Origin: Gimesia alba
GTDB taxonomy: Bacteria; Planctomycetota; Planctomycetia; Planctomycetales; Planctomycetaceae
NCBI RefSeq assembly: GCF_007744675.1
Contig: NZ_CP036269.1
Span: 4,505,546-4,569,545 of the forward strand
Length of the DNA: 64,000 nucleotides
Direction: 5' to 3'
Shown: piece by piece, positions 1 through 64,000 of the stretch
How positions within the stretch are numbered: position 1 is the stretch's first letter
Layout of the letters: every line of letters starts with the position of its first letter
Notes under the pieces: generated by a model
The model's input: the letters and a program-made list of their open reading frames with translations, nothing else
Database searches by the model: none
Told to the model about the DNA's origin: nothing
Made by a program: the position numbers and the translations under genes

Positions 1-1200
1 CCCGTCTGCTGTCCCTTTCGGGCGTCCTTGCTGACCGGTCAGCGGCCGTTGACCCACGGGGTCTTTCTGAACGATGTGCAGCTGCCGGAGAAATCGGTCA
101 CGATTGCTGAGGTGATGGCCGGTTCGGGATATGCGACCGGGTTCATTGGGAAATGGCACCTGGATGGCCGGGGCCGCTCGGCTTTCACACCGCCGGAGCG
201 TCGACAGGGATTTCAATTCTGGCGGGCGCTGGAATGCACGCATAATTACAACAAATCGTTCTACTACGGCGACTCGCCCGAACGACAGACCTGGGAAGGT
301 TACGACGCGTTCGCCCAGACGCGGGTAGCCCGGCAGTACATCCGTGACCAGTCAAAAGCGGGCCAGCCGTTTGTGTTGTTCATGTCGTACGGCTCGCCGC
401 ACAACCCATATCATACGGCTCCCCCGGAGTACCAGCGTCTGTATCAGCCGGAGAAAATTAAGTTGCGCCCCAATGTGCCGAAAGACCAGCAGGCAGCCGC
501 GAAAAAAGAACTCGCCGGTTACTATGCCCACTGTACCGCGCTGGACGACTGTGTCGGCGACTTGATGGCGACACTCAAAGAAGCAGGCATCGACCAAAAC
601 ACCATCGTGGTCTTCACCTCCGATCACGGCGACATGCTGCATTCCCACGGAGAGATCCGCAAACAGAAACCGTGGGACGAATCACTGCGGGTACCGATGC
701 TGTTCCGCTTAAACGGAGCAGAGCATGGGAAAGGCCGCACCGTCGATTCGCCCATCAATTCGGAAGACCTGATGCCGACGCTGTTAGGCTTATGCGAACT
801 CACAATTCCCCAAACGGTGGAAGGGCTTGATTACAGCGGCTATCTGCGCGGCGGCAAAAATCCGTCCGATGGGGCGACGGTCATCACCTGCCCTTCCCCC
901 TTCGGTGAATGGCAACGGAGCCGGGGCGGAAAAGAGTATCGAGGCTTGAGAACCGCCCGTTACACTTATGTGCGCGATCTCAACGGCCCCTGGTTATTGT
1001 ACGACAACGAGACAGACCCGTATCAGCAGAACAACCTGTGCAACGATCCCGAGTCGGCCCCGTTGCAGACCCGACTCGATGCAGCACTAAATAAAAAACT
1101 GGCCGCCCAGGGAGACCAGTTTTTGCATGGCAGCAAGTACATTGACCAGTTTGGTTACAAGGTCAACCCGAAAACAGGGACGGTACCTTATACGAATTGA
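1..1200 (+). CDS. Sulfatase, 5'-truncated by the window edge
   Basis: Type I sulfatase (alkaline-phosphatase fold), predicted to hydrolyse sulfate esters, probably of polysaccharides. The frame is open to base 1, so the start and signal peptide lie outside. Codons 3-7 read C-C-P-F-R followed by ASLLTG, which is the C-x-P-x-R formylglycine signature; the catalytic Cys is encoded at bases 7-9. Downstream are the GKWHL motif and FTSDHGD with metal-binding Asp and His. The residue after Pro is Phe rather than the usual Ser/Thr, so this is a slightly off-consensus signature. It ends with TGA at 1198-1200. The first internal start-like codon (TTG at 28) lies within the active-site motif and is not the true start. 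Confidence 0.93.
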   Translation, partial: PVCCPFRASLLTGQRPLTHGVFLNDVQLPEKSVTIAEVMAGSGYATGFIGKWHLDGRGRSAFTPPERRQGFQFWRALECTHNYNKSFYYGDSPERQTWEGYDAFAQTRVARQYIRDQSKAGQPFVLFMSYGSPHNPYHTAPPEYQRLYQPEKIKLRPNVPKDQQAAAKKELAGYYAHCTALDDCVGDLMATLKEAGIDQNTIVVFTSDHGDMLHSHGEIRKQKPWDESLRVPMLFRLNGAEHGKGRTVDSPINSEDLMPTLLGLCELTIPQTVEGLDYSGYLRGGKNPSDGATVITCPSPFGEWQRSRGGKEYRGLRTARYTYVRDLNGPWLLYDNETDPYQQNNLCNDPESAPLQTRLDAALNKKLAAQGDQFLHGSKYIDQFGYKVNPKTGTVPYTN

Positions 1201-1256
1201 AGCCTTAACTGCTCTGTAACCATTATTGCTGATCCAGTCGTTAAAAATATGAAGTA

Positions 1257-2807
1257 CTAGATCCCCTGGGCCGCCTTTATCATAGCGATTGCAACTTCCA
1301 CTCCGATTTTTTTCGAAATCTCAAATGCCCAAATCCCAGCTTTTTTCAGATGCTCAATTGCTCTAGGACCATCACCTGCATGCGTAGCTTTTTCAGCCGC
1401 TGCAATCTCACCAATTGAAACGTCATGTGATGCTGAATTCGATTCACGTTTCATTGCTTCCCGCAAGACTGCAAGATCTTCAGCGAGGCGTGATACTTCC
1501 ACTTCTTTTGACTGTTGAGCCCATATTTGATGAAATTCTGAATTATTTACAGTAGCACGCGGACCTACTGCGCCAGCCTGAACGACCTCATATTTATCTC
1601 GCATATTTTCATCTCCCACATGAATATCTGTATGATCTCCCGTACTGATTAATAATTTTCCACGGCCATCCCAGACATCTGGCAAGCCTTCGCGTGCCAG
1701 TTTATCGGCGATCTTATAGTTAGTGTAAATGTCAATTCGAATCCCTCGACTACTTCCTTCCTGTATTTGGTACACCCTCGCTTTCCGGTAACCTCTGAAT
1801 ACTTCCGCCATCCGCTCAGCAAATCGCCATCGGGAAGATGCTTTCTTTGTCTCTGCCTTTATCAGTGAGCCAATCATATGTGATTGTGATTCTTTCGATT
1901 GATTCGAAAAAGAATTCAACCAATCAATTGCCTTCGCCATACGAAAAGGGGCTAATAAATCTGGTAATGCTTGATAGATCATTTCTGTATCTGGTGCCTG
2001 AAACCGCAAGATCGATCCGTTTTGTACTGACCTGACCCCAACGACAGCAACCGAAATCGCAACTTTCCGAAGATGTAATTCTGCCATGTGAATGTGGTAG
2101 CAGGCTATCTCTTCATCACTGAGAAGTTCTGTCAAAAATACCTCCACCACAGCTGGAGGTTGGAAATATCTGTGAGCAGCTTCTCCAACTAATACTTCAG
2201 TCCCATCTTGATTTAAGCGTAATCTCTTTGGAGGTCTTGGATATCCGGTCAAATCCATAAATTTTGCGTCTGTGATCGTCACATCTTCCATGATCGCATC
2301 TCTCAGATCTGTTGCAATGAATGATGATCCATCCAGGCGAGCCCGGCGAAGATTGGCGAGACAAAACTCAGTTCCATCACAATTACCGTTACGTAAATCG
2401 ACGGCTGCAAGATTTGCTGCTTTAAAATTTGCATTACGAAGGTCGGCTCCAGACAATACAGAGATTCCCAGATCAGCTTTATCGAGCCGCGCATTTCTCA
2501 GATTGGCATTGCTCAAGTTTGCTCCAATTAAATCACACTGCGATAAATTAGAGCCTTCAAGGCACGCTCCTTCCAGGTTGGCATGATATAGAATCGCCTG
2601 TCGTAAGTCTGAATCCGTCAGATCGACTCTCCTCAGATCAGCCTCCAGAAGAAGAGCCCCCTGCCAGTCGACACCTCTCAAGTTTATTGATTCTAGAGTG
2701 TCGTTTCCAGAAACTAAACCACTTGAGGAGCTTGACCGTATTTGATTCCAGGTCTGTATTCCTTCCGCGCCCCCCAGCAAAAGTGAAAGTGCTTTTTCCC
2801 TATCCAC
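1257..2807 (-). CDS. Pentapeptide-repeat protein with modular C-terminal domain
   Basis: 516 residues, no signal peptide. Residues about 41-185 are pentapeptide repeats of A(D/N)LRN type, which form a right-handed quadrilateral helix. Residues 215-385 are a globular region I do not recognise. Residues 400-516 start with a Gly/Asn-rich strand (KYEVVQAGAVGP), then an acidic-basic helix and a helical end (AAAEKATHAGDGPRAIEHL). From memory this C-terminal module recurs on unrelated bacterial multidomain proteins, some linked to conflict or signalling, but its function is not known to me. It starts 4 bases after the glycosyltransferase stop, so the two are very likely cotranscribed. The gene is visibly more AT-rich than the flanking sulfatase. 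Confidence 0.8.
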   Translation of the reverse strand: MDREKALSLLLGGAEGIQTWNQIRSSSSSGLVSGNDTLESINLRGVDWQGALLLEADLRRVDLTDSDLRQAILYHANLEGACLEGSNLSQCDLIGANLSNANLRNARLDKADLGISVLSGADLRNANFKAANLAAVDLRNGNCDGTEFCLANLRRARLDGSSFIATDLRDAIMEDVTITDAKFMDLTGYPRPPKRLRLNQDGTEVLVGEAAHRYFQPPAVVEVFLTELLSDEEIACYHIHMAELHLRKVAISVAVVGVRSVQNGSILRFQAPDTEMIYQALPDLLAPFRMAKAIDWLNSFSNQSKESQSHMIGSLIKAETKKASSRWRFAERMAEVFRGYRKARVYQIQEGSSRGIRIDIYTNYKIADKLAREGLPDVWDGRGKLLISTGDHTDIHVGDENMRDKYEVVQAGAVGPRATVNNSEFHQIWAQQSKEVEVSRLAEDLAVLREAMKRESNSASHDVSIGEIAAAEKATHAGDGPRAIEHLKKAGIWAFEISKKIGVEVAIAMIKAAQGI

Positions 2808-2811
2808 TGCT

Positions 2812-4140
2812 CTAATTCCACTTCGACTGAAACGCTGTACTCAACTCAGGATCAACTAACCCGGTCACCAGAGAGTGCAACTTACGTCTGAGAGTCGAAT
2901 AACTGAAATAGTGATTGGCCAGATTATAATTGTGGTCTACCATAGATTTACAATACGCAGGATCATTAAGTACTTGACGAATCCCATTAACTGCAGATTC
3001 AGAGAGAAATGAATCTATTTGAATCATCCTAAATCCTTTTGGCTCAAAATCGCGTTGAAACACTTGGAATCGTTTCACAACGATGGGCTTTCTAAAAAAC
3101 ACCGCCTCTAAAATTGTATTCCCTAAATTTTCGTGAGAACTCGGAAACATGATCAGATCTGCATTCTCATATGCTGCCCATTTAGAATAAATCCTCTCCC
3201 CTTTTTCATTCTCTCGATCATAGTCACTAATCAGACTGGAAACGAACCGTAAATCAACACCAGCGTTTAATGCCAAGTCCTGTAACGCTGGGAAATATTC
3301 ACCATCTGCTTCTACATCCCCATCTATTGCAGAACCTGTTACCACAAGCTTACATTTTTGATTATTCAATTTGGCAATCATGTTGATGGAATCTTCGATT
3401 CCCTTTCGAGGTACAATTTGTGTCGGTTGTAAAAAAAGAATATCATCAGGTTCAAGACCGATGTCACTTCTAAAGTTTTTGTATAGCTCTGAATTTATAT
3501 TAACGCCGTTTTGATCCACAATTGGTTGCTCAAAATCAAGAACAGAAGGAACAAGAACCGAGGGTTCGCTTCGACGCAGTGCCAATTCTTCCTGAGCAAT
3601 ACTGTTAATTGTCACGTGCTGAAGAGACGGTAATGATGGAGGAAACGTGTCTGCCAATAGATCATCTATGGCATTAATTGCGAAACGCTCATGTTCCCAG
3701 ATAAAATCATAGTGATGGGCCACTGCGGGAAAGTCAGTTTCAGAAATGAACTCTCTGATCGCCAGCCCTAATGGAATGTGAACAGGAATGCTCAAGGCAT
3801 TTTCAATGATTAATAAATCGAGAGAAAACTTATTTACAAACTCATATAGAGTCCTTTTCAGATACTCCGCCAGCTCAAGAATCATTTTGTTTAATTGGGC
3901 ATCACGGTGCTGCTTCCCAAATGCACGTTCGTTAATTGAGAGAACATCTGGATGTAGAAAGTCTGCTTCTGGAACGATCATTGATATATTGGGATCACGC
4001 TCTAATTCACCTGCATACCAGTAGCTTGTGAAGTAATGGTCCCATAGCACTTGTGCCCACTTTACGCTTTCCACCGAAATGTCGGTATTTACACCAAATC
4101 GAGTCGAGACAAATCCAATTTGAGGCGATGGTGATGACAT
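2812..4140 (-). CDS. Glycosyltransferase, GT4-like (GT-B fold)
   Basis: 442 residues, cytoplasmic. The C-terminal Rossmann half carries a PRKG motif (Arg245/Lys246), which contacts the nucleotide-sugar phosphate in GT4 enzymes, and an E-x7-E motif (Glu337 and Glu345 in SHENLGNTILEAV) typical of retaining GT4 transferases. The N-terminal part (IGFVSTRFG, then an HHYDFIWEH stretch) resembles planctomycete transferases annotated as mannosylglucosylglycerate synthase, but I cannot assign donor or acceptor. First gene of a two-gene unit with the pentapeptide-repeat gene. AT-rich like its partner, which could mean transfer or simply relaxed composition. Confidence 0.82.
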   Translation of the reverse strand: MSSPSPQIGFVSTRFGVNTDISVESVKWAQVLWDHYFTSYWYAGELERDPNISMIVPEADFLHPDVLSINERAFGKQHRDAQLNKMILELAEYLKRTLYEFVNKFSLDLLIIENALSIPVHIPLGLAIREFISETDFPAVAHHYDFIWEHERFAINAIDDLLADTFPPSLPSLQHVTINSIAQEELALRRSEPSVLVPSVLDFEQPIVDQNGVNINSELYKNFRSDIGLEPDDILFLQPTQIVPRKGIEDSINMIAKLNNQKCKLVVTGSAIDGDVEADGEYFPALQDLALNAGVDLRFVSSLISDYDRENEKGERIYSKWAAYENADLIMFPSSHENLGNTILEAVFFRKPIVVKRFQVFQRDFEPKGFRMIQIDSFLSESAVNGIRQVLNDPAYCKSMVDHNYNLANHYFSYSTLRRKLHSLVTGLVDPELSTAFQSKWN

Positions 4141-4191
4141 TTCTTAACCTGATAGAGTTCTTCATCAATACGATTTAACATTCCCCAACCC

Positions 4192-4197
4192 ATTATA
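4192..4197 (-). promoter_or_regulatory. Possible -10 box for the glycosyltransferase unit
   Basis: The minus strand reads TATAAT about 50 bases before the start at 4140. I see no convincing -35 hexamer at the normal distance, so this is weak support. Confidence 0.3.
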
Positions 4198-4293
4198 CAT
4201 AAAACCACCACAACATGATTAGGTTCAGGCTTGAAAAAGTACCATGATTGTTAAGAAACCTTTGTGTAATGCATCCTTCCCACCTGATAATAA

Positions 4294-4398
4294 TCAGGGT
4301 TGAATCGCTTTTAGAATGACCGCGGCAATCGCCTGCACTTCCTCGTTACAGGGATGGACGGCGACGCTGGCATGCTGAAGATTTCACTCCAATCGTGC
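4294..4398 (-). pseudogene. Decayed C-terminal remnant of an SGNH hydrolase
   Basis: About 105 bases align without gaps to 5623-5727, the 3' end of the intact SGNH hydrolase, at roughly three quarters identity by eye. Read on the minus strand in the same frame it gives QHASVAVHPCNEEVQAIAAV, matching QHAGVAAHPGDKGMQAIADA, and ends at a stop at the same position (4294-4296). Four codons before the QHAS block, an Arg codon of the intact gene (CGA) is TGA here. No similarity is visible upstream. This is a leftover of a second copy on the other side of the propeller gene. Confidence 0.72.
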
Positions 4399-4421
4399 CC
4401 GCAAACATATATCAGGAACTT

Positions 4422-4473
4422 TTCATTAAAAAAGAACAGGGGCAGAACTCTTCCATCATTGAGTCCTGCCCCC
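4422..4473 (-). terminator. Rho-independent terminator of the propeller gene
   Basis: The stem is GGGGCAG (4439-4445) with CTGCCCC (4466-4472), extended by an ACTC/GAGT pairing. On the minus strand it is followed by GTTCTTTTTT. It lies about 65 bases past the stop at 4538. Confidence 0.8.
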
Positions 4474-4537
4474 GCTGATTTCTTTCGTTCAGAAAACAGT
4501 TCTGCCGAGTGCGTCACGCGCTGCAGCGGAAATGCTC

Positions 4538-5470
4538 TCAGTCCTTCAACTTGATAAATGCCACGGCATTGTTGTTGTTCATAGGAATGATCAACTGATT
4601 CTGTTTGGAATCGTAGCCCATCGATGCGGCGCTGGGGATTCCTGAGGCAATGACCTTGGCCGGCTTACCGGGGCGGATCTCAGAAACGCTTCCAAACCGG
4701 ACACTGCTTACATACTTGGTTCCATCGGGGAGAATCACCAGACCGTCGTTGCCCCCTTCTGCAGCGTGTTCGGTACGCAGCAGTTTGCCACTAGCGGGAT
4801 CAAAGGTCATCACATCATTGTTGCCGACATTGACGACCACCACGTTCCCGTCCTGATCGATGGCCACGCCGTTCGGGATATCCAGTGGCTTGCCGTCAAC
4901 GAACAGGGAGACGTCGCCGTCCGCTGTGATTTTATAAACGCGGTTCTCCGGCTTCGAGTTGGAAACAAAGATCGTTCCTTCTTTATTGACGGCAATCCCG
5001 TTGAGAAAAGTGGCGCCTTTCACGGGATAAGCACGCCCCGGTTTGCCTGAAGCGAGATCAAACGTGCGGACGACGTCGATATCAGCCGTATAGAGGGTTC
5101 CGTTATGAATCGCGCTACCCAGTGGATGATTCAGGGTCAGCCCTTTCCGGGTTGCCCCGATCCATTTTGTCGTGTGGACAGAACCGTCGGGGTTCAGCAA
5201 TGAAACGTAACCATCGTTCTTCTGCATGTTTTGCGGGACGCCGGCGTTCATGACCACAATCAGGTTTCGTACCGGATCATAAACGCAACTTTCGGCAAAA
5301 CGAAAACTGCCATACACTTTGACATTATCCGAAATTGGTACAAATTTCCCGGCTTCGTTGACGGCCCCCAGCGGCTTTCCCGCCTCAAATGCTTTCGTTG
5401 CATCCTGGGCCAGTGCGGCGCTGCCCAGCAGCGACATCGCTCCGATGGTAATCACAAAGAACGCTTTCAT
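4538..5470 (-). CDS. Secreted SMP-30/NHL-like beta-propeller protein
   Basis: 310 residues with a clear Sec signal peptide (1-21, ending SAALAQ). The body has repeating blocks such as LNGIAVNKEGTIFVSNS, PNGVAIDQDGNVVVVNVGN and DGLVILPDGTKYVSSV, the pattern of NHL/SMP-30/strictosidine-synthase six-bladed propellers. Such proteins are either lactonases needing a divalent metal or binding scaffolds, and I cannot tell which. It is predicted to be periplasmic or extracellular. It lies downstream of the SGNH hydrolase on the same strand with about 150 bases between, and has its own terminator. Confidence 0.85.
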   Translation of the reverse strand: MKAFFVITIGAMSLLGSAALAQDATKAFEAGKPLGAVNEAGKFVPISDNVKVYGSFRFAESCVYDPVRNLIVVMNAGVPQNMQKNDGYVSLLNPDGSVHTTKWIGATRKGLTLNHPLGSAIHNGTLYTADIDVVRTFDLASGKPGRAYPVKGATFLNGIAVNKEGTIFVSNSKPENRVYKITADGDVSLFVDGKPLDIPNGVAIDQDGNVVVVNVGNNDVMTFDPASGKLLRTEHAAEGGNDGLVILPDGTKYVSSVRFGSVSEIRPGKPAKVIASGIPSAASMGYDSKQNQLIIPMNNNNAVAFIKLKD

Positions 5471-5622
5471 GAGTGGTTTCTCCTGGTGTAAATCGTTTTG
5501 AAAGAATAGAGTTTCTGGAGAAATAAAATAACTGAATTATGTGCGATATGGAAGCATTGGGCTGAATCGTCGAAGAAATAGAGGTTGCCTTACACCTCTA
5601 TTTGATCGACCACACAAAAATA

Positions 5623-6357
5623 TCAGTGCTGAACCGCTTTCAAAATCGCATCGGCAATCGCCTGCATTCCCTTGTCTCCAGGGTGGGCGGCGACGCCGGC
5701 GTGCTGAAAGTCTCGTTCCGATCGCGCGTAGTTTGATTCATCTTTGCCAAGACTGCTGATGTCCACAAAAATCCCACCCGCCTGTTGACAGGCTTGACGC
5801 AGTGCTGCGTCTTTCGCCGTGTTGGGCCAGAAGCAACTCCGCACGATGATCGTCGGCTGGTTGTCCGTCCGCAACTCCTTGAGCAGTTGATCAACGCTGG
5901 CCTTGAACTGCATTTTCGTTTCCTCTGTCTCCAGCTTGGGTACATTTTCTCCAATCGCCACCACTACCAGATCGGGCTGGAACGCAAACGCCTCTTTCAA
6001 GTTTTGTTTCAGGTCGTACGTCACGTATTGCCGTTCAAACGCGGCGATATTCTTGACCAGCGTTTTCGGCTTCTTTTCTGACGACTTGGCAAGCGAACGC
6101 GTCACAATGTGGACAAAGTCCTTTTCCGGGGCGCTGGCCGCCATCCCCCAGTTCCCTTTCCAGCCAATTTTTGGTGACGGCCCATGCAAAGTAATGCTGT
6201 TGCCCAGAAATAAGATTTTCTGAAATTTGTCCGCGGCCTGGGGTTCGTCCGCCCGTGCCATTGAGCCGGGGTTTCCCAAAACACAGACGCAGATAAAAAT
6301 CAATCCCATCAGGGTCAATCTATCCCATGAGTGTATTTGACATCGCGTATAGTTCAT
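5623..6357 (-). CDS. Secreted SGNH/GDSL hydrolase
   Basis: 244 residues with an N-terminal hydrophobic segment at about 16-35, fitting export. LGNSIT (Ser54) is the block I nucleophile motif in its GNS variant, VVVAIGENVP is the block III region, and His225 in HPGDKGM is the block V His. The Asp normally three residues before that His is Val here. The family covers esterases and acetylhydrolases, often acting on decorated sugars, and the substrate is unknown. The start at 6357 lacks a clear ribosome site, so Met17 (6309) is an alternative. A degraded relative of its 3' end lies at 4294-4398. Confidence 0.85.
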   Translation of the reverse strand: MNYTRCQIHSWDRLTLMGLIFICVCVLGNPGSMARADEPQAADKFQKILFLGNSITLHGPSPKIGWKGNWGMAASAPEKDFVHIVTRSLAKSSEKKPKTLVKNIAAFERQYVTYDLKQNLKEAFAFQPDLVVVAIGENVPKLETEETKMQFKASVDQLLKELRTDNQPTIIVRSCFWPNTAKDAALRQACQQAGGIFVDISSLGKDESNYARSERDFQHAGVAAHPGDKGMQAIADAILKAVQH

Positions 6358-6599
6358 CTTTGGTTGTTCTTTCTAAAAACACGAACACTGTGCCAGCAGT
6401 TTCCCAAGGTACTGTCTTTCATATTACGAGGCTGGCAGCACCCAGTATAGCCAGAATGGAACTTGAAGTGAATCAGCCTGGACGAACCTTTTGTTCGAAT
6501 GATCTGTCAATATCGGTAAGCAAACGATCGCTTCCAACGACTCTGTTGATTGTGAATCAATTCCAGTAAGCAAACCTGATAGCGAGCCTCGATAAAACT

Positions 6600-7718
6600 A
6601 TGGAACTCCCCGCTTTCCCTCTCGTTCAATGGTTTGCGGCCGCGGAAGGCCGTTTTGAATTCTCGCTCAGTCACTCCGACTGTGAACCTTTATCAGTCTC
6701 CGACATTCTGGGGGATGCAGAGCAAAAAACGCTTGCCAATCTCCCTCTTGGTTATGGTACGTTCGCCGGACTGGAAGAGCTGCGGCAGAGTGTCGCCCGT
6801 CAATATGCGACTCTTAAACAAGATGACGTGCTGATTTTCGGCGGCGCGAGTGAAGTCATCTATACGTTCATGCGGACAAATCTGAATCCGGGCGATGAAG
6901 TTGTAATTCAAGCGCCGATCTTCAATTCGCTCAAAGCGACCGCACAAGCCATCGGTTGCCAGATCATCGAGTGGCGTCCCACCAATGAGCTGACCTGCGA
7001 ATTCGATGTTTCGACTCTCATCGATCTCTGTAACGAACAGACAAAACTTATCGTTTTTAATTTTCCACACAATCCCTCTGGGCAGATGATCTCCGAAGAC
7101 GAACTCATATCCATCGTGGAAACGGCTCAGAAATACGATGCTATGATTTTCAGCGACGAGCAATTCCGACTACTGGAGTTGCCGGAATCTCCCCGGCTGC
7201 CTCCTGCATGCGACGTCTACGATAAAGCAGTTTCGGTCGCCGGGGTATCGAAAACTCTGGGACTGGGAGGATTACGGATCGGCTGGCTGGCAACACGAAA
7301 CCGGGATCTGCTGAAGCGTGCCAGAGAATATCGCTACTACACCACCGAGATGACCAATACGCCTTGTCAAATGCTGGCAGCGCAAGCGATGAAACATCAC
7401 GACGAAATCCTCACGCGTAACCGCAAACGAATCATTCATAATCTGAAACAGCTGCAGGCGTTCTGCTTACGACACAAGCAGTATCTCGACCTGCATCCGC
7501 CCCAGGCAGGTCCGATGGCCGTTGTTGAGCAAACGACATCATTCACAAGCACAGAGTTCTGCCAGCGTCTGCTCGATGAGCAGCGTGTGATGCTGGTCCC
7601 TGGGGAAGTCATGGGAATCTCAAATCGATTACTGCGAATCGGCCTCGGCAGAGACGATTTCAGCAAAGGGCTGAACCGGCTTGAGACATTCCTGCAATCA
7701 ATGCCAGCGGCAAACTAA
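6600..7718 (+). CDS. PLP-dependent aminotransferase, class I/II fold
   Basis: 372 residues, cytoplasmic. Fold type I landmarks are FPHNPSG (Asn158), FSDEQF (Asp186), AGVSKTLGLGG with the Schiff-base Lys218, and the Arg that binds the substrate carboxylate near the C-terminus (NRLLRIGLGRDD). The length is a little short of standard aspartate aminotransferases. The family includes amino acid aminotransferases and capreomycidine-synthase-like enzymes, and substrate specificity cannot be read from sequence. It stands alone on the plus strand. Confidence 0.88.
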   Translation: MELPAFPLVQWFAAAEGRFEFSLSHSDCEPLSVSDILGDAEQKTLANLPLGYGTFAGLEELRQSVARQYATLKQDDVLIFGGASEVIYTFMRTNLNPGDEVVIQAPIFNSLKATAQAIGCQIIEWRPTNELTCEFDVSTLIDLCNEQTKLIVFNFPHNPSGQMISEDELISIVETAQKYDAMIFSDEQFRLLELPESPRLPPACDVYDKAVSVAGVSKTLGLGGLRIGWLATRNRDLLKRAREYRYYTTEMTNTPCQMLAAQAMKHHDEILTRNRKRIIHNLKQLQAFCLRHKQYLDLHPPQAGPMAVVEQTTSFTSTEFCQRLLDEQRVMLVPGEVMGISNRLLRIGLGRDDFSKGLNRLETFLQSMPAAN

Positions 7719-7780
7719 AAACCACTGGAGAATCGAGAACTGGAATAATACTTACAGTGCAATCAATCCACCGATTCTCA

Positions 7781-8677
7781 TTAACTCTGATTCGCGAGTT
7801 GCTTTTTGAAGAACGCGATCGTCCGTTTCCAGGCCAGTTTGGCTGAGTCTTCGTCGTAACGGGGAGTGGTGTCGTTGTGGAAACCGTGATTGGCGTTTTT
7901 ATACACAAACGCTTCGAAGGGAATGTTGTTCTTCTTTAACGCCTGCTCCAGCGCAGGAGCGCCCGCCATGATGCGTTTGTCGAGCGATGCGTTGTGAATC
8001 TGCAGCGGTGCTTTGATCTTCGGTACCTCAGCTACGTCCGGCTGGCGACCGTAATAGGGAACGCCGGCATCGATCACATCGGGAATCCGCAGTGCGAGTT
8101 CATACACCATGCCGCCCCCGAAACAGAATCCGACGACGCCCACTTTGCCCGTCGATCGTTTGTTCGTTTCGAGCCATTTTGCGGCGGCAACGAAGTCTTC
8201 TGCCATTTTCTCTTTATCCCGCTTTCGCTGCAGCACGCGCCCTTCGTCATCATTGCCGGGATAGCCTCCCAAAGGCGTTAACGCATCGGGAGCCAGTGCT
8301 AAAAAACCTTCGGTCGCCAAGCGGCGGGCGACATCTTCAATGTAGGGATTCAGCCCCCGGTTCTCATGAATCACCAGGACTGCGGGAAATTTTTTCCCTT
8401 TCGAAGGATACGCCAGCAGCCCCTGCATCTTGCCGGCCCCTTTGGGGGAATTGTAGGTCACTCGCTCGGTCTTGATCCGGGAATCGTCGGCTTTGACCTG
8501 TTCCGCCCAGGCATAATTGGGAGCCAGACTCGCCAGCAGCGATTCGACAGTGATGCCCCCCACCGCGAACGCACCGAGCTGTTTGATGTAGTCCCGCCGA
8601 CTCAATCGGCCGTGGGCGTAGTCGTCATACAGATCCAGAACTTCCTGATCAAATTGTGCTGCACGTTTCCGATCCAT
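7781..8677 (-). CDS. Tat-exported dienelactone hydrolase family protein
   Basis: 298 residues, alpha/beta hydrolase of the DLH family. An N-terminal helical stretch is followed by SRRDYIKQL (Arg27-Arg28), a twin-arginine motif, and a hydrophobic segment to about 57, so Tat export is likely. The triad candidates are Cys185 in GFCFGG, Asp233 and His264 in NANHGFH. Classical DLH opens dienelactones in chloroaromatic degradation; exported planctomycete forms have no known substrate. It converges on the aminotransferase gene with a 60-base gap. Confidence 0.9.
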
Positions 8678-9114
8678 TTTGTTGTCTCTCTCGATCTAAA
8701 AGACCCCATGGGATGAATGACATTCTGATCTTGCCAGTTCAACAAGACTTCGAAACGAGCTTTGATTCATTCCTAATTCAAAGCGGCTTGACTTAAACCT
8801 GACTCAACAATCGAGTTCATGATAAAGATTAAAACTTCAGTTTGAAACGATTTTCCGCAAAAAAGCGTTTTTGGTGAGCACAAAGAAAGCAGAGAACACG
8901 TTCGGTTTCTTCACGCCTGCTACTCTCAAAAAATCAAAACCGTTTTCAGTATTTTGAGTTGCAAGCACCATTGAACCAAGTCCACAGGATTGATGTGACT
9001 GGATATATATCGATGAAGTTTCTCCCCAGAAAGAGATCAGAAAAGGGCAAGGTCATCCAGATCATCCACGCTTTGCTGCTGATTCATCTTCTGACTCTTT
9101 AGCCATCCGGAACT
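8678..9114. other. Noncoding, AT-rich gap
   Basis: No supported gene, RNA or clear terminator. It marks the composition change into the AT-rich block that runs to about 14.2 kb. Confidence 0.5.
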
Positions 9115-10272
9115 TTATGCCCTTCGTTTACTCAGAACGAAATAGCCAACGATCAGCACAATGATTAGTCCATTTATGATCAAGAGCCATCGCATTCCCG
9201 ACCCATTCTTGAAGTAAAACCCACCTGTATTTTTCAGTGCATCAACTTTAGGAACAATTTTTCCATCCAGCCAGGCATATTGTAAGTGTTGTGCATCCTG
9301 CATTGTAACTCCCAACCCATTCGGCACTTTTGCCTGGATCTGAAATTCGTTGTCAGAAAATTCATCAAGATGAATGTCAGTCAGAGTCACCTCAGCGACC
9401 AATGTAGCCGCAGGAACATCTATACTATCCTCACCTTCGGAATTCTCCTCACTCACCACAACAAACGCACCATTAATCACTCGAACACCTTTGGGAAGTT
9501 GATGCTGCTGATTAAAAGTTTCAACTTTACATTGATATTTTACAGGCAACCAGATTCCGGATTGCTCAGTAGACTGCTCCACGGTGTACAACATTGATTT
9601 CAAAGTTTCGTTTTCCCCGGGTTTCGTTCGCGTAAAAGAGATCTGTTCCGGCATGCCTCCTTTCGAGGAAGTGGCAAGACGAATATTTAAGCGGTACGCT
9701 TCCGTCTCGCATGTCAACTCAGTAACGCCTCCAGATTGCTTTACTTCAGTCTGATCGAGGAGTAAATCCGAAATTGACAGATATTGATTTCCATCCTGCA
9801 GATAGCCAAACACAGGTGCCAGATACCCCCAGCCAACAGATTCTTTCCATAATGGTTTAGTGGGTTCAAGATAACTAACGAATGATTGGGCAGTGTTGGT
9901 ATCACGTTTCACCCCAATTGAGTAATAGAGAGCTGATCCCAGCAAGGTTTCTGAACTAACAGGAGCCGGTTTCATCTGATTCGGTTTTTGTGGGTCGCCA
10001 ATCATTTTTGTGACGACATTCCAGACCTGTTTTTTATCAAAATCAATTTTCCATTTCTGCGAAATCACATTCGTAAACACATCGCCGTCTTCAGCAATCC
10101 GATCCCTGTTCTGGTTGGTAAAAGAAATCTGATGAATTTGATCTAAATAGTTCAGATAGAGATTCCGGCCACTTAAAGCAGTGTCTCCATCCTGCGCTGC
10201 AGTGGTATCTGTGAATACAAAATGCATCACAAAATACCCGATAATGATCAATAGCGTTCCTTTAGATCTCAT
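9115..10272 (-). CDS. Secreted protein with C-terminal membrane anchor, unknown family
   Basis: 385 residues. A Sec signal peptide (1-26, ending TTAAQ) is followed by a soluble region of about 330 residues rich in beta-strand-like segments with an internal FTRTKPGENE turn. It ends in GMRWLLIINGLIIVLIVGYF and then SKRRA, a single membrane helix with positive charges at the extreme C-terminus. That topology is a stop-transfer anchor and superficially resembles sorted-protein tails, though I see no PEP or LPxTG box. The start is supported by AAAGGA 6 bases upstream. It lies downstream of three secreted Cys-rich peptide genes but behind a terminator, so it probably has its own promoter. I do not recognise the family. 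Confidence 0.75.
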   Translation of the reverse strand: MRSKGTLLIIIGYFVMHFVFTDTTAAQDGDTALSGRNLYLNYLDQIHQISFTNQNRDRIAEDGDVFTNVISQKWKIDFDKKQVWNVVTKMIGDPQKPNQMKPAPVSSETLLGSALYYSIGVKRDTNTAQSFVSYLEPTKPLWKESVGWGYLAPVFGYLQDGNQYLSISDLLLDQTEVKQSGGVTELTCETEAYRLNIRLATSSKGGMPEQISFTRTKPGENETLKSMLYTVEQSTEQSGIWLPVKYQCKVETFNQQHQLPKGVRVINGAFVVVSEENSEGEDSIDVPAATLVAEVTLTDIHLDEFSDNEFQIQAKVPNGLGVTMQDAQHLQYAWLDGKIVPKVDALKNTGGFYFKNGSGMRWLLIINGLIIVLIVGYFVLSKRRA

Positions 10273-10385
10273 CGGTGTTCCTTTAAGGCTGAGACTTTTC
10301 TTATGTAAAGCTAAGATTTACTATTGGCAAGAGCATTCGCAATGCTACTTTCTCAGTACTGAGACTTCTCATGAAAAATTCAAAT

Positions 10386-10429
10386 AAAACACGACTCAAC
10401 ATCTTGGTTGATAAATTGAGTCGTGTTTT
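10386..10429 (-). terminator. Strong hairpin terminator after the peptide genes
   Basis: A perfect 14-base inverted repeat (AAAACACGACTCAA at 10386-10399 and its complement at 10416-10429) with a 16-base loop. Both flanks are T-rich in their respective directions. It sits between the last peptide gene (stop at 10481) and the start of the anchored protein gene (10272). Confidence 0.75.
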
Positions 10430-10480
10430 TCATTGTTGTTTACTCGCTACAACTAATGTATGTTTTCAACTTGAGAAACG

Positions 10481-10807
10481 TTAGCCACCAGCACAATCCT
10501 TAATTGTCAACTGATACGTCCTTGGGGTTTCACATTGAGAATTCCCTTCACAATTGCCATTTGGTTTACTGATGATTCCCTTCTGCCTGTAATCAGTTCC
10601 CCCCTCTACAGCAAGTTTGTAGTTACCATGAGTGCAACCAGTGATTGCTGTGCAGGGCTTATCGGCACTGAAGCCCTTAAATTTGCAATCTGCTCCTCCT
10701 TTGACTGACATGGCCGCCACCTGCTCTGCCGAGTCTACTCGCGGCCCCTGGAACAGGGCAATTGTCAGTGCAACAACAGCACCAACACCAAATAAATTTC
10801 TTTTCAT
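10481..10807 (-). CDS. Small secreted Cys-rich peptide precursor, copy 1
   Basis: 108 residues. The N-terminus is a signal-like leader (MKRNLFGVGAVVALTIALFQ, then GPRVDSAEQVAAMSVKGG) nearly identical to that of the two neighbours. The core holds six Cys (41, 52, 58, 86, 92, 105) spaced C-x10-C-x5-C-x27-C-x5-C-x12-C and ends in CAGG. The leader ends at Gly37-Gly38, a double-glycine site of the kind cut by C39 peptidases, and a C39-domain protein is encoded in the same cluster. The mature product would be about 70 residues. AAAAGGACTG precedes the start. No known toxin or bacteriocin family recognised. Confidence 0.82.
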   Translation of the reverse strand: MKRNLFGVGAVVALTIALFQGPRVDSAEQVAAMSVKGGADCKFKGFSADKPCTAITGCTHGNYKLAVEGGTDYRQKGIISKPNGNCEGNSQCETPRTYQLTIKDCAGG

Positions 10808-10944
10808 AGGAATTCAGTCCTTTTCAATCAAAACTGAGAATCATCCGCAAAATACCAACATGATATTTTATTCTAAAACGAAGAGTCACTAATTGATCAC
10901 TCTACAGATTTTCCACAACCTCTGTCGCTCTGATTTGACAATCA
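10808..10944 (-). repeat. Duplicated upstream region, copy A
   Basis: The 5' region of peptide gene 1 matches the 5' region of peptide gene 2 (11350-11487). The matches include a shared 26-base block at 10919-10944, the ribosome site and a -10-like hexamer (TAGAAT, 10870-10875) at the same distance from the start codon. Confidence 0.75.
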
Positions 10945-11013
10945 AAAAGACAGAGGACAGAGCACCTTCAAAAGAACCCGTTTTTACTGATTCTCTCCTA
11001 GTGAAATAAAACA

Positions 11014-11349
11014 TTAACCGCCTCCACCACAACCATTTGTAGTTAACTTATCGGTAAGGAGACCATTAGCCGGACACTGTGCATTGCCTGTGCAATTTCC
11101 ATTCCGATAGCCTCCTGCTGCCTTCTGATGGCTTGCGTTACTACCTCCTACATAGACAGAAGCTTTCGTGGTTCCTCCTGTGCAGTCTGAGTTGATAGTA
11201 CAAGAAATGGTGGTATAACCACTAAAGCTACATTTGGCACCTTTGACAGACCTGGCCGCCACCTGCTCTGCCGAGTCAACCTGTGGCCCCTGGAACAGGG
11301 CAATTGTCAGTGCAATAACAGCACCAACACTAAATAATTTTCTTTTCAT
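11014..11349 (-). CDS. Small secreted Cys-rich peptide precursor, copy 2
   Basis: 111 residues. The leader matches copy 1 (MKRKLFSVGAVIALTIALFQ, then GPQVDSAEQVAARSVKGA) and ends in Gly-Ala at 37-38. The core differs strongly from copy 1 but keeps six Cys (40, 50, 56, 86, 92, 107), the NGNCTGNAQC motif and a Gly-rich end (CGGGG). A Sec signal cleavage after VDSA is plausible, leaving a short propeptide ending SVKGA. Predicted to be extracytoplasmic and disulfide-bonded. The gene and its 5' region are a tandem duplicate of copy 1. Confidence 0.82.
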   Translation of the reverse strand: MKRKLFSVGAVIALTIALFQGPQVDSAEQVAARSVKGAKCSFSGYTTISCTINSDCTGGTTKASVYVGGSNASHQKAAGGYRNGNCTGNAQCPANGLLTDKLTTNGCGGGG

Positions 11350-11487
11350 GAGAATCCAGTCCTTTTAAACTGAAAATGAAAACCGTTCATAAAACACCAA
11401 CATGGTATTTTATTATAAGAACAGTGGGTCACTGATTGATCACACTTTAGATCTCCCACACCCTCTGTCGCTCTGATTTGACAATCA
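11350..11487 (-). repeat. Duplicated upstream region with -10-like TATAAT, copy B
   Basis: Counterpart of 10808-10944. The 26-base block CCTCTGTCGCTCTGATTTGA plus CAATCA is at 11462-11487. TATAAT on the minus strand (11412-11417) lies 63 bases from the start codon, the same distance as in copy A. No good -35 hexamer is visible. Confidence 0.7.
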
Positions 11488-11570
11488 CGGATGTCAGAAC
11501 ACCTTCAAAATAATCACACACGCAAAAATACAATTGTTGTTGATTCACTCTGGATATAATTCAACAATAC

Positions 11571-11909
11571 TTAACCACCGCCGCCACATCCATCAGATGA
11601 CAATCTGACCGTATTGATGGCAGCGGGACATTGGGCGTTCCCGGTGCAGTTTCCATCTGCATGAACCCCATCCACTATTTTGTAGCTCCCCACCGATCCC
11701 TTCGCTACAGTTACTGCTGCTTCAGACACTCCACCAGTGCAAGCGGGGAGGATGGTACAAGATTGATTCTCATAGCCCTCTTGATCACAACCAGCCGCCC
11801 CTTTGACAGATATTGCCAACACCTTTTCTGCCGAATCGACCTGCGGCCCCTGGAACAGGCCAATCGTCATCACGATCATCGCACCCATGCTTACAAGAAT
11901 TCTTTTCAT
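11571..11909 (-). CDS. Small secreted Cys-rich peptide precursor, copy 3
   Basis: 112 residues. The leader (MKRILVSMGAMIVMTIGLFQ, then GPQVDSAEKVLAISVKGA) is the most divergent of the three but still clearly related, ending Gly-Ala at 37-38. The core has six Cys (41, 51, 57, 88, 94, 108), the DGNCTGNAQC motif and a CGGGG end. AAAGGACTG precedes the start, but the far upstream region is less like those of copies 1 and 2, suggesting an older duplication. First of the three peptide genes in transcription order, about 100 bases after the MauE-like gene. Confidence 0.82.
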   Translation of the reverse strand: MKRILVSMGAMIVMTIGLFQGPQVDSAEKVLAISVKGAAGCDQEGYENQSCTILPACTGGVSEAAVTVAKGSVGSYKIVDGVHADGNCTGNAQCPAAINTVRLSSDGCGGGG

Positions 11910-12014
11910 GTGAATACAGTCCTTTCAAAGTGAAAACTTAAGAAAATCTTCCTTGAAACTTTTATGTGATCTTTCTATTCAAAATGAGTTTACGCGTTCC
12001 TCTGTTTCAACCAG

Positions 12015-12512
12015 TCAGTGATTAGCCTGGAACTGAGCTGTTCTTCCCATCCACCAAAACACGAGCATCCAAGACATCGATAACAAAAGTAGCCCACCGA
12101 CCAGAGAAATTGTGGAAAGATCGATTGTCGTACTCTGGCGCGGTCCAAAGCATCCACACGAAATATCTAACCCTCTGAACTTCACCGAAATTTGAACGAT
12201 GGTAAAAACCATGAGCATCATCAGAGTAATGACGTGCGCAGCGAAATGAAAAAAACGGAAGATAAGACAAGCCGCTAAAACCAACTGCAGAAAGGGAAGT
12301 ACCATCGCAATAAATTGTGCCATCACCGGGGGAATCAATTCGTATCGATAGACGGAACCAAGAAAATAATAAGGATTTCCCAGATGTGGCAAGCCACTGA
12401 GAATCAAGAACCCACCCAGAACCCATGAAACCACGCTGTCAAATAACAGAAACCGCTCATCTGGTTCGATAAGGTGTATCTCGTCTGTCATATTCATCGT
12501 TGCATCAGTCAT
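12015..12512 (-). CDS. MauE/DoxX-like membrane protein with CxC motif
   Basis: 165 residues with about four membrane helices (roughly 27-43, 64-86, 91-111, 135-156) and a cytoplasmic acidic N-terminus. Between helices 3 and 4 lies LDISCGCFG (Cys119 and Cys121), the typical MauE-family cysteine motif. MauE helps MauD in making the disulfide-rich methylamine dehydrogenase subunit, and relatives act in thiol-disulfide transfer across the membrane. No methylamine dehydrogenase genes are nearby, so a role with the Cys-rich peptides is the simpler inference. The start has GAGGAAA 11 bases upstream; it begins 15 bases after the C39-rhodanese stop, so the two are an operon. Confidence 0.8.
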   Translation of the reverse strand: MTDATMNMTDEIHLIEPDERFLLFDSVVSWVLGGFLILSGLPHLGNPYYFLGSVYRYELIPPVMAQFIAMVLPFLQLVLAACLIFRFFHFAAHVITLMMLMVFTIVQISVKFRGLDISCGCFGPRQSTTIDLSTISLVGGLLLLSMSWMLVFWWMGRTAQFQANH

Positions 12513-12527
12513 CGTTGCGAACTTTCC

Positions 12528-13754
12528 TCATTCTTGTGCTATTCTGCTACCTTCAGGAATGTGGTTTTGACTCCACTCGCGATATCCGCCGCGAAACACA
12601 GCAACATTTTTGAAATCATTGAATTCTAGAAATTGAGCAATCTCATCGGCAAAACCGCATCCGGAACTTTGACAATACACGATGATGCGTTTTGTTCTGG
12701 GAACGCCTGCTAAAATCTGCTGACGATCATGTAATGCAGAATTGATCGGAATACTCTTGGCGTTTGGTAAAGTGCCCCGTTGAAAATCGATCGCATAACG
12801 TGCGTCCAACAACAATGGTTCCCCTTCCGAAATTTCCTGCTCGGTCTCGGCAAGGGTGAGTTTGGGGATCTTCGAAGAATGATAGCGAATTGTCACTTCC
12901 GCCAAAGCAGTCGAATTGTTTAAAAAGCCAACATCAGATGCGGCGTGGTACCCCAGGCTCAGAAGTAAGGAAAATCCAAAGATAATGCACATTTGCCAAA
13001 GGAGACTTACTTTTTTCGAATTGATTTTGAATTTGACAATCGAAAATGAATTACTGAAGCATCTCGCTAAGAAATAGACAGCAAAGGCGAGTAAGCCTAA
13101 CCCCAAAATAATTTCGACTCGAGATTCATATAAAAACCCATGTGTCAGTTCTTCTTTTGAAACGGCAATCGCAGTCCCATCCCACTTTGAAAGGAGTTCA
13201 GCCATTGTCAGCGTTTGCAAGGGGAGGGGCGCATCAACAATGCGAACACGATCTCCTTCAAAACCAAGGAAAGCGATCCAGTGATTAAAATTCTTGTCTG
13301 TTCGATTTCCCTGTACATGCAGAATCATTGGAGTTTGAATCCGCCTCAGATCTCGGTGTGTCAAATGGGATAAACTTTCTGCGTGCGCACCAAAATCTCT
13401 GGTTGCATCAATGAGTTCTTTCGCACTACTGCCTTCAAATGAACCGATATATCGGGTCTTGATATAGTCTGCTGGAGTAGTCTCAATTCCCAAAGCAGTC
13501 AGACACGCGTAAAGACTGTTGACACCGCAATAAGGACCTCGAATACGATTGTCGTTCAACGCCGGCAACTGATCCTCTGTCTGCTGTTCGTTCCTCAAGT
13601 GTGAACCCTGAGCGGGTTGATGATTGTCGCCTTTGGCTGGTTGAAACTCGTCTGCATAGGTCGCAGGACAAGCGATCCCAACTTCTAGAATAAAACAGAA
13701 TATGAGAAAGAGATTCGTACTCTGAGATGAAAAAATGAAAGTGTTCCCGGGCAT
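12528..13754 (-). CDS. Membrane fusion of C39-type Cys protease and rhodanese
   Basis: 408 residues. An N-terminal signal or anchor (about 12-34) is followed by a papain-like C39 domain (about 65-205) with GPYCGVNSLYACL (Cys76), NHWIAF (His158) and VDAP (Asp174), a complete catalytic set. Two membrane helices follow (about 213-230 and 251-270), then a rhodanese domain (about 300-405) with active loop CQSSGCG (Cys361, second Cys at 366). C39 domains normally sit on ABC exporters and cut leader peptides after GG or GA; here no ABC domain is present. With an N-terminal signal, both catalytic domains probably face the periplasm. First gene of the minus-strand cluster. Confidence 0.85.
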   Translation of the reverse strand: MPGNTFIFSSQSTNLFLIFCFILEVGIACPATYADEFQPAKGDNHQPAQGSHLRNEQQTEDQLPALNDNRIRGPYCGVNSLYACLTALGIETTPADYIKTRYIGSFEGSSAKELIDATRDFGAHAESLSHLTHRDLRRIQTPMILHVQGNRTDKNFNHWIAFLGFEGDRVRIVDAPLPLQTLTMAELLSKWDGTAIAVSKEELTHGFLYESRVEIILGLGLLAFAVYFLARCFSNSFSIVKFKINSKKVSLLWQMCIIFGFSLLLSLGYHAASDVGFLNNSTALAEVTIRYHSSKIPKLTLAETEQEISEGEPLLLDARYAIDFQRGTLPNAKSIPINSALHDRQQILAGVPRTKRIIVYCQSSGCGFADEIAQFLEFNDFKNVAVFRGGYREWSQNHIPEGSRIAQE

Positions 13755-14283
13755 AATCCTGAGTGTTTCCTAAGTCCTCTTCACCTACACATAAAGCAAC
13801 TCAACTACACAAAAAAACATAACAATAACCACTTACATAGATACAAAATCCCATTTAGTCTCTAAGTAAACAGATCAAAATTATCTAATCAAATAAATAG
13901 AACCCCTATCTATCTCGACCAAACCTGAATACAGACCAGTACGATACATGAGTTCCTTTGCACGTGCATATATAGACATAATTCGTTCACAACATCAAGT
14001 AAATATTTTGGTATTGGTCAGATTTGAGTGAAATCACCCCATCTCCAGGAACAAGATGTCACAAACTGTATCTCAGTCATGGTTCGCGTTTTTCTACATT
14101 TGCTTTTACCCCGTTACTTTGACACTTCACACACTAAGGCGATCCCTTAATAACTTGATTTACTTAAGTGGTTAAAACTTCATTAATCGCTATTCCTTCT
14201 AATGAATTGACAGCCCTTCTCTGTTCATTTACTTTTAAGCACATTAACTTCTTTCTCTACAGTCCTGACTTGAGGAAACTCCG
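13755..14283. other. AT-rich divergent intergenic region
   Basis: About 530 bases between the minus-strand peptide cluster and the plus-strand methyltransferase. It must hold promoters for both directions, but I cannot fix any hexamer pair. No coding potential or RNA gene recognised. Confidence 0.45.
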
Positions 14284-14997
14284 ATGCGAATCCTGTTGAT
14301 CGCCCTGATGACTGTCATTTCTTTGAACATTTCCCCTGTGCTGGCACAGGAAGTGGCTCCTTCTACTCCGACTCAAAGCGTGAAGCCGGGCATCAACAAG
14401 AAATTCCTCGATCCCAATCTGGATGTGGATGAATGGATTAAGCGGTTCGAAGTCGAAAGCCGGGAAGTCTTTCGTGGTCGGCACCAGGTCGTGAAACAAT
14501 TGAAACTCTCTCCGGGAGACCGGATCGCTGACGTCGGCGCTGGTACGGGATTGTTTCTGGAGCCATTTTCAATGGCGGTCGGCAAAAAAGGCTGGGTCTA
14601 TTCGCTGGATATTGTTCCCAAGTTTGTGGAACGCTATGAAAAAATGGCCGACATTCTCAATCTGGACAATGTCACGCCGGTTCTTTGCGGGCAGAACGAC
14701 ATTCGCCTGCCGGCCGGCTCTATTGATGCTGCCTTCATCTGTGATGTCTATCACCACTTCGAATACCCTGCTGACTCGCTTGCCTCGATTCACAAAGCAA
14801 TGGTTCTAGGCGGCCAGTTGATCCTGATCGATTTCGAACGCATTCCAGGCAAGTCCCGCGAATGGACGCTGGGCCATGTCCGCGCCGGCAAAGAAGTCTT
14901 TCGCAAAGAAGTGGAAGACGCCGGCTTCGAATTTGTCGAAGAAGTAAAGATTCCCGCCTTCCAGGAAAACTACTTCCTGCGGTTTAAGCGGAAGTAA
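14284..14997 (+). CDS. SAM-dependent methyltransferase-like protein with signal peptide
   Basis: 237 residues. Residues 1-22 form a Sec-type signal (ending SPVLAQ). The body is a class I methyltransferase fold: motif I ADVGAGTGLF, a later acidic strand end (YSLDIVPKF) and ICDVYHHFEYP. GAGGAAA precedes the start, so the signal is part of the gene. SAM is not known to be supplied outside the cytoplasm, so either the domain has another role or the N-terminus stays as an anchor. Similar exported methyltransferase-like proteins are common in planctomycete genomes, in my recollection. Confidence 0.85.
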   Translation: MRILLIALMTVISLNISPVLAQEVAPSTPTQSVKPGINKKFLDPNLDVDEWIKRFEVESREVFRGRHQVVKQLKLSPGDRIADVGAGTGLFLEPFSMAVGKKGWVYSLDIVPKFVERYEKMADILNLDNVTPVLCGQNDIRLPAGSIDAAFICDVYHHFEYPADSLASIHKAMVLGGQLILIDFERIPGKSREWTLGHVRAGKEVFRKEVEDAGFEFVEEVKIPAFQENYFLRFKRK

Positions 14998-15027
14998 TTC
15001 CTTAAAAAATCAGAGATCTGGTGAAAA

Positions 15028-15064
15028 GACCTGACCACCGATCAGGTCCGCAAATTTTCTTTTC
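15028..15064 (+). terminator. Rho-independent terminator of the methyltransferase gene
   Basis: GACCTGA (15028-15034) pairs with TCAGGTC (15042-15048); a T-rich tract follows at 15054-15064. About 30 bases past the stop. Confidence 0.7.
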
Positions 15065-15065
15065 T

Positions 15066-15416
15066 TCGGTTCCACCATTCCTCCGAGAAAGACCCTCACA
15101 CTGTAAATCCCCCCCGCAGCAAGAAACTGCTAGTTGTCTGTAAAAATATTAAGATCAACCTCACAACCATGAACTGCGTTTAATACGAAGTATAATACTG
15201 TATTTGCGGACACACACCATTGCCTTATACAATCGTCTTGGTGTAAACTGGTACCGATCAAGAGCAAAGACCTGTAATAATTCCCTGATCAAGTCTCTGC
15301 ACTTATTTGGATTGTTTCATTCCCTGAGTGGTTTGTTGTACCTCTTATTTTGACCTGGATCAGCTTCGCCCATCAAACAAAGTACTTAAGGCATAGACTT
15401 CTAAATAGGAGGAAAA
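15066..15416. other. Noncoding upstream region of the 15417 gene
   Basis: AT-rich. A TATAAT lies at 15191-15196 on the plus strand without a good -35 partner. An AGGAGG ribosome site immediately precedes the 15417 start. Nothing else recognised. Confidence 0.4.
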
Positions 15417-16619
15417 ATGTCCCACTTTTGTAGATATCATTTCGTGTTGTCGATCATCCTGTTTCTTCTCATTTCCTGGGGAAACATTTCTCAAAGTGCT
15501 GAACCAAATGCAGATGGCACGGTAACAGTCCCCCTGATCGGCTTTCGACAACTCAATCCGGATTTGATTATTAATGCTGATGACCAAGACCACAAAACAG
15601 GTAATACGAAAGTCTCAGGCATCCCTCTGGAAGCATTTTTATCAGGTGTCAAAACTTCTGCGGATGTACGCAAAGCACTCCGCGATGCGGGCGTCAATGA
15701 AGACACAGCAGGGACGGAAGATTGGTTTCTGGCAGCGCAGCAGGCTGCATCCACTTCAGCCTGGAATACGGCGTCTAAAGGAAGTCCCGAAAAGATGCAA
15801 GTCGATGTATTCTCACCGATCACCGGTGAAAATAATAAATTGGATGGAAGCATCTTTGTGGGACTGGCTGGTTCTGAATTATTTAAAATGCCCAAAAACC
15901 AAAAACTCCCCATCGCGACGATGGAGTATAAAGGAACTTCATTCGACATCCTCCGTTCGGATGCACAAACGACTCAACTGCTCAGAGACTCTTATTTAAA
16001 AATCCCTTCAGGACCAAAAGGAGACTCCTCAAAATGGACGAGTGAAGAAGTTCACAACTGGGCTAAAGGTGTTGCACTTGTTGCTGGGGGGCTAAGCAGT
16101 CGACCTGCAACCTATCGGGCGATTATTTTGAATGAGGGGGCCATTTCCTTTGGTCAACCGCAAATCTATACTCCCGCGCAGAGAGTGATCGATGTCCCCA
16201 AACCAGCGGGAAAACCCAGTAAGCTGTTTTCGATTGACTTTTCTTTTACAATCCGTGATTTAGAACTCAAAAAAATCAAACATCTTACCTTCTGTGCCGA
16301 AATCACTCCTTCAACGGTCGTCTCGCTGCAACTCAAGCCCGATCTGCGTAATCCGGGCGACCAATACCAAAAACTGAAACCCAAAATTATTCCCGGCGGT
16401 CTCGGGGAAAATCAATTAATCTGGACCATGAGTGATCACGCCTTGGAACACGGATTCTATAACTTTACGTGCGTGATGCTTGTACCAGAAGCTCTGAAGT
16501 CAATCAATGTATCACAATCAATCGTTGGCAGAACACAAAAAACATTTTGGGTTCGTGAAGAGACCATAGCAACCCCTGAGATTGTAGTTGAACGAATCGA
16601 ACTTAAATCAAAACCATAG
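15417..16619 (+). CDS. Secreted protein of unknown function
   Basis: 400 residues with a Sec signal peptide (1-28, ending SQSAEP). No family recognised. The middle holds a Ser/Thr/Ala-rich helical stretch (TEDWFLAAQQAASTSAWNTA) and the C-terminal half looks beta-rich. The start is fixed by AGGAGG 5 bases upstream. It is followed after 62 bases by a membrane lipase-like hydrolase on the same strand, and both are AT-rich, so they may form one unit. Confidence 0.75.
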   Translation: MSHFCRYHFVLSIILFLLISWGNISQSAEPNADGTVTVPLIGFRQLNPDLIINADDQDHKTGNTKVSGIPLEAFLSGVKTSADVRKALRDAGVNEDTAGTEDWFLAAQQAASTSAWNTASKGSPEKMQVDVFSPITGENNKLDGSIFVGLAGSELFKMPKNQKLPIATMEYKGTSFDILRSDAQTTQLLRDSYLKIPSGPKGDSSKWTSEEVHNWAKGVALVAGGLSSRPATYRAIILNEGAISFGQPQIYTPAQRVIDVPKPAGKPSKLFSIDFSFTIRDLELKKIKHLTFCAEITPSTVVSLQLKPDLRNPGDQYQKLKPKIIPGGLGENQLIWTMSDHALEHGFYNFTCVMLVPEALKSINVSQSIVGRTQKTFWVREETIATPEIVVERIELKSKP

Positions 16620-16681
16620 AATTTGTGTCAATCATTGCCGTAAGAAAATAAATAACGCAGAAGAGGATTTAATCAACCCAG

Positions 16682-17740
16682 ATGAATCGCAGAACTCTTT
16701 TGAAAATCCTGGCTTCCATTTGCTTAATTCTCATTCCCACCGGGCTTACAATCTGGGACAGACGTTTTAACGGAGAATATCAACTTGGGGTACGCTGGGA
16801 AGTAGTCGGCCCGATAGCAGGCGCGCTGGCAGTGCTTCCGTGGCTAAGTGGTATGATTGGAAAACGATGGTATAAACCTACTGCTCCCTCACCGTTTATC
16901 ATTAGCGACAAGCAGGAAGATAACAACACTTGGTATTCATACAATTCCAGCGATACGGTTATCGTTTTTATTCATGGTATTCTATCAAACAGCCGAAGTT
17001 GTTGGCTGAACATGGAGGGCGAAAAGCCTGTTTTCTGGCCAGAATTAATTACTTCAGACTTAAGATTTAACAACCCTGCCATTTTCCTTGCCGGGTACTA
17101 CACGGACATTGACAGCGGTTTTTCAGGGATCCGAAACTGCGCAGACGAAGTGTTCTCTGCACTCGGTAGAACAGATGAAAAGGGACATGCACCTGTGCTG
17201 GAAAAACCAAGAATCATCTTTGTTTGCCATAGCATGGGAGGTATTGTAGCACGGTATTTCCTCCAAGCGAATTACGAGGTTTTTAAGGAAAAAGAAATAG
17301 GACTGGTATTAATCGCCTCTCCCTCCTATGGTGCAAAGCTCGCAAATCGGCTTTCACCAATCATCCGATTTTATAATCACAGTCAAGCGAACACTTTAAT
17401 GTGGGGTAGCGACTTGCTTCAAGAATATGACGACCAGTTTAAAGAACTGATCGATAAGAATCGAATCCCCAAACTACGCGGTATCGAGTTCTATGAGAAT
17501 CATTTCATTGCAGCAGGTCCATTCAGTATCTTTAAATGGAAATGGATTCCATTTCGCACCAAACATGTGATTGTCACGAAAGCATCTGCGGGAAAATATT
17601 TTGGAGCCCCTAAACTGATTCCGAATACCGACCATTTTTCATGTGTGAAACCCGATTCCATCAGAGATTCTGTTCATGTCTACCTGTACGATTTCATGAG
17701 TGACAATCATCTCTTACCGAGTTCTCCTGAGATGAATTGA
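16682..17740 (+). CDS. Membrane-anchored alpha/beta hydrolase (lipase-like)
   Basis: 352 residues. Two hydrophobic segments at the N-terminus (about 7-24 and 41-58) anchor the protein. The hydrolase domain follows: VIVFIHGILSN forms the oxyanion region and FVCHSMGGIVARYF has the nucleophile Ser184 in an H-S-M-G-G elbow, as in PGAP1/lecithin-acyltransferase-like and LipA-type enzymes. The His is likely in the NTDHFSC segment near residue 320. Substrate unknown, lipid or ester likely. Same strand as, and 62 bases after, the unknown secreted protein gene. Confidence 0.85.
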   Translation: MNRRTLLKILASICLILIPTGLTIWDRRFNGEYQLGVRWEVVGPIAGALAVLPWLSGMIGKRWYKPTAPSPFIISDKQEDNNTWYSYNSSDTVIVFIHGILSNSRSCWLNMEGEKPVFWPELITSDLRFNNPAIFLAGYYTDIDSGFSGIRNCADEVFSALGRTDEKGHAPVLEKPRIIFVCHSMGGIVARYFLQANYEVFKEKEIGLVLIASPSYGAKLANRLSPIIRFYNHSQANTLMWGSDLLQEYDDQFKELIDKNRIPKLRGIEFYENHFIAAGPFSIFKWKWIPFRTKHVIVTKASAGKYFGAPKLIPNTDHFSCVKPDSIRDSVHVYLYDFMSDNHLLPSSPEMN

Positions 17741-17794
17741 GACAGGCAGTACTGTTTGTTTCAGCATGCGACTCAAAGATCCCTGATACGAGAG

Positions 17795-18313
17795 TCACAA
17801 GCGATATTCCGCGGCACGAATCCGATACAGCCAACTCTCCATCCCCGATGCATCTGTTCGACTGCCGTCACGCACGCCGCCGATCCTCTCAACCGCCCGC
17901 TGGGAACGGATATTTTCAGGACCAATTAGAAAGATCACTGAGTCCACATATTGAAATGCGTGTTGCAGCATCAATCGTTTCATTTCGCCGTTATAGCGTC
18001 CGCCCCAGTGCGAGCGTGCCAGGAATGTCCAGCCGATCTCGACTTCGGAGGTGGTTGCATTAAATCCATGATAACGTGAAGAGCCAATCACGGCGTTCGT
18101 TTTGTGATCAATGGCAAGCAACGCCCCGCCCGACTCCATCGCGTCCTGAAAGAATTTCTGAAAAACCTCTTGCTGATATCGATCGGACGCCGGGTGCTGT
18201 TCCCAGATCAATGGGTCCGAGGCAACCGCATATAAGTTTTCATAATCGTCTGCTTCCAGTGGACGGAGCTGAAGCAGATCGCCGATCAGCGTGGGTTGCG
18301 CGTCAAATATCAT
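17795..18313 (-). CDS. GNAT family N-acetyltransferase (RimJ/RimL type)
   Basis: 172 residues, cytoplasmic. Starts with LRPLEADDYENLYAVASD, typical of RimJ/RimL-like acetyltransferases, and has EIGWTFLARSHWGGRYN as the acetyl-CoA pyrophosphate-binding region and the ENIRSQRAVERIGG signature. The family acetylates protein N-termini, amino sugars or antibiotics, and the substrate is not clear here. It converges on the hydrolase gene (54-base gap). Confidence 0.88.
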   Translation of the reverse strand: MIFDAQPTLIGDLLQLRPLEADDYENLYAVASDPLIWEQHPASDRYQQEVFQKFFQDAMESGGALLAIDHKTNAVIGSSRYHGFNATTSEVEIGWTFLARSHWGGRYNGEMKRLMLQHAFQYVDSVIFLIGPENIRSQRAVERIGGVRDGSRTDASGMESWLYRIRAAEYRL

Positions 18314-18594
18314 CTGTAGTTCGCCTTAAAAGCAGGGAGGGTTTACACTGCTGACAAGATACTGTTTTTTAAGGTTCATTAGTATCAAGAGAATCGATTT
18401 CTTAACGATTTATTCTTTGGACTTTGAATTGTTGACTGATTAGCATCATGGTTAAGCTTTTTGGCATTCTCCTAATTTGAATTCCATCTCTTTCCTATTA
18501 CGCTCAGCATACTATAAAGCTGCGGAGCGATTTTCCATTCTTAAGTTGCAGACAGTCTGTCTGCCCGATGCCATTAATCGTAGAGGAACCACTT

Positions 18595-20172
18595 ATGAAG
18601 TCCCCCACGCTAAAACGCTCTGTCTGGATCGTGCTGCTCGCCCTATTCAGTTTCCCCACTTTGTGCTCGGCACAGAAGCCTAATATTCTCGTCATCTGGG
18701 GCGACGATATTGGGACCTGGAATATCAGCCATAATAACCGTGGCATGATGGGTTATCAAACTCCCAATATTGACCGGATCGCCCGCGAAGGAGTTGCCTT
18801 CACCGACTACTACGCTCAGCAAAGCTGCACCGCAGGCCGCGCTGCGTTTATTGGAGGCAACGTTCCGGTTCGCACCGGCATGACCAAAGTTGGTTTGCCC
18901 GGCGCCAAAGAAGGCTGGCAGAAAACCGACGTCACCATGGCGACGGTTTTGAAAAGTAATGGTTATGCTACGGGCCAGTTTGGTAAAAACCATCAGGGAG
19001 ACCGCGACGAACATCTCCCAACTGCACATGGCTTCGATGAATTTCTGGGAAATCTTTACCATCTGAATGCAGAAGAAGAACCTGAACACGAAGATTATCC
19101 GACTGATTTCGTATTACCCAACGGGAAAACATTCAAAGAACAGTACGGCCCTCGTGGAGTCATCCATTCCTGGGCGAATGGAAATGGAACCCAAAAGGTC
19201 GAAGACACCGGTCCGCTCACCAAAAAACGCATGGAAACGATTGACGATGAAACGGTGGCTGCTGCGAAAAAGTTCATTAAAGAACAGAACGCAGCCGGCC
19301 AGCCCTTCTTCTGCTGGTGGAATGGGACCCGCATGCACTTCCGCACGCACGTCAAAAAAGAACACCGTGGCCTGAGTGGCAAAAGTGGTGACGAATACCA
19401 TGACGGAATGGTCGAACACGACATGCACGTCGGCGAACTTTTAAAGCTGCTGGATGAACTGGGCATCGCCGACAATACCATCGTAATGTATTCCACGGAT
19501 AACGGTCCGCATTACAATACCTGGCCCGATGCCGGAACCACACCATTCCGTAACGAAAAGAATTCCAACTGGGAAGGCGCCTATCGTGTCCCGGCGTTTG
19601 TCCGCTGGCCCAAGCATTTCCCCGCCGGCAAAACGCTGAATGGGGTCGTGTCTCACGAAGACTGGCTGCCCACATTTGCCGCAGCAGCCGGCGATACCAC
19701 AATCAAAGAGAAACTGAAACAAGGAGTCGAGCTCAACGGTCGCCAATATCGCAATTATATCGATGGCTATAATCAACTCGATTATCTCACTGGAAAAACA
19801 AAAGAGTCACCACGCAAAGAATTCATGTATGTCAATGACGACGGTCAAATCGTCGCGATCCGCGCAGGAGACTGGAAAGCCGTTTTCCTGGAAAACCGGG
19901 GCAAAGCGTTTGAAGTCTGGCGGGAGCCTTTTGTCGAGTTGCGAGTACCATTGCTGTTCCATCTCCGCCGCGACCCCTTCGAAAAGGCACAACACAACGC
20001 GACCACCTACAATGACTGGTTCCTGTCTCGGGTGTATGTCATCGTGCCGATGCAGCAAATCGCAGCGAATTTCCTGAAGACGATGCAGGAATATCCCCCC
20101 AGTCAAACCCCCGGTTCCTTTAACCTGGAAAAAATCAAGAAGACCATTGAAGACGCCGCCAGCGGCCGTTAG
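18595..20172 (+). CDS. Secreted arylsulfatase
   Basis: 525 residues from the ATG at 18595, chosen because AGAGGA precedes it and a Sec signal (ending LCSAQ) begins there; an upstream in-frame ATG at 18568 adds nine residues without signal character. Metal-binding DD at 37-38 (IWGDDIGTW); formylglycine signature C78-T-A-G-R82; a GKNHQGD motif instead of the common GKWHLG. The C-terminal region (about 420-525) has the RRDPFEKAQHN end of large arylsulfatases. The signature with Ala and Gly is the less common C-x-A-G-R form. Followed by a strong terminator. Confidence 0.92.
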   Translation: MKSPTLKRSVWIVLLALFSFPTLCSAQKPNILVIWGDDIGTWNISHNNRGMMGYQTPNIDRIAREGVAFTDYYAQQSCTAGRAAFIGGNVPVRTGMTKVGLPGAKEGWQKTDVTMATVLKSNGYATGQFGKNHQGDRDEHLPTAHGFDEFLGNLYHLNAEEEPEHEDYPTDFVLPNGKTFKEQYGPRGVIHSWANGNGTQKVEDTGPLTKKRMETIDDETVAAAKKFIKEQNAAGQPFFCWWNGTRMHFRTHVKKEHRGLSGKSGDEYHDGMVEHDMHVGELLKLLDELGIADNTIVMYSTDNGPHYNTWPDAGTTPFRNEKNSNWEGAYRVPAFVRWPKHFPAGKTLNGVVSHEDWLPTFAAAAGDTTIKEKLKQGVELNGRQYRNYIDGYNQLDYLTGKTKESPRKEFMYVNDDGQIVAIRAGDWKAVFLENRGKAFEVWREPFVELRVPLLFHLRRDPFEKAQHNATTYNDWFLSRVYVIVPMQQIAANFLKTMQEYPPSQTPGSFNLEKIKKTIEDAASGR

Positions 20173-20198
20173 TCAATGAACTTGTATCACATAATCAA

Positions 20199-20235
20199 CG
20201 ACTGGCTTGCTTCAGGTAAGCCAGTCGTTCGTTTA
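20199..20235 (+). terminator. Terminator between sulfatase and HAD gene
   Basis: A perfect 10-base stem, CGACTGGCTT (20199-20208) with AAGCCAGTCG (20217-20226), followed by a T-rich stretch. It lies inside a possible N-terminal extension of the next gene, which argues against that extension. Confidence 0.8.
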
Positions 20236-20277
20236 TACTCTTTGATCATCCAGCACATTCATTTTCGAGATACTTCT

Positions 20278-21255
20278 ATGAGACACGCACTCATTTTCTT
20301 CTTTCTATTTTCGCTCAATGTGTCGTTCGCCGCCGATCCCCTTCCCTCCTGGAATGCAGGTCCTGCGAAAGACGCGATTATCAATTATGTCAAATGTGCC
20401 ACCAACGATGGCTGCCCGCTCTATGTGCCCCCCAAGGAACGGATTGCCGTGTTTGACAATGACGGCACCCTCTGGTCTGAGCAGCCGGCGTACTTTCAGT
20501 TGCTGTTTGCTCTGGATCGTGTGAGAGCACTCGCCGATCAACACCCGGAATGGAAAACCGAGCAACCCTTCAAAGCCGTTCTGGAAAATGATTACAAATC
20601 GATCGCCGCCTCCGGGAAAGCTGGCCTGCTCAAGATCATGGCGGTGACGCACTCAGGGATGACGACCGATGAATTTGAGAACACCGTTCGCAATTGGATG
20701 AAAACGGCCCGGCATCCGGAGAAACAGGTGCCTTACACGAGTCTCGTCTTTCAGCCGATGCTGGAACTGTTAGACTTCTTGCGTGCAAACGGGTTCAAGA
20801 CCTATATTGTTTCTGGCGGAGGCATCGACTTTCTGCGAGTCTGGGCTGAAGACGTGTATGGCATTCCCCCCGAACAGGTCATCGGTAGCAGCATTAAGGT
20901 CAAGCTGGAACAGCGTGATGGCAAACCGGTCCTGGTCCGACAGGCCGAGATCAACTTTATTGATGACAAAGAGGGAAAGCCGGTCGGCATTCACCGTTTT
21001 ATTGGGCGCGTGCCGGTGATCGCGTTCGGCAACTCGGACGGCGATCTGCAAATGCTTCAGTGGACCGACCGCAGAGAGAACACACTGAAAGTCCTGGTCC
21101 ACCACACCGATGCCAAACGGGAATATGCTTACGATCGCAATTCCCATATGGGGCGGCTCAACAAAGCACTTCAGGAAGGAAAAGAAAAAGGCTGGACCAT
21201 CATCGATATGCAGCGTGACTGGAAACGGATCTATCCCAAACCGGCAAAAGACTAG
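20278..21255 (+). CDS. Secreted HAD-family phosphatase
   Basis: 325 residues. The start at 20278 is chosen because a Sec signal (MRHALIFFFLFSLNVSFAAD) begins there and the longer frame from 20176 would run through a terminator. HAD motif I is VFDNDGTLW (Asp60 and Asp62), motif II is YIVSGGG and motif IV is GNSDGDLQM. This is the phosphoserine-phosphatase-like subgroup with an alpha-helical cap. Probably a periplasmic phosphomonoesterase of unknown substrate. Confidence 0.88.
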   Translation: MRHALIFFFLFSLNVSFAADPLPSWNAGPAKDAIINYVKCATNDGCPLYVPPKERIAVFDNDGTLWSEQPAYFQLLFALDRVRALADQHPEWKTEQPFKAVLENDYKSIAASGKAGLLKIMAVTHSGMTTDEFENTVRNWMKTARHPEKQVPYTSLVFQPMLELLDFLRANGFKTYIVSGGGIDFLRVWAEDVYGIPPEQVIGSSIKVKLEQRDGKPVLVRQAEINFIDDKEGKPVGIHRFIGRVPVIAFGNSDGDLQMLQWTDRRENTLKVLVHHTDAKREYAYDRNSHMGRLNKALQEGKEKGWTIIDMQRDWKRIYPKPAKD

Positions 21256-21357
21256 AGCGCGTCACATTTAACCGTAACGTGCCTCACTCTAATAGACTCG
21301 AGTCAAACGGCCCTGGAGACGCTACAGTAAAACTGGACACAGTCTAACTCCCTCAAG

Positions 21358-24300
21358 CTATTCTTTAAGACTGGAAAACTCAAACCACCGCCGTGTCCCT
21401 TTGGTCTGTATCCCCACAGCTAGAGAATCACCCGAAGTACTAAAGACCAGATCCACCAGTTCCCCTCGCGGCAGCGGTTCATCCAGAACGAGGTCCCAGG
21501 TGGCCGTATCATAGATCTCGAGATGCCCATCACTGCGTGCCACTGCCAATAACGGTTCCCGGGGATGAAAGTGCGAATAGACCGACTGCGCATCGGTTTG
21601 AATCTGATGCACCAGCTTGCCTGTTTCCACCTCGTGAATCTGCACCAGTCCGTCCGCGGTATCAATTGTCAGTAGCTGGCTGTCCGGCGAAAACTTGACC
21701 GGGTGGTCTGACTCAAAAGGTTGTGCTGCTGTCGGCTTCCAGGTCTCGGTGTCGATTCGTTTGCCATAAATAAACAGATACTTTCCGTCCGGGGTGAATT
21801 TCAGCTTGCCGTTCCCCTCTTCCATGAAGCGGAACTCCTTGTTTCGGTGAATCACCTTCTGCTCTGAAATCGACCAAATCACCAGCGCGTCGGCATGCCC
21901 GACTGCCAGGAGTTCTCCGTTCGGATGAAATGCCAGATCCGTATTCACAGGCCAGGGATCACAGCGCAGGTGGGCCAGTTGATTGCCGGTTTTGAGCGAA
22001 AACAGATCCAGAAACTCGTTGCCATTAATTAAGGCCATGGTTCCCGTCGGTTCATGAAAGGCAACCCGCCGCGCCTGGTGATAAAAAACCTTTGAGGCAT
22101 GCTTGATGCTGATCACTCGTGTTTCCAGATCAACGGTGTCAGTCCCCTGGTCGTGGATCAGCACCACCCAGGGTTCTTCCTGAGAATACAGGATGACAGG
22201 ATAGACGCGATTCTGTTTGCGGGGTTGAACCGGCTCCCACTTCTCCAGTTCCTTTTCCGTCACTTGAGATCGAAAACGGCGAATCCGCACGGGCGCCTCG
22301 CGTATTTTGACCGTTTTAGATTCGATCGTTGCAAACCGTTCTCCATCGGAACTGACAGCAATCCCCATCGCTTTCCCCAGATACTCTCCCGTATCACGGT
22401 TCCACCAGCAAAGTTCTTTCTTCTGGGGTTGCATTACTGCCGTGTTACTGGAATTGAGCACAACAAAGCGATCATTGGTCGTCAGGAAGAATCCACTGCC
22501 CTGGTTAAATATATTCATCGTCATACTCTGTAACTCGGCATATTGGAATAGTGCGTGTGCCACCGAATCATCTGTTTCCAGCACGGAAATCATCCGAGCC
22601 GGAAACTGCACAACCGCTGCCTGCCCCGCCGGTACCATTTTATACCGGCGATTCCAAGGCCAGGGATCTTGTAACTGACCCACAACATATTTTTGATCGC
22701 GGGACACATTCCAGTGTGTCGCTCCCAGTCGATCCATGATCGGCTTTGAAATTGCTGTGTTGCCCGCACTCGGTTGAAACGTCATCAAATTTTTGTAACG
22801 CAATGCCAGCTCGGTTCCTTCCTGATTGACACTGAAATTGAACGGGAGACAAGTTGGTCCGGAACCGAAATCAACTGTTTTCCCGGTAACAAAGTTCCAG
22901 AGTGTATACTTTGAGATCGCTTTTGAGTGTTGGCGCTGAATCACCACTTCCTCTGGTTGAGTCGGGCTGGGAGAATAATTCCTGATATCATCCTGAGTAG
23001 CGATGATCTGTTGCTTGCTGGTGTCATACACCCCCAGCTTGTAAGGAGTGTGCCCCCCTTGAGGCAGGCGATTCCACATACTGACCGTCAGATAACGCCC
23101 CCCCGGTGTAAAACCTGATCCCGACGGAGACACCAGCTCGAAATCATCCGCCACCTTACTCAAGAATGTGCCGGTCTTCGCGTCAAAGAGCCAGGTAACG
23201 AGCCGGTTTTCTACAGAGTGCCGCAGCGCAAGTTTTTTTCCGGAATCATCAAAAAAAATGTTGGCATCCTGAAATGCTTTCCCTTCCGGATGTGTGATCG
23301 AAATCATTTCCCGCGGAATCCGCGCGGATTGCAGGTTCCAGACCCAGCCGCGATCTTTTTCATCGATAGCATTCAGCAATAATTCGGCTTCATAAAAGCG
23401 GCCCGCCCGGATATTGTACCCCGCCAGGAGCAGACTGTTCCGCGCCGATTCTTTGCGCTGCGCCTCAGCTGCGGAGATCGCTTTATCCCGCTCGTCCACG
23501 GCCTCCTGTTCCTGGGCCTGTGCATATTCCAGATTTTGCTGTGCCTCATTCCGTGCTTCAGACGCTTCGAACAGCGAAAAAGAAACCGCGGTCAGACTGA
23601 ACAGCAGGATGACAGCGGTCGACATCACCAGACTGCTGATCACTCTGTTACGACGGCACCATTTAATAAACCGTTCCGTCTGCGTCACGCGACGGACCGA
23701 AACGGGATGACCGTCCAGCCAGCGCGTCAGATCATCGGCGATCGCCTGACAGTCGGCATAACGATTCTCCACAATGGGCTGCAGCATTTTCTGACAGACG
23801 GCAATCAGATCCACGGGAACCGGTGTCTCTTTATTTTGAATTTCAGGCGGCGGCGGATCAGACTGCAGCTTCAACAACACCTCATGCGTTTTCCCGGACC
23901 AGCGCGGCTCGCCGGTCAACAGTTCATAAAAAATCACCCCCAGCGAATATTGATCGCTCTGCGTGCCCATCTCCTGAGTCGCGCCCCGTGCCTGTTCGGG
24001 TGACATATACGCAGGTGTTCCCAGGATCAAACCGTCCGACGTCAGATCGACACCGTGGTCAATCCGCTTCGCCAAACCGAAATCCATAATCATCGGACGC
24101 TGTCGCTCATTGATGATCACATTCGCCGGCTTGATATCCCGATGCACAATATTCTGCTCATGGGCATACGCCAGGGCTTCTGCCAGATCACGCATCCAGA
24201 CCGCAATCTGCCGCACATTGGGTTGCGTTAGCTCCAGATAATCCTTGAGCGTTTCTCCCTGCACATACGCCGCAGAGATATAAAACTGCTCGCCAACCTG

Positions 24301-24885
24301 CCCCCGCTCCCAGACGGCAACAATATTCGGGTGCTGTAACTGCGCGGCGATCTGTGCTTCGGCTAGAAAGCGATCAATCCGCTCGCAATCGTTCTGATCA
24401 AAACGAGGCAGCTTTAAAGCAACTTCACGATCCAGCGTGGGATCATAGGCCAGTGAAACCGTGCCGAAGGCCCCCTGCCCCAGTTCTGCTTTCAGAATAA
24501 ACCGACCGAACCGTGATTCAGTGTCTGCTGAATCAGCATCGGATTTGCCAGACGAACGCAAATTGGCCTCAGCCGAGTCGGCTTTAGATGAAATCAGCGT
24601 CGCATTGGGTTCCGTGCCCGCTGTCTCGATTACGGCATCGATTACATCACGATACTCGGGATAGAGCGTCAGGTAATCAATCCGACCGGCGGGCACGCCC
24701 CGCCGCTGGCGCAATTCGACATCAACCTTCAACAGTTCCACGAACGCATATCGACGTAGCGGCGCGGGACATTGCTCCAGCGCCGAGTTTAACTCCAGTG
24801 CACTGTCGGGCGTCCATCCTGATTCATATTCATCGCAGACCGAATCAATTAAATGATAGTCATCAAATCTCAGTTGATCGATCAT
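21358..24885 (-). CDS. Ser/Thr protein kinase with C-terminal WD40-like propeller
   Basis: 1175 residues. A helical N-terminal part (1-125) precedes a Hanks-type kinase domain (about 126-395): Gly loop GQGAFG (136-141), Lys158, HRDIKPANV, and DFGLAKR for Mg binding. A membrane helix at about 413-438 is followed by a coiled coil (about 441-480, rich in EAQ/EQEAVDERDKA). The rest, to 1175, is a set of WD40-like blades (for example HPNGELLAVGHADALVIWS and SPDSQLLTIDTADGLVQIH), probably outside the cytoplasm. This layout is typical of planctomycete kinases. It lies 51 bases after the lipoprotein gene on the same strand, opposite an ECF sigma factor. Confidence 0.93.
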   Translation of the reverse strand: MIDQLRFDDYHLIDSVCDEYESGWTPDSALELNSALEQCPAPLRRYAFVELLKVDVELRQRRGVPAGRIDYLTLYPEYRDVIDAVIETAGTEPNATLISSKADSAEANLRSSGKSDADSADTESRFGRFILKAELGQGAFGTVSLAYDPTLDREVALKLPRFDQNDCERIDRFLAEAQIAAQLQHPNIVAVWERGQVGEQFYISAAYVQGETLKDYLELTQPNVRQIAVWMRDLAEALAYAHEQNIVHRDIKPANVIINERQRPMIMDFGLAKRIDHGVDLTSDGLILGTPAYMSPEQARGATQEMGTQSDQYSLGVIFYELLTGEPRWSGKTHEVLLKLQSDPPPPEIQNKETPVPVDLIAVCQKMLQPIVENRYADCQAIADDLTRWLDGHPVSVRRVTQTERFIKWCRRNRVISSLVMSTAVILLFSLTAVSFSLFEASEARNEAQQNLEYAQAQEQEAVDERDKAISAAEAQRKESARNSLLLAGYNIRAGRFYEAELLLNAIDEKDRGWVWNLQSARIPREMISITHPEGKAFQDANIFFDDSGKKLALRHSVENRLVTWLFDAKTGTFLSKVADDFELVSPSGSGFTPGGRYLTVSMWNRLPQGGHTPYKLGVYDTSKQQIIATQDDIRNYSPSPTQPEEVVIQRQHSKAISKYTLWNFVTGKTVDFGSGPTCLPFNFSVNQEGTELALRYKNLMTFQPSAGNTAISKPIMDRLGATHWNVSRDQKYVVGQLQDPWPWNRRYKMVPAGQAAVVQFPARMISVLETDDSVAHALFQYAELQSMTMNIFNQGSGFFLTTNDRFVVLNSSNTAVMQPQKKELCWWNRDTGEYLGKAMGIAVSSDGERFATIESKTVKIREAPVRIRRFRSQVTEKELEKWEPVQPRKQNRVYPVILYSQEEPWVVLIHDQGTDTVDLETRVISIKHASKVFYHQARRVAFHEPTGTMALINGNEFLDLFSLKTGNQLAHLRCDPWPVNTDLAFHPNGELLAVGHADALVIWSISEQKVIHRNKEFRFMEEGNGKLKFTPDGKYLFIYGKRIDTETWKPTAAQPFESDHPVKFSPDSQLLTIDTADGLVQIHEVETGKLVHQIQTDAQSVYSHFHPREPLLAVARSDGHLEIYDTATWDLVLDEPLPRGELVDLVFSTSGDSLAVGIQTKGTRRWFEFSSLKE

Positions 24886-24936
24886 AAAGGAACCTGAATG
24901 GAATAAGAGCCTTGTTGCCGAGTCATCGTTTCCAAA

Positions 24937-27279
24937 CTACTTTTTTTCCACCAGACGCAGGTCGAGATATTCCACATCACCATGATCATTGGTCCGACCA
25001 AGTAATCGTTTGCCTGACGCATCCAGACGAAACTCCAGTTGCGTATCCCAGTTGCCAAACACATTACCAGGGCCACTGTATTTCAGTTTCTTTTTTGCGA
25101 TCAACCCAAATCCATTGATCCCTTTGTCAGAGGTATCCAGGCTCCCTTCAAATACCGTTTTGGCTTTACGATTGACTTTCGGGACGAACTCTAAAGTAAC
25201 CTGTTTCCCGCCTAATTCATAACCGCGTACGATCATTTTCACTTCCGCTGTCTGTTTTTGTTTGACACTCTTGATCGTTCCTTCCCATATCTTCCCCACT
25301 GTAAGGACGTTTTTCCAGACCTGTTTCCGTTCATCCGTTGTCAATTGGTCCGTTTTTTCCACAGCGGGATCCCGCTCCAACGTTAAAACTTCCCCTTCCG
25401 TGGTCAATCCATAGATTTTCTTGCCATCAGGAGAGATTCGAAATACTTTTCTATCTTCCGACTGCCAGCGACTGAAAAAGACGCCAAAGTAATCGTGTTC
25501 ATAAATCGAAGCCGTACCAAACTGTTGAGTCACCAGACCATATCCGTCGATCCGCCCGTCTTCCGTGACGAGCGAACCCTCATAAACGACCTGCTGAACC
25601 GGGTCATTATCCCGCTCCAGCGTCAAACGCACATACTTCCCCTGATCACGAATTTCTGCGACTCGCAATGTTGCTCGTTTCACTGCTTCGTCACCCCATT
25701 TCGTCACACCTCGCCAGGCATATCCGGGAACCAGCGTATTCTGCCAGCGTTGATCGGCGGAGACGATTTCCGTTTCACCGGAGATCTTTTCAACATTCAC
25801 ATCAGTCTGGGCAAAACGGCCCACAAATCCCTTCTCGGTCGGAATCAACAACAGGTCACTGCCCGATTTGCGGGAAAACAGCCCCGTTTTCGGTCGCTGC
25901 TGACCGGGATGCGAATGAGACGTCACCTGCTCTAGACGCACCGGAATCCCCAGATGATGCGGTGCCTCGCGCTGTAGCTTGCCTTCAAAAACGGCAAACG
26001 TGAACGGCGTCTGGGCATCTTCTAGAACCACACGCACATTTCCCGTTTCCGGTTCATATTTTGTAATCGACATCACCACCGCCCGGTCAGCCTGACCGGT
26101 AATCGATTCACTGCCTTTGAATTGAGCTCCCTCAATCACAGCCTGCTCCAGTTCCTTTTGAGAAACGGTTTGCGAAGTACTCGAGGACGCTGCAGGCTGG
26201 AGTGACGTCGTGCTGCGTGAATCGGACAGATGAAACCGATTCTTCGCTTTGTCATAATACACAATCCGGTTCTCGCGTGTTTTTCGTGCCATTTTCGACA
26301 GACTGGAATCTTCATTCTTTAACACCAGCATCCAGCCATCATGCACACGGCGGAACAGGCGCGAATCGGCTGCTTCCACTGGCGGCAGGTACAGCGCCCC
26401 ACTGAAGACAACGCGCGACAGCGTATCGTTGGCATCAATGGCCACCGCGTTGAAGGTATTCGCTGCCGCTCCCGGTTCAAACAGAAATGCCACCTCTTCG
26501 GACTCAGCTTGCGCGGGAAACAGTTTTCCCGTCACCGCCATCGGCTGTTGGACTAAACTGACCAGTGCCTGTTGTTCTGTCTTCAATCTCTGCGTCATCG
26601 TCTGTGTTGCCTGCGCGACGCTGGTGATCAACTTCTGTCGCAACTCCATAAACTGACGCAGAGGATCCAACGGACCGCCATCCGCCAACGCCGCTTCTTT
26701 TGGCATTGCCGATTTCGCAATCAGATTCTTTAATGATTGCCCATCGGACAATTTGAGTTCTGAGACCGTCAGTTTCGGTTTCTCGCCGGATTGATCCACA
26801 ACCGCCGTAGCACTCCATTTGACGGGCGTTCCTTTTCGATAGACTTGCTGAAACAGCGGGGGAAACGGAAAACGTTCGATTTCCTGTTTGAGTTTTTCCA
26901 AATCCTGATTTTCTGGCGAACGCAGTTGCCGCTGTGCCTGGAGTGCGGCCTGGTATTTTACTTCCTCGTCCTTGTCCTGTTTCAATTTCTGCGCCAGATC
27001 CAGTTTCAACAACCAGTCTTCCTCCGGGGTTTCCTGACACTCAAATTGAATCTTCCACTGTTGGTCACCGTCCGGCTCAACCTTCAGAATCTCAATTTCC
27101 CGATTGGTCGCCGCAAGATGATGGGGCGGATTCTGTTTCATGATCTCAGATAAGTCATCAGCGCCCGGTTCCCCTGAACACCCTACACTCCCCAGCAGAA
27201 GCAGGGTCGTGACAACGCCCCATGAGATACGCAAGTTAATTAAAGAACATAGAATGCCACGAAAACGGTTATGACTCAT
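24937..27279 (-). CDS. Large lipoprotein, unknown family
   Basis: 780 residues. The start at 27279 is preferred: GGAG lies upstream and the protein then begins with a lipoprotein signal whose Cys34 follows LLLLGSVG, a slightly off-consensus lipobox. A frame running to 27354 would add 25 residues without signal character. The body has a coiled-coil stretch (about 110-155) and repeated strand-rich segments that each read as a short beta-barrel unit ending VFEGSL or similar (three or four copies: VFEGKLQRE, VVYEGSLVT, TVFEGSLDTS). Function unknown. It precedes the kinase-propeller gene by 51 bases and diverges from the ECF sigma gene, which suggests one signalling unit. Confidence 0.8.
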   Translation of the reverse strand: MSHNRFRGILCSLINLRISWGVVTTLLLLGSVGCSGEPGADDLSEIMKQNPPHHLAATNREIEILKVEPDGDQQWKIQFECQETPEEDWLLKLDLAQKLKQDKDEEVKYQAALQAQRQLRSPENQDLEKLKQEIERFPFPPLFQQVYRKGTPVKWSATAVVDQSGEKPKLTVSELKLSDGQSLKNLIAKSAMPKEAALADGGPLDPLRQFMELRQKLITSVAQATQTMTQRLKTEQQALVSLVQQPMAVTGKLFPAQAESEEVAFLFEPGAAANTFNAVAIDANDTLSRVVFSGALYLPPVEAADSRLFRRVHDGWMLVLKNEDSSLSKMARKTRENRIVYYDKAKNRFHLSDSRSTTSLQPAASSSTSQTVSQKELEQAVIEGAQFKGSESITGQADRAVVMSITKYEPETGNVRVVLEDAQTPFTFAVFEGKLQREAPHHLGIPVRLEQVTSHSHPGQQRPKTGLFSRKSGSDLLLIPTEKGFVGRFAQTDVNVEKISGETEIVSADQRWQNTLVPGYAWRGVTKWGDEAVKRATLRVAEIRDQGKYVRLTLERDNDPVQQVVYEGSLVTEDGRIDGYGLVTQQFGTASIYEHDYFGVFFSRWQSEDRKVFRISPDGKKIYGLTTEGEVLTLERDPAVEKTDQLTTDERKQVWKNVLTVGKIWEGTIKSVKQKQTAEVKMIVRGYELGGKQVTLEFVPKVNRKAKTVFEGSLDTSDKGINGFGLIAKKKLKYSGPGNVFGNWDTQLEFRLDASGKRLLGRTNDHGDVEYLDLRLVEKK

Positions 27280-27410
27280 TGACTTACTCCAAACCCGAAA
27301 GTGATAATTGAATGAACGGAAGCAGTGAAAGAGAGCCCTTTTTCTCCCCCTCAATCAGTTACTGCCCAAAACAATTCACCAGCCGCCAGATTTTTTTTCA
27401 ATTTTTTAAA

Positions 27411-28061
27411 ATGCAGCAACCATCAGACAACATCAGCCCCGATGACTCCCTTGAAGAATTGCCGGAATTCGCGGAAAGCGTGCTGGAAGAAATGCAATCC
27501 ACCATTTCGCCCCGCTTCGAACAGATCTGGGATCGATTTCATCAATTATTGAAAAACTACGTGGAACAACGGCTTTCGCCCCAACTGCAGCCGCATGCGG
27601 GGGCCAGCGACATTCTGCAAAGCGCATTTCTCAGCTTATGGCGACGACTGGAAGATCCCTCAAAACCGCCCCTCACCGACCAGGATGATCTCTGGGGCTT
27701 TCTGATGACCATCGCCCGCCGCAAACTCTCACGCCGCTGGCGACAGATCAATACACAAAAACGGGGAGGCGGGAACGTGGTTTCCGCAACCGACTATACC
27801 AACTCCGACGCCAAGTCCTCGTTTGAAGAGATCGTGTTTGAAGAAGTCAATCTCCAGCTCAAGCTCGAACTGGAAGCAGCGTCTGAACTGCTGGATGTCG
27901 AATGCCAGACGATCATTTCCATGAAGCTGGCCGGCATGACCAACGCGGAAATCGCAGAAGAACTCAAATGCAGTACCCGACGCATCGAACGTAAAAATAA
28001 TCTAATCCGCAAAGCGTTCACCGATGCCGAAGCAGACTCGACCATCATCACAGAAAGTTGA
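27411..28061 (+). CDS. ECF-type RNA polymerase sigma factor
   Basis: 216 residues from the ATG at 27411; the frame is open from 27312, which would add 33 residues. Neither start has a clear ribosome site. Region 2 is in the HAGASDILQSAFLSLWRRL segment and region 4 in the IISMKLAGMTNAEIAEELKC helix-turn-helix. It belongs to the planctomycete ECF groups found beside Ser/Thr kinases, where control is thought to run through kinase partners rather than a classical anti-sigma factor. It is divergent from the lipoprotein-kinase pair. Confidence 0.87.
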   Translation: MQQPSDNISPDDSLEELPEFAESVLEEMQSTISPRFEQIWDRFHQLLKNYVEQRLSPQLQPHAGASDILQSAFLSLWRRLEDPSKPPLTDQDDLWGFLMTIARRKLSRRWRQINTQKRGGGNVVSATDYTNSDAKSSFEEIVFEEVNLQLKLELEAASELLDVECQTIISMKLAGMTNAEIAEELKCSTRRIERKNNLIRKAFTDAEADSTIITES

Positions 28062-28139
28062 CGCCGCTCCCATTCTCGACGACAATAGAGAAACTGTTCC
28101 CGATACCTCGCGCCGCAATTCAGGAGAACAAACCAGCAC

Positions 28140-29774
28140 ATGATTCACTCAACATACCACCGCCGCCTGTTCCCCAAACGAATCACTCTGCGCTTTGTCT
28201 GTGTGATACTCGGTCTCTCTTTTTTGAATACAGTCCATGCCGCTCCGAACGAGCGTCCGAATATCGTGCTGATCATGGCCGACGATCTGGGCTTTTCTGA
28301 CCTGGGTTGTTACGGCTCAGAAATCAAGACGCCGCATCTGAACCAGTTAGCGAAAGAGGGCCTGCGGTTTTCCCGGTTTTATAATGCGGGCCGCTGCTGT
28401 CCCACCCGGGCCTCTCTCATGACGGGGCTCTACCCGCATCAGGCTGGTATGGGCTGGATGAACCGCAACGACAATCTCCCCGGCTATCTGGGCGAACTCA
28501 ATCAGCACTGTGTCAGCATTGCGGAAGTTCTCTCTGCAGCCGACTACCGCTGTTACCACGTCGGCAAATGGCATCTGACCTATCGCATGCGCGAAGCCAA
28601 CGAAAACTGGCCCCTCGGTCGCGGCTTTGATCGCGCGTATGGGACCGGCGGAGGCGGCAACTATTTCTCCCCACGCCCGCTGTATGAAGACAATCAACTC
28701 ATCAAACCACCGCATAAGGGCTACTATATCACCAACGCCTTCAGCCGGAGAGCCGTCGATTATCTGAAAGATCATGCACAACAAAATAAAGACACGCCGT
28801 TTTTCATGTACCTCGCTTATACCGCGCCTCACTTCCCGCTGCATGCGCTGCCCTCTGATATCGCCGCTTATCGAGGCCGCTATCGAGCTGGTTGGGATGA
28901 ACTCCGAAAACAACGCCACCAGAAGATGACCGAACTGGGACTGATCAACAGCCCGCTCTCTCCCCGCGATCCGGATGCCAAAGCCTGGGACTCTCTTTCT
29001 AAAGCAGAACAGGAAGAATGGGAACTGCGCATGGCCGTTTACGCCGCCATGGTCACCAGCATGGATCGTGGCATTGGTCAGGTCCTCGATCAGATCGAAC
29101 AAATGGGAAAAACCGAAAACACACTCGTCTTCTTCCTCTCCGATAACGGCGCCAGTGCCGAGTACATCGATCGCGGCCATCAACCGGGCGCTGTCACAGG
29201 CACCCGGGAATCATTCCGCTGTGCCGAAGTCGGCTGGGCCAATGCCTGCAATACGCCATTCCGCTTCCATAAAATGTGGATGCATGAAGGGGGCATTTCC
29301 ACGCCGCTGATTGTTCGCTGGCCTGCGCAAATTCAACAGACCGGCGGCTGGACGAGTCAAATGGGACATGTGATTGATCTAATGGCAACCTGCGTCGATG
29401 TTTCTCGAGGCACTTATCCGGCTGTAAAACAAAGCCGCTTGATCATTCCCTTCGAAGGCAAAAGTCTCCGTTCAACCTTCCTCAACCCGGAGAAAACCGA
29501 AGACCGCACGCTCTTCTGGGAACATGAAGGCAACAAAGCGGTCCGTCAGGGGAATTGGAAGCTGGTCAAACAGCACAAACAGGACTGGGAACTCTACGAT
29601 CTGAGTCAGGATCGCAGCGAATTGAACAATTTGGCCCAGCAACAACCCAAACGCGTCGCTTCGCTGCAGGAACTCTGGGATGCCTGGTCTGAGCACGTCG
29701 GCGTTGTCCCCTGGGATCGACTCCCGCCGCCCGGCTATACAAAAAAAGGGCCGGGGTTCTACCGTAAGAAGTAA
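28140..29774 (+). CDS. Secreted arylsulfatase
   Basis: 544 residues with an N-terminal signal (about 17-34, ending VHAAP). Metal-binding MADDLGFSD (Asp48, Asp49), formylglycine signature C86-C-P-T-R90 followed by ASLMTG, VGKWHL, and SDNGAS for the second metal set. C-terminal FYRKK end and a WELYDLSQDRSELNNLA segment, both usual for planctomycete sulfatases. AGGAG lies upstream of the start. Substrate unknown, probably a sulfated polysaccharide. It follows the ECF gene by 79 bases, which need not mean common transcription. Confidence 0.92.
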   Translation: MIHSTYHRRLFPKRITLRFVCVILGLSFLNTVHAAPNERPNIVLIMADDLGFSDLGCYGSEIKTPHLNQLAKEGLRFSRFYNAGRCCPTRASLMTGLYPHQAGMGWMNRNDNLPGYLGELNQHCVSIAEVLSAADYRCYHVGKWHLTYRMREANENWPLGRGFDRAYGTGGGGNYFSPRPLYEDNQLIKPPHKGYYITNAFSRRAVDYLKDHAQQNKDTPFFMYLAYTAPHFPLHALPSDIAAYRGRYRAGWDELRKQRHQKMTELGLINSPLSPRDPDAKAWDSLSKAEQEEWELRMAVYAAMVTSMDRGIGQVLDQIEQMGKTENTLVFFLSDNGASAEYIDRGHQPGAVTGTRESFRCAEVGWANACNTPFRFHKMWMHEGGISTPLIVRWPAQIQQTGGWTSQMGHVIDLMATCVDVSRGTYPAVKQSRLIIPFEGKSLRSTFLNPEKTEDRTLFWEHEGNKAVRQGNWKLVKQHKQDWELYDLSQDRSELNNLAQQQPKRVASLQELWDAWSEHVGVVPWDRLPPPGYTKKGPGFYRKK

Positions 29775-29853
29775 ACAGGCGCAGATAATACCAGCGCAGA
29801 GCATCCGATCCCTTGATTCTGGTACAGGAAATCGAGATATTAAAATAATAGTG

Positions 29854-29885
29854 ACCTGCTGGTCCTTATATAGACAGGTTTTTTT
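29854..29885 (+). terminator. Possible terminator after the sulfatase
   Basis: ACCTG (29854-29858) can pair with CAGGT (29875-29879), directly followed by a seven-T run. The stem is short and the loop is long. Confidence 0.45.
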
Positions 29886-29947
29886 AGTTCACCGCTGCTT
29901 CCCGCGATGTCTTTTCTCTTCCTTTATTAATAGAACGTTCCTTCCCC

Positions 29948-31504
29948 ATGTCATCTGTTGCCTCTTCGCCGCTGATTAAACTGCACCCACAAGATAATAT
30001 CGCCATCGCCCGTAATTCGGTGGCGGAAAACCAGGAGTGTCCGATATCGGAAAGTGAAAGCGTAACGGCCCGGGAAGACATCGATCTGGGGCATAAAGTT
30101 GCCATTCAGCAGATTGCCAAGGGAGAGCCAATCCGTAAGTTCGGTCAGGTGATCGGTTTTGCGACGTCGGACATGCAGCCGGGCGACTGGATTCACAGTC
30201 ACAACCTGGAAGCCGGGGAATTGAGCCTGGATTACGCTTATTCCAGCGATGTGCCTGCTCCCCCGGAACCAGTGGAAGGCCGGACTTTCATGGGTTATCG
30301 CCGTCCGAACGGGAAAGCGGGCACGCGAAACTATCTGGCGATCATCAGCACGGTCAACTGCTCGGCAACCGCGTCCAAATACATTGCCCGGGAACTGGCG
30401 AAAACCTCGCTGGAAGATTATCCCAATATTGACGGCATCATTCCCCTCGTTCACAAGGGTGGTTGTGCCATGCAGTATGATGGAGAAGACCATCATCAAC
30501 TAATGCGAACTCTGGGCGGCTTTGCCAAACATCCTAATATCGGCGCCTATGTTGTTCTAGGGCTGGGATGCGAAACGGGGCAAGGTTCCTTCCTCTCTGA
30601 TTCTGAAGGGCTCGTTCAGTTACAGAATCTCAAGGCCCCCAAACCTCTGGAACCATTGGTGCTCAACATCCAAGACATAGGGGGAATAGCGAAAACAGTC
30701 AAAAAAGTCACTGCACTTTTGAAAGACTATTTACCCATTGTGAATGACGTCAAACGCGAGCCCATTCCCGTTTCCGAACTGATTCTGGGAACCGAATGTG
30801 GCGGCAGCGACGGCAACAGTGGTGTGACCGCCAACCCGGCACTGGGTATCGCCAGCGATCTCCTTGTGGCACACGGAGCCACCTCAATCCTGGGCGAAAC
30901 CTCGGAAATCTATGGAGGCGAACATCTTCTCACCCGGCGTGCCATCACCCCGGAAGTCGGTCAGAAACTGATCGAGCGCATCAAATGGTGGGAAGAATAT
31001 ACCGGCAAGTTTGGAGTGGTCATTGATAACAATCCTTCGCCGGGCAATAAAAGAGGTGGCCTGACCACGATTTATGAAAAATCGTTGGGTGCGATTGCCA
31101 AAGGGGGCAGTACTGCTCTACGCGAAGTCTATCGCTTTGCGGAACCAGTGACAGAAAAGGGCTTTGTGATTATGGATACCCCCGGTTATGACCCCGCTTC
31201 GGTTACCGGAATGGTTGCTGGTGGTGCGAATGTGGTCGCGTTTACCACGGGCCGTGGCAGTTGCTTCGGTTGTAAACCCGTTCCCAGCATCAAAATTTCG
31301 ACCAACACTCCCATGTATGAGCGGATGGAAGACGACATGGATCTGGACGCCGGTCGCATTTTGAACGGAACCTCTGTGGAAGAGGTCGGTCGGGAAATCT
31401 TTGAACTGGTCATTGAAGTCGCCAGTGGTAAAAAAACGAAAAGCGAGGCCCAGGGCATCGGCGACGAAGAATTCTGCCCCTGGAGCATCGGCCCGGTTCT
31501 ATAA
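29948..31504 (+). CDS. uxaA: UxaA-family hydro-lyase (altronate dehydratase type)
   Basis: 518 residues, cytoplasmic. The N-terminal SAF domain (about 10-95, IKLHPQDNIAIARNSV) is fused to the D-galactarate dehydratase/altronate hydrolase domain (about 115-515) with HKGGCAMQYDGEDH, GLGCETGQ and GTECGGSDGNSG motifs. In this family the enzymes remove water from sugar acids (altronate or galactarate) in uronate catabolism, using Fe or Mg. The fused form with both parts in one chain is typical of UxaA; galactarate as the actual substrate cannot be excluded. Confidence 0.9.
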   Translation: MSSVASSPLIKLHPQDNIAIARNSVAENQECPISESESVTAREDIDLGHKVAIQQIAKGEPIRKFGQVIGFATSDMQPGDWIHSHNLEAGELSLDYAYSSDVPAPPEPVEGRTFMGYRRPNGKAGTRNYLAIISTVNCSATASKYIARELAKTSLEDYPNIDGIIPLVHKGGCAMQYDGEDHHQLMRTLGGFAKHPNIGAYVVLGLGCETGQGSFLSDSEGLVQLQNLKAPKPLEPLVLNIQDIGGIAKTVKKVTALLKDYLPIVNDVKREPIPVSELILGTECGGSDGNSGVTANPALGIASDLLVAHGATSILGETSEIYGGEHLLTRRAITPEVGQKLIERIKWWEEYTGKFGVVIDNNPSPGNKRGGLTTIYEKSLGAIAKGGSTALREVYRFAEPVTEKGFVIMDTPGYDPASVTGMVAGGANVVAFTTGRGSCFGCKPVPSIKISTNTPMYERMEDDMDLDAGRILNGTSVEEVGREIFELVIEVASGKKTKSEAQGIGDEEFCPWSIGPVL

Positions 31505-31885
31505 ATCGTTTGATTTCTTCGTTCTAAGACCGATTTGTCCCCTGGTATTTCTAAATCCGTATCGAAAAATGCGAATTTAACTTAGTCTCATAAACCTAAC
31601 CGATTTCAATTATGGGACTTAGCATTTATTGACCATACTAGATCACCCGTTTCCGTTCGTGAGTTTTCTACTTCTACCCCACCAGAAAATATACACAAGA
31701 ACACTGTTTCATACGCTCAATACAACCGTTAGAACTATTGAAACAGGAAAATTCGGTATCTTCCGAATAATCGCTACAGTTTACCAGATGCGTTGTCCGA
31801 TATAACCAGCAACAGACTCCGCGCAATTCCGTATTAGATCGCGCGGATTGTTATCAAAGTTTCCGCTGTTTGTAAGGACGTATAG
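31505..31885. other. Noncoding region with two hairpins
   Basis: Hairpin 1 pairs 31581-31593 with 31610-31622 (12 of 13 positions, one U-U mismatch) and may end uxaA transcription, although no T run follows. Hairpin 2 pairs CCGCGC (31819-31824) with GCGCGG (31841-31846) in the leader of the BBP7 gene. No gene seen. Confidence 0.45.
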
Positions 31886-33697
31886 ATGCGGCTTCTTAAT
31901 TGGCTAGCACCGGTATTGAGCATCGTTCTGATCTCACACGCATATTCCACAGTGCATGGGCAGGGATACCCCCCTTCAATGCCGCAGAACGGAATGATAC
32001 AACCTGTATCATTTAATTCTGCAAATGTGCCGGGATTTTTTCAGAACGTACAATCATCCATGGGAGCCCCCCCACCTCCGCCAAATTTCTTTCAGGCGGC
32101 AACGGGTGGTTACGGCGCACCTGGAATGCCCGGAATCCCAATGAACGCTGGGACTCAGGCTCCGTTGAATGCGTTCCCTCAAATGTCCCCTTTCGAAAAG
32201 ATGTTCCAGCAACATCGAGTCGATAAGAACGGCCTGTGGTCGTACAAGTCCACTAACGCTGGCAAAAAATACTTCTTCAGTATGGAAGCCCTCTTTGCCC
32301 GCTATCAGAATCCTGGTGGCGCCTTGATTGGAAATGTGGGTTCCATTTCCTACCTGGACCTGGTGGAAGACGAATTGATTGATGCGACTGATGATGAATT
32401 CTTTGATCAGTTCAGTGAAAACGAGGGTTTAAACTATTTTAATGCGGCCCATTATAACAAGGTCCCTAAGCTGAATGCTCCTGGTAGCCGTCTGCGATGG
32501 GGATGGACGAACGATGACCAGAGCGGTTTTGAGTTCACAGGTTGGTGGATTGCCCGTGCCGATTCCTCATGGTCTGCGATTGAAGACTCGACTCATAAAC
32601 CCAATCCTGCAAATCAAGCGATCATGGATATTCTGCTCTCTCCGCCTAACTTTATTGATCCGACGGGAACAGGCGTTGTTTCATCGATCCCCGGCGTAAC
32701 GACAGCAGAAATCAATACGATCCTGCAAAACGAATTGATGAACCTGGCCGGCTTGCCTCTTGATGATGGCACAGTCAATGGTGTCACGGTTCCTTATGAC
32801 CTGGATTTCAGAGTGAAAGTTGTCAGTCAGGCCTGGGGTACCAACGCCACCTGGATGTCGACGCCGTTTGTTGATAAGAAAGCTCTGAAGATTCGCACGC
32901 TGGCAGGTGCCAGATACATGCAAGTCCGCGAAGGTTTCGGATTCGTCGGTGTCGACAGTGGCTTACTCTATAGTGATGCGAACAACATCGCCGGTATTCG
33001 TCCGGACCTGAAGCTGTTTTCACTCCCCACCGGCACAGATGAAAACGAAGACGGCATTATTGATAACGCGGGTGTTGTAGAAGACGACGATGCAGGAACC
33101 GGTACATCCACCGCGTTCTTTGTCGCTCCTGTCGATCCCGTTACCGGGCTCGCTGTGACCCCGACTACTACATACGTCAACAGCAAAGTCGATACCAATC
33201 TGGCCGGTCCTGAACTCGGTATCCAGTTTGATATCGGTGGTGACAAATTCAAGATCTGGGGTCAGACCAAAGTTGGTATCATGGCCAATCAGGAAACCAT
33301 TGAACTGGAAGGTGATAATGTTGGGATGATTATCCGAGCCGATCCGGATGATATCGATCGCCCTAAAGCGTTGATCGATCCAACGGTTGATGATCCGAAT
33401 CCCAATGCCTTTACCGATCGCCAGACACACACACATGTTTCACCATTGTTTGAACAATCGATCTTCATGGAAATGTCCCTCTTCGACAAAATCCCGGTAC
33501 TGAAGCGGATGAAACTCCTCGAAGAAGCTAAGTTCAAGTTCGGTTACACTTACATTGTCGCCGGGGAAATCGCCAGACCATTTGACAGTATTCGCTGGCA
33601 AGGGATGCCCACCAGAGGTTTATTCCCTTCCATCAATGTCAAACGCGAATCCTGGAGTGTCGGAACCTGGAGTCTTGGTATCGACTGGCTCTATTAA
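31886..33697 (+). CDS. BBP7-type outer membrane beta-barrel protein
   Basis: 603 residues with a Sec signal (1-25, ending TVHGQ) and a Pro/Gly/Met-rich linker (about 26-110). The rest matches the planctomycete barrel pattern: FSMEALFARYQNPGG, RLRWGWTNDDQSGFEFTGWW, an RTLAGARYMQVREGFGF strand pair, and the end SVGTWSLGIDWLY with a terminal aromatic. This is a BBP7-like (DUF1551) predicted outer-membrane barrel of planctomycetes. Function is not defined. AAGGA precedes the start, and a clear terminator follows. Confidence 0.85.
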   Translation: MRLLNWLAPVLSIVLISHAYSTVHGQGYPPSMPQNGMIQPVSFNSANVPGFFQNVQSSMGAPPPPPNFFQAATGGYGAPGMPGIPMNAGTQAPLNAFPQMSPFEKMFQQHRVDKNGLWSYKSTNAGKKYFFSMEALFARYQNPGGALIGNVGSISYLDLVEDELIDATDDEFFDQFSENEGLNYFNAAHYNKVPKLNAPGSRLRWGWTNDDQSGFEFTGWWIARADSSWSAIEDSTHKPNPANQAIMDILLSPPNFIDPTGTGVVSSIPGVTTAEINTILQNELMNLAGLPLDDGTVNGVTVPYDLDFRVKVVSQAWGTNATWMSTPFVDKKALKIRTLAGARYMQVREGFGFVGVDSGLLYSDANNIAGIRPDLKLFSLPTGTDENEDGIIDNAGVVEDDDAGTGTSTAFFVAPVDPVTGLAVTPTTTYVNSKVDTNLAGPELGIQFDIGGDKFKIWGQTKVGIMANQETIELEGDNVGMIIRADPDDIDRPKALIDPTVDDPNPNAFTDRQTHTHVSPLFEQSIFMEMSLFDKIPVLKRMKLLEEAKFKFGYTYIVAGEIARPFDSIRWQGMPTRGLFPSINVKRESWSVGTWSLGIDWLY

Positions 33698-33728
33698 ACC
33701 TGAAATCAAATTACGCTCATGAATTCAA

Positions 33729-33759
33729 CGGCCTGGAATCTCTTCCAGGTCGTTTTTTT
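33729..33759 (+). terminator. Rho-independent terminator of the BBP7 gene
   Basis: CGGCCTGGAA (33729-33738) pairs with TTCCAGGTCG (33743-33752; one G-T pair), and a seven-T run follows. Confidence 0.85.
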
Positions 33760-33775
33760 GATCCCGGTTTACCTC

Positions 33776-35512
33776 TTATTTGATCTGCTTTAGTACCACG
33801 TCTCCCAGAGTGCTGTTATCAGCAGGATAAACACGATCTTCCCCTTCTTCCTGAAACCAGATATCAAGGCCCCCCGTTCCGGCCTGCAATTCAAAGGGAG
33901 CGGAGTCTTCTTTCGCATTTAAATATTCATGAGCCTGCTGACCCTGCCAGTTCACAAACAGCTTTCCCGACTTCGGCATCGCGTTCCTGTTAATCTGCAC
34001 CTGATACAAACCAGACTGCTTGATCTTCACCATCCAGCCTTGAGAGACTCCTTGATAAAAGCTGCCATCCTGATAGCGGCACAGCACACTGGGATTTTCT
34101 TTTGTTTTATCAATCACAATGGTTCCGGGTGTAAAATTTCTGGTTTTCTGTACTCCGGTAAACCAGTCATTGTATTGTTTGCGAAGTGCTGCCGTCTGTT
34201 TGGGTTTGCTCTGAATCAAGTTTTTTGTTTCTCCCGGATCATCAGACAAATCGTATAATTCCAAAATCGGCTCTGCCTGTTGCATCAGGTTTTCATTTCC
34301 AAACGTCCCCGGATAACCCACCAGTTTGAACCGCTGTGTCACAACAGCAGAATTTTGATATTGCTGGGGAGTCAACCCTCGATGGACCTGAAAAAACAGA
34401 CTCCGCTCGGGCAATTCGGCTTTCTTACCCGACAGCAGTTCAGAAATATCAATTCCATCCAGCGCTAACGTCGCAGGCCGAGGCGTCTTCGTCAGTGAGA
34501 GCAGTGTTGGCAGCAAGTCGATGTGCGCAGCGATCTGATCACTTTTCGTACCACCTTCAAAATGTCCGGGCCACTGCGCGACAAAAGGCACGCGGATTCC
34601 GCCTTCATAGGTCCATGACTTTTTGCCTCGCAAGCCGCCGGTAAACCGCTTTTGTTGAGGCCCGTTATCACCCAAAAAGATCACGATCGTCTTGTTTAAC
34701 AGCTTCACCTTTTCCAAATAGGCCATCAGCTTCCCCACGTTCTCATCCAGGTTCTGCACCATCCCATAAACGCGCGCCGTCGTTTCATTCAGCCCCATTT
34801 TTTGATACGGCTCCCAGTACGAACGAGCAACTTCCAGAGGAGTGTGCGGCGCATTGGTCGGCAGATAAACAAAGAACGGCTGCGGCGACTGTTTTTGCTG
34901 GTCTATAAACGTGATCGCTGCGTCGAAAAACACATCCGTGCAATAACCGTCTGCTTGAAACGATTTGCCATTCTTCCAGAGCCGGGAATCAAAATAACTG
35001 TTTGGCTGATCGGGAGTCTGGCCGATACCGCCACTCTTATGCACCAGCGTTTCTTCAAATCCCTGATCTTCGGGACGCATCGGATAATTGTCTCCCAGAT
35101 GCCATTTCCCAAAAATGCCGGTTTTATATCCTGCCTGTTTTAAGAGTTCTGCCAGCGTGGTTTCCTCGCCCTGCATCTTCGCTCCGCCACGCGAAGTATG
35201 AATGACGCCCGTACGATAGAAATAGCGGCCCGTCATCAAACTGGCCCGGGTCGGGGCACACACCGGACTACAATAAAACCGCGTGAGTTCGATCCCGTTT
35301 TTTGCCATGCGATCCAGGTGTGGTGTCTTGATTTTCTCATTTCCATGAAAGCCGACATCGCCATACCCCTGATCGTCGGTCAGAATCAGAACCACATTCG
35401 GCCGCTCTGACTCCGCGTTTGCTCCCCAGACAGAAAGTACGTTCGTCAATGAGAGAAGCATTCCCAGCGTCAGCCAGAGAAAACGACATTTCGATTGGAA
35501 CAAAAACATCAA
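33776..35512 (-). CDS. Secreted arylsulfatase with C-terminal extension
   Basis: 578 residues with an N-terminal signal (about 10-31). TDDQGYGD (Asp46, Asp47), formylglycine signature C85-A-P-T-R89 plus ASLMTG, FGKWHLGD, and GDNGPQ as the second metal-binding set. After the sulfatase core (to about residue 450) there is an extra beta-rich domain of about 120 residues (QVQINRNAMPKSGKLFVNW), as in planctomycete sulfatases thought to bind carbohydrate. Convergent with the BBP7 gene. Confidence 0.92.
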   Translation of the reverse strand: MMFLFQSKCRFLWLTLGMLLSLTNVLSVWGANAESERPNVVLILTDDQGYGDVGFHGNEKIKTPHLDRMAKNGIELTRFYCSPVCAPTRASLMTGRYFYRTGVIHTSRGGAKMQGEETTLAELLKQAGYKTGIFGKWHLGDNYPMRPEDQGFEETLVHKSGGIGQTPDQPNSYFDSRLWKNGKSFQADGYCTDVFFDAAITFIDQQKQSPQPFFVYLPTNAPHTPLEVARSYWEPYQKMGLNETTARVYGMVQNLDENVGKLMAYLEKVKLLNKTIVIFLGDNGPQQKRFTGGLRGKKSWTYEGGIRVPFVAQWPGHFEGGTKSDQIAAHIDLLPTLLSLTKTPRPATLALDGIDISELLSGKKAELPERSLFFQVHRGLTPQQYQNSAVVTQRFKLVGYPGTFGNENLMQQAEPILELYDLSDDPGETKNLIQSKPKQTAALRKQYNDWFTGVQKTRNFTPGTIVIDKTKENPSVLCRYQDGSFYQGVSQGWMVKIKQSGLYQVQINRNAMPKSGKLFVNWQGQQAHEYLNAKEDSAPFELQAGTGGLDIWFQEEGEDRVYPADNSTLGDVVLKQIK

Positions 35513-35685
35513 CAGTGCCTTTCTTCAAAGCAAGACTGAATTTCTTCAATCAACAAATCAGAAATCATTGATCCCATGCAGGTAAAACGGATGATTTCTG
35601 AAAAACCAGTTGCTGGATTGCGCCGCATGCCATACGATAAAGTGACACGACTGTACGACGATTATCAGAGGCCGGAGGACAGATT

Positions 35686-36312
35686 ATGAATCTTTGCCGT
35701 TTCTGGTTCAGCATGCTGTTGATCGGAATTGCCGTTCAGAGTCAGCAGGCCCATGCCCAGGCACTCAGAATCCAACAACCTATCGTACAACAATTTTCAG
35801 CAGGTACAACGCTGACTGTTCCCGATCGGGGTAGCGCACTCATAGGCGGCTTCAGTTCCGGCGCCATCCGTTCCAGACAGACGGGTCCCTTTCGGCGGGG
35901 ATCAAACTATGGTCACGCCTTTCAAAGTTCCAGCAGTAGTGTCAGCGTTTATATCCACGATTTTGAAGCCATGGACCGCATGCTGTTGAACTCGGCTCCA
36001 GCCGCGCTGCGTCACAGTGGTGGAATTCAGAATCGCAACCAGCATTGGAAACAGCAGTTGCTCTCTCGACAGGCGGATGCGTCCACTCCCAATCGTTTTC
36101 CCGCTTCACGCACTTCAGTGGGAACCTCTACGCGCTCGGCAGAGCAGATCGCGCAAACCAAGGCGGAACGGTTTTATGAGTTAGGTCAGAAAGCAGAACG
36201 AAAGCATGCGACTCCCAATATCGCCATTCTGCATTACAGAGTGGCAGAGAAATATGGAAGTGCACCAGCCAAAGTAAGACTGCAGCAATTGACGAAGCTC
36301 AAAAACGAGTGA
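35686..36312 (+). CDS. Small secreted protein of unknown function
   Basis: 208 residues with a Sec signal (1-23, ending QQAHAQ). The middle is Ser/Arg/Gln-rich without recognisable fold. The C-terminal 60 residues are helical and basic (FYELGQKAERKHATPNIAIL) and look like a single TPR-like repeat. The start is well supported by GGAGGA 7 bases upstream. No family name. Confidence 0.75.
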   Translation: MNLCRFWFSMLLIGIAVQSQQAHAQALRIQQPIVQQFSAGTTLTVPDRGSALIGGFSSGAIRSRQTGPFRRGSNYGHAFQSSSSSVSVYIHDFEAMDRMLLNSAPAALRHSGGIQNRNQHWKQQLLSRQADASTPNRFPASRTSVGTSTRSAEQIAQTKAERFYELGQKAERKHATPNIAILHYRVAEKYGSAPAKVRLQQLTKLKNE

Positions 36313-36330
36313 AGGGGTTAACCGAAAAGA

Positions 36331-36639
36331 CTAAGCCGCCTCTTCCGATTCGTCTTCCGGAACGAACACTCGATTTGGGAGATGCTCCTTGGCATAACGT
36401 TCGCCCCGTGCATCATAAAAATAGACCATGTTGGAATCAGAGGCCCAGATCGCCCCCAGACGAACACTACGCGGACCATTGATCGAAAACTGCAGCCCAC
36501 AGCTTCTTCCGCGCCTTTGCAGTGCCATTTCTGACATCGAAAACTGTTCTTCGAGCAGATTTTCTTTTTCACAAAGTGTTTTATGAATATACAAACGCAG
36601 TTCGTCGAGTGACTGGATTTTCTCTACACTGATGCTCAT
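36331..36639 (-). CDS. Small conserved-looking protein, unknown function
   Basis: 102 residues, cytoplasmic. An N-terminal helix (EKIQSLDELRLYIHKTLCEK), then a strand-rich segment with QFSINGPRSVRLGAIWASD and an acidic end (EDESEEAA). GAGAGGG lies just before the start. The pattern resembles small planctomycete proteins of unknown role. It converges on the 35686 gene. Confidence 0.7.
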   Translation of the reverse strand: MSISVEKIQSLDELRLYIHKTLCEKENLLEEQFSMSEMALQRRGRSCGLQFSINGPRSVRLGAIWASDSNMVYFYDARGERYAKEHLPNRVFVPEDESEEAA

Positions 36640-37173
36640 TCACTATCCCTCTCGCAAAAATCTTCGTTCACCTGTTTTTTCAGTAATACCGTCTGTGGAG
36701 CACATCCGGCTTTCATGAATCATCAGGTTGACCTCACGAGTATCGTCCAACTTTTCGAGCATCTCTCACAAGAGTTGAGGCGCCCTTCTCTTTGTTAAAA
36801 TTTGAGAAGATTATGGATCCGATTTATTCGTTACCCGCCGGCGTTATTTCCAGAAATTCTGACGTAACCCCAAAATCGGACTGATGAAACCACAGCGCGG
36901 AAGCATGCTGACAGGTGGTGAATCGACTCGAGACAACCAGTCTCACTGCGAATCTTTTAACTAATCCGAACAACTTCTTCACTTTGAGATCCGCGAGTGC
37001 CTCAAGCGTTCAGCCAGGGGAGGCATTTTTTCTGTTCAACACGGAAAATCGTGATATCCCCTAAATTTACCGAAGATAAAATAGTTTGTATGATGAGTCA
37101 TTAACAAAGCTGTAAAATTTACTTTTGTTCACAATTGGCTCAACAAAAACATTTGAATAGAGGACTTTCTGAA
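36640..37173. other. Noncoding region upstream of the Ldh-family gene
   Basis: About 530 bases. I see no gene, terminator or repeat, only AT-rich promoter-like stretches near 36800 and 37090. The reading frame is open from a TTG at 37135, but a GTG at 37174 has the better ribosome site. Confidence 0.4.
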
Positions 37174-38235
37174 GTGCCTGTCATTACCGCTGAATCGCTG
37201 CAAAATTTTACTGAATCGCTCCTGCTAAACGGAGGCGCCAACGAAGAGGAAGCCCGCATCGTTTCCCATAGTCTGGTCGATGCCAATCTACTGGGTCACG
37301 ATTCTCACGGCGTCATGCGTCTCCCCTTCTATCTGGGTCGCGTGAAAGAGGGGATTCTCAAAGCGGGTGAAAAACTCCAAATCCTGAATGAAACCCCGGC
37401 TGCGATTGCCGGTGACGGTTGCTGGGGGTTTGGACAGACTGTGATGCACGATCTGATGAATCGTCTAATCGAGAAAGCAGGTAACGTGGGCGTTGCCTGC
37501 GGAACATTGAAACGCGCTTCCCACATCGGCCGACTCGGTGAATACGCTGAAATGGCAGCCGCCCAGGGAATGGCTTCCATCATTTGTGCCAACACACATG
37601 GATCAGCGCCTCGCGTCGCCCCCGTCGGCGGAAAACGCCCCCGCCTCGGCACCAACCCAATCTGCATCGGCATGCCCGGCGGTGAACAAGGACCGTTTGT
37701 ACTCGACTTCGGAACGTCTGCGACCGCGGAAGGAAAAGTTCGCATCAAAAAAATTGCCGGCGAACAGGTTCCCCCCGGCTTGATTCTCGACCCGGATGGA
37801 AACCCTACCACCGACCCCAATCAATTGTACGGTGATCCTCCAGGCACCATTCTTCCGATGGGCGGGGATCAGGCCTATAAAGGGTTCGGCCTCTCCTTCA
37901 TGGTAGAAATGCTCTGCGGTGCCCTCTCGGGCGGACAATGTGCCTTTCCTGATCCCCCACCGCCACAAGGCAACTGTGTATTCGTGATCGTGATTGATCC
38001 GAAGCATTTGGGTGGCCAAAACCATCTTTTGAATGAAATTACCAACCTGGAAAAATATGTCAGAAACGTTCCGTTAAAAGACGGCGTGACGGAAGTCTAT
38101 CTTCCCGGCGATCCCGAAAAGAAAACCGCAGCTTCCCGCAAAGAAACGGGAATTTCACTGGATGGTGGAAACTGGGATGCATTAACGAAACTCGCTGAGG
38201 AACTCGGGGTCCCAGTACCCGAAGTGGCAGAATAG
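37174..38235 (+). CDS. Ldh/malate-lactate dehydrogenase type 2 family oxidoreductase
   Basis: 353 residues from the GTG at 37174, which has AGAGGA 9 bases upstream. The family (LDH2/MDH2, not related to the classical dehydrogenases) reduces 2-keto acids with NAD(P)H. Signatures are LGHDSHGVMRLPFYL, KRASHIGRLGEYAEMA, ANTHGSAPRVAPVGG and TNPICIGMPGG. The C-terminal region GDQAYKGFGLSFMVEMLCG is complete. Exact keto acid substrate unknown. It stands before a small 93-residue gene, 12 bases away. Confidence 0.88.
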   Translation: MPVITAESLQNFTESLLLNGGANEEEARIVSHSLVDANLLGHDSHGVMRLPFYLGRVKEGILKAGEKLQILNETPAAIAGDGCWGFGQTVMHDLMNRLIEKAGNVGVACGTLKRASHIGRLGEYAEMAAAQGMASIICANTHGSAPRVAPVGGKRPRLGTNPICIGMPGGEQGPFVLDFGTSATAEGKVRIKKIAGEQVPPGLILDPDGNPTTDPNQLYGDPPGTILPMGGDQAYKGFGLSFMVEMLCGALSGGQCAFPDPPPPQGNCVFVIVIDPKHLGGQNHLLNEITNLEKYVRNVPLKDGVTEVYLPGDPEKKTAASRKETGISLDGGNWDALTKLAEELGVPVPEVAE

Positions 38236-38247
38236 TATTGGTCTTCC

Positions 38248-38529
38248 ATGACGCATGATCCTGATCGCAATCAGAATGACTCTGCCGGCGATCAGGATGC
38301 GCGCCTCTATGTTCCCATCAATGATGCGGAAAATATCAACGTCGCCGTCAAAACATCGTCATCCAAAGAGTACTGCTTTTCCAAATTTCCGGGGCAGGAC
38401 CATTTTCATCTGTTAATGCACGGCGAGATCTATGTCACGAATGGGCATGACATGTATTGTGTAGAGTGCGCCATCCGGCATGGGTTCCTCACCAGAGACC
38501 GCCTGAACTGGCAACACCAACAGCGATAA
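38248..38529 (+). CDS. Small protein of unknown function, possibly coupled to the Ldh gene
   Basis: 93 residues, soluble. It starts 12 bases after the dehydrogenase stop in the same direction. It contains a QDHFHLLMHGEIYV strand pair and a MYCVECAIRHG segment with a CxxC pair, a possible metal or redox site. No family recognised. Confidence 0.65.
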   Translation: MTHDPDRNQNDSAGDQDARLYVPINDAENINVAVKTSSSKEYCFSKFPGQDHFHLLMHGEIYVTNGHDMYCVECAIRHGFLTRDRLNWQHQQR

Positions 38530-38553
38530 ACAATGGGAGATCGTCTCTGCCCG

Positions 38554-40260
38554 TCAAGCATTCACTGGCAGGATTGTCGTGGCTTTCAGATGGTCCTCCG
38601 AGACTCCTTCCTCATCGGATTCATGTTGCACAAGATGTTCCGCCTCCGACCACCATACTGACGCCTGTTCCTGAGTCCACGCTTTAATCTCTAACTGATT
38701 CAGAGCACGACTCAATTCTTCAGCCGTCTGAAAACGATCTTCCGGTTTCTTTTCCAGACACTTCAGAATAATGGCTTCCAGTTCGGGTGAAATCCGAGGA
38801 TTGATTGATGACGGCGGAACCACGGGCTGACTGGCATGTGCGAACATGACCTTGATCGCATTTTCGCCTTCAAATACCGGTTTGCCCGTCAACAGATAAT
38901 AGACGCTCGCCCCTAACGAATAGATATCAGATCGCATATCCGGCTTTTCATCGCCCGTCACCACTTCCGGGCTGGTATAAAGGGGCGAACCGACCACGGC
39001 CCCTTCCATCGTCAGATTCAGAGAATGGTTCTCCGAACGACTGCTGTCTTTCACCAGGCCAAAATCGAGTAGCTTGGCAACATCATACAGACCGCCCCGC
39101 TCTGCAGAGAAGATATTGCCCGGCTTGATGTCTCGATGAATCAATCCCTTGTGGTGTGCTTCTGCCAGTGCCGAGCAGACTTGCTTCAATAGATAAACAA
39201 CTCGCTCCGGAGGCAACGCCCCAAAACGCTCGACGATCTCCTGCAGATTGAGTCCCGGCAGGAACTCCATCACGTAATAAAAGGTTCCCTCTTCCGTATG
39301 ACCGTAGTCGTAGATCTCAATCGTATTGGGGTGCGTTAAACCAGCGGTGGCCTGTACTTCACTTTCAAACCGCAGCAGAACGTTGCTGTCGTCGACCTTA
39401 TCACGTCGAATCAGTTTAATCGCACATGGTCGCTTTAGCAGACGGTGCTCTGCCAGATAGACTTCTCCCATGCCTCCACTGCCCACCTGCTTGCGCAGCG
39501 TATACATGCCGATACTTTTGGCGTCGAAGGCTTCGCGCCGCAGACTCCCCACACGATACGATCCATATATGGCCGTACTGCCGGCAATCAGCAATAAAAT
39601 GATCATTTCCGATAAGCCACCGGTATAAAGCACCTCAGAAACCTGCGGTACCTGCATCCCCGTCATCACGGCCCCTGCAATCGGGCTGATGACCATCAGA
39701 CTCACCACAGAAATCACGCCCCGCAAGGAATTGGGGATAAAGAATCCATACGTGTAAATCAAAATCACCCAGGGAAAGACCGTTCTTAGTGGAAAGGCAA
39801 ACGCAACTTTCCCGAGCAACACGGGGTCGCAGGCGCATAGTTCACAGAAATGCCACCAGATGAAAAAACCAGCCGGCGCTCCAAAGGTAATCGCTTCACA
39901 GATCCGTAAACGAACAATACAAAGGCAGGAGCGGAACCATAGCCAACCGGTAACAGCAAACAGAATGCCTGCCAAAACCGAAAGTTGAATCATGATATGC
40001 TTATCGTGCGGCTGGTCAAATTCTCCCAGCCAGACGCCGCGAAGCAAAAATGCCGTCGATGCCAGAGCCAGAAATAGAGACGCCATTCGCAGACGGCTGT
40101 GTAAGAGCACACGGCCCTGTTCTTGGAACATGCCGGAACCACGCGAGACCACGCCTGCATGCGGACAAAACTTGCCGGCTTCCTTGATAATTTCCCGTGG
40201 ATGCAAAACGGACCTCGTTTTCTGGTCCGCTGATGAAGGGGCCTCTTGTTTTGAACTCAT
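38554..40260 (-). CDS. Ser/Thr protein kinase with N-terminal membrane domain
   Basis: 568 residues from the ATG at 40260 (the frame also extends to a TTG at 40266). The first 240 residues hold about six membrane helices, starting near residue 60. The Hanks kinase domain follows at about 253-530: VGSGGMGEVY (Gly loop), AIKLI (Lys), HRDIKPGN, DFGLVKD, and GSPLYTSPE as the activation segment. Most bacterial kinases of this family place the kinase first and the membrane helix after it; here the order is reversed, so the kinase is a C-terminal cytoplasmic part behind a multi-pass sensor-like domain. Confidence 0.9.
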   Translation of the reverse strand: MSSKQEAPSSADQKTRSVLHPREIIKEAGKFCPHAGVVSRGSGMFQEQGRVLLHSRLRMASLFLALASTAFLLRGVWLGEFDQPHDKHIMIQLSVLAGILFAVTGWLWFRSCLCIVRLRICEAITFGAPAGFFIWWHFCELCACDPVLLGKVAFAFPLRTVFPWVILIYTYGFFIPNSLRGVISVVSLMVISPIAGAVMTGMQVPQVSEVLYTGGLSEMIILLLIAGSTAIYGSYRVGSLRREAFDAKSIGMYTLRKQVGSGGMGEVYLAEHRLLKRPCAIKLIRRDKVDDSNVLLRFESEVQATAGLTHPNTIEIYDYGHTEEGTFYYVMEFLPGLNLQEIVERFGALPPERVVYLLKQVCSALAEAHHKGLIHRDIKPGNIFSAERGGLYDVAKLLDFGLVKDSSRSENHSLNLTMEGAVVGSPLYTSPEVVTGDEKPDMRSDIYSLGASVYYLLTGKPVFEGENAIKVMFAHASQPVVPPSSINPRISPELEAIILKCLEKKPEDRFQTAEELSRALNQLEIKAWTQEQASVWWSEAEHLVQHESDEEGVSEDHLKATTILPVNA

Positions 40261-40549
40261 CCTCAAAGTTCCCAGCCATGATCGATTTTTAGTTTGGCAA
40301 CTCTCTGATCAGATTCTGCGAGATATTTGCTCACTCAACATCGACCATTTTTGATCCGCTTGCGGTCGTCAAAGATAACGCACAAGTAGAATCACAGCCG
40401 TTGTTTAAAACCCTCAAAACAACTGATCGTAAAGCACAGCATTTAGGCCCTATTATAGGACACGAGAGCGATGATTTATAGTACCTTTTCTCAGTGCCAG
40501 GTAAATAAGTCCTCTCCTCTGTAAACTGTTACAGTGTGGGTACTTAGTC

Positions 40550-41584
40550 TCAATCAGAAATTTTCTGATAACACTCACCCAGATGAACCATCATCTCCAG
40601 CGCCAGTAAGTCAGCGCGTGACATCACATGCCGCGAACTGCGATTTCCCAACCCCCGCACAATCACTTCCACGCATTGGAGATGAAATTCCAGAACGTGG
40701 CGGGGGGGCAGATTGGCAGCAGACAGTAACTCTGCGATTTGCAGGATTTCTTCTTTGAGACTCCCCGATCCCATAATCACATACGTTCGCAACAGTTCGT
40801 GATAGTAATCCTGAACTTCTTGCGGAATCGGAAACTCAACAGAGGTCGCCTCTGAATTCGTTTGTTTCTGACTGTCTCCCAACAGCAAATCGCGTTCAGA
40901 CTCCTCGAATTCATTCGGATAGGTGAGCGTCTGCAATTCTTCCACCATCGAACGTTGCTGATTCAACAACCGTTCTGCTTCATCCCGCTCCCGAACCAGG
41001 CGTCGATGATTGTCGACCTGTAACCGGTGATTCTCTTCGTGCAACTCATGAACCAGCATCGCCCGCTTCATCACCCCCAGCAGCGCCGGAGACTCCCACA
41101 ACGCCGGTGAGATTAAAACTTCAGCCTGATTTTCACAAGCCGCCAGTACAACCTGGTCATCGGGTGAAGCTAGCATCAGCACGACAGGTTCATGACAGCC
41201 ACTCATCCGAATCGCATTTAACAATTCCAGTCGAGTCGCTTTGGTCTCAGCGTTCAGTTGCAGCAGAATACAATCAAAGCTGTCATTTCGCAGCAGGGTC
41301 AGGGCTTCTTCCGAAGTCGAAACCCACTCTAATCGAGGCTCCGAACAGCCAATGGCATCCAGTCGTAAAGCCAGGCTGACCCAGACAGGTCTCTGCGTAC
41401 TGACAAACAGTACTTTCAGACGCGGGGGAATTAACTGACGCTGAGATAAGAGCAGGTGTGATTCGTGTGCATCGTTGTCAGAGAGATCTAAATCTGCCGT
41501 GTCTCGGGACCTCATCTGACTTTCTGCATCTTCTGCGAATGCAGGGGTCGCTGCCTGATTGATCTTGTCATGCTTCACGCTCAT
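40550..41584 (-). CDS. Receiver-like protein with coiled coil, phosphosite lost
   Basis: 344 residues. Residues 55-175 look like a response-regulator receiver (LKVLFVSTQRP; DCILLQLNAE; VVLMLASPDDQ), but the position of the phosphorylated Asp is Gln109 and the conserved Lys of the last strand is Ser159. It is thus a probable pseudo-receiver that cannot be phosphorylated normally. Residues 178-225 are a coiled coil (HELHEENHRLQVDNHRRLVR). The C-terminal 110 residues are helical, ending LALEMMVHLGECYQKI. Function unknown. Next to a membrane kinase on the same strand with a 290-base gap. Confidence 0.75.
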   Translation of the reverse strand: MSVKHDKINQAATPAFAEDAESQMRSRDTADLDLSDNDAHESHLLLSQRQLIPPRLKVLFVSTQRPVWVSLALRLDAIGCSEPRLEWVSTSEEALTLLRNDSFDCILLQLNAETKATRLELLNAIRMSGCHEPVVLMLASPDDQVVLAACENQAEVLISPALWESPALLGVMKRAMLVHELHEENHRLQVDNHRRLVRERDEAERLLNQQRSMVEELQTLTYPNEFEESERDLLLGDSQKQTNSEATSVEFPIPQEVQDYYHELLRTYVIMGSGSLKEEILQIAELLSAANLPPRHVLEFHLQCVEVIVRGLGNRSSRHVMSRADLLALEMMVHLGECYQKISD

Positions 41585-41691
41585 ATCCGGACCTGTATAA
41601 TCAGAGGACTATAAAGGGTCTCAATCAGGACTGTCAATACGAGGTCGATCTCACGACCTGTATTCCAGGCAATCAAAGCAGATCAGCCGTT

Positions 41692-42564
41692 CTAAAATAC
41701 CAGCGTTTCCGCGTTGAACACGGGACCTTCCACACAAGTGCGGCGGTAATCCCATTCTTCTTCATTGATCCGTACTTTGGCCACACAACTGAAGCAGGCA
41801 CCAAACCCGCATGCCATTGGCGTTTCCAGCGACAACCAGCACGAGATCTTGGCTTTCAGTGCCATCTGGCTGACTGCTTCCATCATCGGTTCCGGCCCAC
41901 AACAGAATATGGTTGCTGGCGGCGCGGAACTATCAATGCGTTTCTGTAACAATTCGGTCACATAACCATGATGTCCAAAAGAACCGTCATCTGTCGCCAC
42001 TTCGACATCCAGTCCGTCCAGACGAAAATCATCCAGCCCCGCCAGATATTCTTTCGAACGCGCCCCGTAGAGTAAACTGACTTGATCCGGGAATGTGTTC
42101 AGAGTCCGCCGCGGCTGTCCATACTCTCGCTGCTTCAATGCTTCGCGGGCTGTCGCCAGAAACGGAGTTTGACCGATGCCGCCTGCCACCATCACCAGTG
42201 AGCCACTTCCCGGCTGCGGAAACCCGTTTCCAAGCGGGCCCCAGATTTCCACCTGGTCGCCTGGTTGCCAGTGCGTCATGCGTGCGGTTAATTTGCCAAC
42301 GACTACATAACCAAAGTCAAAACCAACAGGGGTTCCCGAATCATCGAGGTATGTATCGTAGAGTGCAAACGGACGTCCGAGCAACGGGTCATTTACTCCC
42401 GGCTCCCGCACCATAAAGAATTGTCCTGGCAAAATTACATCTGCAATCGGAGGGCATTCCAGCCGCAAGCGATACGTGTCGCGTGCCATCTGTTCCTGTT
42501 CTACCACGGTTGCAGAGAGATATTGCGGCGAGGCACAATCACTGAATTCCGAGACAGTTGTCAT
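41692..42564 (-). CDS. pyrK: Dihydroorotate dehydrogenase B electron-transfer subunit PyrK
   Basis: 290 residues, cytoplasmic. Ferredoxin-reductase fold with an FAD domain (GRPFALYDTY), an NAD region (MVAGGIGQTPFLATA), and a [2Fe-2S] site near the C-terminus (CGFGACFSC plus a later Cys in YRRTCVEG), the PyrK layout. In the PyrD-PyrK complex the subunit passes electrons from dihydroorotate to NAD in pyrimidine synthesis. The pyrD gene is not in this window. ATG overlaps the stop of the pseudouridine synthase by 4 bases, so translation is probably coupled. Confidence 0.88.
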   Translation of the reverse strand: MTTVSEFSDCASPQYLSATVVEQEQMARDTYRLRLECPPIADVILPGQFFMVREPGVNDPLLGRPFALYDTYLDDSGTPVGFDFGYVVVGKLTARMTHWQPGDQVEIWGPLGNGFPQPGSGSLVMVAGGIGQTPFLATAREALKQREYGQPRRTLNTFPDQVSLLYGARSKEYLAGLDDFRLDGLDVEVATDDGSFGHHGYVTELLQKRIDSSAPPATIFCCGPEPMMEAVSQMALKAKISCWLSLETPMACGFGACFSCVAKVRINEEEWDYRRTCVEGPVFNAETLVF

Positions 42565-43589
42565 TTCCGCTTTCCTTGACGCGTTCGCTTCTCTTGAACA
42601 TCGCCGATGATTCGACGTCCCGAGGATGTTTTCGGACTCGATATTTTCGGGCCTGATGAGGTTGTTCCCCGTTTTTTACCAGCTCCCGCCGGCTTTTTAT
42701 CATAAGGCTTTTTGTCTGACGTTTTTTTCCCGGCAGCACCACGGGTAGATCGGGATTTTCCGTGCGACACATTTTTTCGCCCCTTACGGTGACGAATCGT
42801 GGGAGAATGTTTTTCGTTTAACATCTCCCGCAATTTTTTCAGTTCCCAGTCGGTCAATCGCCGATATTCACCCGTTTTGAGTTTGCCAATATTCAGTGGC
42901 CCAAATCGCACGCGCATCAGTTGAATCACTTTATGACCAATGCGTGCCATCATACGGCGAATTTCCCGGTTCTGACCTTCGTGCAGCGTCAGTTCCAGAA
43001 ATGTACTCTTCCCCTGCTTTTTCAAATATTTCAACCCGGAGACACGAAAGACGCCTTCTTTGAAGCGTACCCCTTTGCGTAACTCGTCCAGTTTTTCGCG
43101 TGCTGGATTCCCTGCGACCTGCACCTGATAGGTCCGCGCCACCTTATAACGGGGATGCGCCAGTCTCTCAGCCAGTGCACCGTCGTTCGTGACCAGGATC
43201 AAGCCTTCGCTGTTTTCATCCAGTCGCCCAACGGTAAACAGACGCTGGCCATCATTGGGAAACAGATCGACGACTCTTCTGCGCCCAGCCGGATCATTGT
43301 TGGTGCAGAGAAATCCCGTCGGTTTATTCAACAGATAATAGCGGCGTGGCTGTAGACGCACTCGTTCGCCATCCACACAGATCACTTGCGATTCCGGATC
43401 GACCTTCGCTCCTAATTCGGTGACTGCCTCGCCATCGACGGTCACCCGACCTGTTTCAATGTACTCTTCACAGTGGCGGCGGGAACCCAGGCCAGTCGCA
43501 GCAAGAAATTTCTGCAGACGGATTAATTCCGCATCGTTGGTAGGTTGATCCGCATCGGAATCGGATTGAGCAGGTGTACGGGGACTCAT
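42561..43589 (-). CDS. RluB/RsuA-type pseudouridine synthase
   Basis: 342 residues. An N-terminal S4 RNA-binding domain (about 25-85, RLQKFLAATGLGSRRHCEEY) is followed by the catalytic domain with GRLDENSEGLILVTND (Asp nucleophile). It isomerises a uridine in ribosomal RNA; large subunit (RluB) is the best fit but RsuA cannot be excluded. The C-terminal tail (about 260-342) is very rich in Lys, Arg, Gly and Ser and is probably disordered, which is longer than in E. coli RluB. It overlaps pyrK by 4 bases. Confidence 0.87.
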   Translation of the reverse strand: MSPRTPAQSDSDADQPTNDAELIRLQKFLAATGLGSRRHCEEYIETGRVTVDGEAVTELGAKVDPESQVICVDGERVRLQPRRYYLLNKPTGFLCTNNDPAGRRRVVDLFPNDGQRLFTVGRLDENSEGLILVTNDGALAERLAHPRYKVARTYQVQVAGNPAREKLDELRKGVRFKEGVFRVSGLKYLKKQGKSTFLELTLHEGQNREIRRMMARIGHKVIQLMRVRFGPLNIGKLKTGEYRRLTDWELKKLREMLNEKHSPTIRHRKGRKNVSHGKSRSTRGAAGKKTSDKKPYDKKPAGAGKKRGTTSSGPKISSPKTSSGRRIIGDVQEKRTRQGKRK

Positions 43590-43706
43590 GATTTTTCAAC
43601 TATGGTAAAACGCAACGACAAATAAAAACGGCTTCAGAGCCAGATTTTGTTATACCACAGCCAGAAGACGATACCAATTAGGAAGAACGGATTCTTTTCA
43701 GGGATC

Positions 43707-44762
43707 TCAAATGATTTCGGGAATTTCCGGTATTTCCAGATTTTGCTCTTCAATCACATCCCGCATCCGCTGCAGCGAGCGAATCGTGAGCTGCCTGACG
43801 CGCTCGGTACTGATGCCCAGATCATCCGCGATTTCACGAAACTTTTCTGGAGTATCTGATTGATACAATCCAAAACGCCGCTTCAGAATCAGCTGCTCAC
43901 GTTCATCCAGGGTGTGCAACACCTGCTTTAAGACTTTCTGAATCGAACGGTGATACGATTCATGCGAACGAGGAGTCGAACGAAAATCACTTAACCCCAT
44001 CGCTGCCGACTCGACACCGCTCACAAAGGTTTTCCGGTATTTCCGACCCTTTTTCGTCGAGCGAAACAGGAAGTTGCGAATCGCCCACGTGCCATAGGTG
44101 CTGAAACGGTTGCCGCGATCGATGTCAAAGATCTCGACTGCTCGAATCAACGGCATTTGACCATCGCTCACGATCTCTTCAAAAGAATTCGCGCGATCCG
44201 TCAGGCTCTTGGCAATCGAAACTACCAACCGCAAATTCGCCTGAATGATATAATCACGCAATCGATGCGCGTCCTTCAGCTTCTGCTCAATTCGATCCAA
44301 GACACCCACACAGGGAGACTTTAAATCGATTGTGTCTCGCAATACGGCAGCTCTGTACTTCAGATAGTTCATGCCCTTGAATAAAATCACTTCCTGCTCT
44401 TTTTCCAGCAAAGGCACTGAATAAAGGGGGGCATAGTGAATCGCCACTCCCTCAGATTCCTCATCAATTCCAGGATTTAATTCCAGACAAAGTTTGTGTA
44501 ACGGCTGCAGAATCTGCTCACCGGCGTCCGCCTGAACGAAATGATCGCTGAAGACATATTCAATTTCCGTGGAGCAAATTTTCTCTGCGCGCTTCTGCAA
44601 TTCTCGCGTGACACAGTACTTTTTTATCCGGGCTGCTTTTTTGACCGACAGCAACTCGCACTGGCAGGGCTTCGCCTGATCGGCAACCAGCGCACGCGCC
44701 CCCAGCTCTGAAAAAGACTCTGACTCTGATGAATTGTCCGCGACGGCACTATACATAAACAT
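43707..44762 (-). CDS. Sigma-70 family RNA polymerase sigma factor
   Basis: 351 residues from Met at 44762; Met two codons later (44756) and a frame extending to 44852 are alternatives, none with a strong ribosome site. Region 2 is complete (LRDYIIQANLRLVVSIAKSL, GQMPLIRAVEIFDIDRG, RFSTYGTWAIR) and region 4 has the helix-turn-helix (FREIADDLGISTERVRQL). Region 1.1 and the long spacer of RpoD are absent, so this is a group 2/3-type alternative factor. The target regulon is not visible. Confidence 0.88.
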   Translation of the reverse strand: MFMYSAVADNSSESESFSELGARALVADQAKPCQCELLSVKKAARIKKYCVTRELQKRAEKICSTEIEYVFSDHFVQADAGEQILQPLHKLCLELNPGIDEESEGVAIHYAPLYSVPLLEKEQEVILFKGMNYLKYRAAVLRDTIDLKSPCVGVLDRIEQKLKDAHRLRDYIIQANLRLVVSIAKSLTDRANSFEEIVSDGQMPLIRAVEIFDIDRGNRFSTYGTWAIRNFLFRSTKKGRKYRKTFVSGVESAAMGLSDFRSTPRSHESYHRSIQKVLKQVLHTLDEREQLILKRRFGLYQSDTPEKFREIADDLGISTERVRQLTIRSLQRMRDVIEEQNLEIPEIPEII

Positions 44763-45433
44763 AAGCTCACAGAGATTGTTCTTACAGGAAAAGGAAATCT
44801 GAAAGACAGATACTCTCCCGCGTATCGTATGCGATATAACCGCATAAAACAATTTTAACAGGCTTTATTGTTTAAATTCAGCCATAATTATATAATAGAC
44901 ACTCCTTAAAGGCTTTAAATGGTTGATGCCTTACCCTGAAGAACAAATGAAAACAGAAATGGAGCAAAGCAAAAGTCAACATGGGACAAAACAGAGTTTT
45001 GGGGAAGATTAGAATCGACTCACGGAATCATGCGATAAGAGCCGATCTAGTGAGATAGGGATGTTCTTCCCTTTCACCTCAATTCCACCCGAAAAAGTAC
45101 ACATTTATATCAAATTTCCCATCCCCGGACTCTGATCAGTTCTCTCTGACGTTTGCTAAGTCTATTAAAGAGTTTAGACCTGATGCTATGACTCGCAAAT
45201 CAGACAGAAATTAGTTAGCATTCCCTATGTTGAGTCTGTGTCAGCATGCTGCATTCTGAATCAGACAAGGGATCGTCTCAAAAAGATCCGAATCAGTTCC
45301 CTTAACAACAATGTATTCCTAGAATAGTTATCTCACTCATCTGTGTGATTTCTTCCGGGCCGACTCTGGAGAGTTGTCTAAGAGAAGTTACGCTCAATGA
45401 ACATACTTAAGCAGGTTGAAAGAACCTTATCTC
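44763..45433. other. Long AT-rich noncoding region before aceE
   Basis: About 670 bases between the divergent sigma factor and the pyruvate dehydrogenase operon. An AT-rich block with overlapping TATAAT-like sites lies near 44885-44900. No gene, riboswitch or terminator recognised. The aceE frame is open from a TTG at 45416 but the ATG at 45434 is the likely start. Confidence 0.4.
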
Positions 45434-48127
45434 ATGGCAGAACAAACAGTTACAGGTGCTGTGCCTGGAGTCGATCCAGCAGAACTTGAAGAATGGTTTG
45501 AATCACTGGACGATCTCATCATCCGGTATGGTAAGGAAAGAGTCAAAAATGTCTTAGCCATTTTGCAGGAACGTGCATACCGTCAGGGAGTGACGATGCC
45601 TTTCACTGCAAATACGCCTTACATCAATACAATCCCCCTCGATGAGCAGACTCCATTCCCCGGCAATCGGGAAATTGAGCGGCGAATTAAAAGTATCATC
45701 CGCTGGAATGCGATGGCGATGGTGGTGCGTGCCAACAAAGATCACGATGGAATCGGCGGACACATTTCAACCTATGCTTCTGCGGCCACGCTTTGGGAAG
45801 TCGGCTTTAATCACTTCTTCCATTCTCGCACAGAAGATCACTCAGGTGATGTCGTTTACTTTCAGGGACATGCTTCTCCCGGCGTTTACGCTCGTGCGTT
45901 TGTCGAAGGCCGCTTAACAGAAGAAAACCTGGAACGCTTCCGACAGGAACTGCCACGGGGCGGCGGACTTTCTTCGTACCCGCACCCCTGGTTGATGCCT
46001 GACTTCTGGCAGTTTCCGACGGTCTCAATGGGACTTGGTCCCATTATGTCGATCTATCACGCGCGGTTCCTGCGTTACCTGCATAACCGCGGCATCATGG
46101 ATACTTCCAAATCCAAAGTCTGGTGTTTTGTCGGCGATGGTGAAACAGACGAACCGGAAACATTGGGCGCCATCACACTCGCCTCACGCGAGCATCTGGA
46201 CAACCTGATTTTCGTGATTAACTGTAACCTGCAGCGTCTGGACGGACCGGTACGTGGAAACGGCAAGATCATTCAGGAACTCGAAGCTGCCTTCCGTGGT
46301 GCAGGCTGGAACTGCCTGAAAGTCATCTGGGGCAGTGACTGGGATCACCTGCTCGCCGAAGACGACAACGGCGTCCTTGTGAAACGCATGGGTGAAGTCG
46401 TCGACGGTCAGTATCAGAAATACGTCGTCGAACCCGGCTCTTACATTCGCGAGCACTTCTTCGGCGAAAATCCGGAACTGGCGAAAATGGCAGAACATCT
46501 TTCCGACGATCAGATTAAACGCATGGGGCGTGGCGGTCATGATCCGGAAAAAGTCTACGCCGCCTTTAATGCCGCCGTGAATCATACCGGATCGCCAACG
46601 GTCATTCTGGCTAAAACCATCAAAGGCTACGGTCTCGGTGAAGCCGGAGAAGGTCGCAACGTCGCCCACAACGTGAAAAAAGCCAACGAGGAAGAACTGA
46701 GAGATTTCCGCTCTCGCTTCGGAATTCCCATCCGGGACGAAGATGTGAAAAATACTCCCTTCTACAAGCCGGAAGCAAACAGTCCCGAAATGCAGTACCT
46801 GCAGAAAAAACGGGAAGAATTGGGTGGCTACCTCCCCAAACGAACACCGACCGAAGAACGCCTCGAAACCCCCACGCTGGAATCGCTTGAGAAATTCATG
46901 AACAGCATGGCCGGCAAAAATGGTTCAACCACCGGTGCCTTCGGTATTCTGTTGGGTAACCTGCTGCGTGACAAAGTCATCGGTAAACGCATCGTTCCCA
47001 TCATCCCCGACGAAGCCCGCACCTTCGGGATGGAAGGCCTGTTTAAACAATGCGGAATTTACGCCAGCCAGGGTCAGCTCTATGAACCAGTCGACCGTGA
47101 TCAGCTGATGTACTATCGCGAAGCCAAAGACGGCCAGATTCTGGAAGAAGGCATCAACGAAGCAGGTGCCATTTCCTCTTTCATCGCAGCCGGAACGGCT
47201 TACTCGAACCAGGGCGTGAACATGATTCCGTTCTACGTCTACTACTCGATGTTCGGTTTCCAGCGCGTCGGTGATCTCGTCTGGGCTGCCGCGGATTCAC
47301 GCACCAAAGGCTTCCTGGTCGGCGGAACTTCGGGCCGAACCACACTTAACGGAGAAGGACTCCAGCATCAGGACGGACACAGCCATCTAATGGCATCTAC
47401 CGTCCCCACACTCCTGGCATACGATCCTGCTTACGCCTATGAATTGGCAGTGATCATTCAGGAAGGGATGCGTCGCATGTATCAGGAAGGCGAAGAGATC
47501 TTCTATTATCTTTCCGTCTACAACGAAAACTACGAAATGGCTCCCATGCCGGAAGGCGATCACATCGTTGACGGCATCATCAACGGGATCTACAAATTCC
47601 GCTCACAAGAAGTGGAAACACCGGCTGTTTCTATGCGTCCGCAACTGTTTGGTAGTGGTCCCATCCTGCGAGAAGTGCTCCGCGCTCAGGAGATGCTGGC
47701 AGAGAAATTCAGCATCGCCACCGACGTCTGGAGTGTCACCAGTTACAACCAGTTGGCTCGAAACATCAAAGATGTCGAACGCGAAAACCGTCTGCATCCC
47801 GATGCCGAACCGAAGAAATCGTATGTCGAAACGACCTTCGAAGGTGTCCAGGGACCATTCATCGCGTCCAGCGATAATATCAAACTGGTCGCCGATCAGA
47901 TCCGTGAAGGAATTCCCGGGAACTACTGTGTTCTCGGAACCGATGGGTTCGGCCGCAGTGAGACGCGTGAATCACTGCGACGTCACTTCGAAATTGACGC
48001 AGAAAACATCGTCGTCGCAACCCTGGTCTCACTGGCCGAAGAAGGTCAGTTCGATAAATCAAAACTGCCCGCCATCATTAAAGAACTCGGAATTGATCCG
48101 GAGAAAGTCAATCCTCGGCTCGCATAA
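45434..48127 (+). CDS. aceE: Pyruvate dehydrogenase E1, homodimeric
   Basis: 897 residues from the ATG at 45434 (reading MAEQTVTGAV). This is the single-chain E1 of the AceE type, with the thiamine diphosphate motif FVGDGETDEP followed about 27 residues later by VINCNLQRLDG, and HISTYASAATLWEVGFNHFF near the N-terminus. It decarboxylates pyruvate and transfers acetyl to the E2 lipoyl group. Full length for the family. Heads the operon with aceF (56-base gap) and the E3 gene. Confidence 0.96.
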   Translation: MAEQTVTGAVPGVDPAELEEWFESLDDLIIRYGKERVKNVLAILQERAYRQGVTMPFTANTPYINTIPLDEQTPFPGNREIERRIKSIIRWNAMAMVVRANKDHDGIGGHISTYASAATLWEVGFNHFFHSRTEDHSGDVVYFQGHASPGVYARAFVEGRLTEENLERFRQELPRGGGLSSYPHPWLMPDFWQFPTVSMGLGPIMSIYHARFLRYLHNRGIMDTSKSKVWCFVGDGETDEPETLGAITLASREHLDNLIFVINCNLQRLDGPVRGNGKIIQELEAAFRGAGWNCLKVIWGSDWDHLLAEDDNGVLVKRMGEVVDGQYQKYVVEPGSYIREHFFGENPELAKMAEHLSDDQIKRMGRGGHDPEKVYAAFNAAVNHTGSPTVILAKTIKGYGLGEAGEGRNVAHNVKKANEEELRDFRSRFGIPIRDEDVKNTPFYKPEANSPEMQYLQKKREELGGYLPKRTPTEERLETPTLESLEKFMNSMAGKNGSTTGAFGILLGNLLRDKVIGKRIVPIIPDEARTFGMEGLFKQCGIYASQGQLYEPVDRDQLMYYREAKDGQILEEGINEAGAISSFIAAGTAYSNQGVNMIPFYVYYSMFGFQRVGDLVWAAADSRTKGFLVGGTSGRTTLNGEGLQHQDGHSHLMASTVPTLLAYDPAYAYELAVIIQEGMRRMYQEGEEIFYYLSVYNENYEMAPMPEGDHIVDGIINGIYKFRSQEVETPAVSMRPQLFGSGPILREVLRAQEMLAEKFSIATDVWSVTSYNQLARNIKDVERENRLHPDAEPKKSYVETTFEGVQGPFIASSDNIKLVADQIREGIPGNYCVLGTDGFGRSETRESLRRHFEIDAENIVVATLVSLAEEGQFDKSKLPAIIKELGIDPEKVNPRLA

Positions 48128-48183
48128 CCGGCAGCAGTAATAAAATATTAAAAGCAATCATTAACGGATAGAACGACAAAACT

Positions 48184-49509
48184 ATGGCTACTGAATTTAA
48201 ACTTCCCGAAGTAAGTGAAGGTGTCGAAACGGCGGATGTCGGGCAAATCTCTGTCGCGGTAGGTGATGCCGTGGAAGAGGGGCAGGTCCTGATGGACATC
48301 GAAACGGACAAAGCCGTTGTCCAACTCGAATCCCCCTACAGTGGAACCATCGCCGCCCTGAATGTGGCAGAAGGCGACTCCGTTCCCATTGGTGCGGTTT
48401 TGCTTTCAATTGAACAATCAAATGGTGCCCCCGCAGCATCTGCTCCTGAAGCGAAAACGGAAGAACCAGCCAAGCAAGAAGCTCCGGCTCCCGAAACGAA
48501 GCCAGAGCCTGAAGCCAAACCAGAACCAGCAGCGCAAGCAGCTCCTGCTGCACCACAACCAGCGGCGACTCCCGCACAGGCATCTGGTTCATCCGATAAA
48601 ACTCCCGTGCCCGCCGGACCTGCCACGCGGCGTCTGGCCCGCAAACTGGGTGTCGACCTGCATCAAGTCAGCGGCTCGGGCCCCGGAGGCCGTGTCACGC
48701 AGGAAGATGTGGAAACCTATGTCAAAAACCTGATCGCCGGCGGTGGCCCTGCTGGCGGCGGTGGCGGTGGAATTGCTGTTCCCCCTCTGCCCGACTTCAG
48801 CCAGTTTGGCGAAGTCGAACGCACGAAGATGAAAAAACTCGCGCGTGTCTCTGCTAACAACCTCAGCCTCTCCTGGCAGGTTGTCCCTCACGTCACACAA
48901 CACGATCTGGCCGACATCACGGACCTGGAAACCGCACGCAAACTGTTCATTTCCAAACCGAACTACTCTGGCCCCAAAGTGACCATGACGGCACTCGCAA
49001 TGAAAGCCATTGCCATCGCCCTGCATGAGTTCCCTGTGTTTAACTCCAGCCTCGACACACAAACCGATGAAATCGTATTCAAGAAATTCATCAACATCGG
49101 TGTCGCCGTGGATACGGAAAATGGTCTGGTCGTCCCCGTCGTTAAAGATGTCGACAAGAAAAACATCATCACCATTGCCCAGGAAATGAACACGCTGGCC
49201 ATCAAAGCCCGTGACCGTAAACTGGAAATGAGCGACATGCAAGGCGGCACCTTTACCATCACCAACCTCGGTGGACTGGGCGGTACCTCATTCACGCCTA
49301 TCGTGAACTATCCGGAAGTCGCCATTCTGGGTATGTCCCGTTCCCGGAATGAATTCCAGCTGATAAACGATAATCCCGTGCCGCGCCTGATGCTGCCACT
49401 GTCGCTCTCTTACGACCATCGGGTGATTAACGGTGCTGACGCAGCCCGCTTTATCGTACGCCTTTCCAGTTTGCTCTCTGATCCATTCAATCTTCTGGTT
49501 GACTGCTAA
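48184..49509 (+). CDS. aceF: Dihydrolipoyl acetyltransferase (E2)
   Basis: 441 residues. One lipoyl domain (1-80; lipoylated Lys43 in [10 protein letters not shown]), then a long Ala/Pro/Glu/Lys-rich linker (about 85-135), a peripheral-subunit-binding domain (about 140-178, [20 protein letters not shown]), a Gly-rich hinge, and the acetyltransferase core (about 200-441) ending in [18 protein letters not shown], where the His and the Asp four residues before the end are the usual active-site set. A single lipoyl domain instead of the three found in E. coli. Confidence 0.95.
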
Positions 49510-49558
49510 AGACTAAAACTCGAATCGTATTAAAGCTTAAAACACAAACAGAAGGTGA

Positions 49559-50995
49559 ATGCATATTATGTCTGGATCAGCAACCAGAGAAACGGATATT
49601 GTTGTCATCGGTGGCGGTCCCGGCGGATACCCCGCCGCCTTTGATGCCGCCGACAAAGGCTTCAAAGTAATCATGGTCAACGATGACGTCGCTCCCGGCG
49701 GTGTCTGCCTGAATCGGGGCTGTATCCCCTCAAAGGCTCTACTGCACGTTGCCAAACTGATCAACGAAACCAGAGAATCGGCCGCCTGGGGTGTGACCTT
49801 TGAACCACCCAAAATCGATATCGACCAGTTACGCGAGTTCAAAAACAAAGTCGTCACCCAGTTGACCGGAGGCATCGGACAACTGGCGGGCGCCCGCAAC
49901 GTCGAAATCGTCAAAGGCTTCGGTCGCTTCAAAGACTCCCATACCGTCGAAGTCAGCAAACAGGATGGTACGACCGAAACCATCGGTTTCAAATATGCCA
50001 TCGTCGCAACCGGTTCTTCACCCGCCATTCCTCCGGTATTCGATCTGGACGACCCGCGCATCATGGATTCGACCGGTGCGCTCGAACTGGCAGACATTCC
50101 GAAGAAACTGCTCGTCGTCGGTGGCGGCTACATCGGCCTGGAAATGGGCAGTGTCTACGCGGCACTCGGTTCCGAAGTCACCGTTGTCGAAATGACCGAC
50201 GGCCTGCTGCCCGGTGCCGACCGCGATCTGGTACGCCCCTTACAAAAACGGCTGACTGAGAGTTTTGCTGCCATCCACCTGAATACAAAAGTGGAGAAGC
50301 TGACCCCCGACCCCAGTGGCATCATCGCCGACCTGAGCGGTGAAGGAGTGGAACCCAAACAGACATTCGATCGCGTGCTGATTTCCATTGGACGCCGCCC
50401 CAACAACAAAGGGCTCGGCCTGGAAAACACGAAACTGGAACTCGACGAACGCGGCTTCATCAAAAACGACTCCAACCAGCGCACCGCCGAGCCGCACATT
50501 TACGCCATCGGCGATATTGCCGGGGAACCGATGCTGGCCCACAAAGCGACCCGGGAAGCCAAAGTCGCCGTCGATACCATCGCCGGTGAGCCTGCTGAGT
50601 TTGATAATATCGCAATTCCCGCCGTCGTCTTTACCGACCCGGAATTAGCCTGGTGCGGCGTGACAGAAAAAGAAGCCAAAGATCAGGGACTCGAAGTCGA
50701 AATCACGCGTTTCCCCTGGGCGGCTTCCGGTCGGGCACAAACCTTGGCGCGGACGGAAGGGCTCACCAAAATGATCTTCGACAAGAAAACAGGACGTGTC
50801 CTGGGAGTCGGCATCGTTGGTCCTGGTGCAGGCGAACTCATCGCCGAGGGAGTCATCGCTGTCGAAATGGCGGCAGTTGCCGGAGATGTGGCGGAAAGTA
50901 TTCATGCTCACCCCACCCTTTCGGAAACCATCATGGAAGCAGCCGAAAGCTTCCACGGGCAAGCCACTCATATGTACAAGCCAAAGCGAAAATAA
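49559..50995 (+). CDS. lpdA: Dihydrolipoyl dehydrogenase (E3)
   Basis: 478 residues from the ATG at 49559 (GAAGG 3 bases upstream; a second ATG at 49568 is also possible). FAD-binding [13 protein letters not shown], redox disulfide C50-LNRG-C55, NAD-binding [13 protein letters not shown], and the C-terminal AHPTLSET His motif. It reoxidises dihydrolipoyl groups of E2 with NAD. Third gene of the pyruvate dehydrogenase operon, 49 bases after aceF. Confidence 0.95.
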
Positions 50996-51090
50996 TACGA
51001 TAGATTACAGGCACCGCGTTCGAACGATCGCAGTCGTCTGAATTCCATCACAGTTTGATTGCAGGTTCAAGAACAAAGGGGCGTTGGTGA

Positions 51091-52170
51091 ATGCGATTTC
51101 ATAAACAATCGACAACGCCTTCTTATTTCAGCCGTCGCGACCAGATTCGACTGTTCCGTCTAGTTGCAGCGATCGGCGTCATTTTCATTGCCATGCATTA
51201 TGCATCCAAGCCCAGCAACTGGTACTGGCTCACGGGCCGTCCCAAGGATAAACCTGCTGCACAGCAGACCGACGTTTCCCAGAAAGAAATTGACTTCAGC
51301 GTCAAACAGGACTCGGCCCTGGAACCGGATGAGTTCCGGTCCGAACCCACCCCGGACATCAAGCCTCCTGAGACCGTGAAGGCACAACTGGAAACTGGGG
51401 AATACGATGTACGGGTCGATCCCCGGCTGTTGAACCCGGTCACTGACAGCACACTGGGCATCCGCGACCATGAAGCGAACGCACTCTATTATCTGCTGGC
51501 GAAAGCAGCCGCCATCCCCCAGAATATTCTGGAACAGTCGGCTGACCCAGCGCCGCCCTTTGTGGTCATCATGACCGAATCGCCGAAATATCGCGGACAA
51601 CTCATTACAGTCAAAGGACGTCTCAAACGACTGACCCCACTCAAAGTGAATGAGAATTCGTACGGCATTGAGCATCTGTATGAAGGTTGGTTTTTCTCAA
51701 GAGACTCCGGAACGCATCCCTGGCGCGTGCTTTGTACCAAACTACCCAAAGACATCCCGCAAGGCACGAATCTGGAAAATATGCCAGCCGTTCAGATTAC
51801 CGGTTATTACTTCAAAAAGTACGGCTATCCTTCCGCCGCCGGAAAACTCCAGACAGCCCCGCTATTGATCGCCGGACAAATTCGCTGGTTTCCCCCCGCA
51901 GCAGCCGAAACCGCGTCGTCATCGGGCGCTGTCAAATATGTCGTCAGCCTGTTCCTCGCGATTGGTATCGCGCTGGCCTTTATGATCTGGCGATTTACCG
52001 TTAACGATCAGCAGTTTTCCCGCAGCAAAACGGCCCGCTTGATGGAACGGCCCGACGTGTCCATGGACAGCCTGAAAGATATCGAAACGGTTGATATCAA
52101 AGATGTCCTCAAACAACTGGGACAACAGGATCAGCCCGCTTCTGATAAAACCGATCAGCAGAAACCCTGA
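51091..52170 (+). CDS. Membrane protein of unknown function
   Basis: 359 residues. Two membrane helices: about 24-41 (LVAAIGVIFIAMHYA) and about 289-306 (VVSLFLAIGIALAFMIW). Between them is a soluble region of 240 residues, probably extracytoplasmic, with a beta-rich segment around GQLITVKGRLKRLTPLKVNE that looks OB-like. The cytoplasmic tail is short and acidic. Function unknown. It starts about 95 bases after the E3 stop, so it may be cotranscribed. Confidence 0.75.
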   Translation: MRFHKQSTTPSYFSRRDQIRLFRLVAAIGVIFIAMHYASKPSNWYWLTGRPKDKPAAQQTDVSQKEIDFSVKQDSALEPDEFRSEPTPDIKPPETVKAQLETGEYDVRVDPRLLNPVTDSTLGIRDHEANALYYLLAKAAAIPQNILEQSADPAPPFVVIMTESPKYRGQLITVKGRLKRLTPLKVNENSYGIEHLYEGWFFSRDSGTHPWRVLCTKLPKDIPQGTNLENMPAVQITGYYFKKYGYPSAAGKLQTAPLLIAGQIRWFPPAAAETASSSGAVKYVVSLFLAIGIALAFMIWRFTVNDQQFSRSKTARLMERPDVSMDSLKDIETVDIKDVLKQLGQQDQPASDKTDQQKP

Positions 52171-52176
52171 TTGCGG

Positions 52177-53544
52177 TTAAGCAACCTGCAGCCGCACGGC
52201 TTCATCAATGGCGGCAAACACCACATCACACAGTTGGTGAATCAATTCAGCAGGCATCCCGGGAGCCGGCATTAACACCACCACATCCCCCAGCGGACGA
52301 ACAATCACGCCCTGCTTGCGCGCCACCAGCGTAACCTGATGCCCCATTCGTTTACTCGCCGGAAAAGCCGCTTTGGTCTCCCGATCAGCGACCAGTTCGA
52401 TGCCGACCATCGATCCCTTGTGACGCACTTCACCCACATGCGGATGATCTTTGAGCTCGGCTAATCGCTGAGTTAATACCTCTGCGATCTGCTTGACATT
52501 GTCTAATGTCTGCTCTGAATCAAACAGTTCGAGCGTCGCCAGCGCGGCAGCACACGCCAGCGAATTCCCGGTATAAGTATGACCGTGGTAAAATGCTTTG
52601 TATTCATCGGGTTCCGCATCAAACGCCGAGAAGATTTCGTCGGTGGTCATCGTCGCCGCCAGAGGCAGATAGCCGCCGGTAATACCTTTCGCCAGGCAGA
52701 GAAAATCAGGCGTCACGTCTTCCTGCTCACAGGCAAACATCGTTCCCGTCCGCCCCAACCCGACTGCCACTTCATCGGCAATCAACGGGATCCCGTAACG
52801 AGCCGTCAATTCACGCACGCGCTTCAGATAGCCCGGAGGATGCATCAGCATCCCGGCTGCCCCCTGCACCAGCGGTTCAATTACAAACGCTGCCAGACGC
52901 TCGTGATTCTCAACAATCAGTCGTTCGAGTTCCTGTTCACAGAACTCGAGGTAACCGGCTTTCGTATACTCGGTCGGACGGTGATACGCGCTCGGACAGG
53001 GAATCTGCACCGATTCAAACAGCAGTTGGCCGAAGATCTGGTGAAAGATCGAAATCCCCCCCACACTCACCGATCCAATCGTATCTCCATGATAGGCATG
53101 CTGCATACAGGCAAACAGAGTACGCGGCTGCGTATCGGGTGTCGCTTTCTGCGCATGATATTGAAATGCCATCTTCAGCGCGATCTCAACCGCCGTTGAG
53201 CCACTGTCGGAATAGAAGACCTTTGTCAGTCCCTCAGGCGCCCGTTTGACGAGATCTTCCGCCAACTCGATCGACGGTACACTCGCCAGTCCCAACAAAG
53301 TCGAATGTGCGACTTTGTCTAACTGATCTCGAATCGCCTGATCGATCGCCGGCACACGATGACCGTGCACATTGCACCACAGCGAAGAGACTCCATCCAG
53401 ATACGTCTTGCCGTCCACGTCGGTCAGAAAAAATCCCTCGCCCGACTCAATGATCGGCACACCTTCCTCCCGGTGGGCTCGCATCTGAGTAAAGGGATGC
53501 CAGACATGTTCGTTATCGAGAGATCGTAATTCTTCAGACTGCAT
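52177..53544 (-). CDS. bioA: Adenosylmethionine-8-amino-7-oxononanoate aminotransferase
   Basis: 455 residues from the ATG at 53544; a frame to 53619 would add 25 residues unlike the family. Class III PLP aminotransferase with HVWHPFTQM at the N-terminus, typical of Bio[15 protein letters not shown] and the PLP Lys in [15 protein letters not shown]. It converts KAPA to DAPA using SAM as amino donor in biotin synthesis. No other biotin gene is in the window. Follows malate dehydrogenase on the same strand but behind a terminator. Confidence 0.92.
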
Positions 53545-53584
53545 GAGCGACTCGGAACTATTTAATAAGAGTATTGTATAAACA

Positions 53585-53617
53585 GAAAGAGCCACGTCGA
53601 GGGAGCGTGACTCTTTC
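53585..53617 (-). terminator. Terminator after malate dehydrogenase
   Basis: GAAAGAGCCACG (53585-53596) pairs with CGTGACTCTTTC (53606-53617) with one C-A mismatch. On the minus strand a T-rich tract follows, 26 bases after the mdh stop. Confidence 0.65.
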
Positions 53618-53642
53618 ACTGAATCTTGTATCTGATGCGGAA

Positions 53643-54635
53643 TTAACCGGGCAGCAGATCGCGAACGACATCGCGTTCGTCACGCAATTCCTGCAATGTG
53701 GCATTGAATTTTGCCTGAGCAAAATCATCGTGCTCAATGCCTTCCACGAGTTTCCAGGTGGTGCCATCGCTGGTCAGAGGAAATCCGCAGATCAGTCCTT
53801 CATCCACGCCATAGCTTCCATCACTGCAGACAGCAGCACTGAAGCTTTCGCCTAGCGGAGTTGGAGTGATGATGCTTTTGATCGTTCCCAGTGCTGCATT
53901 CGCAGCAGAGGCAGCACTGGAAGCACCGCGTGCCGCAATCACAGCCGCACCACGTTTCTGAACGGTTTCGATGAATTCCCCGCGCAACCAGTCGTGGTCT
54001 TCAATGATTTCCGGAACGGGAGTTCCATGAATCGTCGCGTTATAGAAATCAGGGAACTGAGTCGCCGAGTGGTTACCCCAGATGTTCATGTTTTTCACAG
54101 CGGAAACAGGCTGACCGGCTTTTTTCGCAATCTGTGATACAGCCCGGTTTTCGTCCAGACGTGTCATCGCGTACCAGCGATCGCGGGGTACTTTGGGAGC
54201 ATTGGCCATGGCAATCAGGCAGTTGGTATTACAGGGATTCCCGACGACCAGAACTCGCACATCATCAGCGGCCGCTGCTTCAATGGCTTTACCGGTGCTG
54301 GTGAAAATCGGACCGTTGATGCGAATCAAGTCGCCCCGTTCCATACCTGCTTTACGAGGAATACTTCCGACACAAATCACGAAGTTACAATCCGCAAAGG
54401 CATCTTCCAGATGATCGCTGTCCGCTTTCACAACCCCTGCCAGAGTTGGGAAGGCACAGTCTTCCAGTTCCATTTCCACTCCGTCCAGTGCTGACAGCAC
54501 GGGAGGAACTTCGACGAGATGGAGAATGACAGGCTGATCAGGACCAAAAATTTCCCCGGATGCCAGACGGAACAACATGGCATAACCAATCTGGCCTGCT
54601 GCCCCGGTAACTGCAACTCGAATCGGATGATTCAT
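53643..54635 (-). CDS. mdh: Malate dehydrogenase
   Basis: 330 residues, cytoplasmic. NAD-binding [15 protein letters not shown] at the N-terminus, [18 protein letters not shown], and the catalytic His in [13 protein letters not shown]. The first-domain length and [21 protein letters not shown] match the actinobacterial/cytosolic malate dehydrogenase type. Converts malate and oxaloacetate in the TCA cycle. AAGGAG lies 10 bases before the start. Confidence 0.95.
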
Positions 54636-54858
54636 CTCTTAATCACTCCTTAACAATGAATTTTGCTCAGTGAACCTATCTCAAGGTTGAATATTGAAGT
54701 TATGACTGTTTTTTTACCTCCCGGCTCGCGGATCAGCAACCGTTCAGAGGCATCAGTTTCCAATTTCTACAGACTCATCCAGATTGAGGAGAAAAAAGGT
54801 GTTAAGATAGCCAGCCCTGCTGCATTTTTGCGTCGATTAGAAGCCAGACAGACCTGAA

Positions 54859-56037
54859 TCAGCTTTGTGAGAGAGCAATGCCCCCGATCACCACAACAGC
54901 CGCCGCCAGCGAGGCAAACAGGATTTTCACCCAACTGTAAGGACGCTCCCCGTGGACTTCTCCCGTCGCCGCGTTGACCGCCACCTGGTACAGCTTATCC
55001 TTATATTTGTAAGTCATCAGCCACAAAGGCAGCAGTAAATGCTTATACGTGATCGCATCGTACTGGCTCTGAATCGAATCAACGCGCTGAGTGTCGCCGC
55101 CAATCCGTCTGCAGACATCAGAGTACAGGGCCGCGTCAATCCGTTCTTTCCCTAAGATGAAACCGTCTTCCAGTTCCACATCATAGGTCCGGGCAGTAAA
55201 CCCTGCCAATAAGGAATGACGAAACGGCACAAGCAGATGCATCGGAAAGGGTTCCAGTTCCCGGATCAATTGTCGCTTTAGCCCACGCGAAGCCAGGATC
55301 ACGACGTCATCAAAAAAACGCTGAAATTGTCCTGAAGCGGGATACCAGCGCGTCCGTCGCTCCCGTCGACGATTTTTTCCCGTGCCGCGGGTTACATAAT
55401 AATATTCACCACGCTGACCGCGATAGTGAGTGCTGGTCATACTGTCAAATGTAAAATAAGGCAGATAGACGCCATGAAAGGTTCCCTCGGCCCCTTTTTC
55501 CACAAACTCATTAGGAGCAAACCACAACGATTTTACCCAACTGCGCAGATTCTGCCGCGCCACTTCCTGCTCAATCTGAAACGGCAACACCGCATCCACG
55601 GGAACGCGTTTGTCAGACGTATGCGCCTTTTCCAATTGAATCGGCGAAGCACAATAAGGGCACTCAGAACTCGTCACCGAATCCACAAACATCAGCGTGG
55701 CACCACAGCTTTCACACTGAACCTCCTGCTGATTTTGTCCTTCCTCATCAGACTGCTGCTCCCGTAGTTCCTGCAGGTGCGCCAGCATGCCGTAAAAATC
55801 CTGCTCATCGACCGATTCGTCTTCCGAAAAACCGATTGCTTTCTCAAAACCACAATGAGAGCATTTCAAACTTTGCGTCTGAATGTGAAAAACCAGATCC
55901 GCGCCACAGCCTTCACAGGGAAAAATTCGTCCTTTGTCATCATCAATCCGTTCTCCCCCTTCCTCAAACGAAGTTTCTTCGAGGAAAATAGGCTCATCTG
56001 CATCATGAGGAGGCAAAGGAGGGGGCTGTTGACTCAT
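54859..56037 (-). CDS. Zinc-ribbon membrane protein, unknown function
   Basis: 392 residues from the ATG at 56037, preferred over the longer frame to 56082 because GGGA precedes it. Two zinc-ribbon CxxC pairs near the N-terminus: PCEGCGADLVFH with LKCSHCGF and QCESCGATLMFV with SECPYCASP, as in TFIIB-like or primosomal-type ribbons. A central domain has a basic patch (GTGKNRRRERRTRWY) and the C-terminus ends with a membrane helix (ILFASLAAAVVVIGGIAL). Similar proteins are annotated as helicase-like or unknown in other genomes; I do not assign a role. Confidence 0.8.
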   Translation of the reverse strand: MSQQPPPLPPHDADEPIFLEETSFEEGGERIDDDKGRIFPCEGCGADLVFHIQTQSLKCSHCGFEKAIGFSEDESVDEQDFYGMLAHLQELREQQSDEEGQNQQEVQCESCGATLMFVDSVTSSECPYCASPIQLEKAHTSDKRVPVDAVLPFQIEQEVARQNLRSWVKSLWFAPNEFVEKGAEGTFHGVYLPYFTFDSMTSTHYRGQRGEYYYVTRGTGKNRRRERRTRWYPASGQFQRFFDDVVILASRGLKRQLIRELEPFPMHLLVPFRHSLLAGFTARTYDVELEDGFILGKERIDAALYSDVCRRIGGDTQRVDSIQSQYDAITYKHLLLPLWLMTYKYKDKLYQVAVNAATGEVHGERPYSWVKILFASLAAAVVVIGGIALSQS

Positions 56038-56138
56038 CGTTCCCTTTCCGGATGGAGTGTCGATCAATAACTCTGACGGCAACCTGATATTCTGGTAACG
56101 TAAAACGGCATCAAACAGATTAATCTAATGTGAGAAAA

Positions 56139-56942
56139 TCAGCTCTCATAGTCAACTCGAACCAGATACAGCCCGCAAGCAGGCGCCGTCGCTCCCGCCT
56201 GTGAACGGTCCATGGAAACAAGAATCTTCTGTACATTTTCTGGCATCCAGCGGCCTACGCCGACTTCAAGCAACGTCCCGGCAATCGCACGTACCATATT
56301 GTATAAAAAACCATCCGCCACAATATCAACGGTGATAAATTCCGCAGGCAAAGATTCGCTTTCGTTCGTTTGCTTTAGCATTTCTGCCCCCCAGACGGGC
56401 CAGACCGACGTGCGTTGCACCGTCAACTCCTGAATAGTCCGTACACTGGTCGCTTTATTCGGAAAGTGAGATTCGAAACAACGGAAATCGTGCTTGCCCA
56501 GCAAAAACTGAGCAGCCGCGTGCATCTGCTCTGCATCTAATGGTCGGCCGAATTCACAAACATACCGTTTCAGAAAAGGATAACCAACGCCCGTATTATG
56601 AATTACATAACGATATCGTTTGCGGACCGCCGAATACGTCGCGTGAAATGTCGCATCGACCTCTTCCACCTCTCTCACGCAAATGCTGTCCGGCAAAAAT
56701 CGCTGCAATCCCGATTGAATGTTCTTACAGGGAATCGCAGACGTCGTTTGAAAATTCGCCACCTGCCCCAGCGCATGTACGCCGGCATCCGTGCGTCCCG
56801 CCACCAGCACGCCGCTTTTCTGTTGCGTCAACTGTTCGATGGCCGATTCCACGCACGCCTGCACTGAGTGACCGTTCGGCTGCACCTGCCAACCGGCATA
56901 CTCCGATCCATCATAGGCCAGCGTTAGTTTGATGTTTCTCAT
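56139..56942 (-). CDS. truA: tRNA pseudouridine synthase A
   Basis: 267 residues. VAGRTDAGVHALGQVANF carries the catalytic Asp52. RYRYVIHN and FLYNMVRAIAGTLLEVGVG are the other TruA landmarks. It makes pseudouridine at positions 38-40 of the tRNA anticodon stem. Same strand as argH, 63 bases downstream of it. Confidence 0.95.
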   Translation of the reverse strand: MRNIKLTLAYDGSEYAGWQVQPNGHSVQACVESAIEQLTQQKSGVLVAGRTDAGVHALGQVANFQTTSAIPCKNIQSGLQRFLPDSICVREVEEVDATFHATYSAVRKRYRYVIHNTGVGYPFLKRYVCEFGRPLDAEQMHAAAQFLLGKHDFRCFESHFPNKATSVRTIQELTVQRTSVWPVWGAEMLKQTNESESLPAEFITVDIVADGFLYNMVRAIAGTLLEVGVGRWMPENVQKILVSMDRSQAGATAPACGLYLVRVDYES

Positions 56943-57005
56943 GAACGTTCTATCGTCAGCTTTCAGCAGATCCGAAATGGCAGAACAGGACAGCTTGAAC
57001 TCGCC

Positions 57006-58385
57006 TTAGAGACCGAGCTTTTCTTTCCAGTAACCCCACTGTTCCTGCACCGGTGCCTCGCCCCCCGAACCGAAACTGCACAACGCCGCCATCGCGTTTC
57101 GTGCCCCCAGTACCTGATAAATATCGTCTTCAATTTGCGGGCAGGCTTCCTGTAACTCTTCCAACGAAAGATCAACCAGTCGGCACGAACGTGATTCGCA
57201 GAGCGCCACCAGCTTGCCGACGATACCGTGACCTGTCCGCATGGGAGTCCCTTTCTTGATCAGGTACTCCATCAACGCGGTCGCATCAAGGAAGCCGTCT
57301 TCCAGTTTCGCGGCAATCGTATCCTGCTGCAGCTCGGCCCCTTCGACCATCGCTGCCGCCAGTTCCAGGCAGGCGGCCACCGTATCGTAGGCATCAAACA
57401 GGGCCAGCTTGTCCTCCTGCATATCGCGGTTATACGCCATCGGCAGTCCTTTGAGCAGCACCAGAATCTGCTGCACATCGGCAATCGGTCGGGCCGACTT
57501 GCCACGAATCAACTCCAGCACATCCGGATTCCGTTTTTGCGGCATGATCGACGAGCCGGTGGTAAACGCATCGGGCAGTTTGATGAAACCGAACTCGGTT
57601 GAAAACCAGGCGATCCATTCCTCGGCCCAGTTGCTCAAATGCGTCGCTACCAGCGCCATACAGAAACAGAACTCCGCCAGGTAATCCCGGTCACTCGAAA
57701 TATCCAGACTGTTTCGCGCGACATCGGTGAACTCAAGCAACTCTGCAGAATAGTGTCGGTCGATCGGCAGTGACGTTCCCGCCAGTGCCGCACCACCCAA
57801 TGGAGAAACATTCACCCGCTTCAAACAATCCGCCAGACGCTGACGATCCCGGTCAAACTTCTCGCAATACGCGAGCCAGTAATGGGCGGCCTTCACTGGC
57901 TGCGCCCGCTGCAGATGCGTGAAGCCAGGCAGAACGAGAGCCTGGTCCTTTTCACAACGTTCGACAAATGCCACCTGCAGATCTTTGAGCAAACCGTCAA
58001 TCCGCTGAATCGCTTCGCGGGTGTAAAGTTTCAAATCGGTCGAAACCTGATCGTTACGACTTCGCGCGGTATGCAGTTTACGCCCCACATCGCCCACGCG
58101 TTCGGTCAACGCACTTTCAATGTGCATGTGGATGTCTTCGAGATCAAAGCGAAACTCGAACTCGCCCCGTTTAATTTCTCCGCCGATCTGTGTCAGTGTT
58201 TCAACAATCTGCTGACATTCGTCATCAGTAATCAACCCCACCTTGGCCAGCATGCGGGCATGCGCCTGTGAGCCTTGAATGTCCACCGCCGCCAGTCGGC
58301 TGTCAAAACTGATCGATTCTGTAAACGCTTCAACACGTGCATCGGTCTGCTGTTGAAATCGTCCTCCCCAGGCTTTTGCGGCCAC
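57006..58385 (-). CDS. argH: Argininosuccinate lyase
   Basis: 459 residues from the GTG at 58385 (GGAG 8 bases upstream; Val reads as Met, then AAKAWGGRF, the usual start). The frame also runs up to 58403. The [12 protein letters not shown] signature and [16 protein letters not shown] are intact. It splits argininosuccinate into arginine and fumarate in arginine synthesis. Full length. Confidence 0.95.
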
Positions 58386-58668
58386 GGTGTTTCTCCACTG
58401 CAATTCAAAAGTGATTGTAAGTCCCAGCGTCGCTTGCAGTATTGTTCAAACGACGCATAGGCAGATTAATCTGCGGGCCGCCATCCATCAAGCCGACCAC
58501 TAGCCCGGAGTCAGAATGACACCATAATTTATGCATTTTCGCCGCAGAATCGGGATTTTTGTTGGTAAATGGTCTATTTGTCCCCCTACGATGGATTTCA
58601 GCGTTTTTCGAGTTGAAAAGTGAGACGCCACCATGCGTCTCGCGTTCCGAGTTCAAAAAGTACAGACC

Positions 58669-59316
58669 ATGAAAAACATCCTGACATTCACCCTGACCGT
58701 CTCCGTCATTCTGATCAACAGTGCGCACCAGACTTCTACTGCCGCCATCGAAGCGTCGAAACCAGAGCTGTACTCTGCAAAACAGGACACAGCGCCGACC
58801 TGGACCATTGGGATTTCACCAGCGCCCGGCCTGAATTCTTACGCCACTCGCGAAATCCAGTTTTCTCTCGCATCAAATCAGGTACTCACCTCATCCACCA
58901 AAAAATCAGACGATACAATCGTGATTGTCCCCCGTGCCATTCCCGAAGTCGCAGCGAAACCGGAATGTGCAAACTGTAATCGTCCAAGGCGGAGAGCAAT
59001 GAACCGCAGTGCGTATTGCCATTCCTGGCCCTGGTCGCGTCGCTCCTATTTTGCCAATCTGCAATTAAGTCCCGCCCAGTATATGTATAGTGATTTCATC
59101 CGATCCAACTGGTTTGGTTCTCCCTATCCAGGACACTCTTTCTACTATAGTGGTTACCGCCCGTCGTTTCGTTTTGGTTCGCTTCAGTTCCGAGGCTTCG
59201 GCAATTATGACCGTATGTATAACCCGCGGATTATTCCCTTCGGTTATCAATACGCAGGATCACCCACTTACTATGCCGCACTCGCACTGACTTCGATGTT
59301 TCCCTCGCTTCCCTGA
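58669..59316 (+). CDS. Small secreted protein of unknown function
   Basis: 215 residues from the ATG at 58669, where a Sec signal begins (MKNILTFTLTVSVILINSAH); a longer frame starts at 58633. A CANCNRPRRRA motif near the middle is followed by a region rich in Tyr, Phe, Ser and Gly, low in charge. Probably extracellular. No family recognised. Confidence 0.65.
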   Translation: MKNILTFTLTVSVILINSAHQTSTAAIEASKPELYSAKQDTAPTWTIGISPAPGLNSYATREIQFSLASNQVLTSSTKKSDDTIVIVPRAIPEVAAKPECANCNRPRRRAMNRSAYCHSWPWSRRSYFANLQLSPAQYMYSDFIRSNWFGSPYPGHSFYYSGYRPSFRFGSLQFRGFGNYDRMYNPRIIPFGYQYAGSPTYYAALALTSMFPSLP

Positions 59317-59429
59317 TTCCGTAAATCACGACGAAATCCGGTTTTGTCTGGTCCCCTTACGCCTGAATTGATAGAATGAGAGCCTGAAGCACTCCAATCA
59401 TCTTCCACAGTTTTTGATGGGTCGAGCAG

Positions 59430-60818
59430 ATGGCTGAACTATTTCAAAGCGGGATGTGCGCGCCTCACTTATTAAATCGACGGCAGGCAATGCAAATCGG
59501 CGTCGGACTGTTTGGTCTGAGCTTGCCGGAATTTCTCAAAGCCGCAGCCACTTCAGGCAAACCAGATGTTTCCTGTATCTTCATCTTCTTAGCCGGCGGC
59601 GCAAGCCATTTTGAAACGTTCGACCCCAAACCGGATGCCCCCTCAGAAATTCGTGGCCCCTGGAAACCGACCAGTACCAGTGTTCCCGGCACCTTCATCT
59701 GTGAAAAACTTCCTCTGCTCGCCCGCCGCATGGATAAAGTCGCGTTGATTCGCTCCTGGCAGGGCAAAAGCGGCTCACACAGCACCGGCTCACAACATGT
59801 GGCCAGCGGTTTTTATCCCGTGGGCAAACAGTACTTCCCTAACTTCGGCTGTCTCGTCTCTTCCCTGTATGGCAGTCGTGTCCCGGGCGTACCGCCGCAC
59901 CTTGGTCTGCCTGTCGCCGCCCGCTATACCGATCCCCCCGGCTATCTGGGCACCGCCTATTCAGCCTTCGACCTCAAAGGCGATCCACAGAAACCGGAGA
60001 TGGAACTGGGCGGACTGAACCTGTCGCGTGTCCGGTTTGAAGATCGACTCTCGATGTTATCACAGTTGGAGAATCTCAGCCGCTTGCAGACAGTCAAAAA
60101 CGCACAGCTGGAATCGGTCGATAAATTCACCGAAGAAGCGATAGCGATGCTCACCAGTGGCGCGATGCAGAAAGCGGTCAACCTGGAAGAGGAGTCTATC
60201 CAGACGCGCGAACGATATGGCGACAACATTTATGGCCGCCGGGTTTTGCTTGCCCGTAGATTGATTGAAGCCGGCGCGCGGTTCGTCACCATCAATCAGG
60301 CAGTTCAAGGTGGCTTATTCGGAAATGCCAAAACCAACGGCACCTGGGACAATCACGGCTGGCTCTTCGATTCGATGATGTCGTTTGCCAGTCGCCCCGC
60401 GGGCATGCCCGGCAACAAACGCTGGCACAGCTATTCAGGCCCTGGCAATGTTCCTCAATTGGATATGTCACTTTCTGCCCTGCTGGATGACCTGGAGGAA
60501 CGAGGTCTGTTAGACACGACATTGGTCGTCGCGATGGGCGAATTTGGTCGGACTCCAAAAGTCAATGCCACCGCTGGCCGCGACCATTATCCGAATGCGG
60601 GCAGCGTACTAATGGCCGGCGGCCCGGTTCAACGCGGCACTGTCATTGGTGCCACCGACCGTAAAGGAAGCCTGCCCAGCACACGCCCCTGTCGGCCGGA
60701 AGATATCGCTGCTTCGATCTACCATGCCATGGGCATTGACGCCCATCAAACCTACTTCCCCCGCCTGCCACGCCCAACGCCCATCGCATCGGGTCGGATC
60801 ATTGAAGGTCTGTTCTAA
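59430..60818 (+). CDS. DUF1501 family protein with Tat signal
   Basis: 462 residues. The N-terminus has RRQAMQIGVGLFGLSLPEFL, a twin-arginine signal. The rest matches the planctomycete DUF1501 family: IFLAGGASHFETFDPKPDAP, SHSTGSQHVASGFYP, NHGWLFDSMMSF and VVAMGEFGRTPKVN. The fold is related to alkaline phosphatase/sulfatase, but the enzymatic role is unknown. DUF1501 genes are usually paired with DUF1549/DUF1553 cytochrome-type partners; none is adjacent here. Confidence 0.9.
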   Translation: MAELFQSGMCAPHLLNRRQAMQIGVGLFGLSLPEFLKAAATSGKPDVSCIFIFLAGGASHFETFDPKPDAPSEIRGPWKPTSTSVPGTFICEKLPLLARRMDKVALIRSWQGKSGSHSTGSQHVASGFYPVGKQYFPNFGCLVSSLYGSRVPGVPPHLGLPVAARYTDPPGYLGTAYSAFDLKGDPQKPEMELGGLNLSRVRFEDRLSMLSQLENLSRLQTVKNAQLESVDKFTEEAIAMLTSGAMQKAVNLEEESIQTRERYGDNIYGRRVLLARRLIEAGARFVTINQAVQGGLFGNAKTNGTWDNHGWLFDSMMSFASRPAGMPGNKRWHSYSGPGNVPQLDMSLSALLDDLEERGLLDTTLVVAMGEFGRTPKVNATAGRDHYPNAGSVLMAGGPVQRGTVIGATDRKGSLPSTRPCRPEDIAASIYHAMGIDAHQTYFPRLPRPTPIASGRIIEGLF

Positions 60819-60862
60819 ACGTTCATCGACAAGCCAAAACGGACTGAGTTTCAGAAATCTCA

Positions 60863-60884
60863 AATCCCCCTTTTCGAAGGGATT
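60863..60884 (+). terminator. Weak hairpin after the DUF1501 gene
   Basis: CCCTT and AAGGG close a TTCG tetraloop (60868-60881), extended by AAT/ATT. No T run follows, so it may be a processing or attenuation hairpin instead. Confidence 0.35.
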
Positions 60885-60948
60885 GCATCCGCTGATCGCT
60901 CCTGATAGGTTTCTTGTTTAGCGCGAGATCTATTGCGGAGTGATAAAA

Positions 60949-61659
60949 TTGTTTAAATTATTAACAAATGAGCCCCCGAAAGCCGTCGTCCTGGTGAGTG
61001 GCGGTCTGGATTCGGCGACGACTTTAGCAATCGCGGCGGACGCCGGTTTTGAATTGTACGCCCTCTCGTTTGACTACGGTCAAAGGCACCGCCACGAATT
61101 GGAAGCAGCCAAAAAAGTCTGCGAGTCGTTCAACGTCAAACAGTTTGTCATCTTTCCGCTCGACCTGCGCGTCTTCGGCGGCTCAGCCCTCACGGCAGAC
61201 ATCGAAGTCCCCAAAGACCGGAGCGAACACGATCTGGAGACCGGTATCCCCATCACCTACGTTCCCGCACGCAACACCGTGTTTCTTTCGCTCGCTCTTG
61301 CGTGGGCGGAAACGCTGAATGCCTTCGATCTCTTCATCGGCGTCAACGCCGTCGATTACAGCGGCTACCCGGACTGCCGCCCGGAATTCATTGAAGCGTT
61401 TCAGAAAGTCGCTTCGCTGGCGACAAAAACCGGCGTGGAACATTCCGGGAACTGGCAGATTCATACCCCGCTGATTTCACTGACCAAAGCCGAGATCATC
61501 AAACAGGGTATGGCACTCGGCGTCGACTATGGCCTGACGCACAGCTGCTACGATCCCCTTCCCGATGGCACCCCCTGCGGCCACTGCGATTCGTGCCAGC
61601 TCCGCGCCAAAGGCTTCGCTGAAGCAGGCTTCGACGATCCGGCTTTGAAATCCAGTTAG
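60949..61659 (+). CDS. queC: 7-cyano-7-deazaguanine synthase
   Basis: 236 residues if translation begins at TTG 60949, which has GCGGAG 8 bases upstream; a GTG at 60940 is another option. The PP-loop ATPase motif [10 protein letters not shown] is near the N-terminus, and [19 protein letters not shown] near the end supplies the four zinc Cys. It makes preQ0 for queuosine tRNA modification. Other queuosine genes are not in the window. Confidence 0.93.
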
Positions 61660-61831
61660 GTCGTGTTTATTTAATGATTTTGAGTGTAATTCTCAGGAAA
61701 GCGCACTCACCGCGATCGGTATTAACCGCGTCTAACGCCGTGCGGCTGATCTTGTCTGCAGCAATTAGCCGAAGGGCGTTAGCCCCGGTTTCTCTCATTT
61801 GCTAAGACGCATTCTAATTCAGAAACACGAC
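61660..61831. mobile_element. Palindromic REP/MITE-like element
   Basis: The core has 27-base arms, 61724-61750 and 61764-61790, inverted with 22 of 27 matching positions around a 13-base loop. Each arm itself contains a small GCC-GGC hairpin (GCTAACGCC type). A perfect 9-base inverted repeat, GTCGTGTTT at 61660-61668 and AAACACGAC at 61823-61831, closes the ends. No coding capacity. From memory such GGCTAACGCC palindromes recur in planctomycete genomes. Confidence 0.7.
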
Positions 61832-61840
61832 TTGGCCATT

Positions 61841-62704
61841 TCAACTGGACGGTTTCAGTTCCCACCCCGGTTCGGTCACCGGTGGTGTCTCTGAGGGCTC
61901 AACCAGTTTGCCGTATAGATCCGGACGTCGTGCGCGGATATAACGTCGTCCGCCGGCTTGTCCCAGTTTTTCCTCAGTGCAGAGGGCAATGGTGATGTCG
62001 TCGCCCAGTTTGGTACATTCTCCAATGATCTCGCCGAACGGATCTAAAATCATTGACAGACCCGGTTTGACTTCCTGATCATCTATGCCAACCGGATTTG
62101 TGAAGATAGCATAGACCCCGTTATCATAGGCCCGTGCCGGATCAACCAGACCGCGGCCCGGCATCACTGACGGCAGACAACAGGTCACATGAGGCATGAA
62201 GATGATGTCTGCTCCCAGCATCGCCGTCATCCGCACGTTTTCGACCAGATTATTATCATAACAGATCAGAATCCCGCAACGACAACCCCGTACATCAAAC
62301 ACAACGTACTCATCACCGGAAGAGAGATGCGAATTCACGAACGCGTGCAGCTTGCGAAAGCGGGCCAGCAGTTCAGTTCCATCCACGCAAATATACGTAT
62401 TATAAACTTCCCCCTGATCGACTTCGAACAGACCGGCCAGAATGGGAACGCCGACTTCCTCTGAAATCTGCATCAATTCCTGCGTACTCGGCCCGTTTGG
62501 AACAGGCTCGGCCAGGTCTATCAGTTGCTCTTTGGAAAATGATTGCACAAACGTGTAAGCCGGGATACAACACTCGTGGAAGCTGACAATTTCCGCCCCC
62601 TGCTCGACCGCCTGGTGGGCGAGCTCACGAATCCGTTGGAGGTTATAGGCTTTGTCGCCATTGCGGTGTTCAAACTGGACGGCGGCGATCCGGATATCTC
62701 TCAT
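61841..62704 (-). CDS. Carbon-nitrogen hydrolase (nitrilase superfamily)
   Basis: 287 residues from the ATG at 62704, preferred because AGGAG lies upstream and the family begins with MRDIRIAAVQ; a longer frame reaches 62848 and would overlap the divergent PepA start. The catalytic triad is Glu44 (SFHECC), Lys118 (RFRKLHAF) and Cys148 (ILICYDNN). Cuts C-N bonds in amides, nitriles or carbamoyl compounds; substrate unknown. Divergent from the aminopeptidase gene with 85 bases between. Confidence 0.9.
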   Translation of the reverse strand: MRDIRIAAVQFEHRNGDKAYNLQRIRELAHQAVEQGAEIVSFHECCIPAYTFVQSFSKEQLIDLAEPVPNGPSTQELMQISEEVGVPILAGLFEVDQGEVYNTYICVDGTELLARFRKLHAFVNSHLSSGDEYVVFDVRGCRCGILICYDNNLVENVRMTAMLGADIIFMPHVTCCLPSVMPGRGLVDPARAYDNGVYAIFTNPVGIDDQEVKPGLSMILDPFGEIIGECTKLGDDITIALCTEEKLGQAGGRRYIRARRPDLYGKLVEPSETPPVTEPGWELKPSS

Positions 62705-62789
62705 TGGGTTTTTGCTCCTGATTTGATAAACTGTCAGACAACTTATCTTACTCTGCACTATTCCATCGATAAAGGGATTTGAAGAACTA

Positions 62790-64000
62790 ATGGGAACGCA
62801 ATTTACGAATGAATCCATTTCCTCTCTCTCAGCAAACTGGCTGGTCATCGGCCTGGCCGAGTCGGCTCCGCTAAGGACTACGGTTGCTCAACTGGATGAA
62901 ACATTAAACGGGTTGATCTCACGCCTGATCGAAAGCGAAGATTTCACCGGCAAACTGGCAAGCACAGCCTCTCTGCTCGGCTTAACGGAAATCAAAACAC
63001 CGCGAGTCCTGCTGGTTGGCTTAGGCCCTGATGCTGAGGTCTCTCTGGCATCGCTGGAAAAAGCGATGATGACTGCAGCCCGTACGATTTCGACCAAACA
63101 AAATACAACGGCAGCCGTTTTGATTCCCGAGCTGGAAAACAAGTCGCTTTCGACAGAACAACTAGCGTGCGTGGTGACGTCGGCCATGCTGGTCGGCTCC
63201 GTCGGTCAAGATCTCTACCGCCAGGAAGCATCCCGGTTTCCTTTTCAAGATTTGCTGATTGTCGGCACCGAAACAGCTGATCAAAGTGCCTGCCAGCAGG
63301 CCGTAGAACGCGGCACGATTTTAGGGGACTCGGTCAATCTGGCACGGGAAATGGTCAATCGACCGGCCGCGGATATTTACCCAATCAGCTTCGCCGACCG
63401 CGTTGTTGAAGTCGCCAAAGAATTTGGACTGGATTCCGAAATCCTGGATGAGAACCAGCTCGAACAGGAAAAGATGGGATCCATGCTGGCCGTCGCACAA
63501 GGCAGCGATCAACCACCGCGTCTGGCTATTCTCAAACATGCAGGCGCCGATCCCTCTGCACCAACGCTGGCCCTCGTCGGAAAAGGGGTCACCTTTGATA
63601 GTGGGGGACTCTCGATCAAACCCAGTGACGGCATGAAAACCATGAAATGCGATATGGGCGGCGCTGCTGCGGTACTAGGCGCCATGACCGCCATCGCCCG
63701 ACTCAAATTGCCCGTCAACGTGGTCGGCTACATGGGACTGGTTGAGAATATGGTAAATGGCTCATCTTATAAATTGGGCGATGTCCTGACGGCACGTAAC
63801 GGTAAAACGATTGAAGTGTTGAATACCGACGCCGAAGGCCGCCTGGTCTTAGCCGATGTGCTCACATTCGCCGTTGACCGTGGTGCATCTAACATCATCG
63901 ACCTCGCGACACTGACAGGTGCCTGCGTTGTTGCATTGGGCGAAGAAGTCACCGGCGTCTTTTCCAACAATGCCGACTGGTCCCAAGCCGTTCAAGATGC
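62790..64000 (+). CDS. pepA: Leucyl aminopeptidase, M17 (3' end outside the window)
   Basis: About 403 codons to the window end, with no stop. Starts at ATG 62790 (MGTQFTNESIS). An N-terminal macro-like domain (about 15-170) precedes the M17 catalytic domain with GKGVTFDSGGLSIKP, MKCDMGGAAAV and NTDAEGRLVLADVL, which bind the two metals. Full-length PepA is about 490-500 residues, so roughly 90-100 are missing. Removes N-terminal amino acids in protein turnover. Confidence 0.93.
   Translation, partial: MGTQFTNESISSLSANWLVIGLAESAPLRTTVAQLDETLNGLISRLIESEDFTGKLASTASLLGLTEIKTPRVLLVGLGPDAEVSLASLEKAMMTAARTISTKQNTTAAVLIPELENKSLSTEQLACVVTSAMLVGSVGQDLYRQEASRFPFQDLLIVGTETADQSACQQAVERGTILGDSVNLAREMVNRPAADIYPISFADRVVEVAKEFGLDSEILDENQLEQEKMGSMLAVAQGSDQPPRLAILKHAGADPSAPTLALVGKGVTFDSGGLSIKPSDGMKTMKCDMGGAAAVLGAMTAIARLKLPVNVVGYMGLVENMVNGSSYKLGDVLTARNGKTIEVLNTDAEGRLVLADVLTFAVDRGASNIIDLATLTGACVVALGEEVTGVFSNNADWSQAVQD

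What the first reader, a model, noticed from the sequence alone, without database searches (positions are those of the whole stretch)
9115..13754. Candidate secreted-peptide maturation cluster without an ABC exporter
Seen: an all-minus-strand, AT-rich run of a C39 protease-rhodanese membrane fusion, a MauE-like membrane protein with a CxC motif, three tandem Cys-rich secreted peptides and a C-terminally anchored secreted protein. Known: C39 domains process GG/GA leaders and normally sit on ABC exporters; MauE relatives serve thiol-disulfide transfer. Inference: peptides reach the periplasm by Sec, are trimmed there by a stand-alone C39 domain, and are folded with help from MauE-like and rhodanese parts. 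I know of no described system with this set.
Basis: partly seen in the sequence, partly recalled or inferred. Interest (0 to 1): 0.85.

Follow-up and report, generated by a model that had tools for sequence, protein, structure and literature searches.

The report
Outside-facing trimming cassette for cysteine-rich peptides
A planctomycete genome carries a conserved gene set that appears to send small cysteine-rich peptides out through the general export door and then cut and fold them outside the inner membrane, instead of inside a dedicated pump as is usual for peptides with this kind of leader.

Summary
In 30 C39-TM-rhodanese loci a MauE gene lies within 3.2 kb in all 30, directly adjacent in 28; a membrane-anchored protein lies within 2.3 kb (or is fused) in 26, with a predicted LolA-like fold. 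A small secreted Cys-rich peptide was found at 22 of 30; six of the eight misses are at contig ends.

The peptides carry a Sec-like hydrophobic segment and then a double-glycine leader: 23 of 27 automatically found candidates against 3 of 20 controls; -4 is V/I/L/M/F in 20 of 29. Cut there, the cores have an even Cys count in 27 of 29.

Most likely: Sec export, oxidative folding by a MauE/two-Cys-rhodanese pair, and cleavage by a periplasm-facing C39 domain. Cleavage and redox activity are inferred, not shown. The oxyanion Gln of C39 peptidases is missing in 35 of 35 readable members. A stand-alone periplasmic C39 peptidase (FapD) is known, so this is a new variant; ten literature searches (listed below) showed no description of this set.

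The parts
12528..13754 (-). C39-TM-TM-rhodanese protein (P0006). C39 domain about nt 13152-13529 (Cys76, His158, Asp174); rhodanese about nt 12567-12854 with loop Cys361-Gln-Ser-x-x-Cys366
   Evidence: Pfam; model (pLDDT 75.6) matches ComA peptidase domain Z 17.1, rmsd 2.4, 133 aligned, and LahT Z 16.9, rmsd 2.3, 131 aligned; conservation; K/R-rich short loop between the two TMs
12015..12512 (-). MauE-family membrane protein (P0005) with CGCFG motif (Cys119, Cys121)
   Evidence: Pfam PF07291 77.1 bits; CGCF invariant in 14 aligned relatives; within 3.2 kb of C39-rhodanese in 30 of 30 loci
11571..11909 (-). Cys-rich secreted peptide precursor C (P0004): Sec-like hydrophobic segment, leader ending SVKGA, 74-aa core with 6 Cys
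11014..11349 (-). Cys-rich secreted peptide precursor B (P0003): leader ending SVKGA, 73-aa core with 6 Cys
10481..10807 (-). Cys-rich secreted peptide precursor A (P0002): leader ending SVKGG, 70-aa core with 6 Cys
10698..11978 (.). three copies of a 179-nt direct repeat (starts 10698, 11240, 11800; 85% and 61% identity to the first) covering leader codons and the upstream region of each peptide gene: tandem duplication with kept leaders
   Evidence: leader against core divergence
9115..10272 (-). Sec-exported protein with C-terminal TM anchor (residues about 360-384) and predicted LolA/LolB-like domain (P0001)
   Evidence: AlphaFold model pLDDT 67, pTM 0.59; Foldseek best E 1.1e-5; VIA-align Z 12.3, rmsd 4.2, 188 aligned to P. 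gingivalis LolA3; homologs at 26 of 30 C39-rhodanese loci

Best explanation
This is a maturation cassette for disulfide-rich double-glycine peptides that works on the outer face of the inner membrane. Step 1 (inferred from sequence): each precursor is exported by Sec through its N-terminal hydrophobic segment. Step 2 (inferred, from Cys parity and the constant gene pairing): the core Cys are paired into disulfides, driven by the MauE membrane protein (CGCFG) exchanging thiols with the two-Cys loop (mostly CQSxxC) of the rhodanese domain. Step 3 (inferred, from leader pattern, fold and catalytic residues): the periplasm-facing C39 domain binds the leader, above all by its hydrophobic -4 side chain, and cuts after GG or GA, releasing a core of 50-103 aa. 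Step 4 (speculative): the membrane-anchored LolA-fold protein holds or hands over the precursor or product, and in some other loci a DUF1559 prepilin-like protein or a PMT-type glycosyltransferase adds an outer-membrane or glycosylation step. Variable cores and patchy distribution fit a competition or signalling peptide better than a housekeeping part.
For: MauE within 3.2 kb in 30 of 30 C39-rhodanese loci and 0 of 6 C39-only loci; anchored homolog in 26 of 30 (iterated profile that includes these members), plus a contig-edge fragment in L094. Leader: among automatically selected small secreted Cys-rich ORFs near C39, 23 of 27 have G[GAS] within 6 residues of the first Cys, against 3 of 20 elsewhere (Fisher p 3e-6; one of the three is the L084 peptide seen from another locus). 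In a hand-assembled set, 27 of 29 against a shuffled mean of 9.4 (0 of 20000 shuffles), V/I/L/M/F at -4 in 20 of 29. [quoted passage not shown] Core Cys even in 27 of 29 (binomial p 8e-7), 24 of 26 with one per locus. Fold: C39 matches ComA Z 17.1. Catalytic Cys and His both kept in 34 of 36; the two that lost Cys (L082, L088) have no GG peptide nearby. Topology: the inter-TM loop has more K/R than D/E in all 21 proteins where it could be measured. Two-Cys rhodanese genes matched without a C39 part lie next to MauE in 18 of 30 distinct loci, single-Cys ones in 0 of 10 (my count from the table; sampling caveat under evidence against). Leaders are more alike than cores among the three paralogs (86 against 41%, 65 against 33%, 73 against 52%). 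MauE with precursors of at least 8 Cys was noted in Streptomyces candidate clusters (PMC7794033, passages).
Against: No biochemical data. The oxyanion Gln at -6 of C39 peptidases is absent in 35 of 35 readable proteins; the window has Arg there. In CvaB, Ala or Asn there had little effect but Lys and His strongly reduced or abolished secretion; Arg is not in that table (PMC3335142, section 14). The -7 and -12 leader positions are only weakly hydrophobic (16 of 28 and 14 of 24, Ala included). In short leaders (L044, L047) the GG site lies where signal peptidase could also cut. L081 has upstream sequence but no peptide was found; L087 has a Cys-rich ORF without a clear GG. L042 and L103 have odd core Cys counts. 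The set was assembled by hand with the motif in view, and the GG sites were named by hand. The link of Cys loss with GG loss rests on two loci. The two-Cys/MauE contrast compares different taxa: within the window's own family 0 of 5 two-Cys rhodanese loci have MauE in the short flank, and five of the 18 positives space their Cys by 4 or 6 instead of 5. No outer-membrane pore shared by the loci was seen among the listed neighbour families (capped list).
Confidence: 0.68

Rival explanations
1. The C39 domain is not a working protease but a leader-binding tether, like the degenerate C39-like domains of some toxin exporters; signal peptidase or another protease trims the peptides.
For: Oxyanion Gln missing in 35 of 35 readable members; Lys or His there strongly reduces or abolishes CvaB function (PMC3335142 section 14); some C39-like domains are inactive and handle substrate only (PMC5135000, passages).
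Against: Cys and His are both kept in 34 of 36 members, which a tether would not need; the GG itself is kept; the two loci that lost Cys (L082, L088) have no GG peptide.
Confidence: 0.15
2. The rhodanese and MauE parts deliver or remove sulfane sulfur (persulfide or polysulfide chemistry) on the peptides, rather than plain disulfide exchange.
For: Rhodanese domains commonly carry a persulfide on the loop Cys (recalled); the fold search lists sulfurtransferases and persulfide reductases.
Against: A second conserved Cys five residues on (CxSxxC, mostly CQSxxC) suits an internal disulfide better; even Cys parity of the cores fits full disulfide pairing; no sulfur-source enzyme was seen among the 25 commonest neighbour families.
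Confidence: 0.2
3. GG near the first Cys is only the end of the Sec signal peptide, and the genes are together for another reason, such as building a DUF1559 pilin-like surface structure.
For: Short leaders end where signal peptidase could cut (L044, L047); DUF1559 genes within 4 kb in 17 of 36 loci although they number only 22-104 per genome in 13 genomes; MauE-DUF1559 fusions in L093 and L103.
Against: In the window, L050, L085, L086, L102 and L104 the motif ends 18-27 residues beyond the hydrophobic segment (my count), further than usual for signal peptidase; V/L at -4 is not a signal peptidase rule (recalled); control ORFs mostly lack the motif (3 of 20). No DUF1559 gene lies within 4 kb of the window's C39 gene.
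Confidence: 0.07

Closest known systems
FapD of the Pseudomonas Fap functional amyloid system (PMC5557850 and PMC6173800, passages read)
   Same: Stand-alone C39 peptidase with a Sec signal that works in the periplasm, no ABC transporter; active-site Cys needed for secretion. fapD-fapF pairs are reported in five further phyla
   Different: In the passages read FapD has no rhodanese or MauE partner and no canonical GG-leader substrate; here there are clear GG-leader peptides. A FapF-like pore or amyloid subunits were not searched for by model here
Peptidase-containing ABC transporters and their double-glycine peptides (ComA, LahT, PCAT1; class II microcins exported by CvaB)
   Same: C39 fold, Cys-His-Asp, GG/GA leader with hydrophobic -4; in the window several precursors with conserved leaders and variable cores
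   Different: No ABC transporter domain; C39 is predicted outside, not in the cytosol; precursors also carry a Sec-like segment; oxyanion Gln missing
MauE/MauD of methylamine dehydrogenase maturation, and MauE-bearing Streptomyces candidate RiPP clusters (PMC7794033, passages read)
   Same: MauE membrane protein, thought to serve disulfide formation in a Cys-rich substrate
   Different: Partner here is a two-Cys rhodanese rather than MauD (thioredoxin-like, recalled); the passages read mention no C39
LolA/LolB lipoprotein carriers, DUF1329 and RseB
   Same: Predicted fold of the anchored protein
   Different: No sequence family match, membrane-anchored at the C-terminus; ligand unknown

Membership tests
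Peptidase C39 domain | Profile match above the curated cut-off and C39 fold | tested here: met
   34.1 bits against 22; ComA Z 17.1, rmsd 2.4, 133 aligned
Peptidase C39 domain | Catalytic Cys, His, Asp | tested here: met
   Window C76, H158, D174; Cys and His both in 34 of 36 members, Asp in 33 of 36
Peptidase C39 domain | Oxyanion-hole Gln six residues before Cys | tested here: not met
   0 of 35 readable members. So I call it a C39-fold, triad-keeping domain, not a canonical C39 peptidase
Peptidase-containing ABC exporter (PCAT/AMS) | C39 joined to ABC transporter TM and ATPase domains | tested here: not met
   Pfam finds only C39 and rhodanese in the window protein; no ABC transporter family among the 25 commonest Pfam families of 118 neighbouring proteins (101 further families were not shown, and one ABC-type ATPase was noticed by eye in L049)
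Double-glycine leader peptides | GG/GA/GS just before the core | tested here: met
   23 of 27 automatic candidates; 27 of 29 hand-assembled, L087 and L088 left out of the latter
Double-glycine leader peptides | Hydrophobic -4, -7, -12 | tested here: inconclusive
   -4 clear (20 of 29 VILMF); -7 16 of 28 and -12 14 of 24, both counting Ala
Double-glycine leader peptides | Cleavage after GG | not testable with these tools
   needs mass spectrometry
Class II microcins | GG leader without Sec signal, dedicated ABC exporter | tested here: not met
   Sec-like segment present; no ABC domain in the C39 protein
Fap functional amyloid system | FapF outer-membrane pore and FapB/C amyloid subunits with FapD | tested here: inconclusive
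   No such family among the 25 commonest neighbour families; the full list was not seen and Fap models were not run
MauE family | Pfam MauE profile and CxC motif | tested here: met
   77.1 bits; CGCF invariant in 14
Methylamine dehydrogenase maturation (mau) | MauD partner and dehydrogenase genes | tested here: inconclusive
   None among the 25 commonest neighbour families; not searched for by name genome-wide
LolA/LolB fold | Half-barrel fold | tested here: met
   Model only, pLDDT 67; Z 12.3 to 9tp6_A, rmsd 4.2, 188 aligned
LolA lipoprotein carrier | Carries lipoproteins between membranes | not testable with these tools
   the TM anchor makes the same role unlikely (inference)

The most novel reading that the evidence does not exclude
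Planctomycetota have an outside-first pathway for double-glycine peptides: Sec exports a precursor with a compound signal-plus-GG leader, a MauE/two-Cys-rhodanese couple (a redox pair on which one search listed no relevant paper) oxidises it in the periplasm, and a membrane-bound C39 domain with a changed oxyanion hole licenses release only of folded peptide.
Probability: 0.45. Interest if true: 0.85.

Novelty: new variant of a known kind. Interest (0 to 1): 0.72.

Why it matters
Double-glycine peptides are normally trimmed by the pump that exports them. A periplasm-facing C39 joined to a rhodanese and paired with MauE would separate export from trimming and couple trimming to oxidative folding. 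It would give the periplasmic C39 class, whose substrate was still unclear in the Fap papers that I saw, a substrate with a canonical leader, and it offers a searchable signature for a family of disulfide-rich planctomycete peptides with no activity known to me. It also suggests a second kind of partner for MauE proteins.

Tried and rejected
Family names for the peptides and the anchored protein: none above cut-off in Pfam, none in NCBIfam, PHROGs or PADLOC. Rfam found nothing in 5000-18000; promoter- and terminator-like sites were not above shuffled expectation. A simple empty site in relatives was not found: in the five genus members where the two flanking genes lie near each other they are on the same strand, and in the two intervals read other genes, efflux-like by eye, lie between; so the cassette looks like an accessory unit but no clean junction was shown. 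In-frame stops in some rhodanese hits were not followed, except that the C39-rhodanese ORF of L047 is open. A first profile of the anchored protein drew in C39 proteins through a run-together ORF of L049 and was discarded; one search repeats it with L049 and L102 trimmed.

Rows left out of counts: L083 (near copy of L082); L089, L091, L100, L105 (same contigs as L041, L040, L039, L038). L087 and L088 were left out of the leader statistics and are told as misses. For L090, L046 and L084 the script took an earlier G[GAS] than the site used.

Literature: ten searches in the held open-access library; among the listings and passages that I saw none describes this gene set. Most subscription papers are not held, and not every search was aimed at the whole set. 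Papers were seen as listings, passages or one section, none whole.
Full report
The region. Searches confirm six minus-strand genes at the coordinates given. The window lies in a 7.77-Mb single-contig genome, G000. It is a planctomycete: most relatives found are titled Planctomycetaceae, Schlesneria, Gemmataceae, Pirellulales and the like. The gene order on the minus strand is C39-TM-rhodanese, MauE (15 bases between them), three peptides, anchored protein.

Recurrence. A search of 150 genomes of the family found the full C39-rhodanese architecture in 13 genomes by my reading of the table, the hit in G080 being split. In 392 genomes of the phylum it was strong in 6 (E below 1e-80), with partial matches in G480, where the copy that was aligned (L082) lacks the catalytic Cys, and mostly rhodanese-only matches elsewhere. 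A scan of named genome contigs gave 22 loci, of which 18 (L089-L106) match beyond the rhodanese part; four of those are contigs already held. So the cassette is patchy. Over 30 distinct C39-rhodanese loci plus 6 C39-only loci, one search gives MauE within 3.2 kb in 30 of 30 and 0 of 6. It is directly adjacent on the same strand in 28 of 30; the exceptions are L097 (3.1 kb) and L102 (other strand, upstream). The anchored-protein profile hits 26 of 30; the misses are L039, L093 and L094 at contig ends (L094 shows a fragment) and L082. In 19 of the 22 loci with a peptide the order is peptide, anchored protein, C39-rhodanese (followed by MauE in all of these but L102); the exceptions are the window, its closest relative L037, and L097 (read).

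Peptides. Small Cys-rich ORFs with a hydrophobic segment were collected without asking for GG, and a few were added by eye. They were found at 22 of 30 C39-rhodanese loci: the misses are L039, L048, L093, L094, L096 and L099 at contig ends, L082 without catalytic Cys, and L081, a true miss. Four of six C39-only loci also have one with GG (L050, L084, L085, L086). Near C39 on the same strand 23 of 27 automatic candidates have G[GAS] within six residues before the first Cys; elsewhere 3 of 20, one of which (L022) is the L084 peptide seen again. In the hand-assembled set 27 of 29 have it against 9.4 expected from shuffles, and -4 is V, I, L, M or F in 20 of 29 (for three rows the script took an earlier G[GAS] than the likely site). 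L050, L085 and L086 carry long leaders that look like classical double-glycine leaders. Cutting at the named sites leaves cores of 50-103 residues with an even number of Cys in 27 of 29 (24 of 26 with one per locus), which is what full disulfide pairing predicts. The set is not phylogenetically independent and the sites were named by hand, so the p-values are guides.

Within the genus the window's own peptide family occurs in 2 of 17 genomes, G000 and G136. Both carry the C39-rhodanese gene. Of the 17, 11 were searched for C39-rhodanese, with three full-length finds; the third, G038, has a different GG peptide (L044). Six were not searched for it.

The three window peptides arose by tandem duplication. 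Leader identity between paralogs is 86, 65 and 73%, core identity 41, 33 and 52%. Between G000 and G136 synonymous divergence (pS) is 0.14-0.22 in leaders, 0.20-0.22 in C39 and MauE, 0.39 in the anchored protein, 0.47 in the flanking DLH gene, and 0.69-0.83 in cores. So the cores are more diverged than the flank, and leaders, C39 and MauE less; this suggests core exchange and leader homogenisation, or unlike copies being compared, rather than simple fast substitution. At the protein level the anchored protein (77%) is less conserved between these species than C39 (92%), MauE (95%) and DLH (93%), so it may track the peptides.

C39 domain. Pfam, profile matches to solved ComA and PCAT1 and the model agree on a C39 fold. 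Cys and His are both kept in 34 of 36, Asp in 33; L082 has Ser and L088 has Gly in place of Cys, and neither has a GG peptide nearby. The Gln at -6 is absent in 35 of 35 readable members. Published CvaB mutants show that Ala or Asn there is tolerated but Lys and His are not (PMC3335142, section 14), so activity must be tested. Between C39 and rhodanese lie two TM segments; in the 21 proteins where the loop between them could be measured (one of them L050, which has no rhodanese) it has more K/R than D/E. By the positive-inside rule this puts both domains outside.

Redox pair. The rhodanese loop is CxSxxC, mostly CQSxxC, both Cys invariant in 13 and in 16 aligned members. Two Cys in this loop also occur in rhodaneses matched without a C39 part in Planctomycetota, Verrucomicrobia and an Omnitrophota record. 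Of 30 distinct such loci 18 have a MauE match within the fetched flank, against 0 of 10 single-Cys rhodaneses (my count; L057 is left out because it is the G480 locus, L025 because no loop was read). The flanks were mostly 1.5 kb. The two groups come from different taxa: within the window's own family 0 of 5 two-Cys loci have MauE, and five of the 18 space the Cys by 4 or 6. The pair may be older than the C39 fusion, but this contrast is only suggestive. MauE genes with Cys-rich precursors also appear in Streptomyces candidate clusters (PMC7794033, passages).

Anchored protein. It has no Pfam family above cut-off. A model of moderate confidence (pLDDT 67, pTM 0.59) matches the LolA/LolB/DUF1329 group best. 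In L102 it is fused to C39-rhodanese in one 730-residue ORF, which ties it to the same process.

Extra partners. DUF1559 prepilin-like genes are within 4 kb in 17 of 36 loci. With 22-104 copies per genome in 13 genomes, roughly 3 of 36 would be expected if they were spread at random, my estimate. Two MauE-DUF1559 fusions are clear (L093, L103). PMT-type glycosyltransferase genes follow MauE in L043, L045 and L046; in L049 a gene with a below-cut-off PMT match follows the DUF1559 gene; in L043 MauE is joined to a GT2 domain. No DUF1559 gene lies within 4 kb of the window's C39 gene, and no PMT-type gene was noticed there; in L037 a DUF1559 gene is near on the other strand. Among 118 neighbour proteins of C39-rhodanese loci no Pfam family was found in more than three.

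Judgement. The cassette is real and its parts point to peptide maturation outside the inner membrane. The nearest precedent is FapD, a Sec-exported periplasmic C39 peptidase whose substrate was unclear when described (PMC5557850, PMC6173800, passages). The novelty is the combination: Sec plus GG leader, C39 joined to a two-Cys rhodanese, MauE, and a LolA-fold anchored protein. The biological role of the peptides remains open; variable cores and patchy presence lean to competition or signalling.

Noticed in passing
L050 (G000:C1:7407000-7423000), 7192-12884: A second, divergent set in the same genome: GG peptide, C39-TM with what looks by eye like a second C39-like domain lacking Cys, two C-anchored proteins and a DUF1559 prepilin-like gene.
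   Followed up: partly
L093 1066-2529 and L103 3506-4942: MauE fused to a DUF1559 prepilin-like protein in two different MAGs.
   Followed up: partly
L043 4228-7277, L045 5313-7061, L046 9038-10876, L049 4104-5918: PMT-type glycosyltransferases just after MauE (in L049 a weak match, after DUF1559); in L043 MauE is joined to a GT2 domain, so some peptides might be glycosylated in the periplasm.
   Followed up: no
L082 and L083 (two places about 82 kb apart in G480): Closely similar copies of a rhodanese protein with a C39-like part; in L082 the catalytic Cys is lost (L083 was not aligned). MauE follows, no peptide or anchored protein was found near L082; genes that look phage-tail-like by eye lie beside.
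   Followed up: no
L084-L088: C39-only clusters with GG peptides in some, C-anchored proteins and DUF1573-like proteins; possibly a wider family of periplasmic C39 systems in the family.
   Followed up: partly
L060, L062: Rhodanese-MauE pairs without C39 next to proteins that look like DUF1573 (by eye).
   Followed up: no
L049 7339-9554: Anchored protein and C39 run together and the C39-rhodanese frame is broken: frameshift or assembly error.
   Followed up: no
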